DNA of 64,000 nt, taken from Marinobacter nanhaiticus D15-8W (GTDB lineage Bacteria; Pseudomonadota; Gammaproteobacteria; Pseudomonadales; Oleiphilaceae). The notes below the pieces were generated by a model. It did no database searches and was not told the DNA's origin. It saw only the letters and a list, made by a program, of their open reading frames with translations. The stretch lies in the NCBI RefSeq assembly GCF_036511935.1, contig NZ_AP028878.1, forward strand, positions 2,108,001-2,172,000. Reading direction: 5' to 3'. Position numbers and translations under genes: made by a program. Below, piece after piece: positions 1 through 64,000 of this stretch; within the stretch, counting starts at the first letter, position 1; the number at the start of each line of letters is the position of its first letter.

Positions 1-1164
1 TGTGAAGGACTCGTTCCGTATGAGGATAAGCCAAAGCTCCTGAGAGCAGATTGGGTTCAGAATTCCAACAGCAGCTACTGGGCAACCAACCCGGACGAGT
101 TCCTGACGGGGTATTCTCCCTTGTTTGGTTCCGAGGAAAGCCCAATCAATCCGCGTACGCGTCTTGGTATCAAGATGCTGCAAAATCCGCTTGAGCATGG
201 TCTTGATCCCAGTACACCCGCGCCGGCAGGTCAAGACGGCAAGTTCGGAGCGGAAGACCTGATTGGTGTGATATGGAATAACCGGGCCTGGTACTCCGAA
301 CAGTTCCTGGATGAGCTATTGAGCCGTTGCGGCATGATCGCCAGCACGCCGGTCAACGTACCGGACGAATTACTGCCGGCTGCTCCCGACCTCGCCGGTG
401 GTACCAGAACGGTAGCCGATGGTTGCGCAGCACTAACCAACTGGAACGGTACTTACGATCTGGATAGTACCGGCGCACATACCTTCCGAGCCTTTGTTGA
501 TGTTTATATGCGCAGCTTCCAGAATCATCTTCAAACGAAGTTTGATCCTGAGAACCCGGTCTACACGCCGGCTGATCCTTCCCCAGTTGATGCAGGCACG
601 GAAAATGATCCGATGCTCCAGTCACTTGCCGCTGGTTTGGTGGTCCTGGACGCCGCTGGTATAGACCCGGCTGCCAGGTTGGGAGACGTGCAGTACTATC
701 AGCCCACTGGTGGCGTCCCGCCCGGAGGCGATCCCAATGCAGTAGTGGTTCAGAGTGCGCCAATTCCTTGGCATGGCGGAGATGGGAACGTCGATGGTGC
801 ATTCAACGCTATTGGCGTGGTCGATTCCGACTTCGCGGAGGATACGATTATTCCGCGTGAGAACACGCCTGAATTCAACAGCAGTGAGGGAGTCCGCTTT
901 GCAGCGGGTGTCTCTGCGAATTCCGGGGAAGGCTGGAAAATCGCTCGCGGCACCAGCTGGCATTTCGGCCTTGAGTTTACCGACAATGGTCCGGAAGCCT
1001 ATGGCCTGGTGAGCTACTCACAGTCCAGTGATGCTATGTCGCCGTACTTCACCGACCAAAGCCAACTGTATTCCGAGAAGAACTACCGTAAGTTGTTGTT
1101 CACAGAGTCGGAGATCATGGCAAACCTGTTGCCACAGGGAGAGGTAACGATCTCCGGCAAATAA
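1..1164 (+). CDS. Penicillin acylase family protein, C-terminal part (5' end outside window)
   Basis: The reading frame is open from base 1, so this is the last 387 residues of a larger protein. The segment VQNSNSSYWATNPDE near residue 20 and the ending, with WHFGLEFTDNGPEAYGLVSYSQSSD, resemble the beta chain of penicillin-amidase (Ntn-hydrolase) enzymes, where an Asn near the start of such a segment helps form the oxyanion site. Members cleave amide bonds of beta-lactams or acyl-homoserine lactones in the periplasm. The nucleophile Ser and the signal peptide lie upstream of the window, so substrate class cannot be decided. A strong terminator follows 18 bases after the stop codon, which suggests this is the last gene of its transcript. 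Confidence 0.8.
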   Translation, partial: CEGLVPYEDKPKLLRADWVQNSNSSYWATNPDEFLTGYSPLFGSEESPINPRTRLGIKMLQNPLEHGLDPSTPAPAGQDGKFGAEDLIGVIWNNRAWYSEQFLDELLSRCGMIASTPVNVPDELLPAAPDLAGGTRTVADGCAALTNWNGTYDLDSTGAHTFRAFVDVYMRSFQNHLQTKFDPENPVYTPADPSPVDAGTENDPMLQSLAAGLVVLDAAGIDPAARLGDVQYYQPTGGVPPGGDPNAVVVQSAPIPWHGGDGNVDGAFNAIGVVDSDFAEDTIIPRENTPEFNSSEGVRFAAGVSANSGEGWKIARGTSWHFGLEFTDNGPEAYGLVSYSQSSDAMSPYFTDQSQLYSEKNYRKLLFTESEIMANLLPQGEVTISGK

Positions 1165-1182
1165 CTTCTAGGCAAAACCTTC

Positions 1183-1208
1183 AAGGCCGGCAGACGCCGG
1201 CCTTTTTT
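1183..1208 (+). terminator. Rho-independent terminator after the acylase gene
   Basis: A perfect 9-bp stem, AAGGCCGGC (1183-1191) with GCCGGCCTT (1196-1204), is closed by a 4-base loop. It runs into TTTT and lies 18 bases past the stop codon. Confidence 0.9.
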
Positions 1209-1243
1209 CGTTTGCAACACGGGCAGAGCAAGAAACGTCAATT

Positions 1244-2443
1244 CTAGTGGGAGGACTGAGGGAGGTTGCTAGTCACTTCTTGAGTTGGAGTGCCGGGCAA
1301 TTGATCTTCGCTGACTATTCGGTTCCGACCTTGCTGCTTGGCAACGTAGAGCGCTTCGTCAGCGCGGGCTATCGTATCTTCTATGGTCTCCCCTTCGCGA
1401 TATTGAGCAACGCCGAGGGACACCGAAACCCTGAGCCCATCCTTGATGTGGTCGAACGGCAGGCCATGTATATTTTGACGTACCCGATCAGCCTTTATGC
1501 AAGCCCCATCGAGCGGCGTCTGGGGCAGTACTAGCAGAAATTCTTCACCACCGTAACGGCCAAAACAGTCGATTTGTCGAAGGTTGTGATTCACGGTCTG
1601 GGCCACTGTCCGCAGTATGTTGTCGCCGGCCTGGTGCCCGTAGGTGTCGTTAACCTGCTTGAAGTAGTCAATATCGAGGATGCAGATACTGAACGGCCCC
1701 TGTGTACGGCTGTAGCGGTTCGATTCCTCGCTGAGCACCTCGAAAAGCCGCCGCCGGTTAAATACGCCGGTGAGTTCGTCAATGTTAACCAGCTCCCGGA
1801 TACGCTGCATGGCATCTTGCAGTTCCTGGTTCCGCTCGCGCAGCTTTCCCCGCAATCCACTGATAAAACCGCCTATCATCGCGATCTGACCCATGACGAG
1901 CATGAATCCCAGCATCTGGATTACCTCGACAGATCTGGAGCCCATCAGCACTTCCGGCTTCGTTATCCAGATAGCGCTCATCAAAGCGCCATAGAGGAGG
2001 AAGAACCAGAGGCCTACCAGCAGGAACTCACGGGTACGCAAAGCCAGGATGCCATACAGCGCCGGGACCATGGCGATTAGCAGGAATACCGCGCGTGCCT
2101 GCCCATCTTCCAGGAAATACATGACCCATATTGGCGGCAACAGGGAAATCACCATCTGCAGCCCCGTCATCGCCGGATCCTTGAATCTCAGGTTCAAGTT
2201 GAAATGTATAAGTAGAAAAAAACCGGCGTTGATAAGTAAGGAAAAGGCCAGGAATTCGAAGACTACCCTGAGAGGAACCATGCCGAAGTACCAGCACAGC
2301 ACGACGATCGTGAGCGTAACCTGATAGGAAATGAAGGACATGCCCAAACGGCGCTTCCGAAGCTTCTGATCGGTAGCGGAGCTGTCAGTCCTTTCAATAG
2401 TATTGTTGTTTTCTCGGGCTTGCTTGGCTTGGTCGGAGATCAT
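1244..2443 (-). CDS. Membrane-bound diguanylate cyclase (GGDEF domain)
   Basis: The protein has 399 residues. Residues 35-200 form about six hydrophobic segments, followed by a short coiled linker (200-218) and a C-terminal GGDEF domain. The active-site signature GGEEF is at 298-302. An RxxD inhibitory site (RQID, 289-292) sits exactly five residues before it, so the enzyme should make cyclic di-GMP from two GTP and be product-inhibited. The NIDELTGVFNRR stretch and the DIDYFKQVNDTYGH metal-binding stretch are intact. The N-terminal membrane part is a sensor of unknown ligand (MASE-like). It is a single-gene unit facing the acylase. No EAL domain is present. Confidence 0.9.
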   Translation of the reverse strand: MISDQAKQARENNNTIERTDSSATDQKLRKRRLGMSFISYQVTLTIVVLCWYFGMVPLRVVFEFLAFSLLINAGFFLLIHFNLNLRFKDPAMTGLQMVISLLPPIWVMYFLEDGQARAVFLLIAMVPALYGILALRTREFLLVGLWFFLLYGALMSAIWITKPEVLMGSRSVEVIQMLGFMLVMGQIAMIGGFISGLRGKLRERNQELQDAMQRIRELVNIDELTGVFNRRRLFEVLSEESNRYSRTQGPFSICILDIDYFKQVNDTYGHQAGDNILRTVAQTVNHNLRQIDCFGRYGGEEFLLVLPQTPLDGACIKADRVRQNIHGLPFDHIKDGLRVSVSLGVAQYREGETIEDTIARADEALYVAKQQGRNRIVSEDQLPGTPTQEVTSNLPQSSH

Positions 2444-2610
2444 TGAAGTGTGTCGTTTAGATTAGCTAATTATTGTTGGTTGAAGTGTAGCTAAATTCGA
2501 AAATCAAAAACGTAATCTTTTTTAAAAGGTGAGGACGGTGATACCCGTTAATCGGTAGCGTTAGTACTCTGGCCTGTTAAGGCGAAAATATTTGTGACTG
2601 TTAAAAGCGC

Positions 2611-2643
2611 AAACAAAAAAGCCCCTGATGAATGTCAGGGGCT
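2611..2643 (-). terminator. Rho-independent terminator of the lipase gene
   Basis: On the minus strand a 9-bp perfect stem (AGCCCCTGA 2620-2628 with TCAGGGGCT 2635-2643) is followed by six T residues (2615-2620 as A on the plus strand). It lies 36 bases beyond the lipase stop codon. Confidence 0.9.
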
Positions 2644-2678
2644 TGGATAAAAGTAAGAACTAGTTAGAGCTATTGCAA

Positions 2679-5576
2679 TCACTCATCTTGGTCGAGAGCG
2701 TTCTCTACCGTGTCGCTTGAGCCAAGTACATTCAGGTTGGCGACATTGCCGGGTGCTGTAGTGGTGAGAACGGGTACATCATTTATAGTCAACGCCGTTT
2801 GACGAACCATCTCGGCAAAAGCTGCGACAGTGTTTGAACCGCCTGGACAGCGAAGATCTTCCGGGTCAGCCTGCGTCTGCGGCCCTACGAACGTTCCGTG
2901 GTTTGCATCGGCGCAAGGGTTGTCGCCGGCAAAGAAGGATGCTGCAGGCAGGGCCCCTTGGTTGGCTGATGAATTGGAAGTGACCAGTGATACGCCTGTA
3001 CCGTTGGCCAGGATGCCTGAGTTGCCCTCTGATCCCAGGTCAATCAGGGCCATCAGTGGCTCTGTTCCGGCAAGGGGAGCGGAGAACGCATTTCCAAGCG
3101 GATTTACGTTAGCTTCGTTGGGAACCGTATCGTCTCCAACAACTTCAGAGATAAGGATATTTCTGGTCGAAGTCCCGAGATCTTTGGCAAATGAGACTGG
3201 ATCGGTCGAATCCATCACAGACTGGAAAATGTAGAAGAAATTCTCGAAGTCTGCTGAGCCTTGGCTAACCCCCTGAGCAGCCAGGCCTCCAAGGATGCGG
3301 GAAGACAGCGCCGGGGAGTTTTCTATCAGTCGCGTCACCTGACCACCGGTATTGTGGAGGCTGACTGAGAACATCGCAGGGTAGTCGAAAGATGCCGTTG
3401 CAGGATTCTGATCGTAGAGGCCGTTGAGAGTCGCATTCAGCACCGTATTGTTGCTGAGGGAGGCGAATGTCGTCCCCGATATGCCACCGAGTGAATGCCC
3501 AACGAAGTTGACTTCGCTACCTGCCAATACCCCCGCAGTACCGTCCAGCGCGAACGTCTGAGTGGAGGCGGCGACATTCAGGAGGTCGACAACACCCTGA
3601 CGGAGGTTGTCACGGCTATTAGCCATGTTGAGCGGGTTGATAAACAGGCTGCCTGAACTTACAGAGGAAAGATTGGCCTCGACAGGCTGAAGTTGGCTGT
3701 TGGCCGTGTAATAGAAATGCCGTTCGCCAATGTAATCGGCATTGATCAAAGCCTTGAGCGCGTCCTCAGTCTGCTGGGGAACACCTCCTGAGATAACGGC
3801 GTTGACGGTGTTCTTGAGTGCCTGAGAATCAAGAGGGTCGAGGCCTGCAACCGTGCCAGCGGAATCGCCAGCCAAACCATGCAGAGGCTGGTCAATGGCA
3901 ATAACAGTTTGGCATGCCTGGTTGGCGAGCAGTATGCCCGGAAGCATCGACACACTGCGATCTACCGTGATGCCGTGCTGGAAAATGGTGACTCCATTGG
4001 GCAGGTTAGCATCTACGCATGATGCAGGACGCTCGGGTTGAGGTGTTCCTGAATCTTCTATTGCTGGGTGATAAGCCACGATGGGTACCGTGACTGTTGC
4101 GCGTTGCTGAGGGAAGGGGAAATAGCCATTCACATTAAGCTTGCCATCCGTATCGCGGAGGAACTGGAATATAGGGCTCCCACCTCCGGTCAGCTCGTCG
4201 TTTAGATTTGCTTCGAGATCAGTGCTGCCGGTCCAGCTACCGTTAACGATGCCTGCCCCGCCATCGCCAGGAAGTTGCTGGAAGTAGGGTAGAGCAATAG
4301 CACCTTGTGATACCCGCACTTGAGTAGCTGCCGCCACGATAGAGTTACCTGGATCTGTAGCTGCGATACCCTGAATGGTCGCCAGTGTACTGGCGGGTTC
4401 AGATGGATAGAAAAACGACGGGCGTGGTTGTGGAACGTGAATGGTCGTCGCCACTTGCGATGTAATAGCGGCCTCGATGTTCGGCTGGATGGCCTGTGCC
4501 TGGCCAAGCGCAGTGATGGCTTGAAGCTCCTGGGTGGTCAGGCTGTTTGCATAACTGGGGTCCGCCTGAAGCTTGGCAGCCTTTTCCCCTAGCTCAGCCA
4601 GTTTGGCAGTGAGCTCTGAGAAGTTGAGGGTTGGATAGTTGTCCCGAACCGCTTTTAGTTGAGCGGTAAAAGCAATTTTTTGTCCCAATGCTGTCAAGTA
4701 GGTGGCGCCGTTCGCATCACTGGGAATGGCCGCCGCCGGAGCAGTCATGGCTCGCAGCACATCCATCTCAGAGTTAGTGGTGAACGTATAAGAGATGGCG
4801 GATGAGCCTGGGATACCTCGAGCTTTCAGGAATCCATTACCCAGAGAGTCCAAACTTTGCAGTAGTGTTTTGACTGTACCGAGGGCTGGGTTACCCAGTT
4901 CACCGTCAGCCAGGGCTTTATCCTGAACTGCACGGTCGATCGGCTTGCCGTTGGCGCCCTTAACACCTGTGGTGACAGTAACCAGGAACTTCTGATCCTC
5001 CGCCAGTGGCTCAAGGGGGACGATGCGGATTGCGTTGTTTTGTCCACCATCCAGGCTTACGACTTCCACTCTGACATTGGGCTGAACATCAGGATCGGTA
5101 GAGAAAGGATTATCGGAATTGATCCCGCTTGGGTTCGTTGGTGGAAGGGCATTGGGCGCCGACGCAACGGCCGGCTTAACGTTTAGCGGCAGTAAAAAAA
5201 CGGTTTGGTTAAGTGCTACGGTATTCGGGTCGAGTGAACCATCGAACCTAACGTTAAATGCGCCACTCGTTGAAAACCCGCCCAGCCGACGAACGGCGTC
5301 ATCTGCAGGTGACGTTCCGCTAGATGTGCCGGTGAAATCGAAATTGGCTGACTGTGAGGCGCCGAGCAATAGGATAAGGTCAGAGTTGATAGGAAACTCT
5401 GCATCGGATACGAGAGGGTTGGGATTATAGAGCGGCCGTACAAGACTTCTATCGATCGTTGTATCGGTAATATCGTAATCCGGATTCGCATTTTTCCCCG
5501 AAGAGCCGTCATCAAGACAGCCGGAAAGTCCAACGGAAGACGCCACGGCAAGGCTTATTAGCGTTTTTTTGAACAT
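2679..5576 (-). CDS. VolA/Pla-1-type extracellular (phospho)lipase lipoprotein
   Basis: The protein has 965 residues and starts with a lipoprotein signal: KK, a hydrophobic run, then LSGC with the lipidated Cys at 20, followed by Asp/Gly/Ser-rich sequence. The N-terminal half matches what I know of the bacterial virulence-factor lipase N-terminal domain (VolA of Vibrio, Pla-1/cef lipases). The C-terminal half is an alpha/beta-hydrolase with the nucleophile elbow GHSLGG (Ser695). VolA is a surface-exposed lysophospholipase that feeds fatty acids into the cell, and by analogy this protein may release fatty acids from external lipids. It stands alone with its own terminator. The exact substrate is not visible from sequence. 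Confidence 0.88.
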   Translation of the reverse strand: MFKKTLISLAVASSVGLSGCLDDGSSGKNANPDYDITDTTIDRSLVRPLYNPNPLVSDAEFPINSDLILLLGASQSANFDFTGTSSGTSPADDAVRRLGGFSTSGAFNVRFDGSLDPNTVALNQTVFLLPLNVKPAVASAPNALPPTNPSGINSDNPFSTDPDVQPNVRVEVVSLDGGQNNAIRIVPLEPLAEDQKFLVTVTTGVKGANGKPIDRAVQDKALADGELGNPALGTVKTLLQSLDSLGNGFLKARGIPGSSAISYTFTTNSEMDVLRAMTAPAAAIPSDANGATYLTALGQKIAFTAQLKAVRDNYPTLNFSELTAKLAELGEKAAKLQADPSYANSLTTQELQAITALGQAQAIQPNIEAAITSQVATTIHVPQPRPSFFYPSEPASTLATIQGIAATDPGNSIVAAATQVRVSQGAIALPYFQQLPGDGGAGIVNGSWTGSTDLEANLNDELTGGGSPIFQFLRDTDGKLNVNGYFPFPQQRATVTVPIVAYHPAIEDSGTPQPERPASCVDANLPNGVTIFQHGITVDRSVSMLPGILLANQACQTVIAIDQPLHGLAGDSAGTVAGLDPLDSQALKNTVNAVISGGVPQQTEDALKALINADYIGERHFYYTANSQLQPVEANLSSVSSGSLFINPLNMANSRDNLRQGVVDLLNVAASTQTFALDGTAGVLAGSEVNFVGHSLGGISGTTFASLSNNTVLNATLNGLYDQNPATASFDYPAMFSVSLHNTGGQVTRLIENSPALSSRILGGLAAQGVSQGSADFENFFYIFQSVMDSTDPVSFAKDLGTSTRNILISEVVGDDTVPNEANVNPLGNAFSAPLAGTEPLMALIDLGSEGNSGILANGTGVSLVTSNSSANQGALPAASFFAGDNPCADANHGTFVGPQTQADPEDLRCPGGSNTVAAFAEMVRQTALTINDVPVLTTTAPGNVANLNVLGSSDTVENALDQDE

Positions 5577-5932
5577 GGGTGGAACCTTTTCCTGTTGTTG
5601 TGTCGTTATTGTCGGCGCTGACCGGTTCGGTTTGCCCGATAAGCCGTTCGTCAGCTGCCTATATTGTCTGAAAACCTGTGGGGTAAACCGGTCTTTCAGT
5701 CGTCCCCTGGCCAGCGCTGGTTTCTATCACTCTGACTATAACGAAAGAAACAGAAACCTGTTGATCGCTCTAAAGTGTGATTCTTGGTGGTGACCGCGGG
5801 CCTGTCTGAAAAATAGATCGCACCTGCGGGTTTGTCGAGTTGCAGAGCCTGTTCTGCCGCCCCTCTAGCTTTAACGATTCCAAGCCGTTCGGGGCGAAAG
5901 CGATTCGTTTGGATTTCCAAGCACGGGATCGA
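5577..5932. other. 356-bp gene-free stretch between lipase and crotonase
   Basis: Both flanking genes are on the minus strand, so this holds the lipase promoter and the 3' region of the crotonase gene. I see no convincing ORF, hairpin terminator or RNA gene here. The short overlapping frames are antisense shadows. Confidence 0.5.
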
Positions 5933-6706
5933 TCAATCGAACTGGCTGAAGTCCGGTTTCCGCTTTTCCTTGAAGGCGGCAAAAGCCTCCGCCGCTTCGG
6001 CAGATTTCAGCCGTTCTCCGAAAAGTTCGCCCTCGGCCAGAAGGGTGGCGCTGAGTGTTTCCTTATTAGGACGGGTGATCAGGGCTTTGGTGGCGCGGAT
6101 CGCGGCCGGTGGTTGGGCGGCAAGTGCCTTACAGGTGTCGAGGGCTGTCTGTTCGGTTGTTTCCGGCTCGCAGATGCGATTGATGAGGCCGAGGCGATCT
6201 GCCTGCTCCGCGGTAAACGCACCGCCCAGCATCAGTAATTCACTGGCGCGGGCACGGCCCAGCCACATGGGCAGCAGCAGGCTCGAGCCGCCCTCCGGGC
6301 AAAGGCCCAGGTTGGCGAAGGGCATCTGGAATCGGGTGTTGGAACCGGCGAACACCAGGTCGCAGTGAAGCAGCATGGTGGTCCCAATCCCCACGGCAGG
6401 GCCGTTAACGGCCGCGACAACAGGTTTGGCGGCGTTCGCCAACCCGAACAGGAAACGGCCCACCGGGGTGGACTCGAACTCGCCGGGCAGACCTTCGGCG
6501 AAGTCGCTCAAGTCGTTGCCGGCAGTAAAGCAGTCGCTGGTGCCGGTAAACAGGGTGCAACGAATATCTGCGTCGTTTTCTGCATTCTGCAATGCGTCCG
6601 CCAGCGCAGTGTACATGGCGTGGTTGAGGGCGTTCTTGCGCTCGGGACGATTGATTCGTACCACCAGAACGCGGTCGTGGCGTTCGGTCTGGATCAGTTC
6701 GCTCAC
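5933..6706 (-). CDS. Enoyl-CoA hydratase/isomerase family protein (isomerase-like)
   Basis: A 257-residue crotonase. The oxyanion-hole segments are present: AGNDLSDF, and NGPAVGIGTTMLLHCDLV. In the active-site region it reads RFQMPFANLGLCPEGGSS, so the QPE of classic hydratases is replaced by MPF and the acidic residue falls in PEGGSS. This pattern is familiar from delta3,delta2-enoyl-CoA isomerases of the ECI2/PaaG-like group, so I favour isomerisation of unsaturated acyl-CoA in beta-oxidation over hydration. It is a single gene, divergent from fumarase across 277 bp. Confidence 0.85.
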   Translation of the reverse strand: MSELIQTERHDRVLVVRINRPERKNALNHAMYTALADALQNAENDADIRCTLFTGTSDCFTAGNDLSDFAEGLPGEFESTPVGRFLFGLANAAKPVVAAVNGPAVGIGTTMLLHCDLVFAGSNTRFQMPFANLGLCPEGGSSLLLPMWLGRARASELLMLGGAFTAEQADRLGLINRICEPETTEQTALDTCKALAAQPPAAIRATKALITRPNKETLSATLLAEGELFGERLKSAEAAEAFAAFKEKRKPDFSQFD

Positions 6707-6983
6707 ATTGGGCTCCTGCGATTGTTGTCGGTTGTTGCGGGATTAAAGCCAAAGTTGCCGGTCAATTGCAAAGATATCCTGCAAGTTACCGGGCCATCCC
6801 GCCTTGTTGAAATCTGGGGTTCGCCACGGTCAACCCATAGGCGGCGCTTACCGTAACCATACGCTGATTCAAACGATCTAATCGGGTAAACTACGGCGCA
6901 ATTTTGCATCGATGACGGTACAACCCTTTACTGTTGGCCGCCTTCGAGGATGAAAAAGAAGTCCCCAACTGATGAGAGCCAAC

Positions 6984-8498
6984 ATGACCACAGTGATTCG
7001 CCAGGACGACCTGATTGAGAGCGTTGCCGACGCGCTGCAGTTCATTTCCTACTATCACCCGAAGGATTTTATCCAGGGTGTGTATGAGGCCTATCAAAAG
7101 GAAGAGTCCCAGGCAGCCAAGGATGCGATGGCCCAGATCCTGATCAACTCCCGCATGTGTGCCCAGGGTAAGCGCCCGATCTGCCAGGACACCGGCATCG
7201 TGACGGTTTTCGTCAATGTGGGCATGGACGTGACCTGGGACGCGGATATGCCGCTGGACGACATCATCAACGAAGGTGTTCGCCGGGCCTACACCCATCC
7301 GGACAACGTACTGCGCGCGTCAGTGCTGGCGGATCCGGACGGCAAACGCCAGAACACGAAGGACAATACCCCGGCCGTCATCCATTACAAGTTGGTGCCG
7401 GGCAACACTGTCGACGTCCATGTGGCAGCGAAAGGCGGTGGCTCCGAAGCCAAGTCAAAGTTCGCCATGCTCAACCCGTCCGACTCGGTTGTGGATTGGG
7501 TGCTGAAGATGGTGCCCCAGATGGGCGCCGGCTGGTGTCCGCCGGGCATGCTGGGTATCGGCATCGGCGGTACCGCCGAGAAGGCCATGGAGCTGGCGAA
7601 GGAGTCCCTTTTGGATCCGATCGATATCCATGACCTGCAGGCGCGCGGTGCGTCCAACCGGGCCGAAGAGCTGCGCCTGGAGCTGTTCGAGAAAGTGAAC
7701 GAGCTGGGCATCGGTGCCCAGGGTCTGGGTGGTCTGACCACGGTATTGGACGTGAAGGTCAAGGACTATCCGACCCACGCTGCCAACAAGCCGGTTGCGA
7801 TCATTCCCAATTGTGCCGCTACCCGCCATGCGCACTTTGTGCTGGACGGTTCCGGTCCGTCTCTGCAAACCCCGCCGAGCCTGGACGACTGGCCCGAGAT
7901 TACCTGGGAAGTGGGCGATGATGTTCGCCGCGTCAACCTCGACACGGTAACACCTGAAGACGTGAAGGACTGGAAGCCGGGCGAGACCATCCTGCTGTCG
8001 GGCAAGATGCTGACCGGCCGCGACGCTGCGCACAAGAAGATGGTGGACATGCTGTCCCGCGGCGAGGAATTACCAGTGGATATGAAAGGCCGCTTTATCT
8101 ATTACGTGGGCCCGGTCGATCCGGTCCGTGAGGAAGTGGTCGGTCCTGCCGGTCCGACGACGGCAACCCGCATGGACAAGTTCACCCACACCATGCTTGA
8201 GAAGACGGGCCTAACGGGCATGATCGGCAAGGCTGAGCGCGGTCAGGTTGCGATCGACGCCATTAAAGAATTCGGCGCGGTATATTTGATGGCGGTAGGC
8301 GGTTCAGCGTACCTGGTATCCAAGGCGATCAAGAATGCTGAAGTCGTGGCTTTCGAGGAACTGGGGATGGAAGCCATCTACGAATTCGAGGTCGAGGATA
8401 TGCCGGTCACCGTTGCCGTAGACTCGAAAGGTAGCTCGGTTCACCAGACCGGCCCGGTAGAGTGGCACGAGAAGATTATCGCCGCCAAGGCTGTCTAA
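6984..8498 (+). CDS. fumA: Class I fumarate hydratase (4Fe-4S type)
   Basis: This enzyme interconverts fumarate and L-malate in the TCA cycle. The 504-residue frame is full length for the homodimeric iron-sulfur fumarase. It carries SRMCAQGKRPICQDTGIV and CAATRHAHF, which supply iron-sulfur Cys ligands, and GKAERGQ near the C terminus. I chose ATG 6984 (MTTVIRQDDL) over ATG 6972 because the family normally begins with MTxIKQDDL; neither has a strong ribosome site. The gene is monocistronic with a terminator 20 bases downstream. Being an oxygen-labile iron enzyme, it is commonly regulated by iron or redox, but I see no operator. Confidence 0.95.
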   Translation: MTTVIRQDDLIESVADALQFISYYHPKDFIQGVYEAYQKEESQAAKDAMAQILINSRMCAQGKRPICQDTGIVTVFVNVGMDVTWDADMPLDDIINEGVRRAYTHPDNVLRASVLADPDGKRQNTKDNTPAVIHYKLVPGNTVDVHVAAKGGGSEAKSKFAMLNPSDSVVDWVLKMVPQMGAGWCPPGMLGIGIGGTAEKAMELAKESLLDPIDIHDLQARGASNRAEELRLELFEKVNELGIGAQGLGGLTTVLDVKVKDYPTHAANKPVAIIPNCAATRHAHFVLDGSGPSLQTPPSLDDWPEITWEVGDDVRRVNLDTVTPEDVKDWKPGETILLSGKMLTGRDAAHKKMVDMLSRGEELPVDMKGRFIYYVGPVDPVREEVVGPAGPTTATRMDKFTHTMLEKTGLTGMIGKAERGQVAIDAIKEFGAVYLMAVGGSAYLVSKAIKNAEVVAFEELGMEAIYEFEVEDMPVTVAVDSKGSSVHQTGPVEWHEKIIAAKAV

Positions 8499-8516
8499 GC
8501 CGGCTCAAGCAATACC

Positions 8517-8541
8517 AACGGGGCTCACGAGCCCCGTTTTT
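8517..8541. terminator. Terminator between fumarase and the STAS-like gene
   Basis: An AACGGGGCTC / GAGCCCCGTT hairpin (8517-8538) runs into TTTTT on the plus strand. The neighbouring gene converges and ends at 8544, so the same hairpin could serve its transcript too, though the A run on that side is short. Confidence 0.8.
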
Positions 8542-8543
8542 GT

Positions 8544-8906
8544 CTAGACCTCCCGCAACCACTGGCGCGCGCTCTCTAGCTCACTCATCCTGAACACACG
8601 CAGCTCCATATCCAGGAAACGAGACATAAAGCGCGCGAAGGGGCCAATCCAGCCGGAGTCCGAAACGACCGCACAGTGGGTGAAATCTTTCAGGTGTTCC
8701 CGGTCGAAGTTGATGGCGTCCTTCAGGATAGACATGTCGAAACCATCAAAAGCCTGCACCACTTCGATGATCTTCACCTTGCCGTGCTGGCGGATAAACG
8801 CCTCCATCCGACTGGCGATATTCTCGAAATCCGACGCGGACACTCTGCCTTCAACCTGGATTTCAACGGTTTTGTCCTCGGGGTATTCCACGTATTCCGT
8901 CGCCAT
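8544..8906 (-). CDS. STAS/SpoIIAA-like domain protein
   Basis: A 120-residue soluble protein with the alternating beta-alpha pattern of the SpoIIAA-like (STAS/SEC14) family: a VEIQVEGRVSASDFENI strand-helix start, then VKIIEVVQAFDGFD and CAVVSDSGWIG. Family members are thought to bind lipophilic ligands or act as anti-anti-sigma-like modules, but the role here is unknown. ATG at 8906 was chosen because GGGAGGAAG lies just before it. A longer TTG start exists but would consume the ribosome site. SelO is transcribed from the same strand, ending upstream of this gene. Confidence 0.8.
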   Translation of the reverse strand: MATEYVEYPEDKTVEIQVEGRVSASDFENIASRMEAFIRQHGKVKIIEVVQAFDGFDMSILKDAINFDREHLKDFTHCAVVSDSGWIGPFARFMSRFLDMELRVFRMSELESARQWLREV

Positions 8907-8952
8907 GGCTCTTCCTCCCTTCAATGTCTAACGGAACCGCCCAATGATTTGC

Positions 8953-10431
8953 CTACGATGAACAGCTGATTTGCATATGCTTGCCCCAATCCGGAGGCAG
9001 GGCTGCATAGTGTTCGTTATCCGGCTGTTCGTCGTAAGGCCGTTTCAGGACGTCCAGCAGCTTGTGGGCTGTTTGGTAAATACCCTGTTGGGCATCCTGG
9101 ATGGCTTCCTGGGCAAGATAGTTGCGCAGGATGTACTTCGGGTTGGTCGCGCACATTGCTGCGTCGCGCTCCGCCGGGTCCCGGTTTTCCGACGCCAGGC
9201 GCTCTTCGTAGCGCTCCAGCCAGCGGTCGGCGACGCTGCGGTCGACGAACAGGTCCCGCACTGGCGCGTTCCCCCGGGTGTGGCGTGTCGACAAGCCGCG
9301 GAAAAACAGGGTGTAGTCGATGTGATTCTCATGGAGCATGCTGAAGAGGTCCATGATCAGGCTCATATCTTCTTCGCCTTGCTGCTCAAGCCCGAGTTTC
9401 TTCATCATCACTTGCTGGAAACTGCTGTTGTAGACGGTTTCATAGCGTCGTAAGGCGCGGCGCAGATCGTCCTCATCCATGATATTGGTCAGGCTCTGGG
9501 CGAGGAGCTGGCAATTGGTAAACCCGATTTGCGGCTGCTGGTTGTAGGCGTAACGGCCACCCTGGTCGGTGTGATTACAGATATAGCCCGCATCGAAATC
9601 ATCCAGGAAGGCGTAAGGCCCATAATCGAAGGTATCGCCAATGATCGACATGTTGTCCGAGTTCATCACGCCGTGACAGAAGCCAACTCCTTGCCACTGG
9701 GCAATCAGGCGGGCAGTGCGGCTGACGACGTCTTCAAGCCAGCGCACGTAGCGTTCCGATTCGGGCACTTCGAGTAATTCCGGGAAGTGCATCTCAATGG
9801 TGTGGTCGAGCAATGTTTTTACCGCTTCCGGTCCTTGGTGATAGGCCGCGTACTCGAAATGGCCGAAGCGGATATGTGTCTGTGCGACGCGCATTAAAGC
9901 GGCTGCGGTCTCGATTGACTCGCGCATGACCGGGTCCTTGGCAGTGATCATGAACAACGCCCGGGTGGTGGGAATGCCCAGATGATGCATGGCCTCGCTG
10001 CAGAGGTACTCGCGCAGGGTAGAGCGTAACACCGCACGGCCATCGCCAAATCGGGAGTAGGGCGTCATGCCGGCGCCCTTGAGGTGCCAGTCCCAATGGC
10101 GGCCGTCCGGACCATAGCTCTCCCATAGCAGCAGGCCACGCCCGTCGCCGAGGTCCGGGTTGTACATGCCGAACTGGTGCCCCGTGTATTTCATGGCGAT
10201 GGGTTCCATGCCTTCCAGCAGTTCCTGGCCGGCACCGACGCGGGTCCAGTCCTCTTTCTCGCCGGGGTCGATCCCCATCTCACGCGCCAGCTCATCGTTG
10301 AAGCACACCATTTTCGGCGCTTTCAGCGGTGTGGGCTGAACGTGGCTGAAGAAGTGCTTGGGGAGCTTGACGTAACGGTTATCGATTCGGAATGAACTCA
10401 GGTCAGTCACCATTGAGTTGGTATGCAACAT
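8953..10431 (-). CDS. selO: Protein adenylyltransferase SelO (YdiU)
   Basis: A 492-residue pseudokinase-fold enzyme that transfers AMP from ATP to Ser/Thr/Tyr of target proteins, part of redox-stress control. Recognisable signatures are KYTGHQFGMYNPDLGDGRG near residue 80, KGAGMTPYSRFGDGRAVLR near 120, and GVMNSDNMSIIGDTFDYGP, which carries the metal-binding Asn/Asp. The protein ends SCSS. In animals the residue third from the end is selenocysteine, while bacteria such as E. coli use Cys, as seen here. The start is uncertain: ATG 10431 and ATG 10413 both lack a clear ribosome site. Confidence 0.93.
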   Translation of the reverse strand: MLHTNSMVTDLSSFRIDNRYVKLPKHFFSHVQPTPLKAPKMVCFNDELAREMGIDPGEKEDWTRVGAGQELLEGMEPIAMKYTGHQFGMYNPDLGDGRGLLLWESYGPDGRHWDWHLKGAGMTPYSRFGDGRAVLRSTLREYLCSEAMHHLGIPTTRALFMITAKDPVMRESIETAAALMRVAQTHIRFGHFEYAAYHQGPEAVKTLLDHTIEMHFPELLEVPESERYVRWLEDVVSRTARLIAQWQGVGFCHGVMNSDNMSIIGDTFDYGPYAFLDDFDAGYICNHTDQGGRYAYNQQPQIGFTNCQLLAQSLTNIMDEDDLRRALRRYETVYNSSFQQVMMKKLGLEQQGEEDMSLIMDLFSMLHENHIDYTLFFRGLSTRHTRGNAPVRDLFVDRSVADRWLERYEERLASENRDPAERDAAMCATNPKYILRNYLAQEAIQDAQQGIYQTAHKLLDVLKRPYDEQPDNEHYAALPPDWGKHMQISCSS

Positions 10432-10558
10432 GTGAGCGCTTTACGGCGATCTCATCGATTGTTCTGGTGCCGCAAACCCGGCATATCAAGTGGGGTTTAA
10501 GTTGTATGCTCTAAATCCACTATGCACCCTTGCGAAAAGCCTACACAAGGAGTGGCCT

Positions 10559-11110
10559 ATGAAAACACACCTCCCCATCGTGGAGCGGCTGTTTCAAACC
10601 TGGCATGTGGCTCTCGGTGAGCATTTCGAGGCTTATCGCAATCACGTCTACCGGGTTATCAATCTGACTCACCATTTTCATCCAGCGATAACCGACGATG
10701 AAGCCAACCTGCTGCAAGTGGCTGGCGCCTTTCATGACATCGGCATCTGGCTCGATGGCAATTTCGATTATCTGGAACGGTCCGCCGACCATGCCTGTGC
10801 CTGGCTGGCTCGGTACCCGGATGTCAGTTCGCGTTCGTTGGAGTCCGAGCAGCGCGTCGTACGTAACCTGATTCGCCACCATCACAAGGTGCGCCCGGTT
10901 GACGATTCAAATCCCATGATAGAGGCCTTCAGGAAGGCCGACTGGACGGACGTTACCGGACTCTATTTCCTGGCGAACCTGCCAAAAGTGGAGCAGCGTG
11001 AATTGATGGCGCGATTCCCCGAACGGGGCTTCCGACGCGCGTTGGCGCGTCTGGCATTTGGCCATGCCCGGCGTAACCCCCGTTCTCCTCTGCCGATGGT
11101 GAAGTGGTGA
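10559..11110 (+). CDS. HD-domain protein (putative phosphohydrolase)
   Basis: A 183-residue soluble protein with HD-superfamily metal ligands: His around 29, His38-39, the HD doublet at 59-60 (AFHDIGIW) and a late Asp near 128. This would coordinate one or two metals for phosphate-ester hydrolysis. ATG 10559 is preceded by AAGGAG at 7-8 bases, so it is preferred to an upstream frame extension to 10490. The substrate is unknown. It is divergent from selO and followed by a gene-free stretch, so it is probably monocistronic. Confidence 0.75.
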   Translation: MKTHLPIVERLFQTWHVALGEHFEAYRNHVYRVINLTHHFHPAITDDEANLLQVAGAFHDIGIWLDGNFDYLERSADHACAWLARYPDVSSRSLESEQRVVRNLIRHHHKVRPVDDSNPMIEAFRKADWTDVTGLYFLANLPKVEQRELMARFPERGFRRALARLAFGHARRNPRSPLPMVKW

Positions 11111-11475
11111 CCGCCAACACTGTCGCCAAACTGTCACGAAAACCCTGTTGAATGGGAGGGAGAAGGCGAAATCCGTCTGCCGTCTATGGCTGCGTGATCA
11201 TCCTGGAGGCGCACCGCATTGAGCGTAGAAGCATGGGGTTGGAATCGATGATGCTGCGTCAGATGAACCTGATGCGGTCAGTCCTGGTGCGACCTTGGGC
11301 GCGAAGGGCTTCGCCCTCGTTCCCGGGCAACCTTCCCGCCAAGCCGCAGGGCCCCGCTTCAGGCAAGCCGGCAAAAGCACCTCGAAACTGAAGTAGAGGC
11401 GGTCGAGGTAAAGAAGCCGTGCCAATGCGGGGCATATGAGGTACGGGCTGAGCTTATTGGTTAGAATTTGCGACC
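11111..11475. other. 365-bp stretch without a confident gene
   Basis: It holds one possible small ORF (listed separately, 11233-11391) and GC-rich self-complementary patches around 11300-11365 (GCGAAGGGC / GCCCTCG). There is no canonical terminator with a T run. The promoter of the glycosyltransferase gene must be here; I could not pin a -35/-10 pair. Confidence 0.4.
11233..11391 (+). CDS. Possible 52-residue small protein
   Basis: ATG 11233 opens a frame beginning MGLESMMLRQMNLMRSVLV, an amphipathic Met/Leu-rich helix, followed by a basic Pro/Ala/Lys-rich tail. Only a weak ribosome site (TAGAAG) precedes it. It could be a small membrane-binding peptide or a chance frame, and I do not recognise a family. 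Confidence 0.25.
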   Translation: MGLESMMLRQMNLMRSVLVRPWARRASPSFPGNLPAKPQGPASGKPAKAPRN

Positions 11476-12606
11476 ATGAGCAGCACATCCCTTCCAACAA
11501 TTCTTACAAAGCCGCGAATCCTCTTGCTATCCGGTTATGACGCTGGCAGCCACAAACGCTGGCGAGAGCAACTGGTCGCCAGTCAGCCTGATTTCGATTG
11601 GCAGGTTCTCGCTTTGCCCCCACGCTACTTTCGGTGGCGCATTCGCGGCAATGCCCTGAGTTGGCTGGATGCGCCTGAATTTCAGGCACCTTGGGATCTT
11701 ATCGTCGCCACCTCCATGGTGGACGTGGCCGGGCTGCGGGCTTTTCATCCTGCCACCAGCCGTACGCCGGTGCTGTTCTACATGCACGAGAACCAGTTCG
11801 CCTACCCGGATTCCGGTGACCAGCACGCCAGTATCGATCACCAGATGGTCAATCTCTACAGCGCTCTCTCCGCCGATCACGTCGCCTTCAACAGCGATTG
11901 GAACCGCCGCAGTTTTCTCGAGGGTATCGATCGCCTGCTGGCTCGCCTGCCGGACGCGGTGCCCGCGTCCGTATCCGATCGTATCGCTGGCAAGTCCAGT
12001 ATCCTGCCAGTGCCGATCGCGGACGCACTCTTCACCGAACGTGCCCAGCCTATCAACCGTTCGTGTCCGCATATTCTGTGGAATCACCGTTGGGAGTACG
12101 ACAAAGGCCCGGATCGGTTGCTGCTGATCCTGCAGGCCCTCAAGGATCGGGGGCAGCCGTTTCGTCTTAGCGTCGTGGGCGAGCAGTTTCGACGCCGGCC
12201 CGATACGTTCGAGAGCATCTACGCCGAATTTGCCGAGCACATCGAAGATTGGGGATTTGTCGCTCGGCAAGAGGATTATCATTGGCTGATGCGACGTGCC
12301 GATGTTGTGGTGTCGACCGCGCTGCACGATTTCCAGGGGCTGTCGATGTTGGAGGCGATGGCTTCGGGCTGCCTGTCGTTGGCGCCGGACCGTCTGGCGT
12401 ACCCGGAGTATATTGCCGAAGGACAGCGCTATCCCAGTCTGCCTGATCAACCGGAGTGCGAAGCTTCCGGGGCTGCGGAATTACTGATAGGGCTCCTGCA
12501 GGCACCGCCTGTTGGGAGTGGCGTTGAATCCTGGCGATTGTCCTCTCTCCAGGCCCGGTACCAGGAGTTGCTACGATTTATGATAAACGCAGGACGCGGT
12601 AACTGA
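11476..12606 (+). CDS. QTMAN/GTDC1-like glycosyltransferase (DUF3524 family)
   Basis: A 376-residue GT-B fold enzyme. The N-terminal domain begins ILLLSGYDAGSHKRWREQL and LPPRYFRWRIRGNALSW, the hallmark of the DUF3524/GTDC1 family. It is followed by FYMHENQFAYP and an Asn-rich NSDWNRRSFL. The C-terminal domain has LWNHRWEYDKGPD and a sugar-nucleotide site ending STALHDFQGLSMLEAMASGC. The vertebrate family member mannosylates queuosine in the tRNA-Asp anticodon. By homology this may glycosylate a modified tRNA base, but bacterial function is inference. It is monocistronic, and no queuosine genes lie adjacent. Confidence 0.8.
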   Translation: MSSTSLPTILTKPRILLLSGYDAGSHKRWREQLVASQPDFDWQVLALPPRYFRWRIRGNALSWLDAPEFQAPWDLIVATSMVDVAGLRAFHPATSRTPVLFYMHENQFAYPDSGDQHASIDHQMVNLYSALSADHVAFNSDWNRRSFLEGIDRLLARLPDAVPASVSDRIAGKSSILPVPIADALFTERAQPINRSCPHILWNHRWEYDKGPDRLLLILQALKDRGQPFRLSVVGEQFRRRPDTFESIYAEFAEHIEDWGFVARQEDYHWLMRRADVVVSTALHDFQGLSMLEAMASGCLSLAPDRLAYPEYIAEGQRYPSLPDQPECEASGAAELLIGLLQAPPVGSGVESWRLSSLQARYQELLRFMINAGRGN

Positions 12607-12973
12607 GATGCTTGGTCCATCCTGACCAACCGATCGATCCCTTTTAACAATCCCTTCTTTTCGCTAACGACGCTGTTGTCCCCCCAAATACGTCGCCTGT
12701 CACAGAGCTCGTCAACGTTTTAATCTATATATTAGTCAGTTATCTACGGCGGACTAGGGCGATATGTCTATCTCGAAAGTATGTAACTAAATTGAGCCTA
12801 TTGTAATTATTAAATAAATGTAAAATCGCGTGAAACGGATCACCAAAATGGCTCATCCGCAAGCGGATAATGGAAGTCATCGACAGCGCTGCTGAAGCCA
12901 GGACGGCGGGCACTGTTGGTAGTGAGATGTTGTAGCCCGCGCAAGCTTGGGGTGGGTAAACGAGGCACGCACC
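12607..12973. other. 367-bp AT-rich gene-free stretch
   Basis: Bases about 12715-12830 are strikingly AT-rich (runs such as TATATATTAG and TAATTATTAAATAAATG) compared with the GC-rich neighbours, consistent with promoter-rich or foreign DNA. A minus-strand frame across it has an improbable composition and no ribosome site. No RNA gene is recognised. Confidence 0.4.
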
Positions 12974-13153
12974 ATGAAGAAGAAATTCCAGCATTTGGTT
13001 GGTCGATTCAAGACCGCAAGTCAGAAGAACCAGAAAAGAGCCGCCCCTCTTCAGAAGCCGTCTCCGGCCGTCTCGAAGACTCAGGCCGCAGACGACTGGG
13101 ATATGTCCCCCCAGGACGCCCTGCAAGTCGGCATCGTCGCTCGTTATAAATAA
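12974..13153 (+). CDS. Small basic hypothetical protein (59 aa)
   Basis: ATG 12974 is preceded by GAGG at about 8 bases. The product starts MKKKFQHLVGRFKTASQKNQ, is very Lys/Arg-rich for its first 25 residues, then carries an acidic DDWDMSPQDALQ segment and ends RYK. I do not recognise a family. The charge layout would suit nucleic-acid or membrane-surface contact. A longer minus-strand frame overlaps it but looks less natural. Confidence 0.45.
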   Translation: MKKKFQHLVGRFKTASQKNQKRAAPLQKPSPAVSKTQAADDWDMSPQDALQVGIVARYK

Positions 13154-13307
13154 GTCTCTCGGCTGTCCGGATACCCAGATGTCCATGTCCAACACCGGCC
13201 AGTGAGCCGGCGTTCGACTTTGGCGGGTTGCTGTGAAAAGATAATTCTTGAGCCAGGAGATCACAGCATCTTCAGGCTAACCTTTGTGTTCACAGCACTG
13301 TCTGGTG

Positions 13308-14186
13308 ATGACGACTGCAACTGACTCGCCGCCCCGCCTTCCGGAAAATCATGAACATTCCAGGAGCAGATTCGGTCTGGTCCTTGCGCTCAGCGCGCTT
13401 GCCCATGTCCTGGTCATAGTTTCCTCTCCCCGTCAGTTCTGGCCTTCGGAAACGACTGAGCAGTCCGAACCTGTCACCGTCCGCATCGAAATCGCACAGC
13501 CTCAACCTGCACCTGAGCCGGAACCGGTTGTGCCGGATCGTCCTGAACCCGAACCCCAGCAACAGGCTCACCTTCCGCGTCACAATGCCGAGCAGACCGA
13601 CCTGCGCGGCACGGATTTCGAATCACCCGTTGAGGAAAAGGTACAGGCGGGGGAGAAGCCCGAACCCAAGCCGAAAGTGCAGGCGGAGGACGATTCGAAA
13701 ACGCGTCTTGCCGAGGAGGAACAGAAGGAAGCTGCAGAGCCTGCGGCCAAGCCGGAATTGACGACCGAATCCGCCCGGCAATCCATCGCCGAAAAGCAGA
13801 CCGAGACGCCGAAGAAACCGGCTGGGATGGAAGATCTGTCGGACGAGGCGTTGGCTGGAGCCAACGCCGGCTCTCCGGTCAGCGAGCTGGAAAATCGCCG
13901 TATCCAGATGGTCAACCGGTTCCTGGCACGCATGCAGGCCCAGGTGGACCAGAGGTTTCGCAAGCCCCTGAACGCCCGGTCGTACCAGGAAGGGGAGATC
14001 GCCTTCGAGCTGGACCCATCGGGCTATCTGTTGTCCGCCCGAATCATTGAATCAAGTGGCAATACCCTGCTCGATGCCAGCGCACTGGAAGCGATACGAT
14101 CGGTACCGCGGTTCGACGTGCCCGAATCGGCGCTCGTGACTGCCCGCTACTATCGGCACCTCACCTTCCGCTATACCGGTGAGTAG
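13308..14186 (+). CDS. TonB-like energy transducer
   Basis: About 292 residues. A short cytoplasmic tail is followed by one transmembrane helix (FGLVLALSALAHVLVIV, about residues 24-40). A long Pro/Glu/Lys-rich periplasmic spacer with PEPEP-type repeats comes next, then a C-terminal TonB domain ending FELDPSGYLLSARIIESSG...LLDASALEAIRSVPRF. TonB proteins couple the inner-membrane proton gradient to outer-membrane receptors. ExbB/ExbD and a receptor are not adjacent, so the partner is unknown. The start is uncertain: TTG 13284, GTG 13305 and ATG 13308 are in frame and none has a good ribosome site. Confidence 0.85.
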   Translation: MTTATDSPPRLPENHEHSRSRFGLVLALSALAHVLVIVSSPRQFWPSETTEQSEPVTVRIEIAQPQPAPEPEPVVPDRPEPEPQQQAHLPRHNAEQTDLRGTDFESPVEEKVQAGEKPEPKPKVQAEDDSKTRLAEEEQKEAAEPAAKPELTTESARQSIAEKQTETPKKPAGMEDLSDEALAGANAGSPVSELENRRIQMVNRFLARMQAQVDQRFRKPLNARSYQEGEIAFELDPSGYLLSARIIESSGNTLLDASALEAIRSVPRFDVPESALVTARYYRHLTFRYTGE

Positions 14187-14246
14187 GACTTAACACGCTC
14201 ATACAGGTAAAGTAACGCCCTCATTCAAGATATAGAAAGCTTCGCC

Positions 14247-15269
14247 ATGCTCAATACCCATGATGTACTCGTTCGTAATCGCGAGGCGGTCAATGGCCGG
14301 CTCGGGTTGATTGGCCTGACCGACGCCGCGGTTCTCCCGGAATTGCCCGCAGAGGGCGGGATCGTGATGACGGAGAACTATGGCATCTACCGAAGTTGGT
14401 CGGGCCTGGCGAAATGGAGGCCCGTTTTCGGTTATCGGGATGAAGCCCTGGCGGCGGATTCACTGGATACGGCCGTCGTTTTCATGCCCAAGTCGCGACT
14501 GGAGCTGGAACTGCGCCTGGCCCTGGCTGGCCATATGACGAAAGCCGGCGGACAGCTGTTGCTGGTCGGCGAAAAGAAGGAAGGTATCGCCAGCGGCGCC
14601 CGTGTGCTCGAAACCATCATGCCCAATGCGTATAAGATCGACAGCGCCCGCCATTGCCAGGTCTGGCAGGTTGAAGTGCCGGCAGGCATGACGGGCTTCG
14701 ACCTCGATGCGTGGCTGAGTTGGCACCACGTCCAGGTCAATGGGAGCGAGCTCGCGATCGCTGGTTTGCCGGGCATATTCAGCGATGGTCGTCTCGATGA
14801 GGGAACGGCGCGCCTGCTCGAGTCTTTTGGCGACGTCGTTCCCACTGGGAAGGTGCTGGACTTTGCCTGCGGTGCCGGCGTGGTTGGGGCCTGGCTGGCG
14901 CGGAAGGCGCCTGACATCCGGCTCGATGCGGTGGATGTGCAATTCCAGGCGGTGCATTGTGCTCGGGAAACCTTCGGCCGTGCCGGCATGCAGGGGCAGG
15001 TCTGGCCGTCCGATGGGCTGTCGTCCGTAGAGGGGCAATACGACCTGCTGGTCAGCAACCCGCCATTCCACACCGGTGTACGCACGGATACCTCGATGAC
15101 CGAGGCGTTCCTCCGTGATGCGGCCAAGCACCTGGTCCGGGGTGGCGAGCTGCGTATCGTGGCAAATACCTTCCTGCCGTATCGCGACTTGATCCAGCGC
15201 TATATCGGTCCTTGCGAGATACTGAGTGAGGACAAGCGATTCAGCGTCTATAGGGCCATTCGTCGTTAG
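14247..15269 (+). CDS. rsmC: 16S rRNA m2G1207 methyltransferase RsmC
   Basis: A 340-residue two-domain SAM-dependent methyltransferase. The N-terminal half is a degenerate methyltransferase fold (LVRNREAVNGRLGLIG to about 170). The C-terminal half carries the SAM-binding motif VLDFACGAGVVGAWLARK and the base-flipping NPPFH motif at about residues 270-274. RsmC methylates the exocyclic amine of G1207 in the 30S subunit. ENYGIYRSW in the N-terminal domain is typical. A related enzyme (RlmG) is encoded about 5 kb downstream. The gene follows the TonB gene by 60 bp on the same strand. Confidence 0.9.
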   Translation: MLNTHDVLVRNREAVNGRLGLIGLTDAAVLPELPAEGGIVMTENYGIYRSWSGLAKWRPVFGYRDEALAADSLDTAVVFMPKSRLELELRLALAGHMTKAGGQLLLVGEKKEGIASGARVLETIMPNAYKIDSARHCQVWQVEVPAGMTGFDLDAWLSWHHVQVNGSELAIAGLPGIFSDGRLDEGTARLLESFGDVVPTGKVLDFACGAGVVGAWLARKAPDIRLDAVDVQFQAVHCARETFGRAGMQGQVWPSDGLSSVEGQYDLLVSNPPFHTGVRTDTSMTEAFLRDAAKHLVRGGELRIVANTFLPYRDLIQRYIGPCEILSEDKRFSVYRAIRR

Positions 15270-15313
15270 GCCTTCGCCATTCAATCATTCATCTGCAGTC
15301 AGGAGATTTCTGC

Positions 15314-15928
15314 ATGATTATCGACTTCACCACCATGCCCGCCGATCGCGTCTATCACTGCATGACCCAATCCATTATCCCGCGACCGGTGGCCTGGGTG
15401 TTGTCCGAAAACCCGGAGGGTGACTACAACCTGGCGCCATTTTCCTTTTTTACCGCAGTAACGGCTGACCCGCCCATGATCATGCTGTCGGTAGGTCGCA
15501 AGCCCGACGGCGGTTTCAAGGATACACGGGTGAATATCGAAGAGCGCAAGAAGTTCGTGATCCACATCGCCCATAGTGAGATGGCTAAGGCGATGACTGA
15601 AACTTCCCGCAGCCTGCCCCACGGCGTTTCGGAAGTGGCGGAGAACGGATTGAAAACGGTTCCGTTCGACGGCTTCGAATTGCCACGGTTGGCAGACTGC
15701 CGGATCGCCATGGCCTGTGAACTGTTCCAACTGCAGGAACTGGGGCCAAATCGCCAATCCGTGATTTTCGGCCAGGTTCAACAACTCTACGTCGACGACG
15801 CTGCCGCAACCCGGGACGAGAAAGAGCGGCTGCGCATCGATGCCAACGCCATCGATGCCATCGGTCGGCTGGGCGGAGGCGAGTACGTCACTTTTGGCGA
15901 GGTGATCACGATCCCGCGCCCGGCCTGA
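15314..15928 (+). CDS. Flavin reductase / FMN-binding split-barrel protein
   Basis: A 204-residue flavin-reductase-like domain protein. IIPRPVAWVLS near residue 20 is the FMN-phosphate-binding start of the split barrel, and NLAPFSFFTAVTADPPMIMLSV is the characteristic second block, with DTRVNI and EYVTFGEVITIPRP near the end. Members reduce or bind FMN, sometimes supplying reduced flavin to a monooxygenase. No oxygenase partner is adjacent, so the pathway is unknown. AGGAGA lies about 8 bases before the ATG. Confidence 0.88.
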   Translation: MIIDFTTMPADRVYHCMTQSIIPRPVAWVLSENPEGDYNLAPFSFFTAVTADPPMIMLSVGRKPDGGFKDTRVNIEERKKFVIHIAHSEMAKAMTETSRSLPHGVSEVAENGLKTVPFDGFELPRLADCRIAMACELFQLQELGPNRQSVIFGQVQQLYVDDAAATRDEKERLRIDANAIDAIGRLGGGEYVTFGEVITIPRPA

Positions 15929-15955
15929 GTCGATTCTCTCCTGGAGTCTGAGCCA

Positions 15956-16222
15956 TCAGGCTCCGTAATAGCCAGGCGTCCGCTCGTTGGCTGATGGCTG
16001 ATGCCGCACCAAACCCTCATCCTGGAAGTGGGTATCCCACCAGCACTGGGGCAATTGTTCATCCGAGGGGAAGACCAGATCCTGCTTGGTAAAGGGCTCT
16101 GGATCCTGGGTTTCCTCGCCCCAGAGGAATTGGCCGTCGACTTTATCCTTGAAGGGATTGGTCAGGGTGGTGACATCGGCGACTTCCACCAGGTGACCGG
16201 TTCGCGCGTGTTTCAGAAGCAT
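15956..16222 (-). CDS. Small conserved protein of unknown function (88 aa)
   Basis: The product begins MLLKHARTGHLVEVADVTTL and contains GEETQDPEPFTKQDLVFPSDEQLPQCWWD. It is a pattern I associate with short proteins of pseudomonads that are sometimes labelled acetyltransferase without an acetyltransferase fold. A strong GAGGAGGT ribosome site lies just upstream of the ATG, which supports translation. It has no signal or membrane segment. Function is unknown. Confidence 0.7.
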   Translation of the reverse strand: MLLKHARTGHLVEVADVTTLTNPFKDKVDGQFLWGEETQDPEPFTKQDLVFPSDEQLPQCWWDTHFQDEGLVRHQPSANERTPGYYGA

Positions 16223-16525
16223 GCGTACCTCCTCATACGGGCTGTCTGATTCAGCAGAATCCTGCCTTTATCCGTTGGGTCCTTTTTCTCCAACAGACGT
16301 GTTAGTCCGGAACGTTTTAGTCAGCGTTTCAGTCAGGATAGTCTCACGAACCTTACGTTGTACATCCCGCACTGGTTCAAAGACCATGGCGGGAGGTCAA
16401 TAGCTCTCCGCAGTCTTTCACGGAAATGTCCCAGATCTGTCATAGAGGTGTCATTGCCTGACGCGACGCTGGCGGTGACAGTTTCAAGGCGGTGACATAG
16501 CGATTATGGGAGGCTGAGGTTCCTG
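16223..16525. other. 303-bp divergent intergenic region
   Basis: It lies between the 88-aa gene (minus) and the LpxH-like gene (plus) and must contain both promoters. No palindrome, terminator or RNA gene stands out. Confidence 0.45.
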
Positions 16526-17374
16526 ATGCTTCAATACCGGAGTGTTTTCATCTCGGACGTTCACCTGGGTTCGCCGGATTGCCAGGCGGACTACCTTCTG
16601 GACTTTCTCGACAACGTACGGTGCGAAACACTTTACCTGGTGGGTGATATTATCGACCTGATCGCCATGCAGCGCCGGGTGCACTTTCCGAAATCCCATC
16701 AAGAGGTTGTACGGCGTCTGGTTCGCCTGGCGTCAGCGGGGACGAAAGTGATTTATGTGCCCGGCAACCACGACGAATTCCTACGCAACTTCTGCGGTCA
16801 GACTCTGGCCGGTATCGATCTCCGGCACAAGGTTGTCCACACGGCCGCGGATGGGCGCCGCTTCGTGGTCTGTCACGGCGACCAGTTCGACCAGGTGGTT
16901 CGCTGCAGTCCCTTCCTCTTACTGGTGGGCGATCGGGCCCATGGTTTCCTGCTCAAGTTGAATCGCTGGTACAACGTCTGGCGTCGGATGCGTAATAAGC
17001 CCTATTGGTCCCTGGCAGCCTGGGTAAAGCCTCGCATCGGTAAGGCTGCAGCCTTTATCCAGCGGTTCGAGATGGCGGCACTGACCGCGGCAGAGCGCGG
17101 ACAATATGACGGTTATATTTGCGGGCACATCCACTCTGCCGGCTTCCGGCAGAGCACCGGTGGTCTCTATTGCAACGACGGGGATTGGGTGGAGCACTGC
17201 ACAGCGCTGGTTGAGGGCTTCGATGGGGTATTGGAAATACTACACTGGTCCGAGCGCCCCCATATCGTCGAACGCGAACCAGAGCGGGTTCCTTCCCGCA
17301 TCCCGGAATGGCACCCGGGAAATCTGGGCGATACATTATCCGGTAGCGCCGCGGCAAGGATGTCGCGGCACTAG
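16526..17374 (+). CDS. LpxH-like metallophosphoesterase (UDP-2,3-diacylglucosamine diphosphatase family)
   Basis: A 282-residue calcineurin-like phosphoesterase with the full metal ligand set: DVHLG (Asp11, His13), GDIID (Asp41), GNHDE (Asn81, His82), HGDQFD and GHIHSAG. This branch is related to LpxH, which splits UDP-2,3-diacylglucosamine to lipid X in lipid A synthesis. It is longer than classical LpxH (about 240 residues) and lacks the HIADLHL start, so it may be an alternative enzyme or act on another pyrophosphate. The residue 135-175 insert FLLLVGDRAHGFLLKLN looks membrane-contacting. Confidence 0.82.
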   Translation: MLQYRSVFISDVHLGSPDCQADYLLDFLDNVRCETLYLVGDIIDLIAMQRRVHFPKSHQEVVRRLVRLASAGTKVIYVPGNHDEFLRNFCGQTLAGIDLRHKVVHTAADGRRFVVCHGDQFDQVVRCSPFLLLVGDRAHGFLLKLNRWYNVWRRMRNKPYWSLAAWVKPRIGKAAAFIQRFEMAALTAAERGQYDGYICGHIHSAGFRQSTGGLYCNDGDWVEHCTALVEGFDGVLEILHWSERPHIVEREPERVPSRIPEWHPGNLGDTLSGSAAARMSRH

Positions 17375-17411
17375 TACCGTGCCGATGCTGGTTTGAAATG
17401 GTTTCAGGTCG

Positions 17412-17921
17412 CTATGCACCGGGCTTCGAGCGCGAGCGCTTGAGCTCGTCGCGCATTTTCAGCCGGGCTTCGCGGCGCATATCCGCCTCGTGGAAGCGGC
17501 GTTTCTGACCCTCGGTCTCGGGGACCACCTCAGGTACGGCGACCGGCTTGCCGGCTTCGTCCAGCGCCACGAATGTGAAATAGGCGGATATGATGTGCCT
17601 TTCCTCCCGGGTATAGCTGTTCTCGGCAATGACCCTCACACCGATTTCCATGGATGAATTCCAGGTCCTATTCACCGAAACCTTGAAAACCAGCGTATCG
17701 TTGCCCTTTGCCGGGGCCCGGAAGGCGAAGGAGTCGACGGCGGCCGTCACACAGACTCGCCCCGAATGACGCTCGCCCGCGACCAGACAGAGCCGGTCGC
17801 ACTTCGCCATGATCATGCCGCCGAAGGCTGTCTGCTGGGCATTCAGGTCATTGGGAAACACCTTGTAGACGTGACTGTCGATAGCGGATGCAGAAACGGG
17901 TTTGCGTGATATATCAGTCAT
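17412..17921 (-). CDS. Acyl-CoA thioesterase (hotdog fold)
   Basis: A 169-residue single hotdog domain. NDLNAQQTAFGGMIMAKCDRL is the active-site helix region of the ACOT/YciA group, and VTAAVDSFAFRAPAKGNDTLVFKV and AYFTFVALDEAGKPVAVPEV match its later strands. It hydrolyses acyl-CoA to free fatty acid and CoA, with chain-length preference unknown. The Lys/Arg-rich tail after residue 140 is typical. It is convergent with the LpxH-like gene. Confidence 0.88.
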   Translation of the reverse strand: MTDISRKPVSASAIDSHVYKVFPNDLNAQQTAFGGMIMAKCDRLCLVAGERHSGRVCVTAAVDSFAFRAPAKGNDTLVFKVSVNRTWNSSMEIGVRVIAENSYTREERHIISAYFTFVALDEAGKPVAVPEVVPETEGQKRRFHEADMRREARLKMRDELKRSRSKPGA

Positions 17922-18157
17922 GGAAAAAGCCTTGAGGAATCCTTGGCATTTAGACGCTAAACTAACAATAAATGTCGCATCTACAGGTTATTGATGTCCC
18001 TGGCCAAACCAGGGGTGTCGCATCGAGTCGGGCCGGAACGAAGCGTAAGTACGCAGCCGTCATTAGGGAACACGTACGAAGGATAGCGCACCTTGCTCGA
18101 TTATGACTCCCGGTCGCCATGGATTGGACGGGAACCAATTCAGGTGAGGTCGTCAGG

Positions 18158-20005
18158 ATGAACGACTCTCTCAAGAGAGTTCAGGTTCCAACTATAAAAA
18201 ACAATCTGAAGACTCGTCTTACACTGGCGTTTGGGCTTCTCACCGTTACGCTCACGCTACTCGTTGTAGCCTATGCCCAGGACATAGCGGTGCGTGAACT
18301 GCGTGAGCGTGTGGGCGTCAACCTCCAGGAAGTTTCGCAACAGGTGCGGGACAAGCTGGAGATGGGGCTGGAAGAACGCTACCTCGATCTGACGGTAGCA
18401 TCGAGTATCCTCGCGCCCGAAATCGAGGTCGGTTCATTCGACGGGGTACAGGCTATGGTCAATGCCTTGCATATGACCTTTGAGGATTACGCCTGGATCG
18501 GATTTGCCGCCCTGGATGGTGATGTGCTGGTAAGTACCGGCGATATGCTCGAGGGCATTAACGTTGCTCATAGGCCCTGGTTCAAGGCCGCGCGAAGCGA
18601 GCCTTACCTGGGCGATGTGCATCGTGCATCGCTGCTTGATGCCATCCTCAACGCGGACGGCGGGGAGACCCTGAGGTTCGTCGATGTAGCGGTGCCCGTA
18701 CGTTCTGCCGATAGCGGTGAGGTGCTGGGAGTCTTGGGGGCCCACCTCGACTGGGAATGGGCGCGTAAGCTGGAAAGCGCCATGCTCTCGCCCCTGGAAA
18801 ACCGACTGGATGCGGATTTACTGGTTGTTGGCCAGGACTCGACCGTGTTGCTTGGCCCGCGGGGCCTCGAGGAGACGCTGCTTCACACTCGCTCCGTGCG
18901 CCAGGCACTGTCCGGCCGTTCAGGTTATGGCGTCGAGATTTGGAGCGACGGCGTTCGCTACCTGATCGGTTACAGCCAGACCCGCGACAGCCCCAATTTT
19001 GAGGGCCTCGGGTGGGCCGTCCTTGTCCGCAAACCGGTCGCCAGCGCTTTCGAACCCGCCCAGCATATTCGTAACGGCATCATTATCGCAGGCCTGGTGG
19101 CGGCCGCACTTTTCTGCCTGTTGGCCTGGCTTACAGCCCGGCGTGTATCACGGCCTCTGCTGGAGATGACCCGGGAAGCGGAAGCGATCGAGATCGGCGC
19201 ACGCCATTCAGACATTGCCGTGCGTGACGACTTCGAAGAGGTGAGCGTACTGTCGCGGGCATTCAACCGAATGGTGCGTGGGCTCAGGAGCAAGGAAAGC
19301 GAGCTACTCAAACTCAATATCACCCTGGAAGAACGGGTGGCATCGCGCACTGAGGACCTTGAGTCTGCAAACCGCGCCTTACGTGAGGAAATTGCGACTC
19401 GGGAAACGCTTCGGGCCGAACGCGAGCGGATGATCCGCCAGCTCAAGGACCTCGCCAATACCGATGTCCTCACCGGTATCAGTAACCGGCGTCATTTTTT
19501 TGAGGAAGGGGAGCGGGTACTCAAGCGGGTTGAGCGACGCCACACCAAAGCTGCCGTCATCCTGTTCGACGTGGACCATTTTAAGCGTATCAATGATACC
19601 TATGGCCATGGCGTGGGCGACGAGGCACTCAAGCATTTGGTCGAGATCGCCAAACGGGCCACTCGGGACATCGACCTCCTGGCGCGTATCGGCGGCGAGG
19701 AGTTTGCTTTGCTACTGGAGGACGAAACCGGCGAGAACGCCGGGGACATCGCCGAGCGCCTGCGTAGTATGGTGGAAACAACACCGCTGGCCCTGCCTGA
19801 TAAGGAGATCCATATGACGATCAGTCTGGGTATCGCGCGCATTGGAGAGTGTGAGGTCCCGACTCTGGATTTGCTCCTGGCCCACGCTGATCGCGCGCTT
19901 TATCGAGCCAAGGAGCGCGGCCGGAACCGGATAGAGCAGGCTTCCACCTGCGGCCCTGATCCCGTTTCCGAGGATGGTCGGGGCAAAAAAAAGCCCCTGG
20001 GGTGA
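18158..20005 (+). CDS. Diguanylate cyclase with periplasmic sensor, HAMP and GGDEF domains
   Basis: About 615 residues. TM1 is at about 17-37, with a roughly 270-residue periplasmic Cache-like sensor between the two membrane segments. TM2 is near 307-328, followed by a HAMP linker (ARRVSRPLLEMTREAEAIEIG), a coiled coil (LEERVASRTEDLESANRALREEI) and a GGDEF domain. GGEEF is at 512-516, with an RDID inhibitory site at 503-506, exactly five residues before. The layout predicts ligand-controlled cyclic di-GMP synthesis. ATG 18158 was chosen because GTGAGGT precedes it. A longer frame to 18119 would add residues before it without a ribosome site. Confidence 0.92.
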   Translation: MNDSLKRVQVPTIKNNLKTRLTLAFGLLTVTLTLLVVAYAQDIAVRELRERVGVNLQEVSQQVRDKLEMGLEERYLDLTVASSILAPEIEVGSFDGVQAMVNALHMTFEDYAWIGFAALDGDVLVSTGDMLEGINVAHRPWFKAARSEPYLGDVHRASLLDAILNADGGETLRFVDVAVPVRSADSGEVLGVLGAHLDWEWARKLESAMLSPLENRLDADLLVVGQDSTVLLGPRGLEETLLHTRSVRQALSGRSGYGVEIWSDGVRYLIGYSQTRDSPNFEGLGWAVLVRKPVASAFEPAQHIRNGIIIAGLVAAALFCLLAWLTARRVSRPLLEMTREAEAIEIGARHSDIAVRDDFEEVSVLSRAFNRMVRGLRSKESELLKLNITLEERVASRTEDLESANRALREEIATRETLRAERERMIRQLKDLANTDVLTGISNRRHFFEEGERVLKRVERRHTKAAVILFDVDHFKRINDTYGHGVGDEALKHLVEIAKRATRDIDLLARIGGEEFALLLEDETGENAGDIAERLRSMVETTPLALPDKEIHMTISLGIARIGECEVPTLDLLLAHADRALYRAKERGRNRIEQASTCGPDPVSEDGRGKKKPLG

Positions 20006-20241
20006 GGGGGCAAAGAGATCAGCTTCCAAGAGAAGGTGGGCACAACCTGAAACTATTCCGGGCCCTGCTCGTGACCTTACGGGGTCTGCCTGGGTTTGAA
20101 AGAGTCCTGCAACAGAAAGTCCTCTCAAGTAGACTGCGATGCCTACAGGAGGCTCGCAGCCAGCGGGCATCCCTGCGTTCATTCGCGTCATGCTTATGGC
20201 TCAACCGTATCGGCAATTTTTAGAGTAATCAGCCTAGGAAA

Positions 20242-21399
20242 GTGTTGGTGTCGTCACAAAACGAAATGCTTTGGGAGAGTGGCCGGTTGCGTCTCGAGCG
20301 ACCGGGCAAGGGCCAGCGCGACCTGCGGGCGTGGGACGCCGCAGATCCCCAGTTGGTCGAACAGGCGATGGTTCAGTTGGACGCAGTCCGGTCCGAATCG
20401 CAAGTAAATCCCCGCGTGGCCATTGTGGACGATAGCTTCGGTGCCCTGACATTGGCCTTGGGCCAATATGGTCCGATCAGCGTGGCCGACAGCGCGCTGT
20501 TGCAACCGTCGGTCACGATCAACGCCCGCCTCAATAGTCTGGAGGTTCCGGAGATTGCAGACTGGCGAATGCCGCCCGATGGGTGTTTTGACATCATAGT
20601 CCTCAAGATTCCGCGCCAGGTGGACTATCTCGAATACCTGCTGCGCTGGGTGAATGCCCACCTCGCGCCGAATGGGCGGTTGATTGCGGGCGGTATGATC
20701 AAGCATCTGCCAGATCGCTGTGCCCAGTTGTTCGAGGCGTTGATGGGATCAAACGAGCCCCTGCGTGCCCGCCAGAAGGCACGGGTCATCCTATCGCAAC
20801 GGGGGACGGCTACGCTGGATGACTGGGACGGCCTTTGGCGTGGCTACACGCTGTCCGGGGGAGTAGGGCCAGTAAAGGCCTTGCCGGCTGTATTCGCACG
20901 GGAGCGGCTGGATATCGGCAGTCGGGAGTTTCTACCCTACGTTGTCTCGGCCATTGAATCGTTACCCGACGGAGCCAGGGTGCTGGATCTGGGCTGTGGA
21001 AATGGCGTGCTGGGACTCTCTGCCCTGGCGGCCCGGGATGATATTCGAGTTACATTCGCCGATGTTTCCAGCCAGGCCGTGGCCAGTGCTGAGCAGAACT
21101 GCTACGACAGCGGGTTCGGCGAGCGAAGCCGGTTCCACCATACTGACGCAGTGCCGGTGGGCGAGCGTTATGATCTCATCCTGTGTAACCCGCCATTCCA
21201 CGAAGGTGGTGCCGTCGGCGATCATATTGCGCTGCGCATGTTTCGCCAGTCCGCAAAAGCACTCTCCGGACAGGGGCAGCTATTGGTCGTGGGCAACCGC
21301 CATCTGGGGTATCACGTCAAGCTACGCAATACCTTTCGTCAGGTGCAGCAGTTGGCGTCTTCACCCAAGTTCGTGGTGTTTGCCTGCCGTCATCGTTGA
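20242..21399 (+). CDS. rlmG: 23S rRNA m2G1835 methyltransferase RlmG
   Basis: A 385-residue two-domain methyltransferase paralogous to RsmC. The N-terminal domain has LKIPRQVDYLEYLLRWV and GGMIKHLPD, the C-terminal domain has the SAM site VLDLGCGNGVLGLSALAA, and the catalytic motif is NPPFHEGG. RlmG methylates G1835 of 23S rRNA. The start is GTG 20242, with ATG 20266 as an alternative; RlmG of E. coli is 378 residues, which fits either. The last ten bases overlap the 3' end of the convergent riboflavin synthase gene. Confidence 0.88.
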   Translation: MLVSSQNEMLWESGRLRLERPGKGQRDLRAWDAADPQLVEQAMVQLDAVRSESQVNPRVAIVDDSFGALTLALGQYGPISVADSALLQPSVTINARLNSLEVPEIADWRMPPDGCFDIIVLKIPRQVDYLEYLLRWVNAHLAPNGRLIAGGMIKHLPDRCAQLFEALMGSNEPLRARQKARVILSQRGTATLDDWDGLWRGYTLSGGVGPVKALPAVFARERLDIGSREFLPYVVSAIESLPDGARVLDLGCGNGVLGLSALAARDDIRVTFADVSSQAVASAEQNCYDSGFGERSRFHHTDAVPVGERYDLILCNPPFHEGGAVGDHIALRMFRQSAKALSGQGQLLVVGNRHLGYHVKLRNTFRQVQQLASSPKFVVFACRHR

Positions 21400-22007
21400 G
21401 GCGGCTTGTCGTATCCCATACGGGCAAGGGTGTCGACGATGGTTTGGGTCTGGCTGTCGATCTCGATATTGACCTGATCTCCCCCTGCCAGGTTGGCAAA
21501 GGTGGTGACACGCAGCGTTTCCGGTATCAGGTGAACATTAAAGGTGTCCTCGGTCACCGTGCCTATGGTGAGGCTGGCGCCCTCGACGGCGATATAGCCT
21601 TTGGCAAAGATGTACTTCATCCAGTCTTTAGGCACCTGGAACGTGAGCGTGAGGTTGTTTTCCGAGGCCTCGACACGTCGGACCGTAGCTGTGGTGTGCA
21701 CGTGACCAGAAAGCAGATGCCCGCCGATCTCGTCGCCGATGCGTGCGGCGCGCTCGAAATTGACCCGGTGGTCCTCTTTCAGGTCGCCAAGGGTGGTCAA
21801 TCGCAGGGTTTCCTGCATGGCATCGAAGTAGAGATGGTTACCCTGCTGGCGGGTGACGGTCAGGCACGTACCATTGATGGATACCGACGCGCCGATTTCG
21901 ACCCCCTGGACGCGATCTTCCGGGAATTCCAGTACCAGGGTAGAGAGGCCAGGACGTTGATCGACCGCAACCACTCGGGCCTGACCTTGAACAATACCGG
22001 TAAACAT
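21390..22007 (-). CDS. ribE: Riboflavin synthase alpha chain
   Basis: A 205-residue protein with the two tandem lumazine-binding barrels. The first opens MFTGIVQGQARV and carries ASVSINGTCLTVT; the second contains GGHLLSGHVHTTATV and YIAVEGASLTIGTV. It dismutates two 6,7-dimethyl-8-ribityllumazine molecules to riboflavin and a pyrimidine. The other rib genes are not adjacent, so this may be a second or separately placed copy. No FMN riboswitch-like leader is evident upstream of 22007. Confidence 0.93.
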   Translation of the reverse strand: MFTGIVQGQARVVAVDQRPGLSTLVLEFPEDRVQGVEIGASVSINGTCLTVTRQQGNHLYFDAMQETLRLTTLGDLKEDHRVNFERAARIGDEIGGHLLSGHVHTTATVRRVEASENNLTLTFQVPKDWMKYIFAKGYIAVEGASLTIGTVTEDTFNVHLIPETLRVTTFANLAGGDQVNIEIDSQTQTIVDTLARMGYDKPPQR

Positions 22008-22189
22008 GATGACTCCAGCGTCGGTTGGGCAGAGGCCGTAGGATAGCGAGACGCTCCCGGTCTGCCAAGCAGCGCGCGATCGGTAAAGGAATGCTCAAGT
22101 CATGTGTCTTGCTGCCGATACCTATAGTTAATAGCCATTAGTGAGTAACTAGTGAGTTAACGAAAGCGAAGTGAACAACGAGGTCTGGT

Positions 22190-23107
22190 GTGGCGGAGGA
22201 GAGGAAAGTGGCAACAACACAAGCGCGGACACGTCCATCTCCGGTATTGCAACCGGGACGGCCCGCCGATCCCGCTCCGCCGGTACCCGTCGCTGCTGAG
22301 ACCGGGGTGGCGGCCCATGAGGTCCATCCGCCCATTCCTGTAGAAAGCGAACCGCCGGTTGCGGCGCCACTCGATGAGGGCGCTGGGTCTGCCGAAGACC
22401 AGAGTGCTCCCGAGGATGATCGGGAGGCATCAATGATGCGTCAGTCGGGGCGCCGCCGCTTGCTGCGTCAATGTGAACGGGTGCTGTTGCTGGATTTCAA
22501 CACGCTTGCCATGCCGGACTGGCCGGATAATTTCACGATGGCCGCCGCCCGTCGTAGACGCGATATCTGGTTGTTTTCCGCTTCCCTCGCGGCCATTGTG
22601 TTTCTGGCCGGGGTGCCGGGCATCGTGCCCGCCTGGATAGCGGGTACCGGCTTTGGCGCCTTCGTGCTGATCGTCCTTGCGGGCATTCCTTTTGTGCGTC
22701 GGCTGTATAGCGGCCAGCCCAGCTATATCGATCTGCTACTGCGCCGACAGCACCGCATGCGGGAGGCTCGCAGTCACATCCAGCATCTAGAGGGCGCTGA
22801 AGGACTGGCGTGGCAGTGCGCGATGATGGCCGAGTTCAATCCCGCGCTGAGATCGCCTCGTTTCAGCGGGCTGGTCAACCTTTCCGAAAAACGTAGCCTG
22901 GCGCGGGAGTTGCGCCGCCGGGATCATATACGGCTGTTCCTTATCTACATGCTTGAGGCAGAGAAAGCCTATGAGCGTCTCCAGCATGCCTATTTCGAAG
23001 GCCACCAGACGGCCATCGACAAGGGTTGGGCACCGCCGGAGCCTACCGATGAGGTGACGGAGGAGGATCACGACGTCCCTCAACAGGCCACGGCCAGACC
23101 AGAGTAG
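22190..23107 (+). CDS. Orphan membrane protein with a Pro-rich N terminus
   Basis: 305 residues from GTG 22190, which has GAGGT 5 bases before it. Residues 1-80 are Pro/Ala/Glu-rich and disordered. A basic stretch GRRRLLRQCERV precedes two adjacent transmembrane helices (about 125-142 and 148-166). The C-terminal 130 residues are soluble, helical and Arg-rich (LLLRRQHRMREARSHIQHLEG). I do not recognise a family. It is divergent from ribE and followed by amt, with no obvious partner. Confidence 0.65.
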   Translation: MAEERKVATTQARTRPSPVLQPGRPADPAPPVPVAAETGVAAHEVHPPIPVESEPPVAAPLDEGAGSAEDQSAPEDDREASMMRQSGRRRLLRQCERVLLLDFNTLAMPDWPDNFTMAAARRRRDIWLFSASLAAIVFLAGVPGIVPAWIAGTGFGAFVLIVLAGIPFVRRLYSGQPSYIDLLLRRQHRMREARSHIQHLEGAEGLAWQCAMMAEFNPALRSPRFSGLVNLSEKRSLARELRRRDHIRLFLIYMLEAEKAYERLQHAYFEGHQTAIDKGWAPPEPTDEVTEEDHDVPQQATARPE

Positions 23108-23492
23108 CTTAGGTCGATCGCGTGTTGCTTACATCGTTGGATCAAATGGCGATCGCACCGAACAGGTTCATACTTCGAAGTCCGATAGGACTACGCCGTT
23201 CGCACTTACTCTGAGTCTGCATTGTGGTGCACGTTTGGCCACTTGTCCGGATCGAAAATGGTGCGACTAAGAACCTTTCCTGCCATTAGTGCACTTAAAT
23301 AGTGCGAAATCGGGCAGTCAAAGAACCATTCGTTTCCTTCGGGTTGTCTTTTATTACGCTTAACTGACCGCGCTCCGGTGAAGCGTTCCTTTTTGGAACA
23401 CTTCTTGTATGTCTGTGCACCCCTATAAAGCATCAAGGTGTAAGCAGTTGCTGCATCTTGTGGGTTCATCAGGTAAACGGGAGTTATAAACC
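23108..23492. other. 385-bp region upstream of amt
   Basis: Only control sequence for the ammonium channel gene is expected here. At 23394-23409 TGGAACA-N4-TTGTA loosely resembles a sigma-54 promoter but lacks the GC of the -12 element. A minus-strand frame spans the region and overlaps the amt start, and looks spurious. Confidence 0.4.
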
Positions 23493-24704
23493 GTGGAAAC
23501 AACAAGTGCAGTGGAGACGCTGCTACAAGGTGCCAACACGCTTTTCCTGCTGCTGGGGGCCGTCATGGTCTTGGCCATGCACGCCGGCTTTGCCTTCCTT
23601 GAGGTGGGTACAGTCCGTCACAAGAACCAGGTCAATGCCCTGGTAAAGATCATGACGGACTTTGGTGTTTCAACCCTGGCCTATTTCTTTGTCGGTTACA
23701 CCATTGCCTACCAGACAGACTTTTTCGCCAGTGCCACCGTACTGACGGAGGCCAATGGCTACGCACTGGTCAAGTTCTTCTTCCTGCTTACTTTTGCGGC
23801 GGCGATCCCGGCTATCGTCTCCGGCGGTGTTGCCGAGCGTGCTCGCTTCTATCCGTTGTTGGTAGCGTCGGCGCTTATTGTCGCGCTCGTGTATCCGTTC
23901 TTTGAAGGTATGGTCTGGAATGGCAACTATGGGTTCCAGGCCTGGCTCGAGTCCACCTTTGGCGCCGGGTTCCATGATTTTGCCGGGTCCGTGGTCGTAC
24001 ATGGTGTGGGTGGTTGGATCGCACTCGCTGCGGTGCTGATCCTCGGCGCCCGCAACGGTCGTTACCGCAACGGACGGGTGGTTGCGTTCGCGCCGTCCAA
24101 CATCCCCTTCCTGGCGTTGGGCGCCTGGATACTGACGGTGGGCTGGTTTGGCTTCAACGTGATGTCTGCACAAACCCTCGATGGGATCAGCGGATTGGTC
24201 GCGGTGAACAGCCTGATGGCCATGGTCGGCGGGATCGTGGTGTCGATGCTGGTCGGCCGCAAGGACCCGGGTTTTATCCATAACGGACCGCTGGCAGGGC
24301 TGGTGGCGGTCTGCGCCGGCTCTGACCTCATGCATCCGATCGGCGCGCTGGTCACCGGTGGCGTTGCGGGCGCCTTGTTCGTCTACCTGTTCGAGTGGGC
24401 GCAGAATCGCATGACCCGCCTCGACGACGTACTGGGTGTGTGGCCGTTACATGGCATCTGTGGCGTATGGGGCGGTATTGCTGCCGGAATATTTGGCCAG
24501 GCCGGGCTCGGCGGTCTGGGCGGGGTCAGCCTGGGTGCGCAGGTTATCGGCTCTGTTGTCGGCGTGCTGGTCGCGTTTATCGGCGGCGCGATCGTTTACG
24601 GTCTGGTCAATCTGGTGAGTTCGCTACGCCTTTCCGAAGAGGAAGAGTTTGAAGGTGCCGACCTGAGTATTCACCGTATCGCGGCGACCTCGATGGATAA
24701 TTGA
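23493..24704 (+). CDS. amt: Ammonium transporter Amt
   Basis: A 403-residue channel of the Amt/Rh family with about eleven transmembrane helices. The twin pore histidines are visible in FAGSVVVHGVGG (first) and WPLHGICGVWGG (second), and AFAFLEVGTVRHKNQ marks the outer gate region. It carries ammonium or ammonia into the cytoplasm. GTG 23493 has GGGAG about 9 bases upstream. The glnK gene that normally precedes amtB is absent from this neighbourhood, so control by a PII protein, if any, would use one encoded elsewhere. A terminator follows. Confidence 0.93.
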   Translation: METTSAVETLLQGANTLFLLLGAVMVLAMHAGFAFLEVGTVRHKNQVNALVKIMTDFGVSTLAYFFVGYTIAYQTDFFASATVLTEANGYALVKFFFLLTFAAAIPAIVSGGVAERARFYPLLVASALIVALVYPFFEGMVWNGNYGFQAWLESTFGAGFHDFAGSVVVHGVGGWIALAAVLILGARNGRYRNGRVVAFAPSNIPFLALGAWILTVGWFGFNVMSAQTLDGISGLVAVNSLMAMVGGIVVSMLVGRKDPGFIHNGPLAGLVAVCAGSDLMHPIGALVTGGVAGALFVYLFEWAQNRMTRLDDVLGVWPLHGICGVWGGIAAGIFGQAGLGGLGGVSLGAQVIGSVVGVLVAFIGGAIVYGLVNLVSSLRLSEEEEFEGADLSIHRIAATSMDN

Positions 24705-24731
24705 TCCTTCTCGTAGGGCTGGACAGGAAAG

Positions 24732-24760
24732 CGCAGGTGTTTCGGCATCTGCGTTTTTTT
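24732..24760 (+). terminator. Terminator after amt
   Basis: The stem CGCAGGTG / CATCTGCG (one G-T pair, 24732-24739 and 24746-24753) is followed by seven T residues (24754-24760). Confidence 0.9.
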
Positions 24761-24813
24761 ATGGATCGAAGATCTGGAGTAGGAGAGCGGAAGGGTGCCA
24801 GAACGGTGCATGC

Positions 24814-24842
24814 TTGACACACACTAAAGTCAAACGTATGTT
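24814..24842 (+). promoter_or_regulatory. Predicted psrA promoter (sigma-70)
   Basis: A perfect TTGACA -35 box (24814-24819) is followed after exactly 17 bases by TATGTT (24837-24842). The -10 box lies inside the operator pair listed next. Confidence 0.75.
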
Positions 24843-24857
24843 TTAAACAAATGTTTG
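24831..24857 (+). promoter_or_regulatory. Paired PsrA-type operators upstream of psrA
   Basis: Two adjoining palindromes are visible: CAAAC-N4-GTTTT (24831-24844) and AAAC-N4-GTTT (24845-24856, extended by a G at 24857). They match the known PsrA site of Pseudomonas, CAAAC-N2-4-GTTTG. They overlap the -10 box, so self-repression is predicted. Confidence 0.75.
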
Positions 24858-24925
24858 GCTTTCTGACGGGCAGAGCGTGTCTGTCTGGAGAAGCTGGGGA
24901 AATACTATCTAACCGGCGACATACT

Positions 24926-25585
24926 ATGGCGCAGTCCGATACCGTTGATCGCATCCTCGATGCTGCTGAAGAGCTTTTCGCAGAGCGCGGATTTTCCGAG
25001 ACCTCACTGCGCATGATCACCAGTAAGGCTAACGTTAATCTCGCCGCCGTCAATTACCATTTTGGATCAAAGAACGCACTCATTCAGGCCGTGTTCGCAC
25101 GTTTTCTAACCCCATTCTCGGACACTCTGGAAAAAGCATTCGACGATCTCGAGCGTCGCTGCAACGGTCGACCGCCCTCGCTGCATCAAACGCTGTGGGC
25201 GCTCACCGAAAGTGCGGTGCGCATGCCGCACCGTAACGAGGACGGTATCTCCATTTTCATGCGTCTGTTGGGGCTGGCATACACACAGTCCCAGGGGCAC
25301 CTGCGTAAATTCCTGGAAGAGGAATACAGCGAACCGTTCGGGCGTTTCATGGGGCTGCTCAAGGAGGCCACACCCCAACTGTCCGCGGTAGACCGCTATT
25401 GGCGCATCCAGTTCATGCTGGGCGCGACCGCGTTCACCATGTCCAGTAGCGACGCGCTGCGGGAGATCCTGGAGAACAAACTTGGGGTAGATACCACGGT
25501 GCAGGAAATCGCGGCGCGCCTGGTGCCTTTCCTTGCATCCGGGTTGCAGGCGTCAGATACGGTGGCTTTCCCGCAGACAGCCTGA
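24926..25585 (+). CDS. psrA: TetR-family regulator PsrA
   Basis: 219 residues. The N-terminal helix-turn-helix (SLRMITSKANVNLAAVNYHFGSKNALIQAVF) is near-identical, from memory, to PsrA of Pseudomonas, and IFMRLLGLAYTQSQGHLR and FMLGATAFTMSSSDALR in the ligand domain also match. PsrA senses long-chain acyl groups and controls beta-oxidation genes and rpoS in Pseudomonas. ATG 24926 gives the MAQSDTVDRILDAAE start that the family shows. In Pseudomonas psrA lies near lexA; here lexA is not in the window. Confidence 0.9.
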   Translation: MAQSDTVDRILDAAEELFAERGFSETSLRMITSKANVNLAAVNYHFGSKNALIQAVFARFLTPFSDTLEKAFDDLERRCNGRPPSLHQTLWALTESAVRMPHRNEDGISIFMRLLGLAYTQSQGHLRKFLEEEYSEPFGRFMGLLKEATPQLSAVDRYWRIQFMLGATAFTMSSSDALREILENKLGVDTTVQEIAARLVPFLASGLQASDTVAFPQTA

Positions 25586-25740
25586 CACGCTGGGACTGTC
25601 TGTATCCTCGATAGCCATGTTCGCCTGACCTGCAACCCCCTTGCCACGCCGTAGAAAGCCTCCCGCTTTCGCCCGCAGAAATACCCTCTTGTATTGCCTG
25701 GCCGTCCTGGGCTCGGTAATCTCTGCGCCTGTAACCTACG

Positions 25741-26268
25741 ATGGACCGTTGTCCCGATCGCGTCTTTGACCAGAGGTGCCTTTTGCTAACGGCTGAAGAA
25801 ATACGGATCAGTATTCCCCGGCAAACGCTAACGGTTCAGATGAGTGACGGTAGTATTTGCCAGTATCCAGTATCCACTGCCAGTAATGGCCCCGGAGAAG
25901 CCAACGGCTCTGGCTGCACGCCCCGCGGGCGCCATTACGTCCGGGCGCGAATTGGGGCGGGGCAGCCACGAGGTTCTGTTTTCGTGGGCCGGCGCCCCAC
26001 CGGCGAGATCTATTCCAGCCAACTCGCTGCCGAGCACCCCTCCCGGGACTGGATCCTGACCCGGATCTTGTGGCTTTGCGGGCGGGAGTCGGGAGTCAAC
26101 CGGGGTGGTAATGTCGATTCCATGCGCCGCTACATCTATATCCATGGCACGCCGGATACTGAACCGATGGGCGTGCCCGCATCCCATGGCTGCGTACGTA
26201 TGCGCAACGATGATCTGCTTGCGCTCTTTGATCATATCCGGGTCGGTACGCCGGTATTTATCGAATAG
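25741..26268 (+). CDS. L,D-transpeptidase (YkuD domain)
   Basis: About 175 residues forming a single YkuD catalytic domain. The signature IHGTPDTEPMGVPASHGCVRM near the C terminus holds the catalytic His and nucleophile Cys. YkuD enzymes make 3-3 peptidoglycan crosslinks or attach lipoproteins, yet no signal peptide is visible. Short YkuD proteins without a signal are known in pseudomonads; whether it is exported or works in the cytoplasm is unclear. The start is uncertain: ATG 25741 or TTG 25783 (just before LTAEEIRISIPRQ). Confidence 0.87.
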   Translation: MDRCPDRVFDQRCLLLTAEEIRISIPRQTLTVQMSDGSICQYPVSTASNGPGEANGSGCTPRGRHYVRARIGAGQPRGSVFVGRRPTGEIYSSQLAAEHPSRDWILTRILWLCGRESGVNRGGNVDSMRRYIYIHGTPDTEPMGVPASHGCVRMRNDDLLALFDHIRVGTPVFIE

Positions 26269-26362
26269 GGTACCGAACCGCCCTGAATGAACAGTCGGAA
26301 TGTGAGTAAGGGGCCCCGTGTGCCCTGAAGGAAATCAACTGTAGACAACCAGGAGACAAGGT

Positions 26363-28410
<2,048 letters not shown>

Positions 28411-28428
28411 GATTTATTTCTCCATCAA

Positions 28429-29283
28429 CTATTGCGTACTGGCGCTTCCGCTCTGGTCTGCGATCGGTTTGAAGTAGACCAGCAGCCCCAGGGATGGTGA
28501 GTCCAGATAGTGGATTTCCTCGCTGCGCATGCGGCGGGTCTCGTGGAGCCACGTCAGCAGTTGCTTGTCGGAGGTTGGCTCGGTGCGAAGATCAGTCACG
28601 GTGAATTCGTCGCCCGCAGAGCGCGAGCCCATATACGGATCGTTCGCCGCCAGGGGATTGTCCTGGCTGACTTCCGACTGTTGCGGCTCGAGACTCCCGT
28701 CCTGGTTCACGCCGTCCTGCATGGATTTTTCTGGCGCCGGTTCCCAGTGGTTGAGATGCGCCGTGACGTGCAGGTAGCGGATACGGTCGATGTCGATGTA
28801 GCCCTGTACTTCCCGCTCGCCGGCTTCCTCGAGCATTTCCCCCAGCGCAATCCGCAAGGGTTCTCCCTGGTAATCCGGTGGAAACGACTGGGTCCAGCCG
28901 GTCGCCATCAGCACGCGGTAGCGACCGCTGTTCTCGAGCCGGGCTGCCGCTGAATTGAGATACAGGTTATTACGGGGAATCAGGGATAGATCGGAGGTGA
29001 CCTGGCCGCCGGGACCGACCACCCAGAGCTGTTTCTCAACATCAGGGTTGGCCTCGGGGCGGCGCGTCTGCATTTCCTCGCCAATCGACGAGGCGGCGTC
29101 AAGACGCTCGAACAGAACCAGTTCGGCCCGGTAGAGATTGTCCTGGGCCGTTGCTGTTCCGGATGCTGACATCAGGGCGGCTGCGAAGGCCAGTGGCGCC
29201 AGCCACCGGTTCTGGAAATCCTGCAAAACTCCATACTCCCGTTTCTGGGCCAGCCATGCCGGCCGTGGGCGGCGCTCGGTCAT
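28429..29283 (-). CDS. CsiV-type peptidoglycan-binding protein
   Basis: 284 residues. A signal peptide is predicted at about 28-46 (FAAALMSASGTATAQD), after a charged start. The mature part matches the CsiV family: YRAELVLFERL, VTAHLNHWEP and TRRMRSEEIHYLDSPSLGLLVYF. CsiV binds peptidoglycan and interacts with LpoA/PBP1A in Vibrio. Its first four codon bases overlap the mfd stop (ATGA), so it follows mfd in an operon, as in Pseudomonas. Confidence 0.85.
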   Translation of the reverse strand: MTERRPRPAWLAQKREYGVLQDFQNRWLAPLAFAAALMSASGTATAQDNLYRAELVLFERLDAASSIGEEMQTRRPEANPDVEKQLWVVGPGGQVTSDLSLIPRNNLYLNSAAARLENSGRYRVLMATGWTQSFPPDYQGEPLRIALGEMLEEAGEREVQGYIDIDRIRYLHVTAHLNHWEPAPEKSMQDGVNQDGSLEPQQSEVSQDNPLAANDPYMGSRSAGDEFTVTDLRTEPTSDKQLLTWLHETRRMRSEEIHYLDSPSLGLLVYFKPIADQSGSASTQ

Positions 29284-32200
29284 GCGGGGCGTTTCTCCAG
29301 CTCCGTGAGCATGTCCGCGACGCCGGCAAGTTTACCATCGGTCGAGGTATCCTTCAGCCTGAAGCGGAAGGTGTTGGCGCCCTCAAGTTTATAGGATTGC
29401 GGTGCGCCCTGGACTTTCTGGACAAGAATTAACGGATCGACCGGTGTGGTGTTGCCGAATTCCAATCGGCCCCATTCGCTGCCGGCATCGATCTTGGTGA
29501 TGCCGAGCGCTTCCGCGCGGATGCGCGCCTGAGTCTGGCGTATCAGGTTCTTGGTCTGGTCCGGCAGCAGGCCGAAGCGGTCGATCATCTCGACCTGCAG
29601 CTCCTTGAGCTCATCCTGGCTCTTGGTACTGGCGATCCGTTTGTAGAGCATTAACCGGTTATGCACATCCGGCAGGTAGTCTTCCGGAATCAGCGCCGGA
29701 ATGCGCAGGTTGATCTCGGTGCCATGGCTGAGTGGTAGCTCCGCGTTTGGCGTGCGCCCCTCGCGGATCGCCTTGACGGCTTCGTCCAGGAGCTCCATGT
29801 AGAGTGTAAAGCCGATGCTCTCGATCTGGCCGCTCTGTTCCTCGCCCAGCAGCTCGCCGGCGCCGCGGATTTCCAGGTCTTGGGTTGCCAGCATGAACCC
29901 CGCACCCAAATCCTGCGCCAGGGAAATGGCTTCCAGCCGCTTCTCGGCATCGGCGCTCAGGCTCTTCGGCGGCGGGGTCAGCAGGTAGGCATATGCTTGG
30001 TGGTGAGACCGGCCGACACGGCCGCGCAATTGGTGCAGCTGGGCCAGGCCGAACTTGTCTGCGCGCTCGATAATGATGGTATTGGCGCTGGGGATGTCGA
30101 TGCCGGTCTCGATGATCGTGGTGCATACCAGCACGTTGAAGCGCTTGTGGTAGAAGTCAGACATGATCTGCTCGAGCTCGCGCTCGCGCATCTGGCCATG
30201 GGCGACGCCGACCCGGGCTTCGGGGATCATCTCGCGCAGGTCGGCCGCGGCTTTCTCGATGGTACTGACTTCGTTGTGCAGGAAGTAGACCTGGCCACCC
30301 CGGAGGATTTCCCGCAGGACCGCTTCCTTCACCATGGCGTCCTCGCGCTGCCGCACGAAGGTCTTCACCGACAGGCGCCGGGCTGGCGGGGTGGCAATAA
30401 TGGACAGATCCCGCAGGTGGCCCATGGCCATGTTGAGCGTACGCGGGATTGGCGTTGCCGTCAGGGTTAACAAGTCCACCTCGGCCCTGAGTGCCTTGAG
30501 TCGCTCTTTCTGCTGCACGCCGAAGCGGTGTTCCTCGTCGATGATCACCAGTCCCAGGTTCTTGAACTTCACATCGCCCTGGATCAGCTTGTGGGTGCCG
30601 ATCACGATATCTGCCTTGCCAGCTTCGATGTTTTCGAGGGTCTGGCTTGCCTGCTTACCGGTACGAAAGCGGCTCAGCAACTCGACGTTGATGGGCGTAT
30701 CGGCAAAGCGGTCACGGAAGGACTCATAGTGCTGCTGGGCGAGCAGGGTGGTCGGCACGAGCACGGCGACCTGCTTGCCGGAATAGGTTGCAATAAAGGC
30801 GGCCCGCATGGCCACTTCCGTCTTGCCGAAGCCCACATCACCGCAGACCAGACGGTCCATCGGGCGCTCACTGGTCATGTCTTCCATAACGGCATCGATT
30901 GCCGCTTGCTGGTCCGGGGTTTCCTCGAACGGGAACCCGGCGGCGAAAGCCCGGTAGTTTTCTGCCGGGTCATCGAAGACAAAGCCTTTGCGGGCTTCCC
31001 GTCGGGCGTAGACATCGAGCAGTTCGGCGGCGGTGTCGCGGATCTTCTCCAGCGCTTTTTGCTTGGCCTGGCTCCAGCGGTCGGTACCGAGCTTGTGCAG
31101 TGGGGCCAGGTCGTTATCCGTCCCGGCGTAACGGGAGATCAGGTGCAGACTGGAGACAGGCACATAGAGTTTGGCGTTGTCCGCATACTCAAGGGTCAGG
31201 AATTCCTCGGCATTGTCCTTGTCCACGGCGATAGTCTGCAGGCCTTGGTAGCGGCCTACGCCGTGATCGATGTGGACCACCGGGGCGCCGATGCGCAATT
31301 CCGACAGGTCGCGGTAGCTGGCATCGTTGATTTCCGTAGGCTTTTCGCGGCGCCGCTGCTGGAGTACGCGCTCGCCAAAGAGTTCAGTCTCGGTAATGAG
31401 TGCGAGCTGATTTTCGGTTAGCTGATACCCCGCATCGAGTGGTGCCACGGTGATGGCCAGGTCGGCGTTGCTCTGGATAAATGCGGCCCAGTCGCCGATA
31501 GGCTCGGGACGCAGCTTGTAGTCCGCCAGGTTCTCGATCAGGGCCTCGCGTCGGCCTGCCGATTCGACACAGAGCAGCGTGCGCCCCTCGAATCCGTTAA
31601 GGAAGTCCCGTAGCCGGTGGGCCGGATCCTGGGCCTTGCCGTCCATCGCAACGCGGGGCAGGGCGGCTGTGGCACAGGTGCGCTCACGCGCGCCGGCATC
31701 GGCAAACTCGGTCTGTACGGTTACGCGGGCAAAATTTTTCAGCTGGCGGTAGCACTCGTCCTTGGCCATGAATAGGTATCGAGGCTCGAGGATCGGGCGC
31801 ATGCGATCGTAGCGGCGATCCTCGTAGCGGGTCTCGGCCTCTTCCCGGGCGTGATCGATGGCGGGTTCAAGGCCGGCTGAGGTGAAGACCTGTGTATTGT
31901 CTGGCAGGTAGTCGAACAGTGTTGCCGTCTCTTCGAAAAACAGCGGGAGGTAGTACTCGATACCCGGCGGGGTGATGCCCTGGCTCACGTCCTTGTAGAT
32001 CGGCGCGTCCTTGTCGGCGTGCGGGAAGTGCTCGAACCAGCGGTTGCGGAAGCTGGAGCGTGCCTCCTTGTGCCAGGGAAATTCGTTGGCCGGGAGCAGT
32101 TCTATGCGTTCGATACGGTCTACGGAACGCTGGGTCTCCGGATCGAAGGTGCGCAAGGTCTCGATCTCATCATCGAACAGGTCGATCCGGTAGGGTTGGG

Positions 32201-32789
32201 CCGCGCCCATGGGAAAAATATCCAGGATGGCGCCACGGACCGCATATTCGCCGTGCTCGTAGACATTCTCGGTATGGCGATAGCCGGCTGCTTCGAGCTG
32301 TTGGCGCCAGCTGTCGATTTTCAGGGTCTGACCCACTTCCAGTAGCAGGGTATTGCCCTGCAGGTAGGAAACCGGCGCCAGCCGATGCATCAATGTTCGG
32401 GCCGGGACCACCAACAGCCCGCATTGCGCCTGGGGCAAACGATGCAATGTACGGATCCGGCGCGAAATAATGTCCTGGTGCGGCGAGAACATGTCGTAGG
32501 GCAGGGTTTCCCAGTCGGGCAGGGAGAGCAATTCGAGCCCATCGTCGCTGATGCCGCCCTGGTCTTCGTCTGCTGCCAGCCCAAGGAAAAAACGCAGTGA
32601 CTGCTCCAGACGGATCGCCTCGTCCGTCGAGGCTGTAATCACCAGGGTCAGTCCGCCATGGCTGCGTGCACCCTCGCAAATCGCCAAGGCTTGGCTGCTA
32701 CCGTGCAAGCCGCTCCAGATTTCATGGTTCGAGGGGCGGCTGGGCAGCTTGGGTGCGATCAGGGCCTGCGGTGTGGCGACTGGACTCAT
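29280..32789 (-). CDS. mfd: Transcription-repair coupling factor Mfd
   Basis: 1169 residues, full length for Mfd, which recognises RNA polymerase stalled at DNA damage, displaces it and recruits UvrA. In order: a UvrB-like N-terminal module (residues 1-350), the RNA-polymerase interaction domain (from about 490, GAPVVHIDHGVGRYQG), and RecG-like translocase motifs. Walker A GDVGFGKT is at 650-657 and DEEH at 751-754. A C-terminal UvrA-masking domain closes the protein. The downstream csiV start overlaps it by 4 bases. Confidence 0.97.
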   Translation of the reverse strand: MSPVATPQALIAPKLPSRPSNHEIWSGLHGSSQALAICEGARSHGGLTLVITASTDEAIRLEQSLRFFLGLAADEDQGGISDDGLELLSLPDWETLPYDMFSPHQDIISRRIRTLHRLPQAQCGLLVVPARTLMHRLAPVSYLQGNTLLLEVGQTLKIDSWRQQLEAAGYRHTENVYEHGEYAVRGAILDIFPMGAAQPYRIDLFDDEIETLRTFDPETQRSVDRIERIELLPANEFPWHKEARSSFRNRWFEHFPHADKDAPIYKDVSQGITPPGIEYYLPLFFEETATLFDYLPDNTQVFTSAGLEPAIDHAREEAETRYEDRRYDRMRPILEPRYLFMAKDECYRQLKNFARVTVQTEFADAGARERTCATAALPRVAMDGKAQDPAHRLRDFLNGFEGRTLLCVESAGRREALIENLADYKLRPEPIGDWAAFIQSNADLAITVAPLDAGYQLTENQLALITETELFGERVLQQRRREKPTEINDASYRDLSELRIGAPVVHIDHGVGRYQGLQTIAVDKDNAEEFLTLEYADNAKLYVPVSSLHLISRYAGTDNDLAPLHKLGTDRWSQAKQKALEKIRDTAAELLDVYARREARKGFVFDDPAENYRAFAAGFPFEETPDQQAAIDAVMEDMTSERPMDRLVCGDVGFGKTEVAMRAAFIATYSGKQVAVLVPTTLLAQQHYESFRDRFADTPINVELLSRFRTGKQASQTLENIEAGKADIVIGTHKLIQGDVKFKNLGLVIIDEEHRFGVQQKERLKALRAEVDLLTLTATPIPRTLNMAMGHLRDLSIIATPPARRLSVKTFVRQREDAMVKEAVLREILRGGQVYFLHNEVSTIEKAAADLREMIPEARVGVAHGQMRERELEQIMSDFYHKRFNVLVCTTIIETGIDIPSANTIIIERADKFGLAQLHQLRGRVGRSHHQAYAYLLTPPPKSLSADAEKRLEAISLAQDLGAGFMLATQDLEIRGAGELLGEEQSGQIESIGFTLYMELLDEAVKAIREGRTPNAELPLSHGTEINLRIPALIPEDYLPDVHNRLMLYKRIASTKSQDELKELQVEMIDRFGLLPDQTKNLIRQTQARIRAEALGITKIDAGSEWGRLEFGNTTPVDPLILVQKVQGAPQSYKLEGANTFRFRLKDTSTDGKLAGVADMLTELEKRPA

Positions 32790-32972
32790 AGCGTTGCGGC
32801 TTTCCTGGCTAGTCTGGAATTAAGCGGGCATTGCCCTCGATAGTTTCGACGGTTACTGCGTTGGGCGCGATGGTAAAGGCCCTTGGAGATATAGGCCCCT
32901 ATATTGGGAGGCTCATTCTAGCGGGCGGAATCTGGGCTGTCATGACTGTAATGCCAGGGCTCTTCCTTGGGC

Positions 32973-33001
32973 TTGTTCGCCAGCTTCTTAAATTGGATAA
33001 T
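32973..33001 (+). promoter_or_regulatory. Predicted promoter of the GAPDH gene
   Basis: TTGTTC (32973-32978) and GATAAT (32996-33001) are separated by 17 bases. They lie 71 bases before the chosen start codon. The -35 box matches only three of six consensus bases. Confidence 0.4.
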
Positions 33002-33072
33002 AACCGCCCAATTTGTGCGGGTTAGCGGGCTTTTCCGCTGCCTATCAATGTCTAAACACCAGAGGTTTACGC

Positions 33073-34545
33073 GTGAGTCACGAGCAGATGAACGAGCACC
33101 TGTCCGCCTGGACTGAAAGAGAATCCATGGCGGAGGCGATGATTCCCCTGATCGGCCGCCTGTATCGCAAGAACAATGTGGTCACGTCAATTTACGGTCG
33201 TGCAATCATCAACCAATCCACGATTGGCATCATCAAGGCTCACCGTTTTGTGCGTCAGGTTGAGCACAACGAACTATCTGTCCACGACACGCTTCCTATC
33301 CTCGAAATCCTTGACAAGCTCGACCTTGGTCGCGCCCACATCGACATCGGCAAACTGGCCGTGCGCTTCAAGGAGCAGGGCAGTGGCAGCTCCCTGGAAG
33401 AATTCCTGCGGGAGGAAATCGGCGAAGTCGTCGGCAAGTATCAGGAGCAGTGCCACGAAGAGTCCTGTCGTGACACCAAAGACGTGGTGCTCTACGGCTT
33501 CGGCCGGATTGGCCGTCTGCTGGCGCGTATCCTGATCGAAAAAGCGGGTGGCGGTAACAATCTGCGTCTGCGCGCGATTGTCGTACGCCAGGGTGGTGCC
33601 GAAAATGATCTGGAGAAACGTGCCAGCCTACTGCGCCGGGATTCGGTACACGGTTCCTTTAAAGGCACCATCACCGTCGATGAGGAAAATAGCGCCCTGA
33701 TCGCCAACGGCAACTTTATCAAGGTGATCTACTCCGACGGTCCGGACAAGCTGGACTACACCGACTACGGCATCAACAACGCCATTATCATCGACAATAC
33801 CGGTAAGTGGCGCGACGAAGAGGGCCTTGGCCTGCACCTGAAGTCCAAGGGGGCCAGCCGCGTTATCCTGACCGCACCGGGTAAAGGCAATATCAAGAAC
33901 ATCGTCTACGGCATCAACAATGGTGATATCACCGAGGATGATCGCATCCTGTCGGCCGCGTCCTGTACCACGAACGCGATTACGCCGGTATTGAAGGCGA
34001 TCCATGACGAGTTCGGGATCATCGATGGTCACGTGGAAACCGTGCACTCCTACACCAACGACCAGAACCTGATCGACAACTATCACAAAGGCTCGCGTCG
34101 TGGCCGCAGTGCGCCGCTGAATATGGTTATCACCGAAACGGGTGCCGCCAAGGCCGTGTCCAAGGCACTGCCAGAGCTGAAAGGCAAACTGACCGGCAAC
34201 GCGATCCGGGTACCGACGCCCAACGTCTCCATGGCGATCCTGAACCTGAACCTGAGCAAGGACGTGACCGTCGAGTCCGCCAACGATTACCTGCGGGAGA
34301 TGGCGCTGCACTCCGAGTTGCAGAAGCAGATCGATTTCGTCAACTCGCCGGAAGTGGTGTCTACCGATTTCGTGGGCTCCCGTCACGCCGGGGTGGTCGA
34401 CGCCCAGGCGACGATCGCCAACGGTAATCGGCTGATCCTGTACGTTTGGTACGACAACGAGTTTGGCTACAGTGCGCAGGTTATCCGTTGCGTAAACCAG
34501 ATGGCCGGTGTGACTTACCCGATCTTCCCGTCACGCGTACGCTGA
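33073..34545 (+). CDS. gap: Glyceraldehyde-3-phosphate dehydrogenase, long form
   Basis: About 490 residues, longer than a classical GAPDH (about 335). The extra roughly 135 residues are N-terminal, mostly helical, and start LSAWTERESMAEAMIPLIGRLYRKNN. The Rossmann motif GFGRIGR is near residue 142, the catalytic Cys298 sits in SCTTN and His325 in HSYTND. It phosphorylates and oxidises glyceraldehyde-3-phosphate (or runs backward in gluconeogenesis). The start is GTG 33073, with AGAGG 8 bases before it. Homologues with this extension lie next to mfd in Pseudomonas. The role of the extension is unknown. Confidence 0.92.
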   Translation: MSHEQMNEHLSAWTERESMAEAMIPLIGRLYRKNNVVTSIYGRAIINQSTIGIIKAHRFVRQVEHNELSVHDTLPILEILDKLDLGRAHIDIGKLAVRFKEQGSGSSLEEFLREEIGEVVGKYQEQCHEESCRDTKDVVLYGFGRIGRLLARILIEKAGGGNNLRLRAIVVRQGGAENDLEKRASLLRRDSVHGSFKGTITVDEENSALIANGNFIKVIYSDGPDKLDYTDYGINNAIIIDNTGKWRDEEGLGLHLKSKGASRVILTAPGKGNIKNIVYGINNGDITEDDRILSAASCTTNAITPVLKAIHDEFGIIDGHVETVHSYTNDQNLIDNYHKGSRRGRSAPLNMVITETGAAKAVSKALPELKGKLTGNAIRVPTPNVSMAILNLNLSKDVTVESANDYLREMALHSELQKQIDFVNSPEVVSTDFVGSRHAGVVDAQATIANGNRLILYVWYDNEFGYSAQVIRCVNQMAGVTYPIFPSRVR

Positions 34546-34598
34546 TCGGTCCGATTTGATCGGTTATGGCTATCCAGCCGTGGCCGGCGAATCTCCGG

Positions 34599-34633
34599 CG
34601 CCCCGTTAGGTCCAAGCCTTTCGGGGCGTTTTT
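34599..34633 (+). terminator. Terminator after gap
   Basis: CGCCCCG (34599-34605) pairs with CGGGGCG (34622-34628) around a 16-base loop, followed by TTTTT (34629-34633). Confidence 0.8.
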
Positions 34634-34741
34634 GTTTGGCCCTTGGCTGTGTGCAAGTGGCCGTAGCTGTTGGGCGCGCGGGAGGGTTTGGACGGGTTGT
34701 GGGCCACTACGTAACCGAGCGTAAAGTAGGGGGTGTTCTGG

Positions 34742-34770
34742 TGGAAATGACGCGTCTGACTCTCTATAAT
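34742..34770 (+). promoter_or_regulatory. Predicted promoter of the nqr operon
   Basis: A perfect TATAAT (34765-34770) lies 17 bases after TGGAAA (34742-34747, four of six consensus). The start of nqrA follows 178 bases later, leaving a long leader. Confidence 0.55.
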
Positions 34771-34948
34771 TGGCGCGATTTTGGGTACGTCTGGCTGCTG
34801 AAACTTCACCCTTCAACCAAACACCCGGTCTCACCAGGTGCTTGATTTCGCCGGTCCTGGGCGCTTTCGCGTCAATTCGGGGCTATCCTGGAGTTTTTCC
34901 CGGACGTGACTAATCCATAGAAAGTTTCTGATGATTGGACGGGGCTAA

Positions 34949-36295
<1,347 letters not shown>

Positions 36296-36299
36296 GCAC

Positions 36300-37505
36300 A
36301 TGGCATTAAGAGAGTTCCTCAACGGTATCGAGCACCACTTCGAAAAAGGTGGTAAGTACGAGCGCTGGTATGCGCTCTACGAAGCGGTCGACACCATTTT
36401 CTATTCGCCGAGCAGCGTGACGTCCACGACGTCGCACGTTCGCGACGGTATCGACCTTAAACGCATCATGATCACGGTCTGGTTCTGTGTCTGGCCGGCG
36501 ATGTTCTTCGGCATGTGGAACATTGGTTACCAGGCCAATTCATTCCTGGCTGCTACTCCGGATGCCATGATGGGTGATGGTGGCTGGCGTACAGCTATCA
36601 TCTCCGCGCTGGCAGGCAACGACCCGGGCAGCATCTGGGACAACCTGGTCTACGGTGCGGCCTACTTTATCCCGGTTTATGCCGTGACCTTCATTGTCGG
36701 CGGCTTCTGGGAGGTTCTGTTCGCGACGGTTCGTCGTCACGAGGTGAACGAGGGGTTCTTCGTGACCTCCATCCTCTTTGCCCTGATTTGCCCGCCCACC
36801 ATTCCACTGTGGCAGGTAGCTTTGGGTATCACCTTCGGTGTCGTTATCGGCAAGGAAGTGTTCGGCGGTACTGGCAAGAACTTCCTGAACCCGGCGCTCA
36901 CTGGCCGTGCGTTCCTCTACTTCGCCTATCCGGCGCAGATCTCTGGCGATACCATTTGGACGGCCGTTGATGGTTTCAGTGGCGCAACGGCTCTGAGCAT
37001 GGCAGCGTCCGGCGGTATGGACGCGGTAAGGGAGTCCATGACCTGGGCGCAAGCCTTCTATGGCACGATCCAGGGGTCCATCGGTGAAACCTCCACGCTG
37101 GCCATCCTGATCGGCGGCCTGATCCTTCTGGGCATGAAGATCGCATCCTACCGCATCGTGGGCGGGGTAATGATCGGCATGATCGCGACTACCTTGCTGC
37201 TCAACGCCATAGGTTCGGAAACCAATCCGATGTTCGGTGTGCCTGCGCATTGGCACCTGGTCATGGGTGGATTCGCTTTCGGGATGATGTTCATGGCAAC
37301 CGATCCTGTATCTGCGGCCATGACCAACACCGGCAAGTGGGCCTTCGGTATCCTCGTCGGCTTGATGACCGTGCTCATCCGCGTGGTCAACCCGGCCTTC
37401 CCGGAAGGCATCATGCTCGCCATCCTGTTCGCTAACCTGTTTGCGCCGCTGATGGATCATTTCGTCGTGCAGGCCAATATCAAACGGAGGCTCGCCCGTG
37501 GCTAA
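36300..37505 (+). CDS. nqrB: Na+-translocating NADH:quinone reductase subunit B
   Basis: 401 residues with about ten transmembrane helices. The covalent FMN site DGFSGATA is at about 224-231, with Thr230 the acceptor for the flavin attached by ApbE. NqrB holds FMN and riboflavin, forms the sodium channel and contributes the quinone site. Its last 8 bases overlap the start of nqrC. Confidence 0.97.
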
Positions 37506-38301
37506 GAAGAAGGAAACCGTTTCCCGCACGGTTGTCGTAGCCCTGGCGCTGTGCATCGTCTGTTCGGTCATCGTTTCGACCGCGGCGGTTGTGCTCAAGC
37601 CGGCTCAAATAACCAACCGTAACCTCGACATGAAGACCAATATCCTGGCCGCAGCCGGTATGTTGCAGCCAGGTGCCAGCGCTGATGAAATCGAGGAGCA
37701 ATTCCAGCGATTTGACGTCAGGCTGGTCAATCTGGAATCTGGCGAATATGTCGACCCGCAATCTATCGGCCTGAATGACGCTATGGCCTACGACCAGTAC
37801 CGAGCTTCGGCGGATCCCGAAATGTCGGAAGACATTCCGTCTTCCGAAGATAAGGCTGGCATCAAGCGCCAGGCCGACATCGCCAAGGTGTTCGTGCTGC
37901 AAACGAATGGTGAGCTCGAGCGCATTGTACTGCCGATTCACGGCTACGGCTTGTGGTCTACGCTATACGGCTTTGTCTCTCTCGAAGGCGATGCCAATAC
38001 CATCGAAGGTCTTGGTTTCTATGCCCATGCGGAAACACCGGGCCTGGGGGGCGAAGTCGATAACCCGAAGTGGAAGGCTCAATGGGTTGGCAAGAAGGTA
38101 TACGGCGAAAACCTGGAAGAGCCCGAGATCCAGTTGGTCAAGGGTGGTGTCGATCCCAATGCACCTGATGCTGAACACAAGGTCGATGCGCTCTCCGGAG
38201 CGACGCTGACCAGCCGTGGTGTACAGCAGCTGGTTAACTTCTGGATGAGTGAACGTGGCTTCGCGCCCTACCTCAACAAGCTTCGCGAAGGGGAGGTCTG
38301 A
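37498..38301 (+). CDS. nqrC: Na+-translocating NADH:quinone reductase subunit C
   Basis: 267 residues from GTG 37498. One N-terminal transmembrane helix (about 11-32) is followed by a periplasmic domain. The FMN-binding motif [13 protein letters not shown] is near the C terminus, with Thr236 the covalent attachment residue for ApbE. It starts inside the nqrB gene, so the two are translationally coupled. Confidence 0.96.
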
Positions 38302-38303
38302 CC

Positions 38304-38969
38304 ATGGCGGATGTAAGTGCAAAGCAGGTTCTCTTCGAACCCATATTCAATAACAACCCCATCGCCCTTCAGATCCTGGGGATCTGTTCGGCGCTGGCGG
38401 TGACCAGTAGCCTTAGCGTCACAATGGTTATGTGTGCTTCGGTTATTGCGGTTACCGCATTTTCAAACCTCTTTGTTTCCGTCGTGCGTTCGCAAATCCC
38501 GAACAGCATACGGATCATTGTGCAGATGACGATCATTGCGTCGCTGGTCATCGTGGTCGACCAGATCCTCAAGGCCTATGCCTACGAGATCAGTAAACAG
38601 CTGTCGGTGTTTGTTGGTCTGATCATCACCAACTGTATCGTCATGGGTCGCGCGGAAGGCTTTGCGATGCAGAATGGTCCGCTACTGAGCTTCCTGGACG
38701 GGATCGGTAATGGTCTGGGCTATTCGGTGATGCTGATCGTCATTGCATTCTTCCGCGAATTGCTGGGCTCTGGCTCTCTGTTCGGCGTGGCGCTGATGCC
38801 GGTGGTGAACGATGGTGGCTGGTACGTCCCGAACGGTCTCATGCTGTTGCCGCCGAGTGCCTTCTTTATCATCGGTCTGTCTATCTGGGGCCTTCGTGCC
38901 TGGAAACCGGACCAGGTGGAAGCGCCTGATTACAAAATGTCCCGGCACAAAGTTAAGGAGGCCTTCTGA
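38304..38969 (+). CDS. nqrD: Na+-translocating NADH:quinone reductase subunit D
   Basis: 221 residues with six transmembrane helices. [24 protein letters not shown] at the start and [16 protein letters not shown] in the middle are family features. Together with NqrE it holds an iron centre in the membrane. The ATG overlap TGATG with nqrE indicates coupling. Confidence 0.96.
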
Positions 38970-39577
38970 TGGAGCATTACATCAGCCTTATCCTGAGGGC
39001 CGTCTTTGTTGAAAACATGGCGCTGGCGTTCTTCCTGGGGATGTGTACGTTCCTGGCCATCTCCAAGAAGATCGAAGCTGCGCTGGGTCTCGGTATCGCC
39101 GTTATCGTGGTGCTGACCTTGACCGTCCCGGTGAACAACCTGATCTACAACAACGTACTTCGTGAGGGTGCGCTGTCGTGGGCCGGACTTCCCGAGGTGG
39201 ATCTGAGCTTCCTGGGCCTGCTGACCTATATCGGTGTTATCGCCGCGATGGTTCAGATCATGGAAATGATCCTGGACAAGTACATCCCCGCGCTATATGC
39301 CGCCTTGGGTGTTTTCCTGCCATTGATTACCGTGAACTGCGCCATTATGGGTGCCTCACTGTTCATGGTCGAGCGTGACTACACCTTCGGCGAGAGTCTG
39401 GTTTACGGCTTCGGCGCCGGTCTGGGCTGGGCGTTGGCGATTGTCGCGCTGGCAGGCATCCGTGAAAAACTGAAGTATAGCGACGTACCCGAGGGCCTGC
39501 GTGGCCTGGGCATCACCTTCATCACGGTGGGCCTGATGTCGCTGGGCTTCATGTCGTTTTCCGGTATTTCCCTGTAA
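38969..39577 (+). CDS. nqrE: Na+-translocating NADH:quinone reductase subunit E
   Basis: 202 residues with six transmembrane helices. [22 protein letters not shown] and [17 protein letters not shown], each with a Cys, are the paired half-motifs that bind the iron between NqrD and NqrE. It is the RnfA-type partner of NqrD. Confidence 0.96.
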
Positions 39578-39616
39578 GTCATCCGGCACACGGTTAATAA
39601 CGATTAAGGCGAGACC

Positions 39617-40843
39617 ATGAATACAGAAATCATTCTCGGCGTGGTCATGTTTACTGTCATCGTGCTTGCACTGGTGGCGGTTATCCTGGCGGCGCGTTCC
39701 AAGCTGGTCAGTACCGGCGCTGTAACGATCGAGATCAACGACGACCCTGAGCACACGCTCAAGACCGAAGCCGGCGGCAAGCTGCTCGGTACCCTGGCCG
39801 GCAACGGCATCTTCCTGTCTTCCGCGTGCGGCGGGGGCGGTACCTGCGCGCAATGCAAGTGCAAGGTGCTTGACGGTGGTGGCTCCATGCTGCCGACGGA
39901 AAAGACCCATTTCACCAACCGTGAAGAGCGTGAAGGCTGGCGCCTGTCCTGCCAGGTCCCTGTAAAACAGGACATGAAGATCGAAGTGCCGGAAGAGTTT
40001 TTCGGTGTGAAGAAATGGGAATGCGAAGTGGTGTCGAACCACAACGTGGCCACCTTCATCAAGGAACTGGTGCTGAAGCTGCCCGAAGGTGAGGAAGTCG
40101 ACTTCCGAGCCGGCGGCTACGTCCAGCTCGAATGTCCTCCCTACGAGATCGACTTCAAGAATTTCGATATCGAGGAGGAGTTCCACGAGGATTGGGACAA
40201 GCACGATATCTGGCGCTACAAGGCCATTAACAAGGAAGAGGTCATCCGTGCCTATTCCATGGCGAACTACCCGGAAGAGAAGGGTGTCCTCAAGTTCAAC
40301 ATCCGTATCGCTACACCGCCGCCGGGTACTGAGCACCCGCCGGGCCTCATGTCCACTTATGTTTTCAATCTTAAGCCGGGTGATAAGGTCACGGTATTCG
40401 GTCCGTTTGGTGAGTTCTTCGCCAAGAAAACCGAAGCGGAAATGGTGTTCATTGGCGGTGGTGCGGGCATGGCACCCATGCGCTCCCACATTTTCGACCA
40501 GTTGAAGCGACTGAACTCCAAGCGCAAGATCAGCTTCTGGTACGGCGCACGCAGTGTCCGTGAAATGTTTTATGTCGAGGACTTCAACCAGCTGGCGGAG
40601 GAAAACGACAACTTCGAATGGCATGTGGCGCTGTCCGACGCACTACCGACGGACAACTGGGAAGGCCCGACAGGCTTCATCCACAACGTTCTGTACGAAA
40701 ACTACCTCAAGGACCATCCCGCACCTGAGGACTGTGAGTACTACATGTGTGGGCCCCCCATTATGAACGCGTCCGTCATCAAGATGCTGAAGGACCTGGG
40801 TGTCGAGGACGAAAACATCATGCTGGACGATTTCGGGGGTTAA
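39617..40843 (+). CDS. nqrF: Na+-translocating NADH:quinone reductase subunit F
   Basis: 408 residues: one N-terminal transmembrane helix (about 5-26), a 2Fe-2S ferredoxin domain with Cys71, Cys77, Cys80 and Cys112 ([11 protein letters not shown] and SCQ), then an FAD-binding domain ([11 protein letters not shown]) and an NADH-binding domain ([16 protein letters not shown], ending with CGPP). It takes electrons from NADH. The last gene of the core complex, it is followed closely by apbE. Confidence 0.97.
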
Positions 40844-40852
40844 TACGACTGC

Positions 40853-41884
40853 ATGAAATCCAGCATGATCTGGCCCGCCTTGGTGGCGCTGCTTTGCAGC
40901 GCCGCCCTGGCGGGCTGTTCGTTTGAGCCTGACCGTGAAATTTGGGAAATAAGTGGCCCGGTTTTCGGAACCCAATATCATATCAAGGTCGCATTGACCG
41001 ACGATGAAGGGCGTCTGGAAAATCTGGCTGGAGGGATCACCGGCGTTCTGGAAGACGTGGACGCGGCGATGTCGACCTGGCGGGAAGACTCCGAACTGTC
41101 CCGTTTCAACCGCCAAGAGCGGAAAGGGGAGTGGTTTCCGGTATCCGACCCGCTGTTTGAAGTGCTTACAGAGGCGCAGCGCGTCAGCAGGTTAAGCGAA
41201 GGAGCTTTCGACATCACCGTAGGACCTGTGGTCAATCTTTGGGGATTCGGGCCAGAGGCACGCCCCGACCAGGTGCCGACGGACGATGTGCTGGCCCAGC
41301 GTATGGCTGACACGGGGTACGAGAAGCTTGAGCTGAATGCCGGGGATAAGACTATTCGCTCCGACTTTCCGCTTTATCTCGACCTGTCTGCTATTGCCAA
41401 GGGCTATGCGGTGGATGCTGTAGCCAGATATCTGGCGGACGCCGGAGTTGAGGCATATCTGGTCGAGATCGGCGGCGAAGTGAACGCCCACGGACGTAAG
41501 CCTGACGGCGAGGTCTGGCGACTGGCCATCGAAAAGCCGGTATCCCGGGAACGTACGGTGCAGCAGGTCGTGGCGCTGGAAAACCGCGCGATGGCGACCT
41601 CAGGCGATTACCGTAACTATTACGAGGCCGACGGAAAACGGTATTCGCATACGATCGATCCGGCGACGGGGCATCCGATCGGCCATCGGCTGGCATCGGT
41701 TTCGGTGATCACCGAAGACTGTATGACGGCAGATGCCATGGCAACCGCCCTGAATGTCATGGGCGAGGAACGGGGCTATGCATTTGCAGTCCAACACGAC
41801 ATCGCCGCATACTTTATCTATCGGGCCGAAAGCGGGTTTGAAACCAAGTACACACCCGCGTTTTCGTCCTTTCTGATCGACTGA
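40853..41884 (+). CDS. apbE: FAD:protein FMN transferase ApbE (lipoprotein)
   Basis: 343 residues with a lipoprotein signal (LAGC, lipidated Cys22). It moves FMN from FAD onto Thr of the SGAT motifs in NqrB and NqrC. GTQYHIKV, MSTWREDSELSRFN, ITVGPVVNLWGFG, LDLSAIAKGYAVD, and YSHTIDPATGHPIG are conserved blocks. It starts 10 bases after nqrF, so it is part of the same operon. Confidence 0.95.
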   Translation: MKSSMIWPALVALLCSAALAGCSFEPDREIWEISGPVFGTQYHIKVALTDDEGRLENLAGGITGVLEDVDAAMSTWREDSELSRFNRQERKGEWFPVSDPLFEVLTEAQRVSRLSEGAFDITVGPVVNLWGFGPEARPDQVPTDDVLAQRMADTGYEKLELNAGDKTIRSDFPLYLDLSAIAKGYAVDAVARYLADAGVEAYLVEIGGEVNAHGRKPDGEVWRLAIEKPVSRERTVQQVVALENRAMATSGDYRNYYEADGKRYSHTIDPATGHPIGHRLASVSVITEDCMTADAMATALNVMGEERGYAFAVQHDIAAYFIYRAESGFETKYTPAFSSFLID

Positions 41885-41895
41885 CGGAGGGTACG

Positions 41896-42144
41896 ATGGG
41901 TACTTTTCTCCTGGTATTGGCCATTTTCGGGATACTGCTTGCGGGCATGTCCATCGGTGTCATTATGGGTCGCAAGCCCATCAGCGGTACCTGTGGCGGT
42001 ATCGGTGCGCTGGGTATAAGCGGGGCCTGTGAAATCTGCGGTGGCGACCGCAACAAGTGCGACGAAGAGAACGAGCGTACTGCAACCGAGGCCTCCCGCG
42101 CAGAAGCGCTCAGCTATGATGCAACAGAGTCGAAACCGCACTAG
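41896..42144 (+). CDS. nqrM: Na+-NQR maturation protein NqrM
   Basis: 82 residues: one N-terminal transmembrane helix (3-25) and a Cys cluster (Cys33, Cys45, Cys48, Cys55 in GTCGG and ACEICGGDRNKC). NqrM is required to insert the iron of NqrD/NqrE. Followed by the operon terminator. Confidence 0.93.
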   Translation: MGTFLLVLAIFGILLAGMSIGVIMGRKPISGTCGGIGALGISGACEICGGDRNKCDEENERTATEASRAEALSYDATESKPH

Positions 42145-42163
42145 GTTCTCGTCTCGTTAAAAG

Positions 42164-42200
42164 CCCGCGCACCCGCTACATGCGCGGGTTGTTTGTGTTT
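42164..42200 (+). terminator. Terminator of the nqr-apbE-nqrM operon
   Basis: CCCGCGCA (42164-42171) pairs perfectly with TGCGCGGG (42181-42188), followed by the T-rich TTGTTTGTGTTT (42189-42200). Confidence 0.75.
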
Positions 42201-42293
42201 CCAGGTTGGGTAACTGGCAGTCCAGCCTACCTGCCCGGGCCAGCGCCAAACACCACATCAACTAACACGACGGAATAAGGAGTTACTGCGCCT

Positions 42294-43685
42294 ATGGCAG
42301 AGCATCACTACGACGTCGTCGTTATCGGCGCCGGTCCTTCCGGCGAGGGTGCGGCGATGAACGCGACAAAGCATGGCAAGCGTGTCGCTATCGTTGAGGA
42401 TAAACCCACCGTCGGCGGTAACTGCACCCACTGGGGAACCATCCCGTCCAAGGCGCTGCGTCACTCAGTCAAACAGATCATTACCTTCAACACCAACGTG
42501 ATGTTCCGGGACATTGGCGAGCCGCGCTGGTTTTCTTTCCCGCGCGTCCTGCAGAATGCCGAGAAAGTCATGGGCAAGCAGGTCAAGCTGCGCACACAAT
42601 TCTATGCCCGTAATCGGGTCGACCTGTTCAACGGCAGGGCCTATTTCCTCGACGAGCATCGTATTGAAGTGCGCGGTGGGAAAGGGGAGGAGATCCTCAA
42701 TGCCAAATCGGTGGTCATCGCTACGGGGTCACGCCCTTACCTTCCGCCCGATGTGAACTTCCGCCACCATCGCGTCTACAACAGTGACTCCATTCTCAAG
42801 CTCTCCCACACGCCGCGCACCCTGGTAATCTACGGCGCAGGGGTAATTGGCTGCGAATATGCGTCGATCTTCGCGGGACTCGGAGTCAAGGTGGACCTGA
42901 TCAATCCGGGCAGCCGCTTGCTGACCTTCCTCGACGATGAAATCTCCGATGCGTTGAGTTATCACCTGCGCAATAATGGCGTTCTGGTGCGGCACAACGA
43001 GCAATATGAATCGGTCGAGGGTGATGACCATGGCGTCATCCTGACGCTGCAGTCAGGCAAGAAAATTCGCGCAGATGCGTTCCTGTGGTGTAACGGTCGA
43101 ACCGGCAACACCGACAAACTGGGTTTGGAGAATATCGGCCTGGAGCCCAATACCCGTGGTCAGCTGTCGGTGGACGAGCATTACCGTACCGCGATTCCGC
43201 ATATTTATGCCGCCGGAGATGTGATTGGCTGGCCCAGCCTGGCGAGCGCGGCGTATGACCAGGGACGCTCGGTATCCTCCGACCTGATTGGGGACGAGCA
43301 CTTCCGCTTCGTTTCGGACGTGCCCACCGGCATCTACACCATTCCTGAAATCAGTTCCGTGGGTAAGACCGAGCGGGAACTGACGGAGGCGAAGGTTCCG
43401 TATGAAGTCGGGCAGGCGTTCTTCAAGGATCTGGCACGCGCTCAGATCACTGGTGAAGCCGTGGGTATGCTGAAGATTCTGTTCCACCGCGAGAGTCGGG
43501 AGATCCTGGGTATCCACTGTTTCGGTGACCAAGCGGCAGAGATCGTACATATTGGTCAGGCAATCATGAATCAGGAAGGTGAGGCCAACTCCCTCAACTA
43601 CTTTATCAATACCACTTTCAACTATCCGACCATGGCGGAAGCCTACCGGGTGGCTGCACTGAACGGTTTGAATCGTATCTTCTGA
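42294..43685 (+). CDS. sthA: Soluble pyridine nucleotide transhydrogenase SthA
   Basis: 463 residues of the flavoprotein disulfide reductase fold: FAD site [20 protein letters not shown](P) site [16 protein letters not shown], and second FAD block [10 protein letters not shown]. The redox disulfide is incomplete: Cys44 is followed by T49 (NCTHWGT) where reductases carry the second Cys. This is the hallmark of SthA, which exchanges hydride between NADH and NADPH. It lies downstream of the nqr operon, as in Pseudomonas. Confidence 0.95.
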
Positions 43686-43703
43686 TTACGCGTCAAGCAC
43701 TAC

Positions 43704-43739
43704 AAAAAAGCCGGCAGGATACTCATCCGCCGGCTTTTT
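43704..43739 (+). terminator. Terminator after sthA
   Basis: AGCCGGC (43709-43715) pairs with GCCGGCT (43729-43735), with an upstream A run and a TTTTT tail (43735-43739). It can work in both directions. Confidence 0.88.
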
Positions 43740-43795
43740 AGTATTCATCGCACTTTAGCAGGGAAGCCCTCCTGACGGTCTTGATAGGCACAATA

Positions 43796-43897
43796 GGCAG
43801 CCTTGCAGGCTGCTCCGAAGCTGAAGCGTCGGCTACATTTTCTAGTTAACTCGAGTATGTAGCAGACGCTTTAGCTTCTGAGGCGCTGAAGGCGCCC
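43796..43897. repeat. Three-hairpin intergenic repeat element, copy 1
   Basis: In order: a GCAGCC/GGCTGC hairpin (43797-43813), a 22-bp near-perfect inverted repeat GAAGCTGAAGCGTCGGCTAC... (43817-43838) with ...GTAGCAGACGCTTTAGCTTC (43857-43878), and a GGCGC/GCGCC hairpin (43882-43896). A second copy lies at 52799-52900 in opposite orientation. Both lie downstream of terminators in gene-free DNA. It resembles a REP/BIME-type palindromic unit. Confidence 0.85.
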
Positions 43898-43977
43898 ATG
43901 GACTTTGCCGTCACAGGTGGCACCTTCCTCTCACGCTAATTCACGAAGACTCTTTTCCTCATGGTCTGTATACACGA

Positions 43978-44769
43978 TCAAGTGGTCCCCGCCAGGGTTT
44001 CCGGATCTTTCTCCACGCGCCTGGGCAGCCGGGAAATAGCATTAGCGGCGCGATTCTCAAAGTACATCAGCGTGCTGGTGGGGAAGTCTGTAATGATGCT
44101 GTCGATACCCATTTTTTCCAGATCCAGCATGTCCTGGATACGGTTAACCGTCCAGACGGAGACGTGCAGGCCTTCTTTGTGTGCGGCCTCGACCACCGCC
44201 GTAGAGCATAGCCTTGCGTTCAGGCAGAGATAGTCGCAACCCAGGCGCTTGGCGTTCTTGACCGGGTTGGGGAAGCGCTTGTCGAAGACCAGACCGGTAC
44301 GGATATTGTGGTCACGCCGTTTGACCTCCCGCAGGAACCAGGTATTGGACGATGTCAGCGCGGCGCGGTCGTACCAGTGATTCTTCTGGATCAGCTCCGC
44401 CAGGCGATTGCACAGCACGTTCATGCGCTGGCGTTCGTCGGTTTTAACCTCGAATTGCATGTGAGCAAAGTCGGGGCAGGTATCGAGCACCTGCCTCAGC
44501 GTGGGGATGCTGCAGGGCTGGTGCCAGGGCACCGTGTTGTGCCTGGCGTCCAGTTGTGACAGGGCTTCGGTAGTTAATTCGCCCACCTTGCCTTCAACGC
44601 CGGTGGTCCGGTCTGTCGTCGTATCGTGGATAACCACCGGCTCGCCGTTGGCAGACAGCAGGATATCCATCTCGAAATGCCGGATACCATGCTTGTAAGC
44701 GTGTTTGAAGCCTGGGAGTGTGTTTTCCGGCGCTTCTCCCTTTGCACCGCGGTGACCGTAGATAATCAT
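43978..44769 (-). CDS. Glycerophosphodiester phosphodiesterase
   Basis: 263 residues, a complete GDPD domain: GHRGAKGEAPENT (catalytic His, metal Glu), HFEMDILLSANGEPVVIHDTT (second His, Asp), QFEVKTDE, then VWTVNRIQDMLDLEKMGIDSIITDFP. No signal peptide, so it probably works in the cytoplasm like UgpQ, splitting glycerophosphodiesters to glycerol-3-phosphate and an alcohol. ATG 44769 was chosen because family members start directly at M-I-I-Y-GHRG; the upstream in-frame extension is unrelated. Confidence 0.92.
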   Translation of the reverse strand: MIIYGHRGAKGEAPENTLPGFKHAYKHGIRHFEMDILLSANGEPVVIHDTTTDRTTGVEGKVGELTTEALSQLDARHNTVPWHQPCSIPTLRQVLDTCPDFAHMQFEVKTDERQRMNVLCNRLAELIQKNHWYDRAALTSSNTWFLREVKRRDHNIRTGLVFDKRFPNPVKNAKRLGCDYLCLNARLCSTAVVEAAHKEGLHVSVWTVNRIQDMLDLEKMGIDSIITDFPTSTLMYFENRAANAISRLPRRVEKDPETLAGTT

Positions 44770-44861
44770 TGTGCGAGAGTCTCTCAAGCTGTTGACGCAC
44801 AGACATAAACCGAAATCGCCAATACTTGGCATCCCGGGGTTACTGCATATGGAGGTTGGAA

Positions 44862-45968
44862 TCAGCGACGGTAAAGCTCGCGCCGCTTCTTCCATAATTC
44901 ATGGCATAGGGCTACATCGTCGAGAAAGGCTGGGAGCTCTTCCATGGTCAGCGCCTGGGGGCCGTCCACCAGTGCTTTCTCCGGTCTGGGGTGAAAATCC
45001 ACCAGGACCATGTTTGCGCCCGCGACAATCCCTTGGGCCGTAGCGTGCATCACATCCGGAATACCATCCGGCGAGCTGTCACGGCTGCCCACGGAATGGG
45101 AAGGGTCAATGCATACGGGCATGCGGGTCAGACGCTTTACGGCCGGTACGTGGGCGAAGTCCACCATGTTGCGGTGCGGCTGTCCTGCTTCGGTCTTCAT
45201 TCCGCGCAAACAGAAAATCACATTGGCGTTGCCCTCGCTCGCCAGGTATTCCGCAGCGTTGAGCGACTCGTTCAGGGTAATGCCAAAGCCGCGCTTAAGT
45301 AGCACTGGATATTCTTTCTGACGACCGATGGCCTTGAGCAGCTCGAAATTCTGCGTATTGCGGGTACCCACCTGAAGCATGACACCAGTCGGTCGGCCGA
45401 GTTGTTCCAGGCAGGTATCGATTTCCTCGATATGGCTCTCGTGGGTGATTTCCATGGCAATCACCCGGATGCCGTACTTGCCGGCCAGTTCAAACACGTA
45501 GGGCAGGCAGGCCTCGCCGTGGCCCTGGAACGAGTAGGGGTTGGTCCGCGGCTTATAGGCGCCCATGCGGGTGCAGGTCTGGCCATGGTCGGCCAGTGAC
45601 TTCATCATGATTTCAACGTGTTCCGGCGTGTCGACGGCGCACAGACCGGCAAAGACGTTCAGGTTATCCTGGTCGAAATGCACATCGTTATAGCTGAAGC
45701 CGGTTTGACGTCGGTCATCCCGGTGGCGTCCAAGAATGCGGTATTCATCGGAAATCCGGATCGCGCGCTCGACCGCTGGCAGGGCCTCGATTTCTTCCTT
45801 GTTGAGGGATTTGGTGTCCCCGAGCAAATAGAGCTCCGTCAGCTTTTGCTGCGCACCCTGGACCTCATGAATCCTTACCGAGACACCCGGCAGGTTTTCC
45901 AGGAAGGAGAGGGTGTCGCGATAGGCGTCGCTATCCAACGGCGTGTCAGGGTAAAGGATGGCAAGCAT
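44862..45968 (-). CDS. 3-deoxy-7-phosphoheptulonate (DAHP) synthase, type I-beta-like
   Basis: 368 residues. An N-terminal ferredoxin-like domain (1-90) is followed by a TIM-barrel catalytic domain with VLLKRGFGITLNE, NVIFCLRGMKT, RMPVCIDPSHSVGSRD and ANMVLVDFHPRPE. These fit the KDO8P/DAHP synthase family, which condenses PEP and erythrose-4-phosphate to open the shikimate pathway. ATG 45968 has GAAGGAGA just upstream. The same frame runs further into the terB gene but that part is not related. Confidence 0.87.
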   Translation of the reverse strand: MLAILYPDTPLDSDAYRDTLSFLENLPGVSVRIHEVQGAQQKLTELYLLGDTKSLNKEEIEALPAVERAIRISDEYRILGRHRDDRRQTGFSYNDVHFDQDNLNVFAGLCAVDTPEHVEIMMKSLADHGQTCTRMGAYKPRTNPYSFQGHGEACLPYVFELAGKYGIRVIAMEITHESHIEEIDTCLEQLGRPTGVMLQVGTRNTQNFELLKAIGRQKEYPVLLKRGFGITLNESLNAAEYLASEGNANVIFCLRGMKTEAGQPHRNMVDFAHVPAVKRLTRMPVCIDPSHSVGSRDSSPDGIPDVMHATAQGIVAGANMVLVDFHPRPEKALVDGPQALTMEELPAFLDDVALCHELWKKRRELYRR

Positions 45969-45978
45969 GGCGTCTCCT

Positions 45979-46434
45979 TCAGGACGACATCGCCTTCTCG
46001 GCCCGATGTCGGCATTCCATATATTCGCGGTGGTTGAGGTGCAGCAGGTCGGCGATACGCCGGACCAGGTGTTCCTCATACTTGTCGATACGGCCGTCGG
46101 CGAAGGCCACGCGCCAGATGCTTTCCAGAATTTCGGCCTTTCCCGCCTGGTCGAGCCGGGCGTTGAGCTGCTCGGTGAACTCATAGAGCGACGTTGCATC
46201 TTCGGCATGGGCGCGGGCGTCCGCCAGGATCGCGGTGGCTTCCTCCCGAGTGATTTCCTGGGAGCGGATCGCGCAATCGACGATCATGCTCATTTCCACA
46301 TCGTCTTCGTACTGGTCCACCCGTGCGAGCTGGACCATCAGGGCGGTTGCTGCAACGGCCAGTTGTTTCGGATCATTTTTCTCCGGTACGCCTTCAGCGT
46401 CACCGGAGAACAGTTTCTTCAAGGCTTCGATCAT
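45979..46434 (-). CDS. TerB-family protein
   Basis: 151 residues, an all-helical TerB domain: LAVAATALMVQLARVDQYEDDVEMSMIVD and ILESIWRVAFADGRIDKYEEHLVRRIADLLHL, with Asp/Glu groups that bind metal in the family. No membrane segment. TerB-like proteins are linked to metal or envelope stress, but single-domain copies like this have no settled role. It sits between talB and the DAHP synthase gene, 10 bases from the latter and 2 bases after talB on the same strand, so all three may be co-transcribed. Confidence 0.85.
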   Translation of the reverse strand: MIEALKKLFSGDAEGVPEKNDPKQLAVAATALMVQLARVDQYEDDVEMSMIVDCAIRSQEITREEATAILADARAHAEDATSLYEFTEQLNARLDQAGKAEILESIWRVAFADGRIDKYEEHLVRRIADLLHLNHREYMECRHRAEKAMSS

Positions 46435-46436
46435 GC

Positions 46437-47399
46437 TCAGGCTGCTCGGGCTAACTGCCGGACCCTCTGTTCCAGTTCGATCTGGTCGGCAGCGAATTTA
46501 CGGATACCCTCGGCCAGTTTCTCCGTGGCCATGGCGTCTTCGTTCATCAACCAGCGGAAGTCGTTTTCCTGCAGGCTGATACGTGATTCCACCTTACCTG
46601 TTGTTTCCGGTGACAGGATACGGGGCAGTTTGCCTTCGTCATTCTGCAGGGTTTCCAGCAGGGCCGGGCTGATAGTGAGGCGATCGCAACCGGCCAATTG
46701 CTCGATTTCACCAGCGTTGCGGAAGCTTGCGCCCATGACGACGGTATCGTAACCGTTGCCCTTGAAGTAGTTGTAGATCCGGGTAACCGAGAGTACGCCG
46801 GGGTCTTCGTGAGGCGCGTAGGCTGTCTTTCCGGTAGCTTTCAGGTTCCAGTCCAGTATACGCCCGACGAACGGCGAGATCAGGAAGGCGCCTGCTTCTG
46901 CACAGGCGGCGGCCTGGGCAAATGAGAAGAGTAGGGTCAGGTTGCAGCGTATGCCTTCTTTCTCGAGGATCTCGGCGGCGCGGATGCCTTCCCAAGTGGA
47001 AGCGATTTTGATCAGCACCCGGTTGGTGGGTACGCCGATACTGTCGTAAAGCTCCACCAGGCGCCGCGCCTTGGTCACAGTGCCTTCGGTATCGAAAGAC
47101 AGGCGCGCATCCACTTCGGTGGACACCACACCGGGGATCAGTTCCAGGATCTGTTGGCCAGCCAGCACCCCAAGATAATCGGTGGCGATGCCCAGTTGAT
47201 CAGCTTCTGAACCGTGTTGGCTCTGCGCGTAGTTAATGGCGGCGTCGAGCATTGGGCGGTATGCAGGCAGATCGGCAGCTTTGAGCAGCAGTGACGGGTT
47301 TGTGGTCGCATCGACCGGACGCCACTGTTTTATGGCTTCCAGGTCACCGGTATCGGCGACCACCGTGGTCATGGCTTTGAGCTGATCGAGTTTACTCAT
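46437..47399 (-). CDS. tal: Transaldolase
   Basis: 320 residues of the TalB type: [32 protein letters not shown] and [21 protein letters not shown], the last with the Schiff-base Lys, then [30 protein letters not shown]. It transfers dihydroxyacetone between sugar phosphates in the pentose phosphate pathway, producing erythrose-4-phosphate, a substrate for DAHP synthase encoded downstream. ATG 47399 matches the family start and has AGGACG nine bases before. The upstream in-frame extension to 47513 is not part of the family. Confidence 0.95.
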
Positions 47400-47589
47400 G
47401 GGTACAAATCGTCCTGATTGTAGTTGCGCGGGCACAGCAGGCGCTGCGTCCTTTCGGTAAGGCAAGGAACCTTGAATTAAACCTACAATAGCGATCTGCC
47501 AGCAGCGGAACAAGAGGCGGGGTGGCCTGTTAAGCGCCTGTCACAAGCATCTGGCGCTGGGTGAGAAGTCGATCCTTCAGCCGCGTCCC

Positions 47590-48624
47590 TTATGCGCTCG
47601 CCAGGAGCGGGGTTGTTTCGGGGTGGTCTTCGGGCACCTTCGCCATAGCCTGCTCGATGACCTCGACGCCAGATCCCGGGCGGTGAGCGTTCTCGCTGAT
47701 ATGGCGACGGAACTGGCGTCCGCCCTTGCAGCCATGGAACAGGCCCATAACATGGCGGCTGATATGGCTCAGGTAGACGCCACGGTCTAGCTCTGACTGT
47801 ATGTAGGGCAGCATGGCGCGCAGGACATCGTGACGGCTCTGCGCGATGGAGGTCTCGCCATAGAGCTCGGCGTCCACTTGGGCGAGCATCCAGGGATTCT
47901 GGTAAGCCTCGCGGCCGATCATCACGCCGTCTACGTGCTCAAGGTGGCTACGGCATTCTCCGAGAGTCTTGATGCCGCCGTTGATGATGATTTCCAGATG
48001 GGGATAGCGCCGCTTCAGGTCGTAGACCCAATCGTACTTCAACGGCGGTATATCACGGTTTTCCTTCGGGCTGAGGCCTTCGAGGACGGCAATCCGGGCG
48101 TGGACTATAAACGTGGTGCATCCGGCTGCGGCGACCGTCTCGATGAACTCGCAAAGCTGATCAAAGGATTCCCGGCCATTGATACCGATACGGTGCTTGA
48201 CGGTGACCGGTAGTTCCGTGGCCGCGCGCATGGCGGCGACGCCTTCCGCAACGGTTTTCGGATGCTCCATCAGGCAGGCGCCGATCATGTTGTTCTGTAC
48301 CCGGTCGCTGGGGCAGCCGACGTTCAGGTTGACCTCGTCGAAGCCGTTGTCCTCGGCCAGGCGCGCACAGGTAGCCAGTTCGGAGGCGTTGCTTCCGCCC
48401 AGTTGCAGGGCCAGCGGGTACTCGGCTTCATGATGGCGCAGGAAACGCTGGGTATCGCCGTGAATCAGTGCTCCGGTGGTGACCATCTCGGTATATAGCA
48501 GGGCGCGCCGGGATAGCAGGCGTGCGAAATAACGGTACGCTGAGGTGGTCCAATCCATCATCGGTGCCACGGAGAAGCGCCGATTGAGTGAACTGGAGGT
48601 TGTAGCGGTCGTCGTCGGAGTCAT
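47590..48624 (-). CDS. dusA: tRNA-dihydrouridine(20/20a) synthase DusA
   Basis: 344 residues: FMN-binding TIM barrel start RRFSVAPMMDWTTSAYRYFARLLS, and catalytic Cys104 in NVGCPSDRVQ. Also VKHRIGING, HARIAVLEGLSPKENRDIPPL (the DusA-specific extension) and INGGIKTL. It reduces uridines 20/20a in the tRNA D loop using NADPH. Confidence 0.95.
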   Translation of the reverse strand: MTPTTTATTSSSLNRRFSVAPMMDWTTSAYRYFARLLSRRALLYTEMVTTGALIHGDTQRFLRHHEAEYPLALQLGGSNASELATCARLAEDNGFDEVNLNVGCPSDRVQNNMIGACLMEHPKTVAEGVAAMRAATELPVTVKHRIGINGRESFDQLCEFIETVAAAGCTTFIVHARIAVLEGLSPKENRDIPPLKYDWVYDLKRRYPHLEIIINGGIKTLGECRSHLEHVDGVMIGREAYQNPWMLAQVDAELYGETSIAQSRHDVLRAMLPYIQSELDRGVYLSHISRHVMGLFHGCKGGRQFRRHISENAHRPGSGVEVIEQAMAKVPEDHPETTPLLASA

Positions 48625-48838
48625 CTAAACGCCTGTGTTTTTGCCCTGATATAACGAGACGGGTTATCGATGAGATTGGGCGAGGGATTATAACGTGTTG
48701 TCAGATGAATAAAAATTGAGCCAACCTCCCGCCCAACGAACCAGCTTAATTCAGATAGAGCTGGTAAACTGCCATTTTTCAGCGGGTTGCGAATGGCGAC
48801 TTCGGCCCGGTCGGGTTTCGGCGAAAGGAGTAGAGTCG

Positions 48839-49753
48839 GTGGATGTACTGATACAGGCCCTGGTGCCGGTTTTCGGCTTGATCCTGCTGGGTCAGTTCCT
48901 GCGCCGCATGCAGTTCCCTGGAGATGGCTTCTGGCCCATGGCCGAGCGCTTTACCTACTACGTGTTGTTCCCACCGATGCTGCTCTATAAGTTGGGCAGC
49001 GCCCAGATTCCTTCCTCGGCCTATGGCGATGTTGCGCTGATCGTCATCGGCATGGGGCTGACGATGACGGTGTTGCTCGCCGTCCTGCAAGTGGCGATGC
49101 GCTGGCCGGGTGCGGTATTCAGTTCCGTTTACCAGGGCGCGATACGCTTCAATACGTTTGTCGGCCTGGCGGCTGCTGGTTTGCTTATGGGTGACGATGG
49201 TCTCTCTCTGTTTGCCGTGGCCGTGGCGATCAACGTGCCGATGCTCAACCTGCTCTGTATCGTGATGTTTGCGATTGTCGTTGGGCAGGGCCCGATAAGG
49301 CTGGGGCCGACTTTCAAGGCCATTGCCACCAACCCGTTGATTATTGGTTCCGTGTCGGGCGCCGTGTGGGGTTATATCGGCATCGGCTTTCACCCGATCA
49401 TGGCGCGCTTCCTGGAGCCTCTCTCAGATATGGCGTTGCCGCTGGGGCTGCTGACGGTTGGAGCCGGGCTGCAGCTCAAAGGATTACGTAGCGCATCGGG
49501 CCCATTCCTGGTAGCGACATCTCTGAAATTGCTGGCATTTCCGTTTATCGCAGCTGGCCTCGCATGGCTGGTAGGGGTGGAAGGGCTCTTGTTGCAGGTG
49601 GCTGTCCTACTCGCTGCGCTTCCGACCGCATCGTCAGCTTACATCCTGGCGCGCCAACTGGGTGGTGACGCGCCATTGATGGCGGGCATCATCAGCGGCC
49701 AGACTTTGCTGGCCATCGTCACGATGCCCTTAATGCTGAGCTTGCTCGGGTAG
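48839..49753 (+). CDS. AEC-family transporter (auxin efflux carrier type)
   Basis: 304 residues from GTG 48839, preceded by AAGGAG at 8-9 bases. Ten transmembrane helices in two halves, with VLIQALVPVFGLILLGQFLRR at the start and a family-typical GLLTVGAGLQLKGLR and PTASSAYILARQLGGDA near the end. AEC proteins export organic or amino acids; the substrate is unknown. Its 3' end overlaps the convergent znuA gene by 24 bases. Confidence 0.88.
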   Translation: MDVLIQALVPVFGLILLGQFLRRMQFPGDGFWPMAERFTYYVLFPPMLLYKLGSAQIPSSAYGDVALIVIGMGLTMTVLLAVLQVAMRWPGAVFSSVYQGAIRFNTFVGLAAAGLLMGDDGLSLFAVAVAINVPMLNLLCIVMFAIVVGQGPIRLGPTFKAIATNPLIIGSVSGAVWGYIGIGFHPIMARFLEPLSDMALPLGLLTVGAGLQLKGLRSASGPFLVATSLKLLAFPFIAAGLAWLVGVEGLLLQVAVLLAALPTASSAYILARQLGGDAPLMAGIISGQTLLAIVTMPLMLSLLG

Positions 49754-50692
49754 ACAGGTCAGGGCGGCGTCGGCCAGCGACTGTTGGAATTTCACGTAGC
49801 CGTCGGGCGTTTCCGGAATCTCCGAGGCCAGCGGGTCCCACGTGCTAATAGTCAGGCCGACGTCTTCTGTGAGGCTTTGCCACCAGTCGCGGTTGAACTG
49901 CGGCTCGGTCAGCAGGCACGGGTGATTCGCACCGCGCAGCTTTTGCTGAATCGCATTGATGTGCCTCGCGCCGGGCGTCTGCTCCGGACTGGGAGTCAGT
50001 GCGCCGGCGAGGTGTATGCCGTAGTGTTCGGCAAAGCGGCCGAAGGCATCGTGGTAGGTGAAGATGTCGATGCCTTCCAGTCGCGCCAGGCTCGGGCGCA
50101 GTTGCTCATCCTGGGCGTGCAACGCATGCTCCAGCTGCTTCAGGCGGCGTTCGATAACGTCATGTTGGTTGGGTGCCAGCTTTGCCAGCCGGTCACCAAT
50201 GGTGTGCGTCATCAGTAGGGCCAGCGCGGGATCCAGCCATACGTGAGGGTCGACGCCATCGTGATGGTGGCCGTCGCCATGGTCGTGGCCTGGGTGCTCC
50301 TCATGACCAACTTCTTCAGCGTGGGCATGTTCGTGTTCGTGCTCATGAGCTATCTGAGCCTCTTCCGTGGGCATCAGCGATTGGGTGCGGGGTGCCAGTT
50401 CGGGGTTTTCCAGCAGTCGCTGCATGAAGGTTTCCATGGATGGACCAACCCAGAGGATCAGGTCGGCCTCGGCAAGGGCGCGGCGGTCCGAGGGGCGTAA
50501 CTGGTAGGTATGCGGACTGGCGCCAGCGGGGATGAGCGTCGTGATTTGGGTGTCCTCCGGTGCAATGGCCCGGGCCAGCAAGGACAGCGGTTTGATGGAC
50601 GTGACAATGCGCAATGGCTCATCTGCAGCAGAGAGGGGCGCGACGGCAATCAGGCAGGCAGCCGCGATGAACGGCAAAAAACGGTTTTGCAT
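49730..50692 (-). CDS. znuA: Zinc ABC transporter substrate-binding protein ZnuA
   Basis: 320 residues with a signal peptide (about 1-22). Zinc ligands are His61 in GASPHTYQL and His150 in DPHVW; a His-rich loop (116-144, HEHEHEHAH... DHGDGHHHD) is typical of ZnuA. The gene delivers zinc to an inner-membrane permease in the periplasm; znuB and znuC are not in this window. It is preceded by a Zur box (listed separately). Confidence 0.95.
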   Translation of the reverse strand: MQNRFLPFIAAACLIAVAPLSAADEPLRIVTSIKPLSLLARAIAPEDTQITTLIPAGASPHTYQLRPSDRRALAEADLILWVGPSMETFMQRLLENPELAPRTQSLMPTEEAQIAHEHEHEHAHAEEVGHEEHPGHDHGDGHHHDGVDPHVWLDPALALLMTHTIGDRLAKLAPNQHDVIERRLKQLEHALHAQDEQLRPSLARLEGIDIFTYHDAFGRFAEHYGIHLAGALTPSPEQTPGARHINAIQQKLRGANHPCLLTEPQFNRDWWQSLTEDVGLTISTWDPLASEIPETPDGYVKFQQSLADAALTCLPEQAQH

Positions 50693-50717
50693 GATAGGGT
50701 TCCGACTTGAATTTTTC

Positions 50718-50740
50718 GAAATGTTATAATGTAACAGCTA
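50718..50740. promoter_or_regulatory. Zur box upstream of znuA
   Basis: The first half GAAATGTTATA is identical to the E. coli Zur consensus, and the core TGTTA-N5-TAACA (50722-50736) is a perfect inverted repeat. A minus-strand -10-like TATAAC (50723-50728) lies inside it, so zinc-dependent repression of znuA is predicted. Confidence 0.8.
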
Positions 50741-50891
50741 AAATGTAAACGAGTTACGCGGGGCGCGGATCTACAGGTGCCTCCCATTTCATGCGAACAC
50801 TATTTCATAACGCTATAATGCGCGCTTCGAATTCACCAAGCCGGCACGCCGTTGTTCCAGTGGTGTGCCGTTCGTTCACAGGGATCCATGC

Positions 50892-52376
50892 ATGACCGTT
50901 CGTACCCGTATTGCGCCATCGCCTACCGGTGACCCTCACGTCGGCACCGCTTATGTCGCGCTTTTCAATCTGTGCTTTGCCCGACAGCACGGCGGCCAGT
51001 TTATTCTCCGTATCGAGGATACTGACCAGGCCCGCAGCACCGATGAATCGGAGCGGGATATCCTCAACGCGTTGCGCTGGCTGGGGCTGGAATGGGACGA
51101 GGGTCCGGACGTCGGCGGCCCCTACGGTCCCTATCGCCAGTCCGAACGCAAGAACGATTACCGGGCCTATGCCGAAGAGCTGGTGGAAAAAGGCCACGCC
51201 TTCTACTGCTTCCGCACGCCGGAAGAGCTTGAGCAGATCCGGGAAGAGCGCAAGGCCCACGGTCTGAATCCCGGCATCAAGGGCGACCTGGAATTGCCTG
51301 CGGATGAGGTGAAGCGTCGCCTCGAAGCCGGCGAGGCCCACGTTATCCGCATGAAAGTGCCGGACGAAGGCGTCTGCGTGATCGATGACATGCTGCGCGG
51401 TAAGGTCGAAATCGACTGGCAGCAGGTGGATTGCCAGATCCTGCTGAAATCGGATGGTATGCCCACCTATCACCTGGCCAATGTGGTGGACGATCACCTG
51501 ATGGGCATTACCCACGTGCTTCGCGGTGAAGAGTGGATCAATTCCGCGCCCAAGCACCAGTTGCTCTACAAATACTTCGGCTGGGACATGCCGGTGCTGT
51601 GCCATCTGCCGCTGCTGCGCAATCCGGACAAGAGTAAGCTGTCCAAGCGCAAGAACCCCACCAGCATCAATTTCTATGAGCGTATGGGCTTTGTGCCCGA
51701 GGCAGTTCTCAACTACCTGGGACGGATGGGCTGGTCCATGCCGGACGGGCGGGAGAAGTTCACCCTGCAGGAAATGATCGATAACTTCGACATCCAGCGT
51801 GTTTCCCTCGGTGGTCCCGTATTCGACGTGGAGAAACTGCGCTGGCTGAATGGCCTGTGGTTGCGTGAAGATCTGGACGACCAGGCGTTTATCGAGCGCC
51901 TGCAGCAGTGGTGGTTCAACCGCGAGTCCCTGGAAGCGCTCGTGCCCCATATTCGCGGCAGGGCGGAAGTCTTCAGTGACGTAGCGCCGATGGTAAGCTT
52001 CATGTTTTCCGGCATGCTGAACCTCAAGCCTGAGGATTTCAGCCATAACAAACTGGAGGAGGGCGATGTGAAGCGCGTCCTGCAGTTTGCACTGTGGACG
52101 CTGGAAGCCGAGCGTCACTGGACCAAGGACAACATCTTCGCGGATGTGAAGGGGCTGGCAAAAGCCATGGGCTTGAAGATGGGTGATTTCATGTTCCCCA
52201 TCTTTGTCGCGATCGCGGGAACACCCAACTCCTGGTCGGTGATGGACTCCATGGCGTTGCTGGGCCCGGACATGACCCGTTCGCGCCTGCGCCATGCGCT
52301 CCAGGTACTCGGTGGTTTCTCCAAGAAAGAGACCAAGCGCGTGGAAAAGGAGTACGCCGCGCTGGTCGCGGAGTAG
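50892..52376 (+). CDS. gltX: Glutamyl-tRNA synthetase
   Basis: 494 residues. The HIGH-type motif reads DPHVGTAY, and the KMSKS-type motif SKLSKRK. Other class I synthetase features include IEDTDQARS and [15 protein letters not shown]. It charges tRNA-Glu with glutamate; two tRNAs, one for glutamate, follow directly. ATG 50892 matches the [13 protein letters not shown] start of the family. An in-frame extension to 50865 is not part of it. Confidence 0.96.
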
Positions 52377-52390
52377 GCAATTTCATGTAA

Positions 52391-52436
52391 ATGCCGTCAA
52401 TGCCTTAAAAAAGTTCGAGGAAAGGGTTGACGGCAT
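52391..52436. repeat. 10-bp inverted repeat overlapping the tRNA promoter
   Basis: ATGCCGTCAA (52391-52400) and TTGACGGCAT (52427-52436) are exact inverse complements with 26 bases between. The right arm contains the -35 box of the tRNA promoter. It is not followed by a T run, so it is not a typical terminator. Confidence 0.7.
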
Positions 52437-52455
52437 AGGGGGGCATCACTAATAT
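52427..52455 (+). promoter_or_regulatory. Predicted promoter of the tRNA-Ala/tRNA-Glu operon
   Basis: TTGACG (52427-52432) and TAATAT (52450-52455) are separated by 17 bases, and the C-rich stretch after the -10 box (CGCCTCCG) is typical of stringently controlled stable-RNA promoters. Confidence 0.65.
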
Positions 52456-52469
52456 ACGCCTCCGTTGAC

Positions 52470-52545
52470 GGGGCCATAGCTCAGCTGGGAGAGCGCAACA
52501 CTGGCAGTGTTGAGGTCAGCGGTTCGATCCCGCTTGGCTCCACCA
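52470..52545 (+). tRNA. tRNA-Ala (anticodon GGC)
   Basis: A full cloverleaf: acceptor GGGGCCA/TGGCTCC, anticodon stem CAACA/TGTTG with loop CTGGCAG (anticodon GGC), T arm with GGTTCGATCC, and an encoded CCA end. Confidence 0.95.
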
Positions 52546-52553
52546 ATTTTCTA

Positions 52554-52629
52554 GTCCCCTTCGTCTAGTGGCCTAGGACTCCGCCCTTTCACGGCGGCAA
52601 CAGGGGTTCGAACCCCCTAGGGGACGCCA
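52554..52629 (+). tRNA. tRNA-Glu (anticodon UUC)
   Basis: A full cloverleaf: acceptor GTCCCCT/AGGGGAC, anticodon stem CCGCC/GGCGG with loop CTTTCAC (anticodon UUC), T arm GGGGTTCGAACCCC, and an encoded CCA. It lies eight bases after tRNA-Ala. Confidence 0.95.
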
Positions 52630-52703
52630 CTTTGGAGAGTTGTTCGAAAGACAGCTTTCCCGTTCCGAAACCGGTTTAGTCCACCGGTTATCGGAAATAA
52701 AGA

Positions 52704-52729
52704 AACCGCCCGTTTGTGGCGGTTTTTTT
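52704..52729 (+). terminator. Terminator of the tRNA operon
   Basis: AACCGCC (52704-52710) pairs with GGCGGTT (52718-52724), followed by a T run to 52729. Confidence 0.88.
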
Positions 52730-52798
52730 ATGCCTGGAATTTGGTTCTGCGCGGATTTGAGGCGAGCGGGGAGCGTATGGAAGGGGCTTGGGAATTGG

Positions 52799-52900
52799 GG
52801 CACCTTCGGTGCCTCAGAAGCTGAAGCGTCTGCTACATGCTCGAGTTGGCTGGTGAAATGTAGCCGACGCTTTAGCTTCGGAGCAGCCTGAGGGGCTGCC
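52799..52900. repeat. Three-hairpin intergenic repeat element, copy 2 (inverted)
   Basis: The reverse complement of this stretch aligns over its whole length with copy 1 at 43796-43897. In plus-strand order it holds a GGCAC/GTGCC hairpin (52799-52813), then a 22-bp inverted repeat (52817-52838 with 52858-52879) and a GCAGCC/GGCTGC hairpin (52883-52899). The terminal hairpin changed from GGCGC/GCGCC in copy 1 to GGCAC/GTGCC here, keeping base pairing. Confidence 0.85.
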
Positions 52901-52954
52901 CTTTTGCCGAATGCTCGCCACTGGCGTTTGCCGTTTTACCGGGGAGCGATATTT

Positions 52955-53806
52955 CTACCGAATCGCCAACGCGCCTTTACCCACGCCCTCAAAGGCCTTC
53001 ACCCGGATCTCATCGTCGCTATGGCTGCGTTTACAGGCATCGGCCAGGTGAGCTGCAATCAACTCGACGGTAGTGTCCGTTTCCATCAGGTAGACGCGGT
53101 TGGCGGACAGGGTAAGGCTGAATTCACCCTGGTTGGCTTCGTAGGTGAAGGATACGTAGTTGATCTCGTCCTCGACGAAACGGGCGCTGATATCTTCCTC
53201 GGTACCGATGTAGATATCTTGCCAGCGACGTGCCCATTCCCGCTCCAATTGCTGATCCCGGGCGTGGTTGCGCTGGATCTGGATGCGTGAACGGTGGCCG
53301 TGGGCAATGCGCTGACAATTGCCGAGATGCTTCTTCAGCCCATGCACGTAGTGGTAGTAGGGGCCGTCTATCTCTTCCTCCCGCAGGTGGACTTCGATAC
53401 CGATGACGTTACCTGGTAGTACGGCGCGTAGCTCGTCCTGCAACAGAGCAGAAACGGCGGAAGGAAGAACCTCTCGGCCGCCCACCAGCAGCACGGCCTC
53501 CACCGGCGAACTATGGGTGATCACGCTGCCGTCGGACAGGGGGCATTCCAGTTCGACGCGATCACCGTGCTCGCGCACCTGCAGCCCCGCTTGATCCCGA
53601 GGTACGACCAACCTGTGGTCGACCCGTTCGTCGATGACGCGCTTTATGGTGCGTTTGACCGAACCGAAGTCGAAGACCATACCTTGCTCGTCCAGTTCGC
53701 CCGCGAGCATGACGTCGACGATCCAGCTTTCACCCACGAGACCACGATGGTGGTCCAGGTAGGCGAAATCAATAACGGTGAGGTTGTCGACGAAAAGGTG
53801 ATTCAT
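52955..53806 (-). CDS. Divergent 6-carboxytetrahydropterin synthase (QueD/PTPS) family protein
   Basis: 283 residues. The first part (1-75) carries GMVFDFGSVKRTIKRVIDERVDHRLVV, matching the DFG...lDH...L block of PTPS proteins, but the usual HGH is replaced by VGESWIVDV. The second part has CQRIAHGHRSRIQIQRN, matching the C...HGH block. It looks like two T-fold modules with the active-site parts shared, rather than a normal 120-residue QueD. It may not act in queuosine or pterin synthesis. It is convergent to the tRNA operon. Confidence 0.75.
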   Translation of the reverse strand: MNHLFVDNLTVIDFAYLDHHRGLVGESWIVDVMLAGELDEQGMVFDFGSVKRTIKRVIDERVDHRLVVPRDQAGLQVREHGDRVELECPLSDGSVITHSSPVEAVLLVGGREVLPSAVSALLQDELRAVLPGNVIGIEVHLREEEIDGPYYHYVHGLKKHLGNCQRIAHGHRSRIQIQRNHARDQQLEREWARRWQDIYIGTEEDISARFVEDEINYVSFTYEANQGEFSLTLSANRVYLMETDTTVELIAAHLADACKRSHSDDEIRVKAFEGVGKGALAIR

Positions 53807-53972
53807 GGATCGATCTATTCTCGGCTAAGCGTGTAGGATTGGGGAGTTTCCAAACGCGCGGAAACGACCCAGGTGGCATCCGTGCGGAGGCTCCGTGGCG
53901 CGATTCTAGCAAAAATCGGTGCCCAATAGTGTTTCCCATTCGCGTCACAGGTTTGTGAGCTACGAGGCGTTC

Positions 53973-54578
53973 ATGCAGAGTGAAATTGGTGTCCTGATCC
54001 TGGCTGCAGGCGCTTCCCGTCGTTTGGGGCGTCCCAAGGCTAACCTGCAGTGGTGTGGAAAATCCTTACTCGCCCACACCATAAGCCAGGGGCGTCGTCT
54101 GGGCTCACCGCTCCACGTTGTGACTGGCAGCCACTATCCCTTGATTCGCTTTCGCAGCGTCGACCAGCCGGATCGCTGGGTGTTCAACGCCCGATGGCCT
54201 GAAGGCATGGCGTCTTCCCTGCAGGCGGGCCTGATGTCCATGCCGGGAAGCGTGAAAGGTGTTTATGTGCTGTTGGTTGATCAGCCGGCCATCGAGGCCT
54301 GTTTCTGGTCCGGATTGATCACCGCAGTCGAGCGGTCCGGAGGTGGGCAGCCGGTAGCGGCTGACCTGGGAGGATTTGTTGGCGCGCCGGCTTATCTTCC
54401 GCGTTGGCTGTGGCCGGATATTATGGATTTGCAGGGAGATGCCGGCGCCGGGAAGCTATTGCGAAGCAATGGAGCAATCGCGGTGCCCGCGCCGGGTGCG
54501 AAGGTGGACGTCGATACCCGGGCGGACTGGCTAGCGTTGCGGCAATCCGACCGGACAGCACTGAACGGCTCAGAATAG
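53973..54578 (+). CDS. MobA-like nucleotidyltransferase
   Basis: 201 residues with the NTP-binding start [21 protein letters not shown] and the metal site [20 protein letters not shown] and the Gly-rich [11 protein letters not shown] follow. The family includes molybdenum-cofactor cytidylyl- and guanylyltransferases (MocA/MobA). The nucleotide and cofactor cannot be told from sequence. ATG 53973 has GAGG upstream; no molybdenum enzyme gene is adjacent. Its end overlaps the convergent response-regulator gene by 9 bases. Confidence 0.82.
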
Positions 54579-55748
54579 GCCGGCCAACCAGGCGATGCCC
54601 ACCGCAAAGATACTCAGACTGATGGCCAGCCCGATAGTGTAGGTCCGCGAGGCCGTGGCCCGTTGCTGGCGTACGTAGAGATCGATCGTACGCTGGGCAA
54701 TGTCCTCGGCGGTCTCACGGGAAATATCGTGGGCCTGCTGGATCGCTTCGGACTGCAGTGTCTGCCAGAACTCGGTGTCGATCGTCTGGACGCTGGTAAT
54801 GTGGTCCTTGAGTTCGGACATGCGATCGTTCGAGAATCCGGAACCCGCCTGAATCTGCTTTTTCAGGTCTGCCAGTTCACGCGCCAGTGTCAGGTTGACC
54901 TCAGCGACGATCTCGTCCTTCAGCCCCTGGTTGTGAGAATCAAAGTCTTCCCGCAACGTTCGGAGCTGGGCTGTGAGCGCTTCGTTCTGTTTGCGCTCGT
55001 CATCATCCAGTACTCGCTTGAGATGATCGTACTGCTCGTCGAACAGGCTGCTGAGGAGTTCGTGCAGGCGGTTGTTGATGTGCGTCTTGACCGCCGAGCG
55101 GGCGATCTGCTCGATCAGGTCACTGGTCAGGGGCACCACTTGAGGAGTGGAATGGAGGTCTTCGCTGGCTCGATAGGTATGGTCCTCGCTGGGGGTAACC
55201 TTCTCTTCGTGCTTGCTATCGTGCGTTTCGAGTGCCACCGATTCGCTGCCGTTCTTGGGTGAGAGCTCCAGTGAGGCGTTCTCCGGCAGATCCAGCGGCT
55301 CTTCTTCGAGTTCCAGCGAGAGCCCGGTCCCTGCGTCCAGGGTGGGTGTTTCGGGCAGGTTTTCGTTCGTGACGTCAGTTGCCAGCTGGTCCAGCAGGGA
55401 ATTCAGCCCATCGTTGTGAGGTGGCTTGGTAAGGATGTTATAGACGCCAAACTTGCGCGCCTCCTCCATGAACGAGGGTGACTTCTTGGAGGTGCACATG
55501 ATAATGGGAATGCCTGCGGTCGCCGGGTTGTCCTTGATGGCCTTGGTTGCTTCCACGCCGTTCATGCCCGGCATCAGGTGATCCATGAAGATCACATCCG
55601 GATGATTGTCACCATTGAGAAATTCCAACGCCTCTTCCGCAGAGCCCGCCATGTTGATCTGCATTTCGCGATTCTCGAGCAGCTTGCTGAGCGCAAAACG
55701 GGCCACTTTCGAGTCGTCCACCAGGAGTGCGTTCTTGATTGCCATCAT
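54570..55748 (-). CDS. Response regulator with coiled coil and C-terminal membrane anchor
   Basis: 392 residues. Residues 3-125 are a CheY-like receiver with acidic pocket Asp11/Asp12, phosphorylation site Asp56 ([14 protein letters not shown]), Thr86/Ser87 and Lys108. A long Glu/Asp-rich linker (125-210) and helical coiled-coil segments (210-360, [23 protein letters not shown]...) follow. It ends with one transmembrane helix ([23 protein letters not shown]) and no periplasmic tail. No DNA-binding or enzymatic domain and no kinase gene is adjacent. It probably works by phosphorylation-dependent protein contacts at the membrane. Confidence 0.85.
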
Positions 55749-55835
55749 ACAACCTCAATGTTCACTCGTTTAATAGGCCGGTCCCTATGTGGTTGATCCC
55801 GGTCGGCCCGTTTTCGTCCCAGATTGGCCGGAAGC

Positions 55836-57287
55836 TTACCATCCTTCCAGTGGTGGGCATTGTGTCGCCCTGTAACTCTTGTCCCGATAACAGACGCCGG
55901 GTTCGCTGGTCCGCGCGTTGAAAACCTCGCCTTCAGGCGTGGTCAGCTTCGCTTGCCCGTAGGGTTCGCCGTAGCGGAAAGTCGCTTCGATCGTGCTACC
56001 GTTCGGGTTCATCAGCGTACCTTTGCCATGAAAATCGCCCTCGATGTACTGGCCTACATACTTCTTGCCGTTGGCGAATATCTCGCTGCCTTCACCATGG
56101 TACTCGCCGTTGGAGAACCCGCCTTCGTAATGGCGCCCATCTGGATAGGTGAGGGTGCCCTCGCCGTGAAATGCGCCGTTCCTGAATCCGCCGACATAGA
56201 GCATCCCATCCGCGGTGGTGAGGGAACTATGGCCGTCCAGGCGGCCATTGGTCCACTGTCCGGTCAGAACATCGCCGTTTGCACGGGTGAGGGTGCCCTG
56301 ACCGTTGAACTCATCGTTGTCGAACTGGCCGATATAGGTTGAGCCGTCGGCCGCGCGGAAAGTGCCCTCGCCAGAGCGCTCACCAGCAGACCAATGACCT
56401 TCGTAGCGGGAACCATCGGTATAACGGGCGATGCCCCGACCGTCGAACTGGCCGTCGACAAAATGACCGCTGTATGCAAGGCCATCCCCGCCGCTATAGG
56501 TTCCGTCGCCGGTGCGGACACCGCCGAGCCACTGGCCGTCGAGATAGTTGACCCGGGTGTATTTCTCCAATCGGCCGCGCAGGGTAAGGTCGTCCCCAGC
56601 CTGCAATCGAACAGTTTCCGACCAGTCCTTGTAGCCGTTTTTGCTGATGACCACATTGTATTCGCCTGGTTCCAGCGCCAGGTCGAGCCGGGTGGCGCCG
56701 TAGCCTTTACCATTGATCCGGACCGAGTCGCCCACCACGTTGGAGCGCAAAGTCAGTTGGGCGGTCGTCGGCTCGGGAATCGGTTCCAGCGGCGTCTTCA
56801 CGGCCTGTTCCTCTGGCATTTCCTGCTCCGCCATCGCGAGCTGGGGCGGCATGGCTTCGTGTATGGCCGTTTCTATGTTTTCTTCGGGTTTTTCTGAGGC
56901 CTTCTTTGAAGTGGCGGAGTCGGTTGCCGCTGGTGAGTCGAGGCGTTCGGCGCTGGAGACCTCAGTACCGACGACGGTGGCTTCGATCTGGCCTGACTCA
57001 ACGTCTACCTCTTGTTTTTGTCGAAGAGTGGATTCAGGCACGACGTCTGCAAAGACCGAAGCCTCCTCTGATGCGAAAGCTGGCTCTTGCTGCTGAGGGA
57101 TCCCTGGTTCAAAACGCTCGGGCGTCGTGCTGAGGTGACGCGAGACTTTGGCCGACGACACATCCTCGGGCTGACCGCCTAGCCCAGGCATATGGCCGGC
57201 ATCGCTCCGGATGGACGCAAAGCCCGCGGTAACCAGGAGCATAAGTGCCAGTGCGTTGACGAATAGTAGTGGCCTGAAATCGACCAT
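55836..57287 (-). CDS. PEGA-domain and MORN-repeat membrane-anchored protein
   Basis: 483 residues. One N-terminal transmembrane helix (about 7-25), a low-complexity Glu/Ser/Ala-rich linker, a PEGA domain (about 176-240, SVRINGKGYGATRLDLALEPGEYNV) and then about eight MORN repeats (about 249-450), each of the form Y.G.F.NG..HG.GT....G. The end has two Cys (GVCYRDKSYRATQCPP) that may form a disulfide, which fits a periplasmic location. MORN repeats usually bind membrane lipids or partners and PEGA binds surface sugars. Its gene precedes the tail-anchored response regulator by 87 bp on the same strand. Confidence 0.85.
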   Translation of the reverse strand: MVDFRPLLFVNALALMLLVTAGFASIRSDAGHMPGLGGQPEDVSSAKVSRHLSTTPERFEPGIPQQQEPAFASEEASVFADVVPESTLRQKQEVDVESGQIEATVVGTEVSSAERLDSPAATDSATSKKASEKPEENIETAIHEAMPPQLAMAEQEMPEEQAVKTPLEPIPEPTTAQLTLRSNVVGDSVRINGKGYGATRLDLALEPGEYNVVISKNGYKDWSETVRLQAGDDLTLRGRLEKYTRVNYLDGQWLGGVRTGDGTYSGGDGLAYSGHFVDGQFDGRGIARYTDGSRYEGHWSAGERSGEGTFRAADGSTYIGQFDNDEFNGQGTLTRANGDVLTGQWTNGRLDGHSSLTTADGMLYVGGFRNGAFHGEGTLTYPDGRHYEGGFSNGEYHGEGSEIFANGKKYVGQYIEGDFHGKGTLMNPNGSTIEATFRYGEPYGQAKLTTPEGEVFNARTSEPGVCYRDKSYRATQCPPLEGW

Positions 57288-57341
57288 GTACGACCTCGAA
57301 CGGATGCCGGAAAAACTGAGTGGTCTGCCTCGAGCAGGCCC

Positions 57342-57370
57342 AGCCCGGGGCGACTTTGCTGCCCCGGGCT
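57342..57370. other. Strong GC-rich hairpin upstream of the PEGA-MORN gene
   Basis: AGCCCGGGGC (57342-57351) pairs perfectly with GCCCCGGGCT (57361-57370). The following bases on the plus strand are pyrimidine-rich (CTTCTTATCC), but there is no T run on the minus strand, where both neighbouring genes are read. It may attenuate the 57512-58108 transcript or be structural. Confidence 0.5.
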
Positions 57371-57511
57371 CTTCTTATCCAGTCATACTAGCGGTTCGAT
57401 ATCGGCTTATGTAACAGAAAGTGAACGGAGTTTCGCAGTTTGTAGCCCGCTTCACATTTTGGTCGGAAGCGGTTCACCCTCTGCCGAAAACAGGCTTGAG
57501 AGGTCAGGACA

Positions 57512-58108
57512 TCAGCCTTGAGAGGCGCCTTCTTCCTGCTCTTCAGGCGTAACGAGCGGACGAGCCGGAGAGGCGTGGCGCTGCTCCCAGGCGCGCATAT
57601 AGACATCGGCTTCGTACTCGTACGGGGAGCGAAAAGGGGTCAACACGAAATCGAAGACGAGGAAAGCGAAGCCGATCGAGAGCCAGGCAATCAACAGGGT
57701 CTGGATACGGTTGGCCTGGACTTCCGGGTTGGCGGCGACGAAGGCCTGCAAATCCGGGAGGATATCGTTGACCATGATCACTGGATTGAAGCTGGCCATG
57801 ACCAGTGGTACCCAGAACGCGATAAAGATGGGAAAGAAGCCAAACGACCACAGCACGCGGCGCAACAGATAGACCAGGATGGCACTCCAGAATCGCTGTC
57901 GCAGTTCGGGTATGCGCTTGACCTCCTTCAGGTAGCGCTTGCGCTCGACCCAATAGGGCGCCAGCTCAGCACTGCCGGGTTCCGCGTGGGGATGGGGGAG
58001 CTCCGAGGTTTCACGTTGTGCCGTTGCCGGGGTCGTCTCGGCGGCGGTCCCCTCGCGGGTCTCAGGGAGTTCCTGCGCGGTCTGGACCTGGGAAAGAGGT
58101 GCTGTCAT
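57512..58108 (-). CDS. Small membrane protein of unknown family
   Basis: 198 residues. A Thr/Glu/Pro-rich disordered N terminus (1-50), a basic patch WVERKRYLKEVKRIPELRQRFW, then two transmembrane helices (RVLWSFGFFPIFIAFWVPLVMASF about 86-108, and LIAWLSIGFAFLVFDFVLTPF about 140-160). I do not recognise a family. The same-strand genes that follow are the PEGA-MORN protein and the tail-anchored response regulator, but 224 bp and a hairpin lie between. Confidence 0.6.
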   Translation of the reverse strand: MTAPLSQVQTAQELPETREGTAAETTPATAQRETSELPHPHAEPGSAELAPYWVERKRYLKEVKRIPELRQRFWSAILVYLLRRVLWSFGFFPIFIAFWVPLVMASFNPVIMVNDILPDLQAFVAANPEVQANRIQTLLIAWLSIGFAFLVFDFVLTPFRSPYEYEADVYMRAWEQRHASPARPLVTPEEQEEGASQG

Positions 58109-58328
58109 GCGTGTTGCGATATCCCGAATACGATCCCGTGGGGGAAGCGTATTGCTTCAAAAGTGATGTGATAGAGAGTAACTAATTCAACCATTAACTG
58201 CACCCTGGTTCCTTTACAGGTGCTTCATGATGGATAGTGCGTGCAGGTAGAGAGTGCATGTTACCCTAAAAGCACTGACGCTTTTGCCGGTATTTTCCCG
58301 GCGTTCAATAATGGGGTAGGGACTCGAC

Positions 58329-58778
58329 ATGAGTGAAGGAATTCGGCGCGTCGCGCTGGTCGCCCACGACAACAAGAAGTCGGAGCTGATCGATTGGGTC
58401 AGTCGTCACCGGAAGTTGTTGACGGATTGCCACCTGTTGACCACCGGCACGACGGGTAAACTGGTGACTGATGTGACCGGTCTGGCGGTCGAGCGTCTGC
58501 AAAGTGGTCCGCTGGGTGGTGATCAGCAAATCGGAGCGCGGATCGCCGAAGGGCAGGTGGATCTGCTGATTTTCTTCTGGGATCCGTTGGAGCCCATGTC
58601 CCATGACCCGGATATCAAGGCGCTATTGCGCGTTGCGACCTTATGGAATATTCCGATAGCGTGTAACGAAAGCTCTGCGGACTTTATCGTGAGTTCGCCC
58701 TGTTTCCGACAGTACGAGCGGCGCAAGCCCGACTTTTCCGCGTACCAGAACCGTGCTGTCGCAAGTCCGTCCGCCTGA
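58329..58778 (+). CDS. mgsA: Methylglyoxal synthase
   Basis: 149 residues. Conserved blocks are VALVAHDNKKSELIDWV, HLLTTGTTGKLV, GPLGGDQQIGARIAEG, and LIFFWDPLEPMSHDPDIKALLR, with catalytic Asp residues in GGDQQ and WDP. It converts dihydroxyacetone phosphate to methylglyoxal and phosphate. It is divergent from the membrane-protein gene. Confidence 0.95.
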   Translation: MSEGIRRVALVAHDNKKSELIDWVSRHRKLLTDCHLLTTGTTGKLVTDVTGLAVERLQSGPLGGDQQIGARIAEGQVDLLIFFWDPLEPMSHDPDIKALLRVATLWNIPIACNESSADFIVSSPCFRQYERRKPDFSAYQNRAVASPSA

Positions 58779-58820
58779 TCAGGCCGCGACGGAAATCCGA
58801 TCGATTATCAGGATAACGTA

Positions 58821-61745
58821 ATGACCAAGAATCGAGACCAAGCCGTGCATCCCGCGTTCGAGCAGGTTCGCAAACATCGCATCGACACGCTCAATATCGA
58901 TGTTGAAGAGTACCGGCACCGCAAGACCGGGGCGACGCACCTGCACCTGGCGTCCGACAACGACGAGAATGTCTTCTTCGTTGCGCTGCGAACGTTTCCC
59001 ATGAATTCGACGGGCGTGGCCCATATTCTCGAGCACACGGCCCTCTGCGGTAGTGAGCGTTACCCGGTGCGCGATCCGTTCTTCATGATGATCCGCCGGT
59101 CACTGAACACGTTTATGAATGCGTTTACCAGCAGCGACTGGACGGCTTATCCCTTCGCAACCAAGAACCGCAAAGACTTCGACAACCTGCTGTCGGTGTA
59201 CCTGGATTCCGTGTTCTTCTCGAAACTCGATGAAATGGACTTTTCACAGGAAGGGCACCGTTTGGAGTTCGAGGAGCCGACTGACCCTTCAAGCCCACTG
59301 GTCTACCGTGGCGTGGTCTATAACGAAATGAAGGGTGCCATGAGCGCAGCGACGGCCCAGTTGTGGCAGACACTGAGCAGTCATCTGTTCCCGACCACCA
59401 CCTACCACTACAACAGTGGCGGCGAGCCGGATCACATTACGGACCTGCGTTACGAGGACCTGCTGGAGTTCTACCGCCACCACTATCATCCGAGCAATGC
59501 GATCTTTGCCACCTATGGCAATATTCCGGCCATCGAACACCATGAACGGTTCGAGTCCCTGGCGCTGTCGCGCTTCGATCGCCTGGAGGTGGAATTACCG
59601 GTGCACGATGAGAAGCGGTATTTCTCACCGTTGCGAGTTGATCAGGCTTATCCGGTGAGCGCTGGTGAAGATACCGAGCACAAGACGCATATCGTGATGG
59701 GCTGGCTGCTGGGCCACAGCTTCGACCTGCAGGAGAACCTGGAAGCCCACCTGCTGGCCAACGTACTGCTGGAAAATAGCGCGTCCCCGCTCATGCGGGC
59801 GTTGGAAACCACGGACATTGGCCACTCGCCGTCACCGATGTGCGGACTGGAGGATTCCAACCGTGAGATGACCTTCGTTTGCGGTATCGAAGGCAGCGAA
59901 CCGGGCCGCGATGGCGATCTGGAGACGCTTATCGAGGATGTGCTGAAAACGGTGGCTGAAGAGGGCGTCAGTGAAGAGCGTCTCGAAGCCATCCTGCACC
60001 AACTCGAACTGCATCAGCGGGAAATCGCCGGGGATCAGTTTCCCTATGGGCTGCAACTGATCATGGCCTCCATCTCGCCGATGGTACATGGTGGGGATCC
60101 TGTTGAACTGCTGGACCTCGAGCCGGTCCTGGCGCGCCTGCGGGAGAAGATCAAGGACCCGCAGTATGTGCCGAACCTGGTGCGCCGCATGCTGCTCGAC
60201 AACCCGCACCGCGTGACTCTGACGCTCCGGCCGGATGACCAGATGGAATCCCGGCAGCAGAAAGCAATCAGCGAAGCACTGGAGCGTCGTAAGGCGGCAT
60301 TGGATGAGGATGAGAAGAAAGCCATCGTCGATCGCGCGGCCGCCTTGGAGGCCCGTCAGAATCGCAAGGATGACGATTCGATCCTGCCGAAAGTCGACCT
60401 GAGCGACGTTCCGCTGCAATTGCCCGAGCCTGACGCCCGGGTTATAGACGGTTTTCCGGCCACCGCCTACGCCCAGGGCACGAACGGCCTGGTCTACGAG
60501 CAGGTCGTTCTACCTCTGCCCTCCCTGAACGAAGAGGAATTGTTGCTGCTGCCGCTGTATACCACATGCCTGACGGAGGTGGGTTGCGGCGATCTGGACT
60601 ACCTGGCCATGCAGGACCGTATGTCAGCGGAATCCGGCGGCGTGAGCGCCTTCTCGGTGGCCAAGGGTAAGGTCGACGACGTCCAGGACCTCACGGGCTA
60701 TCTCGTCCTCAGTGGCAAGGCGCTGGCACGCAATAAGGACAAGCTGACCCAGCTGCTGCGCGATGTCTTTACCAGCGCCCGTTTCGACGAGCATGACCGT
60801 ATCCGCGAAATTGTGGCCCAGATCCGGTCTCGCCGCGAACAGGCCGTAACGGGCAGTGGCCACGCCCTGGCGATGGGCGCTGCGTCGCAGGGTCTGAGCC
60901 CCGGTGCGCAGCTGGCGTTCAAGCTGGGCGGACTGTCCGCTATCAAGGGGATCAAGGCGCTGGACGACTCGCTGAAGGACGAGCAGGCCCTGAAAGGCTT
61001 GTGTGACAAGCTGGCGACGATCCATGGTCGGGTTCAGGAGCAGGCGCGTCAGTTCCTGGTGGTGGGCGAATCCGAGCAGCTCGATCCGATGATCGAGGAC
61101 TTACGCAAGGCATGGCCGAAAGCCACGTCCATCGAAACCGAGCTTTGGCAGGTGCCGCCGGTTAACGAAACCGTGCGTCAGGCCTGGCTTACCTCCACCC
61201 AGGTTAACTTCTGTGCCAAGGCCTACAGCACCGTAGCCGTGGATCACCCGGATGCGGCGGCATTGAGTGTGCTCGGCGGCTTCCTGCGTAATGGTTACCT
61301 GCACCGGGCGATCCGGGAACAGGGCGGCGCCTATGGCGGCGGCGCAGCGCAGGATAGCGTAAACGGTACCTTCCGCTTCTTCTCCTACCGCGATCCACGC
61401 CTGGTGGAGACGCTGGATGACTTCGATGGCGCACTGACATGGTTGCAAGAGACCGATCACGACCCGCAGTCGCTGGAAGAGGCGATCCTCGGTGTGGTTG
61501 GTCAGCTCGACAAGCCGCGCTCCCCAGCTGGCGAAGCGAAGCATGCTTTCCACAATCGTCTCTTCGGACGTACGCCGGATCAGCAGAAACGCTTCCGTGA
61601 GCGGGTTCTTGCCGTCACCATCGACGACCTCAAGCGGGTGGCTTCGGAATGGCTGGTGCCTGAAAAAGCCAGCACGGCCGTAATTACCAGCCCGCAGCAG
61701 CGCTCGGTGCTTGAAGCTGCAGGCCTGGAAATCCACGAACTCTAA
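58821..61745 (+). CDS. M16-family (PreP-like) zinc metalloprotease
   Basis: 974 residues, full length for the two-halved M16C (presequence protease) group. The inverted zinc motif HILEH (His68, Glu71, His72) is intact, with a downstream Glu ligand in SSPLVYRGVVYNEMKGAMS. The second half (from about 530) is the catalytically inactive repeat ending AREQGGAYGGGA. Such proteases degrade short unfolded peptides. It follows mgsA by 42 bp on the same strand. No signal peptide, so it is cytoplasmic or, if exported, uses another route. Confidence 0.9.
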   Translation: MTKNRDQAVHPAFEQVRKHRIDTLNIDVEEYRHRKTGATHLHLASDNDENVFFVALRTFPMNSTGVAHILEHTALCGSERYPVRDPFFMMIRRSLNTFMNAFTSSDWTAYPFATKNRKDFDNLLSVYLDSVFFSKLDEMDFSQEGHRLEFEEPTDPSSPLVYRGVVYNEMKGAMSAATAQLWQTLSSHLFPTTTYHYNSGGEPDHITDLRYEDLLEFYRHHYHPSNAIFATYGNIPAIEHHERFESLALSRFDRLEVELPVHDEKRYFSPLRVDQAYPVSAGEDTEHKTHIVMGWLLGHSFDLQENLEAHLLANVLLENSASPLMRALETTDIGHSPSPMCGLEDSNREMTFVCGIEGSEPGRDGDLETLIEDVLKTVAEEGVSEERLEAILHQLELHQREIAGDQFPYGLQLIMASISPMVHGGDPVELLDLEPVLARLREKIKDPQYVPNLVRRMLLDNPHRVTLTLRPDDQMESRQQKAISEALERRKAALDEDEKKAIVDRAAALEARQNRKDDDSILPKVDLSDVPLQLPEPDARVIDGFPATAYAQGTNGLVYEQVVLPLPSLNEEELLLLPLYTTCLTEVGCGDLDYLAMQDRMSAESGGVSAFSVAKGKVDDVQDLTGYLVLSGKALARNKDKLTQLLRDVFTSARFDEHDRIREIVAQIRSRREQAVTGSGHALAMGAASQGLSPGAQLAFKLGGLSAIKGIKALDDSLKDEQALKGLCDKLATIHGRVQEQARQFLVVGESEQLDPMIEDLRKAWPKATSIETELWQVPPVNETVRQAWLTSTQVNFCAKAYSTVAVDHPDAAALSVLGGFLRNGYLHRAIREQGGAYGGGAAQDSVNGTFRFFSYRDPRLVETLDDFDGALTWLQETDHDPQSLEEAILGVVGQLDKPRSPAGEAKHAFHNRLFGRTPDQQKRFRERVLAVTIDDLKRVASEWLVPEKASTAVITSPQQRSVLEAAGLEIHEL

Positions 61746-61796
61746 GGCGTCCGTGGTCACCACGGCGTCAACTGGCTGGCGACATAGAGCGGGATC

Positions 61797-62612
61797 CTAG
61801 CGGTTCCGCTCTATGCCGGTATTCACCATGATCCGGGTGGAAATTTCCTCGACTGAATAGGCTGTCGTATTCAGGTAGGGCAGCCGTTCCCGACGATACA
61901 TCAGCTCAATCTCCTCCACTTCGAACTGACACTGTTTCGCAGATGAATAGCGCGAATTCGGCCTCCGTTCGTTGCGGATAGTGGCCAGGCGGTCGGGGTC
62001 GATGGTGAGTCCGAAGAGCTTCTCGCGGTGGGGGCGCAGGACCTTGGGCAAACGCTGGTCGTGGATATCGTCTTCGGTAATCGGATAGTTGGCTGCCTTT
62101 ATACCGTAGTGCAGGGCGAGATACAGACACGTCGGTGTCTTGCCGCTTCGGGAAGCGCCAATCAGGATGATGTCTGCCTCGTCGTAATAGCGTGTGCGTG
62201 CACCATCGTCGTTATCCAGAGCGAAATTGACCGCATGGATACGGCGTTCGTAGTTGGATTCGTTGGAGATGGAGTGGGAGCGGCCAACGGAGTAGGAAGA
62301 TGAAGCCGCCAGTTCCTGCTCCAGCGGTTGCAGGAAAGTACCGAAGATATCGATCATGAAGCCGTTGGCCTTGGTGATCTCGGCCCGAATCGTGTTGTCG
62401 ACGATCGTGTCGAAGACCAGCGGCTTTTCACCATCCAGCTCCGCAGACTTATTAATGCGTTTGACGAGGTTGGCGGCTTTTTCCAGATCGTCAATGTACG
62501 GAACGGTAATGCGTTCGAAATGAATTTTCTCAAACTGGGCAAGCAGACTGTTGCCCAAGGCTTCGGCGGTAATACCCGTACCATCGGATATAAAAAAGGC
62601 GGTCCGTTTCAT
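61797..62612 (-). CDS. ppsR: PEP synthetase regulatory protein PpsR (bifunctional kinase/pyrophosphorylase)
   Basis: 271 residues of the DUF299 family: start [19 protein letters not shown] and P-loop GASRSGKT (152-159), followed by [19 protein letters not shown]. It phosphorylates and dephosphorylates PEP synthetase PpsA in an ADP/Pi-dependent way. It is divergent from ppsA, the usual arrangement. Confidence 0.95.
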
Positions 62613-62772
62613 GTGAACTGCATGGCTCCGTTTCTTCGTTGTCAGGCAGGGATCCGAGGGAGTCTGGCTCCTTTCGCGCGCTACCGGTGAGAGTAAGGTA
62701 ATCTGCCTGCAAGGCCGTCTGTAGGTAGGTTCCCTAGGTTATCCTCGCAGGTTACAGTATGATACGGCCGGT

Positions 62773-62832
62773 ATTCGAGAGGCTACTGCCAAATTCGAGA
62801 GGCTATTGCCAAGTTCGAAAAGCTGCTCGACA
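62773..62832 (+). repeat. Three-copy 20-bp tandem repeat upstream of ppsA
   Basis: Copies begin at 62773, 62793 and 62813 with exact 20-bp spacing. The first two differ at one base (ATTCGAGAGGCTACTGCCAA against ATTCGAGAGGCTATTGCCAA); the third is more worn (GTTCGAAAAGCTGCTCGACA). It is in the leader of ppsA. Confidence 0.8.
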
Positions 62833-62876
62833 GGCTACAGCGCCAAATGGGCTCACAGATTTAAGGGAGATGCGCT

Positions 62877-64000
62877 TTGGAAGATTACATCATCTGGTTT
62901 GAAAACCTGGGCATGTCAGATGTCGACCGGGTGGGTGGCAAAAATGCCTCGCTGGGGGAAATGATCAGCAACCTAGCCAACGCCGGTGTGACTGTTCCGG
63001 GTGGTTTCGCCACGACGGCCCATGCGTATCGCGAATTTCTCGCCAAGGACGGTCTGAAGGACCGTATCGATGAAGCGCTCGAAGCGCTGGATATCAATGA
63101 TGTGAACGAGCTGGCTCGGGTCGGTGCCCAGGTTCGCCAGTGGATCAATGACACACCATTCCCTGAATCCCTGGAAAAGGCCCTGGAAGATGCGTATTCG
63201 CAGCTGCAGGCGGGGAATACCAACATGGCGGTAGCGGTCCGCTCCTCGGCCACGGCTGAAGACCTGCCCGATGCGTCCTTTGCCGGCCAGCAGGAAACCT
63301 TCCTCAATATTGTTGGTCTCGACCACGTCAAGCATGCCGTGCGGGAGGTCTTTGCGTCCCTGTTCAACGACCGTGCGATTTCCTACCGGGTCCACCACGG
63401 TTTCGATCACAAGATGGTGGCTCTTTCCGCCGGTATCCAGAAGATGGTGCGCAGTGAGACGGCGGCCAGCGGTGTCATGTTTACCCTGGACACCGAATCC
63501 GGCTTCCAGAATGTCGTCTTCATCACCGCCTCCTATGGCCTGGGTGAAACCGTCGTCCAGGGTGCTGTAAACCCGGACGAATTTTACGTGCACAAGCCGA
63601 CCCTCGAAGCGGGTCGACCGGCGGTCCTGCGTCGTAACCTGGGCAGCAAGGCCATCAAGATGGTCTACGGCAACAGTGCCGAAGCCGGCAAGTCGGTCGA
63701 AACCGTCAAGGTCGAGCAGGATGATCGCAATACCTTCTGTATCAAGGATGCAGAAGTCGAGGATCTGGCCCGTCAGGCCCTGATCATCGAGAAGCATTAC
63801 AAGCGTCCGATGGACATCGAATGGGCGAAGGACGGCGACGATGGCCGTATCTACATCGTCCAGGCCCGCCCGGAAACAGTGAAGAGCCGGGTTGCCGCCA
63901 ACGTCATGGAGCGTTACCTGCTCAAGGAAACCGGCAAGGTCATCGCCGAAGGCCGCAGTATCGGTCACCGGATCGGCAAAGGCCCGGTACGCGTGGTCAC
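62877..64000 (+). CDS. ppsA: Phosphoenolpyruvate synthase PpsA, N-terminal part (3' end outside window)
   Basis: 374 codons are visible before the window ends. They form the ATP-grasp nucleotide-binding domain: [71 protein letters not shown] and the closing [20 protein letters not shown]. The phospho-histidine and PEP domains lie outside. It makes PEP from pyruvate and ATP in gluconeogenesis. The start codon is TTG 62877, preceded by AAGGGAG at 7 bases. The divergent ppsR regulates it. Confidence 0.95.

What the first reader, a model, noticed from the sequence alone, without database searches (positions are those of the whole stretch)
43796..52900. A three-hairpin intergenic element in two inverted copies with compensatory stem changes
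The stretches 43796-43897 and 52799-52900 align as reverse complements over about 102 bases. Each has a central 22-bp inverted repeat and a small hairpin at each end. The terminal stem differs (GGCGC/GCGCC against GGCAC/GTGCC) while pairing is kept, so structure rather than sequence seems selected. It is not one of the palindromic families I can name, and no transposase is nearby. It could be a REP/BIME unit, a MITE, or a structured RNA or protein-binding site.
Basis: partly seen in the sequence, partly recalled or inferred. Interest (0 to 1): 0.7.

Follow-up and report, generated by a model that had tools for sequence, protein, structure and literature searches.

The report
Paired REP repeats with cognate transposase
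The two matching three-hairpin sequences are copies of a small repeat family (REP/BIME elements), found so far only in one bacterial genus, that most likely spreads with the help of a single-strand transposase encoded elsewhere in the same genome; this is a new example of a known kind of selfish DNA.

Summary
The two 102-base stretches are inverted copies of one element. At least 50 near-full-length copies and 275 half-units occur in the genome, against 0 for the reversed pattern. The central "22-bp inverted repeat" is two inverted REP units, each GTAG plus a 7-bp hairpin with a TTYA loop, followed outwards by a second GC hairpin. Covariation supports the separate REP hairpins (0/500 shuffles reach it) but not the long central hairpin (399/500), which carries two mismatches in 56 of 56 aligned doublets. 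A RAYT gene (NCBIfam REP_Tyr_transpos, 118.5 bits, cut-off 80) lies about 629 kb away inside arrays of the element. Four of the six held genus genomes, this one included, have this RAYT, and all four genes are flanked by the repeats. These genomes hold 95-275 REPs; the two without hold 4 and 32. None was found in the genomes searched outside the genus (0 of 32; 0 of 388; samples overlap). Verdict: a BIME/REPtron, a new member of a known kind. Side finding: an IS481-like element and its MITEs sit in the REP tetraloop at 32 of 34 examined sites.

The parts
43796..43897 (+). Copy 1: whole element (tail-to-tail dimer, GTAG ends inside; C-type REP left, A-type REP right), between a pyridine nucleotide-disulphide oxidoreductase gene (42294-43685 +) and a GDPD gene (43978-44895 -), convergent
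43797..43813 (+). Copy 1 outer hairpin of the C-type REP (GCAGCC / GGCTGC)
43813..43836 (-). Copy 1 C-type REP (GTAGCCGACGCTTCAGCTTCGGAG)
43837..43858 (+). Copy 1 spacer (22 nt); contains AACTCGAG with a CT dinucleotide 9 nt before the A-type GTAG
43859..43882 (+). Copy 1 A-type REP (GTAGCAGACGCTTTAGCTTCTGAG)
43882..43896 (+). Copy 1 outer hairpin of the A-type REP (GGCGC / GCGCC)
52799..52900 (-). Copy 2: whole element, reverse orientation, between a two-tRNA cluster (52470-52626 +) with a terminator-like hairpin and a PTPS-like gene (52955-53806 -), convergent
52799..52813 (-). Copy 2 outer hairpin of the A-type REP (GGCAC / GTGCC)
52813..52836 (-). Copy 2 A-type REP (GTAGCAGACGCTTCAGCTTCTGAG)
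52837..52859 (-). Copy 2 spacer (23 nt)
52860..52883 (+). Copy 2 C-type REP (GTAGCCGACGCTTTAGCTTCGGAG)
52883..52899 (+). Copy 2 outer hairpin of the C-type REP (GCAGCC / GGCTGC)

Best explanation
Both stretches are BIME-type doublets of a REP family seen only in this genus. Each doublet has two inverted REPs of different type, A and C. Each REP is a GTAG tetranucleotide, a 7-bp hairpin with a TTYA loop, and a second, outward GC hairpin. The REPs face each other with GTAG inside (tail-to-tail), 21-24 nt apart. SHOWN: the anatomy, copy number, intergenic placement of the copies examined, restriction to the genus among the genomes searched, linkage to a RAYT gene, and covariation of the separate hairpins. 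INFERRED: when the DNA is single-stranded (for instance on the lagging-strand template) the RAYT binds the REP hairpin through GTAG, cuts at a nearby CT (the best candidate lies 9 nt before GTAG, in AACTCGAG) and so copies or moves the doublet into other intergenic sites. The element is thus a non-autonomous passenger of a chromosomal, single-copy RAYT. Any host role (3' mRNA end, protein binding) would be secondary.
For: At least 50 near-full-length copies in the genome (not every candidate was scored). REP pattern 133+142 against 0+0 for the reversed pattern. A RAYT of 162 aa with HUH (MPDHLHLLL) and Tyr (ARYIILNPVRAG) motifs (motif names recalled); NF047646 REP_Tyr_transpos 118.5 bits, cut-off 80; match to TnpA-REP 4er8 at 5.3e-9. 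The gene lies between REP arrays, and 4 of 4 genus orthologues are REP-flanked. REP counts are 275, 128, 95 and 171 with this RAYT, against 4 and 32 without. No REP in 32 other family/order genomes or in 388 genomes of the order outside the genus (the samples overlap). Single-REP hairpin: 92.3% paired, covariation 0.300 against 0.131, 0/500 shuffles; doublets 0.073 against 0.043, 0/500. Of the 30 best-matching loci, 3 repeat arrays already counted; the other 27 are all intergenic: 16 convergent, 10 tandem, 1 divergent. No REP at either orthologous window site in 5 of 5 congeners. No constant-length duplication abuts the unit. Published REPs have GTAG, CT cleavage and BIME pairs (PMC8266576, passages); tail-to-tail dimers with GTAG inside and heterodimers are described (PMC3733652, passages).
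Against: No movement was observed, and no exact empty site with both junctions could be aligned because the congeners' intergenic DNA has diverged. The RAYT/REP correlation rests on six genomes, and G003 (32 REPs) has only a weak, different Y1 match (E 1.2e-4, 32% identity). GTAG lies inside the doublet, whereas GTAG-outside dimers prevail in most families (PMC3733652). The second hairpin has no role in the known model. The C-type stem keeps one unpaired position in 56 of 56 aligned doublets, though REPs of G004 often pair there; a conserved bulge is also known in E. coli REPs, so this is not decisive.
Confidence: 0.87

Rival explanations
1. The doublet acts as one long central hairpin or cruciform, and that is what selection keeps, as in the REPIN model.
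For: The long hairpin is in the minimum-energy fold of all four strands. In Pseudomonas REPINs the doublet is proposed as the unit and compensatory changes across it are reported (PMC3116915, passages). The 102-base unit is conserved as a whole in at least 50 copies.
Against: On 56 doublets the long stem shows no covariation above shuffles (0.027 against 0.029, 399/500) and has two pairs broken in 56 of 56. Those positions pair inside each REP instead: C-G in 55 of 56 in the C-type REP, A-U or G-U in 56 of 56 in the A-type.
Confidence: 0.15
2. It is a MITE of a DDE-type insertion sequence, moved through terminal inverted repeats with a target duplication.
For: Short, many copies, inverted outer hairpins, intergenic.
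Against: The two ends are different hairpins (GGCGCC against GCAGCC types), not terminal inverted repeats of each other. Of 27 flank pairs, 19 have no abutting direct repeat, 3 have 2 nt and 5 have 3 nt; the five are CAT or ATG and all lie in copies with shared longer flanks, and partner shuffles give 1.2 at 3 nt. The linked enzyme is a Y1-type RAYT. The genome's own DDE-linked MITE family looks quite different.
Confidence: 0.03
3. It is a structured RNA element or transcription terminator acting at gene ends.
For: 16 of 27 sites lie between convergent genes, and the fold is very stable. A consensus scan finds one terminator-like match inside each window copy (43819-43834; 52845-52868), close to the shuffle expectation for the regions (0.5 and 1.1).
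Against: At gathering thresholds no Rfam family matched in the window apart from two tRNAs. Each window copy lies beyond a GC hairpin with a T run visible in the sequence; the scan lists the one before copy 2 but not the one before copy 1. Arrays of alternating orientation and RAYT linkage are not expected of an RNA gene. Congeners lack it at the same sites. A secondary effect on mRNA 3' ends is not excluded.
Confidence: 0.08

Closest known systems
GTAG-type REP / BIME families and REPtrons (E. coli, Stenotrophomonas, Marinomonas)
   Same: GTAG before a short hairpin, inverted pairs and arrays, mostly intergenic, hundreds of copies, RAYT flanked by the same repeats (PMC8266576 and PMC3733652, passages).
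   Different: Sequence found only in this genus among the genomes searched. Each REP carries a second outward hairpin. 53 of 58 tail-to-tail doublets pair type C with type A. GTAG lies inside the doublet, which is the rarer arrangement but described.
REPINs of Pseudomonas fluorescens SBW25
   Same: REP doublets organised as inverted repeats and linked to RAYTs (PMC3116915, passages).
   Different: REPINs are reported to show compensatory changes across the doublet. Here the across-doublet stem does not covary and has two mismatches in 56 of 56. Whether doublets here are better conserved than singlets was not tested.
REP-associated tyrosine transposase (RAYT / TnpA-REP)
   Same: NF047646 over cut-off, Y1_Tnp domain, match to 4er8.
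   Different: 162 aa; the 80 named relatives kept have 36-47% identity, and 0 of 80 of those loci carry this REP motif.
REP-targeting insertion sequences (IS1397, ISKpn1, IS621, IS481 of SBW25)
   Same: Insertion inside REPs (PMC1525189 and PMC11708052, passages). This comparison concerns the side finding.
   Different: Here an IS481-like element plus its MITEs occupy the exact tetraloop at 32 of 34 examined sites, 28 of them in C-type REPs.

Membership tests
REP / BIME | Short palindromic unit preceded by a conserved tetranucleotide, usually GTAG | tested here: met
   In 186 sampled REPs each GTAG letter is kept in 99-100% (A and C types) or 89-100% (G type) (the sampling pattern includes GTAG with up to 3 mismatches, so this is partly built in). 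Hairpin covariation.
REP / BIME | High copy number (tens to thousands) | tested here: met
   275 matches at up to 2 mismatches against 0 for the reversed pattern.
REP / BIME | Extragenic location | tested here: met
   27 of 27 distinct sites outside ORFs of 120 aa or more; these are the 30 best-matching loci less 3 from arrays already counted, not all copies.
REP / BIME | Inverted pairs and tandem arrays of alternating orientation | tested here: met
   58 tail-to-tail and 36 head-to-head pairs in fetched loci; arrays.
REPtron (REP plus cognate RAYT) | RAYT gene flanked by the cognate REPs | tested here: met
   4 of 4 genus orthologues.
REPtron (REP plus cognate RAYT) | RAYT binds and cuts the single-stranded REP at a dinucleotide such as CT | not testable with these tools
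   Only a candidate: CT 9 nt before GTAG in 61% of 186 sampled REPs.
RAYT (NF047646) | Score over the curated cut-off | tested here: met
   118.5 bits against 80. HUH and Tyr motifs read in the sequence, Tyr region aligned to 4er8.
REPIN | Doublet pairs across its two REPs with compensatory changes | tested here: not met
   87.1% of cells pair, but no covariation above shuffles and two mismatches in 56 of 56.
DDE-type MITE | Terminal inverted repeats and constant-length target duplication | tested here: not met
   The ends differ; no constant-length duplication in 27 flank pairs.
Rfam RNA families | Match over gathering score | tested here: not met
   Only two tRNAs in the whole window.

The most novel reading that the evidence does not exclude
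A nest of parasites that reads DNA shape. The RAYT spreads REP doublets, and an IS481-like DDE transposase (and its MITEs) in turn recognises the folded C-type REP hairpin and inserts exactly in its TTYA tetraloop, duplicating the loop. If recognition depends on the extruded hairpin and not on sequence alone, it would be a DDE transposase guided by a hairpin loop in the chromosome, and its insertions would be a record of where REP hairpins extrude in vivo.
Probability: 0.2. Interest if true: 0.6.

Novelty: new member of a known kind. Interest (0 to 1): 0.36.

Why it matters
It adds a complete REP-plus-RAYT system in a genus with six held genomes, where repeat number and presence of the transposase track each other; that makes a small natural series for testing whether RAYTs drive REP spread. 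The three covarying REP types (C-G, A-U, G-C), joined mostly as C-A heterodimers, offer a clean test of what a RAYT reads. The tetraloop-targeting IS481-like element gives an independent probe of whether REP hairpins form in cells.

Tried and rejected
Rfam search for a known RNA: nothing but tRNAs at gathering thresholds. The other five Y1 transposase matches of the genome (L031-L034, L036) were checked as possible partners: no flanking half-unit within the fetched 1.5 kb, so only the L035 gene is proposed as cognate. Named RAYT relatives from the GTDB genome set (best 80 of 577 confirmed were kept) were scanned for the motif: 0 of 80, so they give no wider family. Exact empty sites in congeners could not be aligned. 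I first took the pair at 461520/462454 for a doublet split by an insertion. One search shows a 253-aa ORF between them, so that is more likely a gene between two REPs; the insertion there is the small MITE at 461325-461464.

Sampling limits. One search scored only part of its candidates, so 50 copies is a lower bound. One search lists only the first 100 of 275 places; the 72 strings are distinct strings copied from the truncated listings. The pattern leaves columns 6, 9 and 21 free, so the 6:21 covariation is not imposed, while changes elsewhere are limited to two mismatches. One search aligned 56 of the 58 doublets (two C-G doublets of L130 left out; two rows of L035, read as G-C because the A-type REP is decayed, turned round). 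The 80 named loci were left out. The reversed-pattern control had single hits in a few other genomes (G002, G023, G034). The IS analysis covers 34 sites found through end motifs with at most one mismatch, not every copy; full-length IS copies with other ends were not all placed.
Full report
OBSERVATION. The two stretches are as described. 43796-43897 and the reverse complement of 52799-52900 align over 102 bases (86%, E 4.1e-28). All four strands fold into three hairpins with z-scores between -5.8 and -7.2, and no shuffle in 200 folds as well. In the window the half-unit pattern occurs four times at up to three mismatches, two per copy and all exact, against 0.00 expected from 100 shuffles.

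COPY NUMBER. The 102-base query finds 50 rows that cover 83 to 102 bases of the element, both window copies included; most of the other 40 of the 90 rows are the same places matched on the opposite strand. Only part of the candidates were scored, so 50 is a lower bound. The half-unit GTAGCNGANGCTTYAGCTTCNGAG occurs 133+142 times at up to two mismatches, against 0 for the reversed pattern. Several places are arrays of two to four units.

ANATOMY. Each half is a REP: GTAG, then C-NGANGC-TTYA-GCTTCN-G, a 7-bp hairpin with a four-base loop, followed outwards by a second GC hairpin. The free pair N-N' is C-G, A-U or G-C, which defines three types. In the fetched loci, 53 of 58 tail-to-tail doublets join a C-type and an A-type REP, 21-24 nt apart; one is T with A, two are G with C and two C with G. 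Of 36 head-to-head pairs, 16 are A-C, 11 C-G and 9 C-C; many of these lie inside arrays. The doublet of the finding is therefore a tail-to-tail heterodimer, with GTAG inside, in the terms of PMC3733652 (passages).

WHICH STRUCTURE IS KEPT. On 72 distinct REP strings the local hairpin is 92.3% paired, with covariation 0.300 against 0.131 in shuffles (0/500) and 4 of 7 pairs changed on both sides; slid versions reach 31-42% paired. On 56 doublets the four local hairpins are 90.7% paired, covariation 0.073 against 0.043 (0/500); two of the five measures, pairs changed on both sides (81/500) and further pair types (329/500), do not stand out, and the compensatory changes there lie in an outer stem, not in the REP stems. 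The long central hairpin is 87.1% paired, covariation 0.027 against 0.029 (399/500), with two pairs broken in 56 of 56. These two positions pair within each REP. Cautions: related copies inflate such tests, many pairs never vary, and the C-type stem keeps one unpaired position in 56 of 56 doublets, though many REPs of G004 pair there. A conserved mismatch bulge needed for activity is reported for E. coli REPs (PMC8266576, passages). The outer stems keep pairing in 89.6% and 96.4% of cells.

TRANSPOSASE. The genome has six Y1_Tnp matches. One, 162 aa, minus strand, C1:2789468-2789956 (L035:1351-1839), lies inside arrays of the element. It scores 118.5 bits for NF047646 REP_Tyr_transpos (cut-off 80), matches Pfam Y1_Tnp and TnpA-REP 4er8 (5.3e-9). 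Two of the others scanned fall just under the NF047646 cut-off (78 and 74.8 bits), and none of the five has a half-unit in its fetched flanks. The gene is about 629 kb from copy 2.

DISTRIBUTION. In the six held genus genomes the REP counts are 275, 128, 95 and 171 where this RAYT is present (65% identity in the three congeners), and 4 and 32 where it is not; the genome with 32 has only a weak match to another Y1 gene (E 1.2e-4). That is complete separation, but with six genomes. All four RAYTs are REP-flanked. Outside the genus: 0 of 32 genomes (up to 2 mismatches) and 0 of 388 sampled from the order (up to 1 mismatch); the two samples overlap. At the two orthologous sites 0 of 5 congeners have the element, although the anchor genes match at 90-97%. 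Exact junctions could not be aligned.

PLACEMENT. Of the 30 best-matching loci, 3 come from arrays already counted; the other 27 are all intergenic by a simple ORF test: 16 convergent, 10 tandem, 1 divergent. In the window, copy 1 lies between an oxidoreductase gene and a GDPD gene, and copy 2 between a tRNA pair and a PTPS-like gene. Each lies beyond a GC hairpin with a T run visible in the sequence; the consensus scan lists the one at copy 2, not the one at copy 1, and finds a weak terminator-like match inside each copy at about chance level. No constant-length duplication abuts the 102-base unit: of 27 flank pairs, 19 show none, 3 show 2 nt and 5 show 3 nt, against 23.0, 2.7 and 1.2 in partner shuffles; the five all belong to a subset with shared longer flanks.

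MECHANISM. Shown: the parts above. Inferred: mobilisation in trans by the RAYT from single-stranded DNA, with GTAG as guide and CT as cleavage site. A CT lies 9 nt before GTAG in 61% of 186 sampled REPs and in about 91% of the 77 A-type ones; shared descent alone could give this. E. coli TnpA-REP cuts at CT beside the REP and needs GTAG, while two other TnpA-REPs tolerate GTAG changes to some degree (PMC8266576, passages). The role of the outer hairpin is unknown; it may be part of the moved unit or a by-product of array assembly.

SECOND LAYER. A family with ends GAGGGTGTTGCAAAA, from 140-bp MITEs to elements of about 1.5-1.6 kb with an IS481-like transposase (PF13011, rve), sits in these REPs. 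Of 34 sites examined, 30 have both ends in REP halves, 2 one end and 2 none; 25 of the 30 have identical four-base flanks, each the TTYA loop, and 5 do not. Of the 32 REP sites, 28 are C-type, 2 G-type, 1 A-type and 1 mixed, although most doublets hold one C and one A. The transposase occurs in 11 near-identical copies in this genome and in 0 of 5 congeners at E 1e-60. In P. fluorescens SBW25 an IS481 element also sits beside REPs and was seen to insert into one; its authors conclude that the four-base flank there was carried along with the element and was not a duplication made at the new site (PMC11708052, passages). Here both loop variants, TTCA and TTTA, recur on both sides of single insertions, which favours duplication. 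REP-targeting by five other IS families is in PMC1525189 (passages), so this too is a known kind. Preference for one REP type could be read from sequence alone; hairpin recognition is a conjecture.

NOVELTY. PMC2817692, PMC3686654 and PMC6006769 were seen only as listings with the start of the abstract. I score it as a new member of a known kind.

Noticed in passing
G000:C1, e.g. L164:26-165, L168:416-555, L203:108-1632 (outside the window): An IS481-like insertion sequence and its MITEs (140 bp to 1.6 kb) occupy the tetraloop of REPs at 32 of 34 examined sites, 28 of them C-type, with TTYA on both sides in 25 of the 30 sites that have both ends in a REP.
   Followed up: partly
L035:868-2428 (outside the window): Regular array of alternating A, C, G-type REPs and decayed REPs around the RAYT gene, a unit of about 220 bp repeated on both sides.
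   Followed up: partly
L130 (congener G004): REPs beside this RAYT carry a compensated stem (GAAAC/GTTTC instead of GAAGC/GCTTC), a hint that RAYT and REP stem may change together.
   Followed up: no
L002, L003, L004, L006, L008, L015, L017, L029: A subset of doublets shares longer flanks (roughly CATTCCCGGAAT on one side and ATGGTCTTACGACT on the other), so one subfamily has a longer repeated unit or arose by larger duplications.
   Followed up: no
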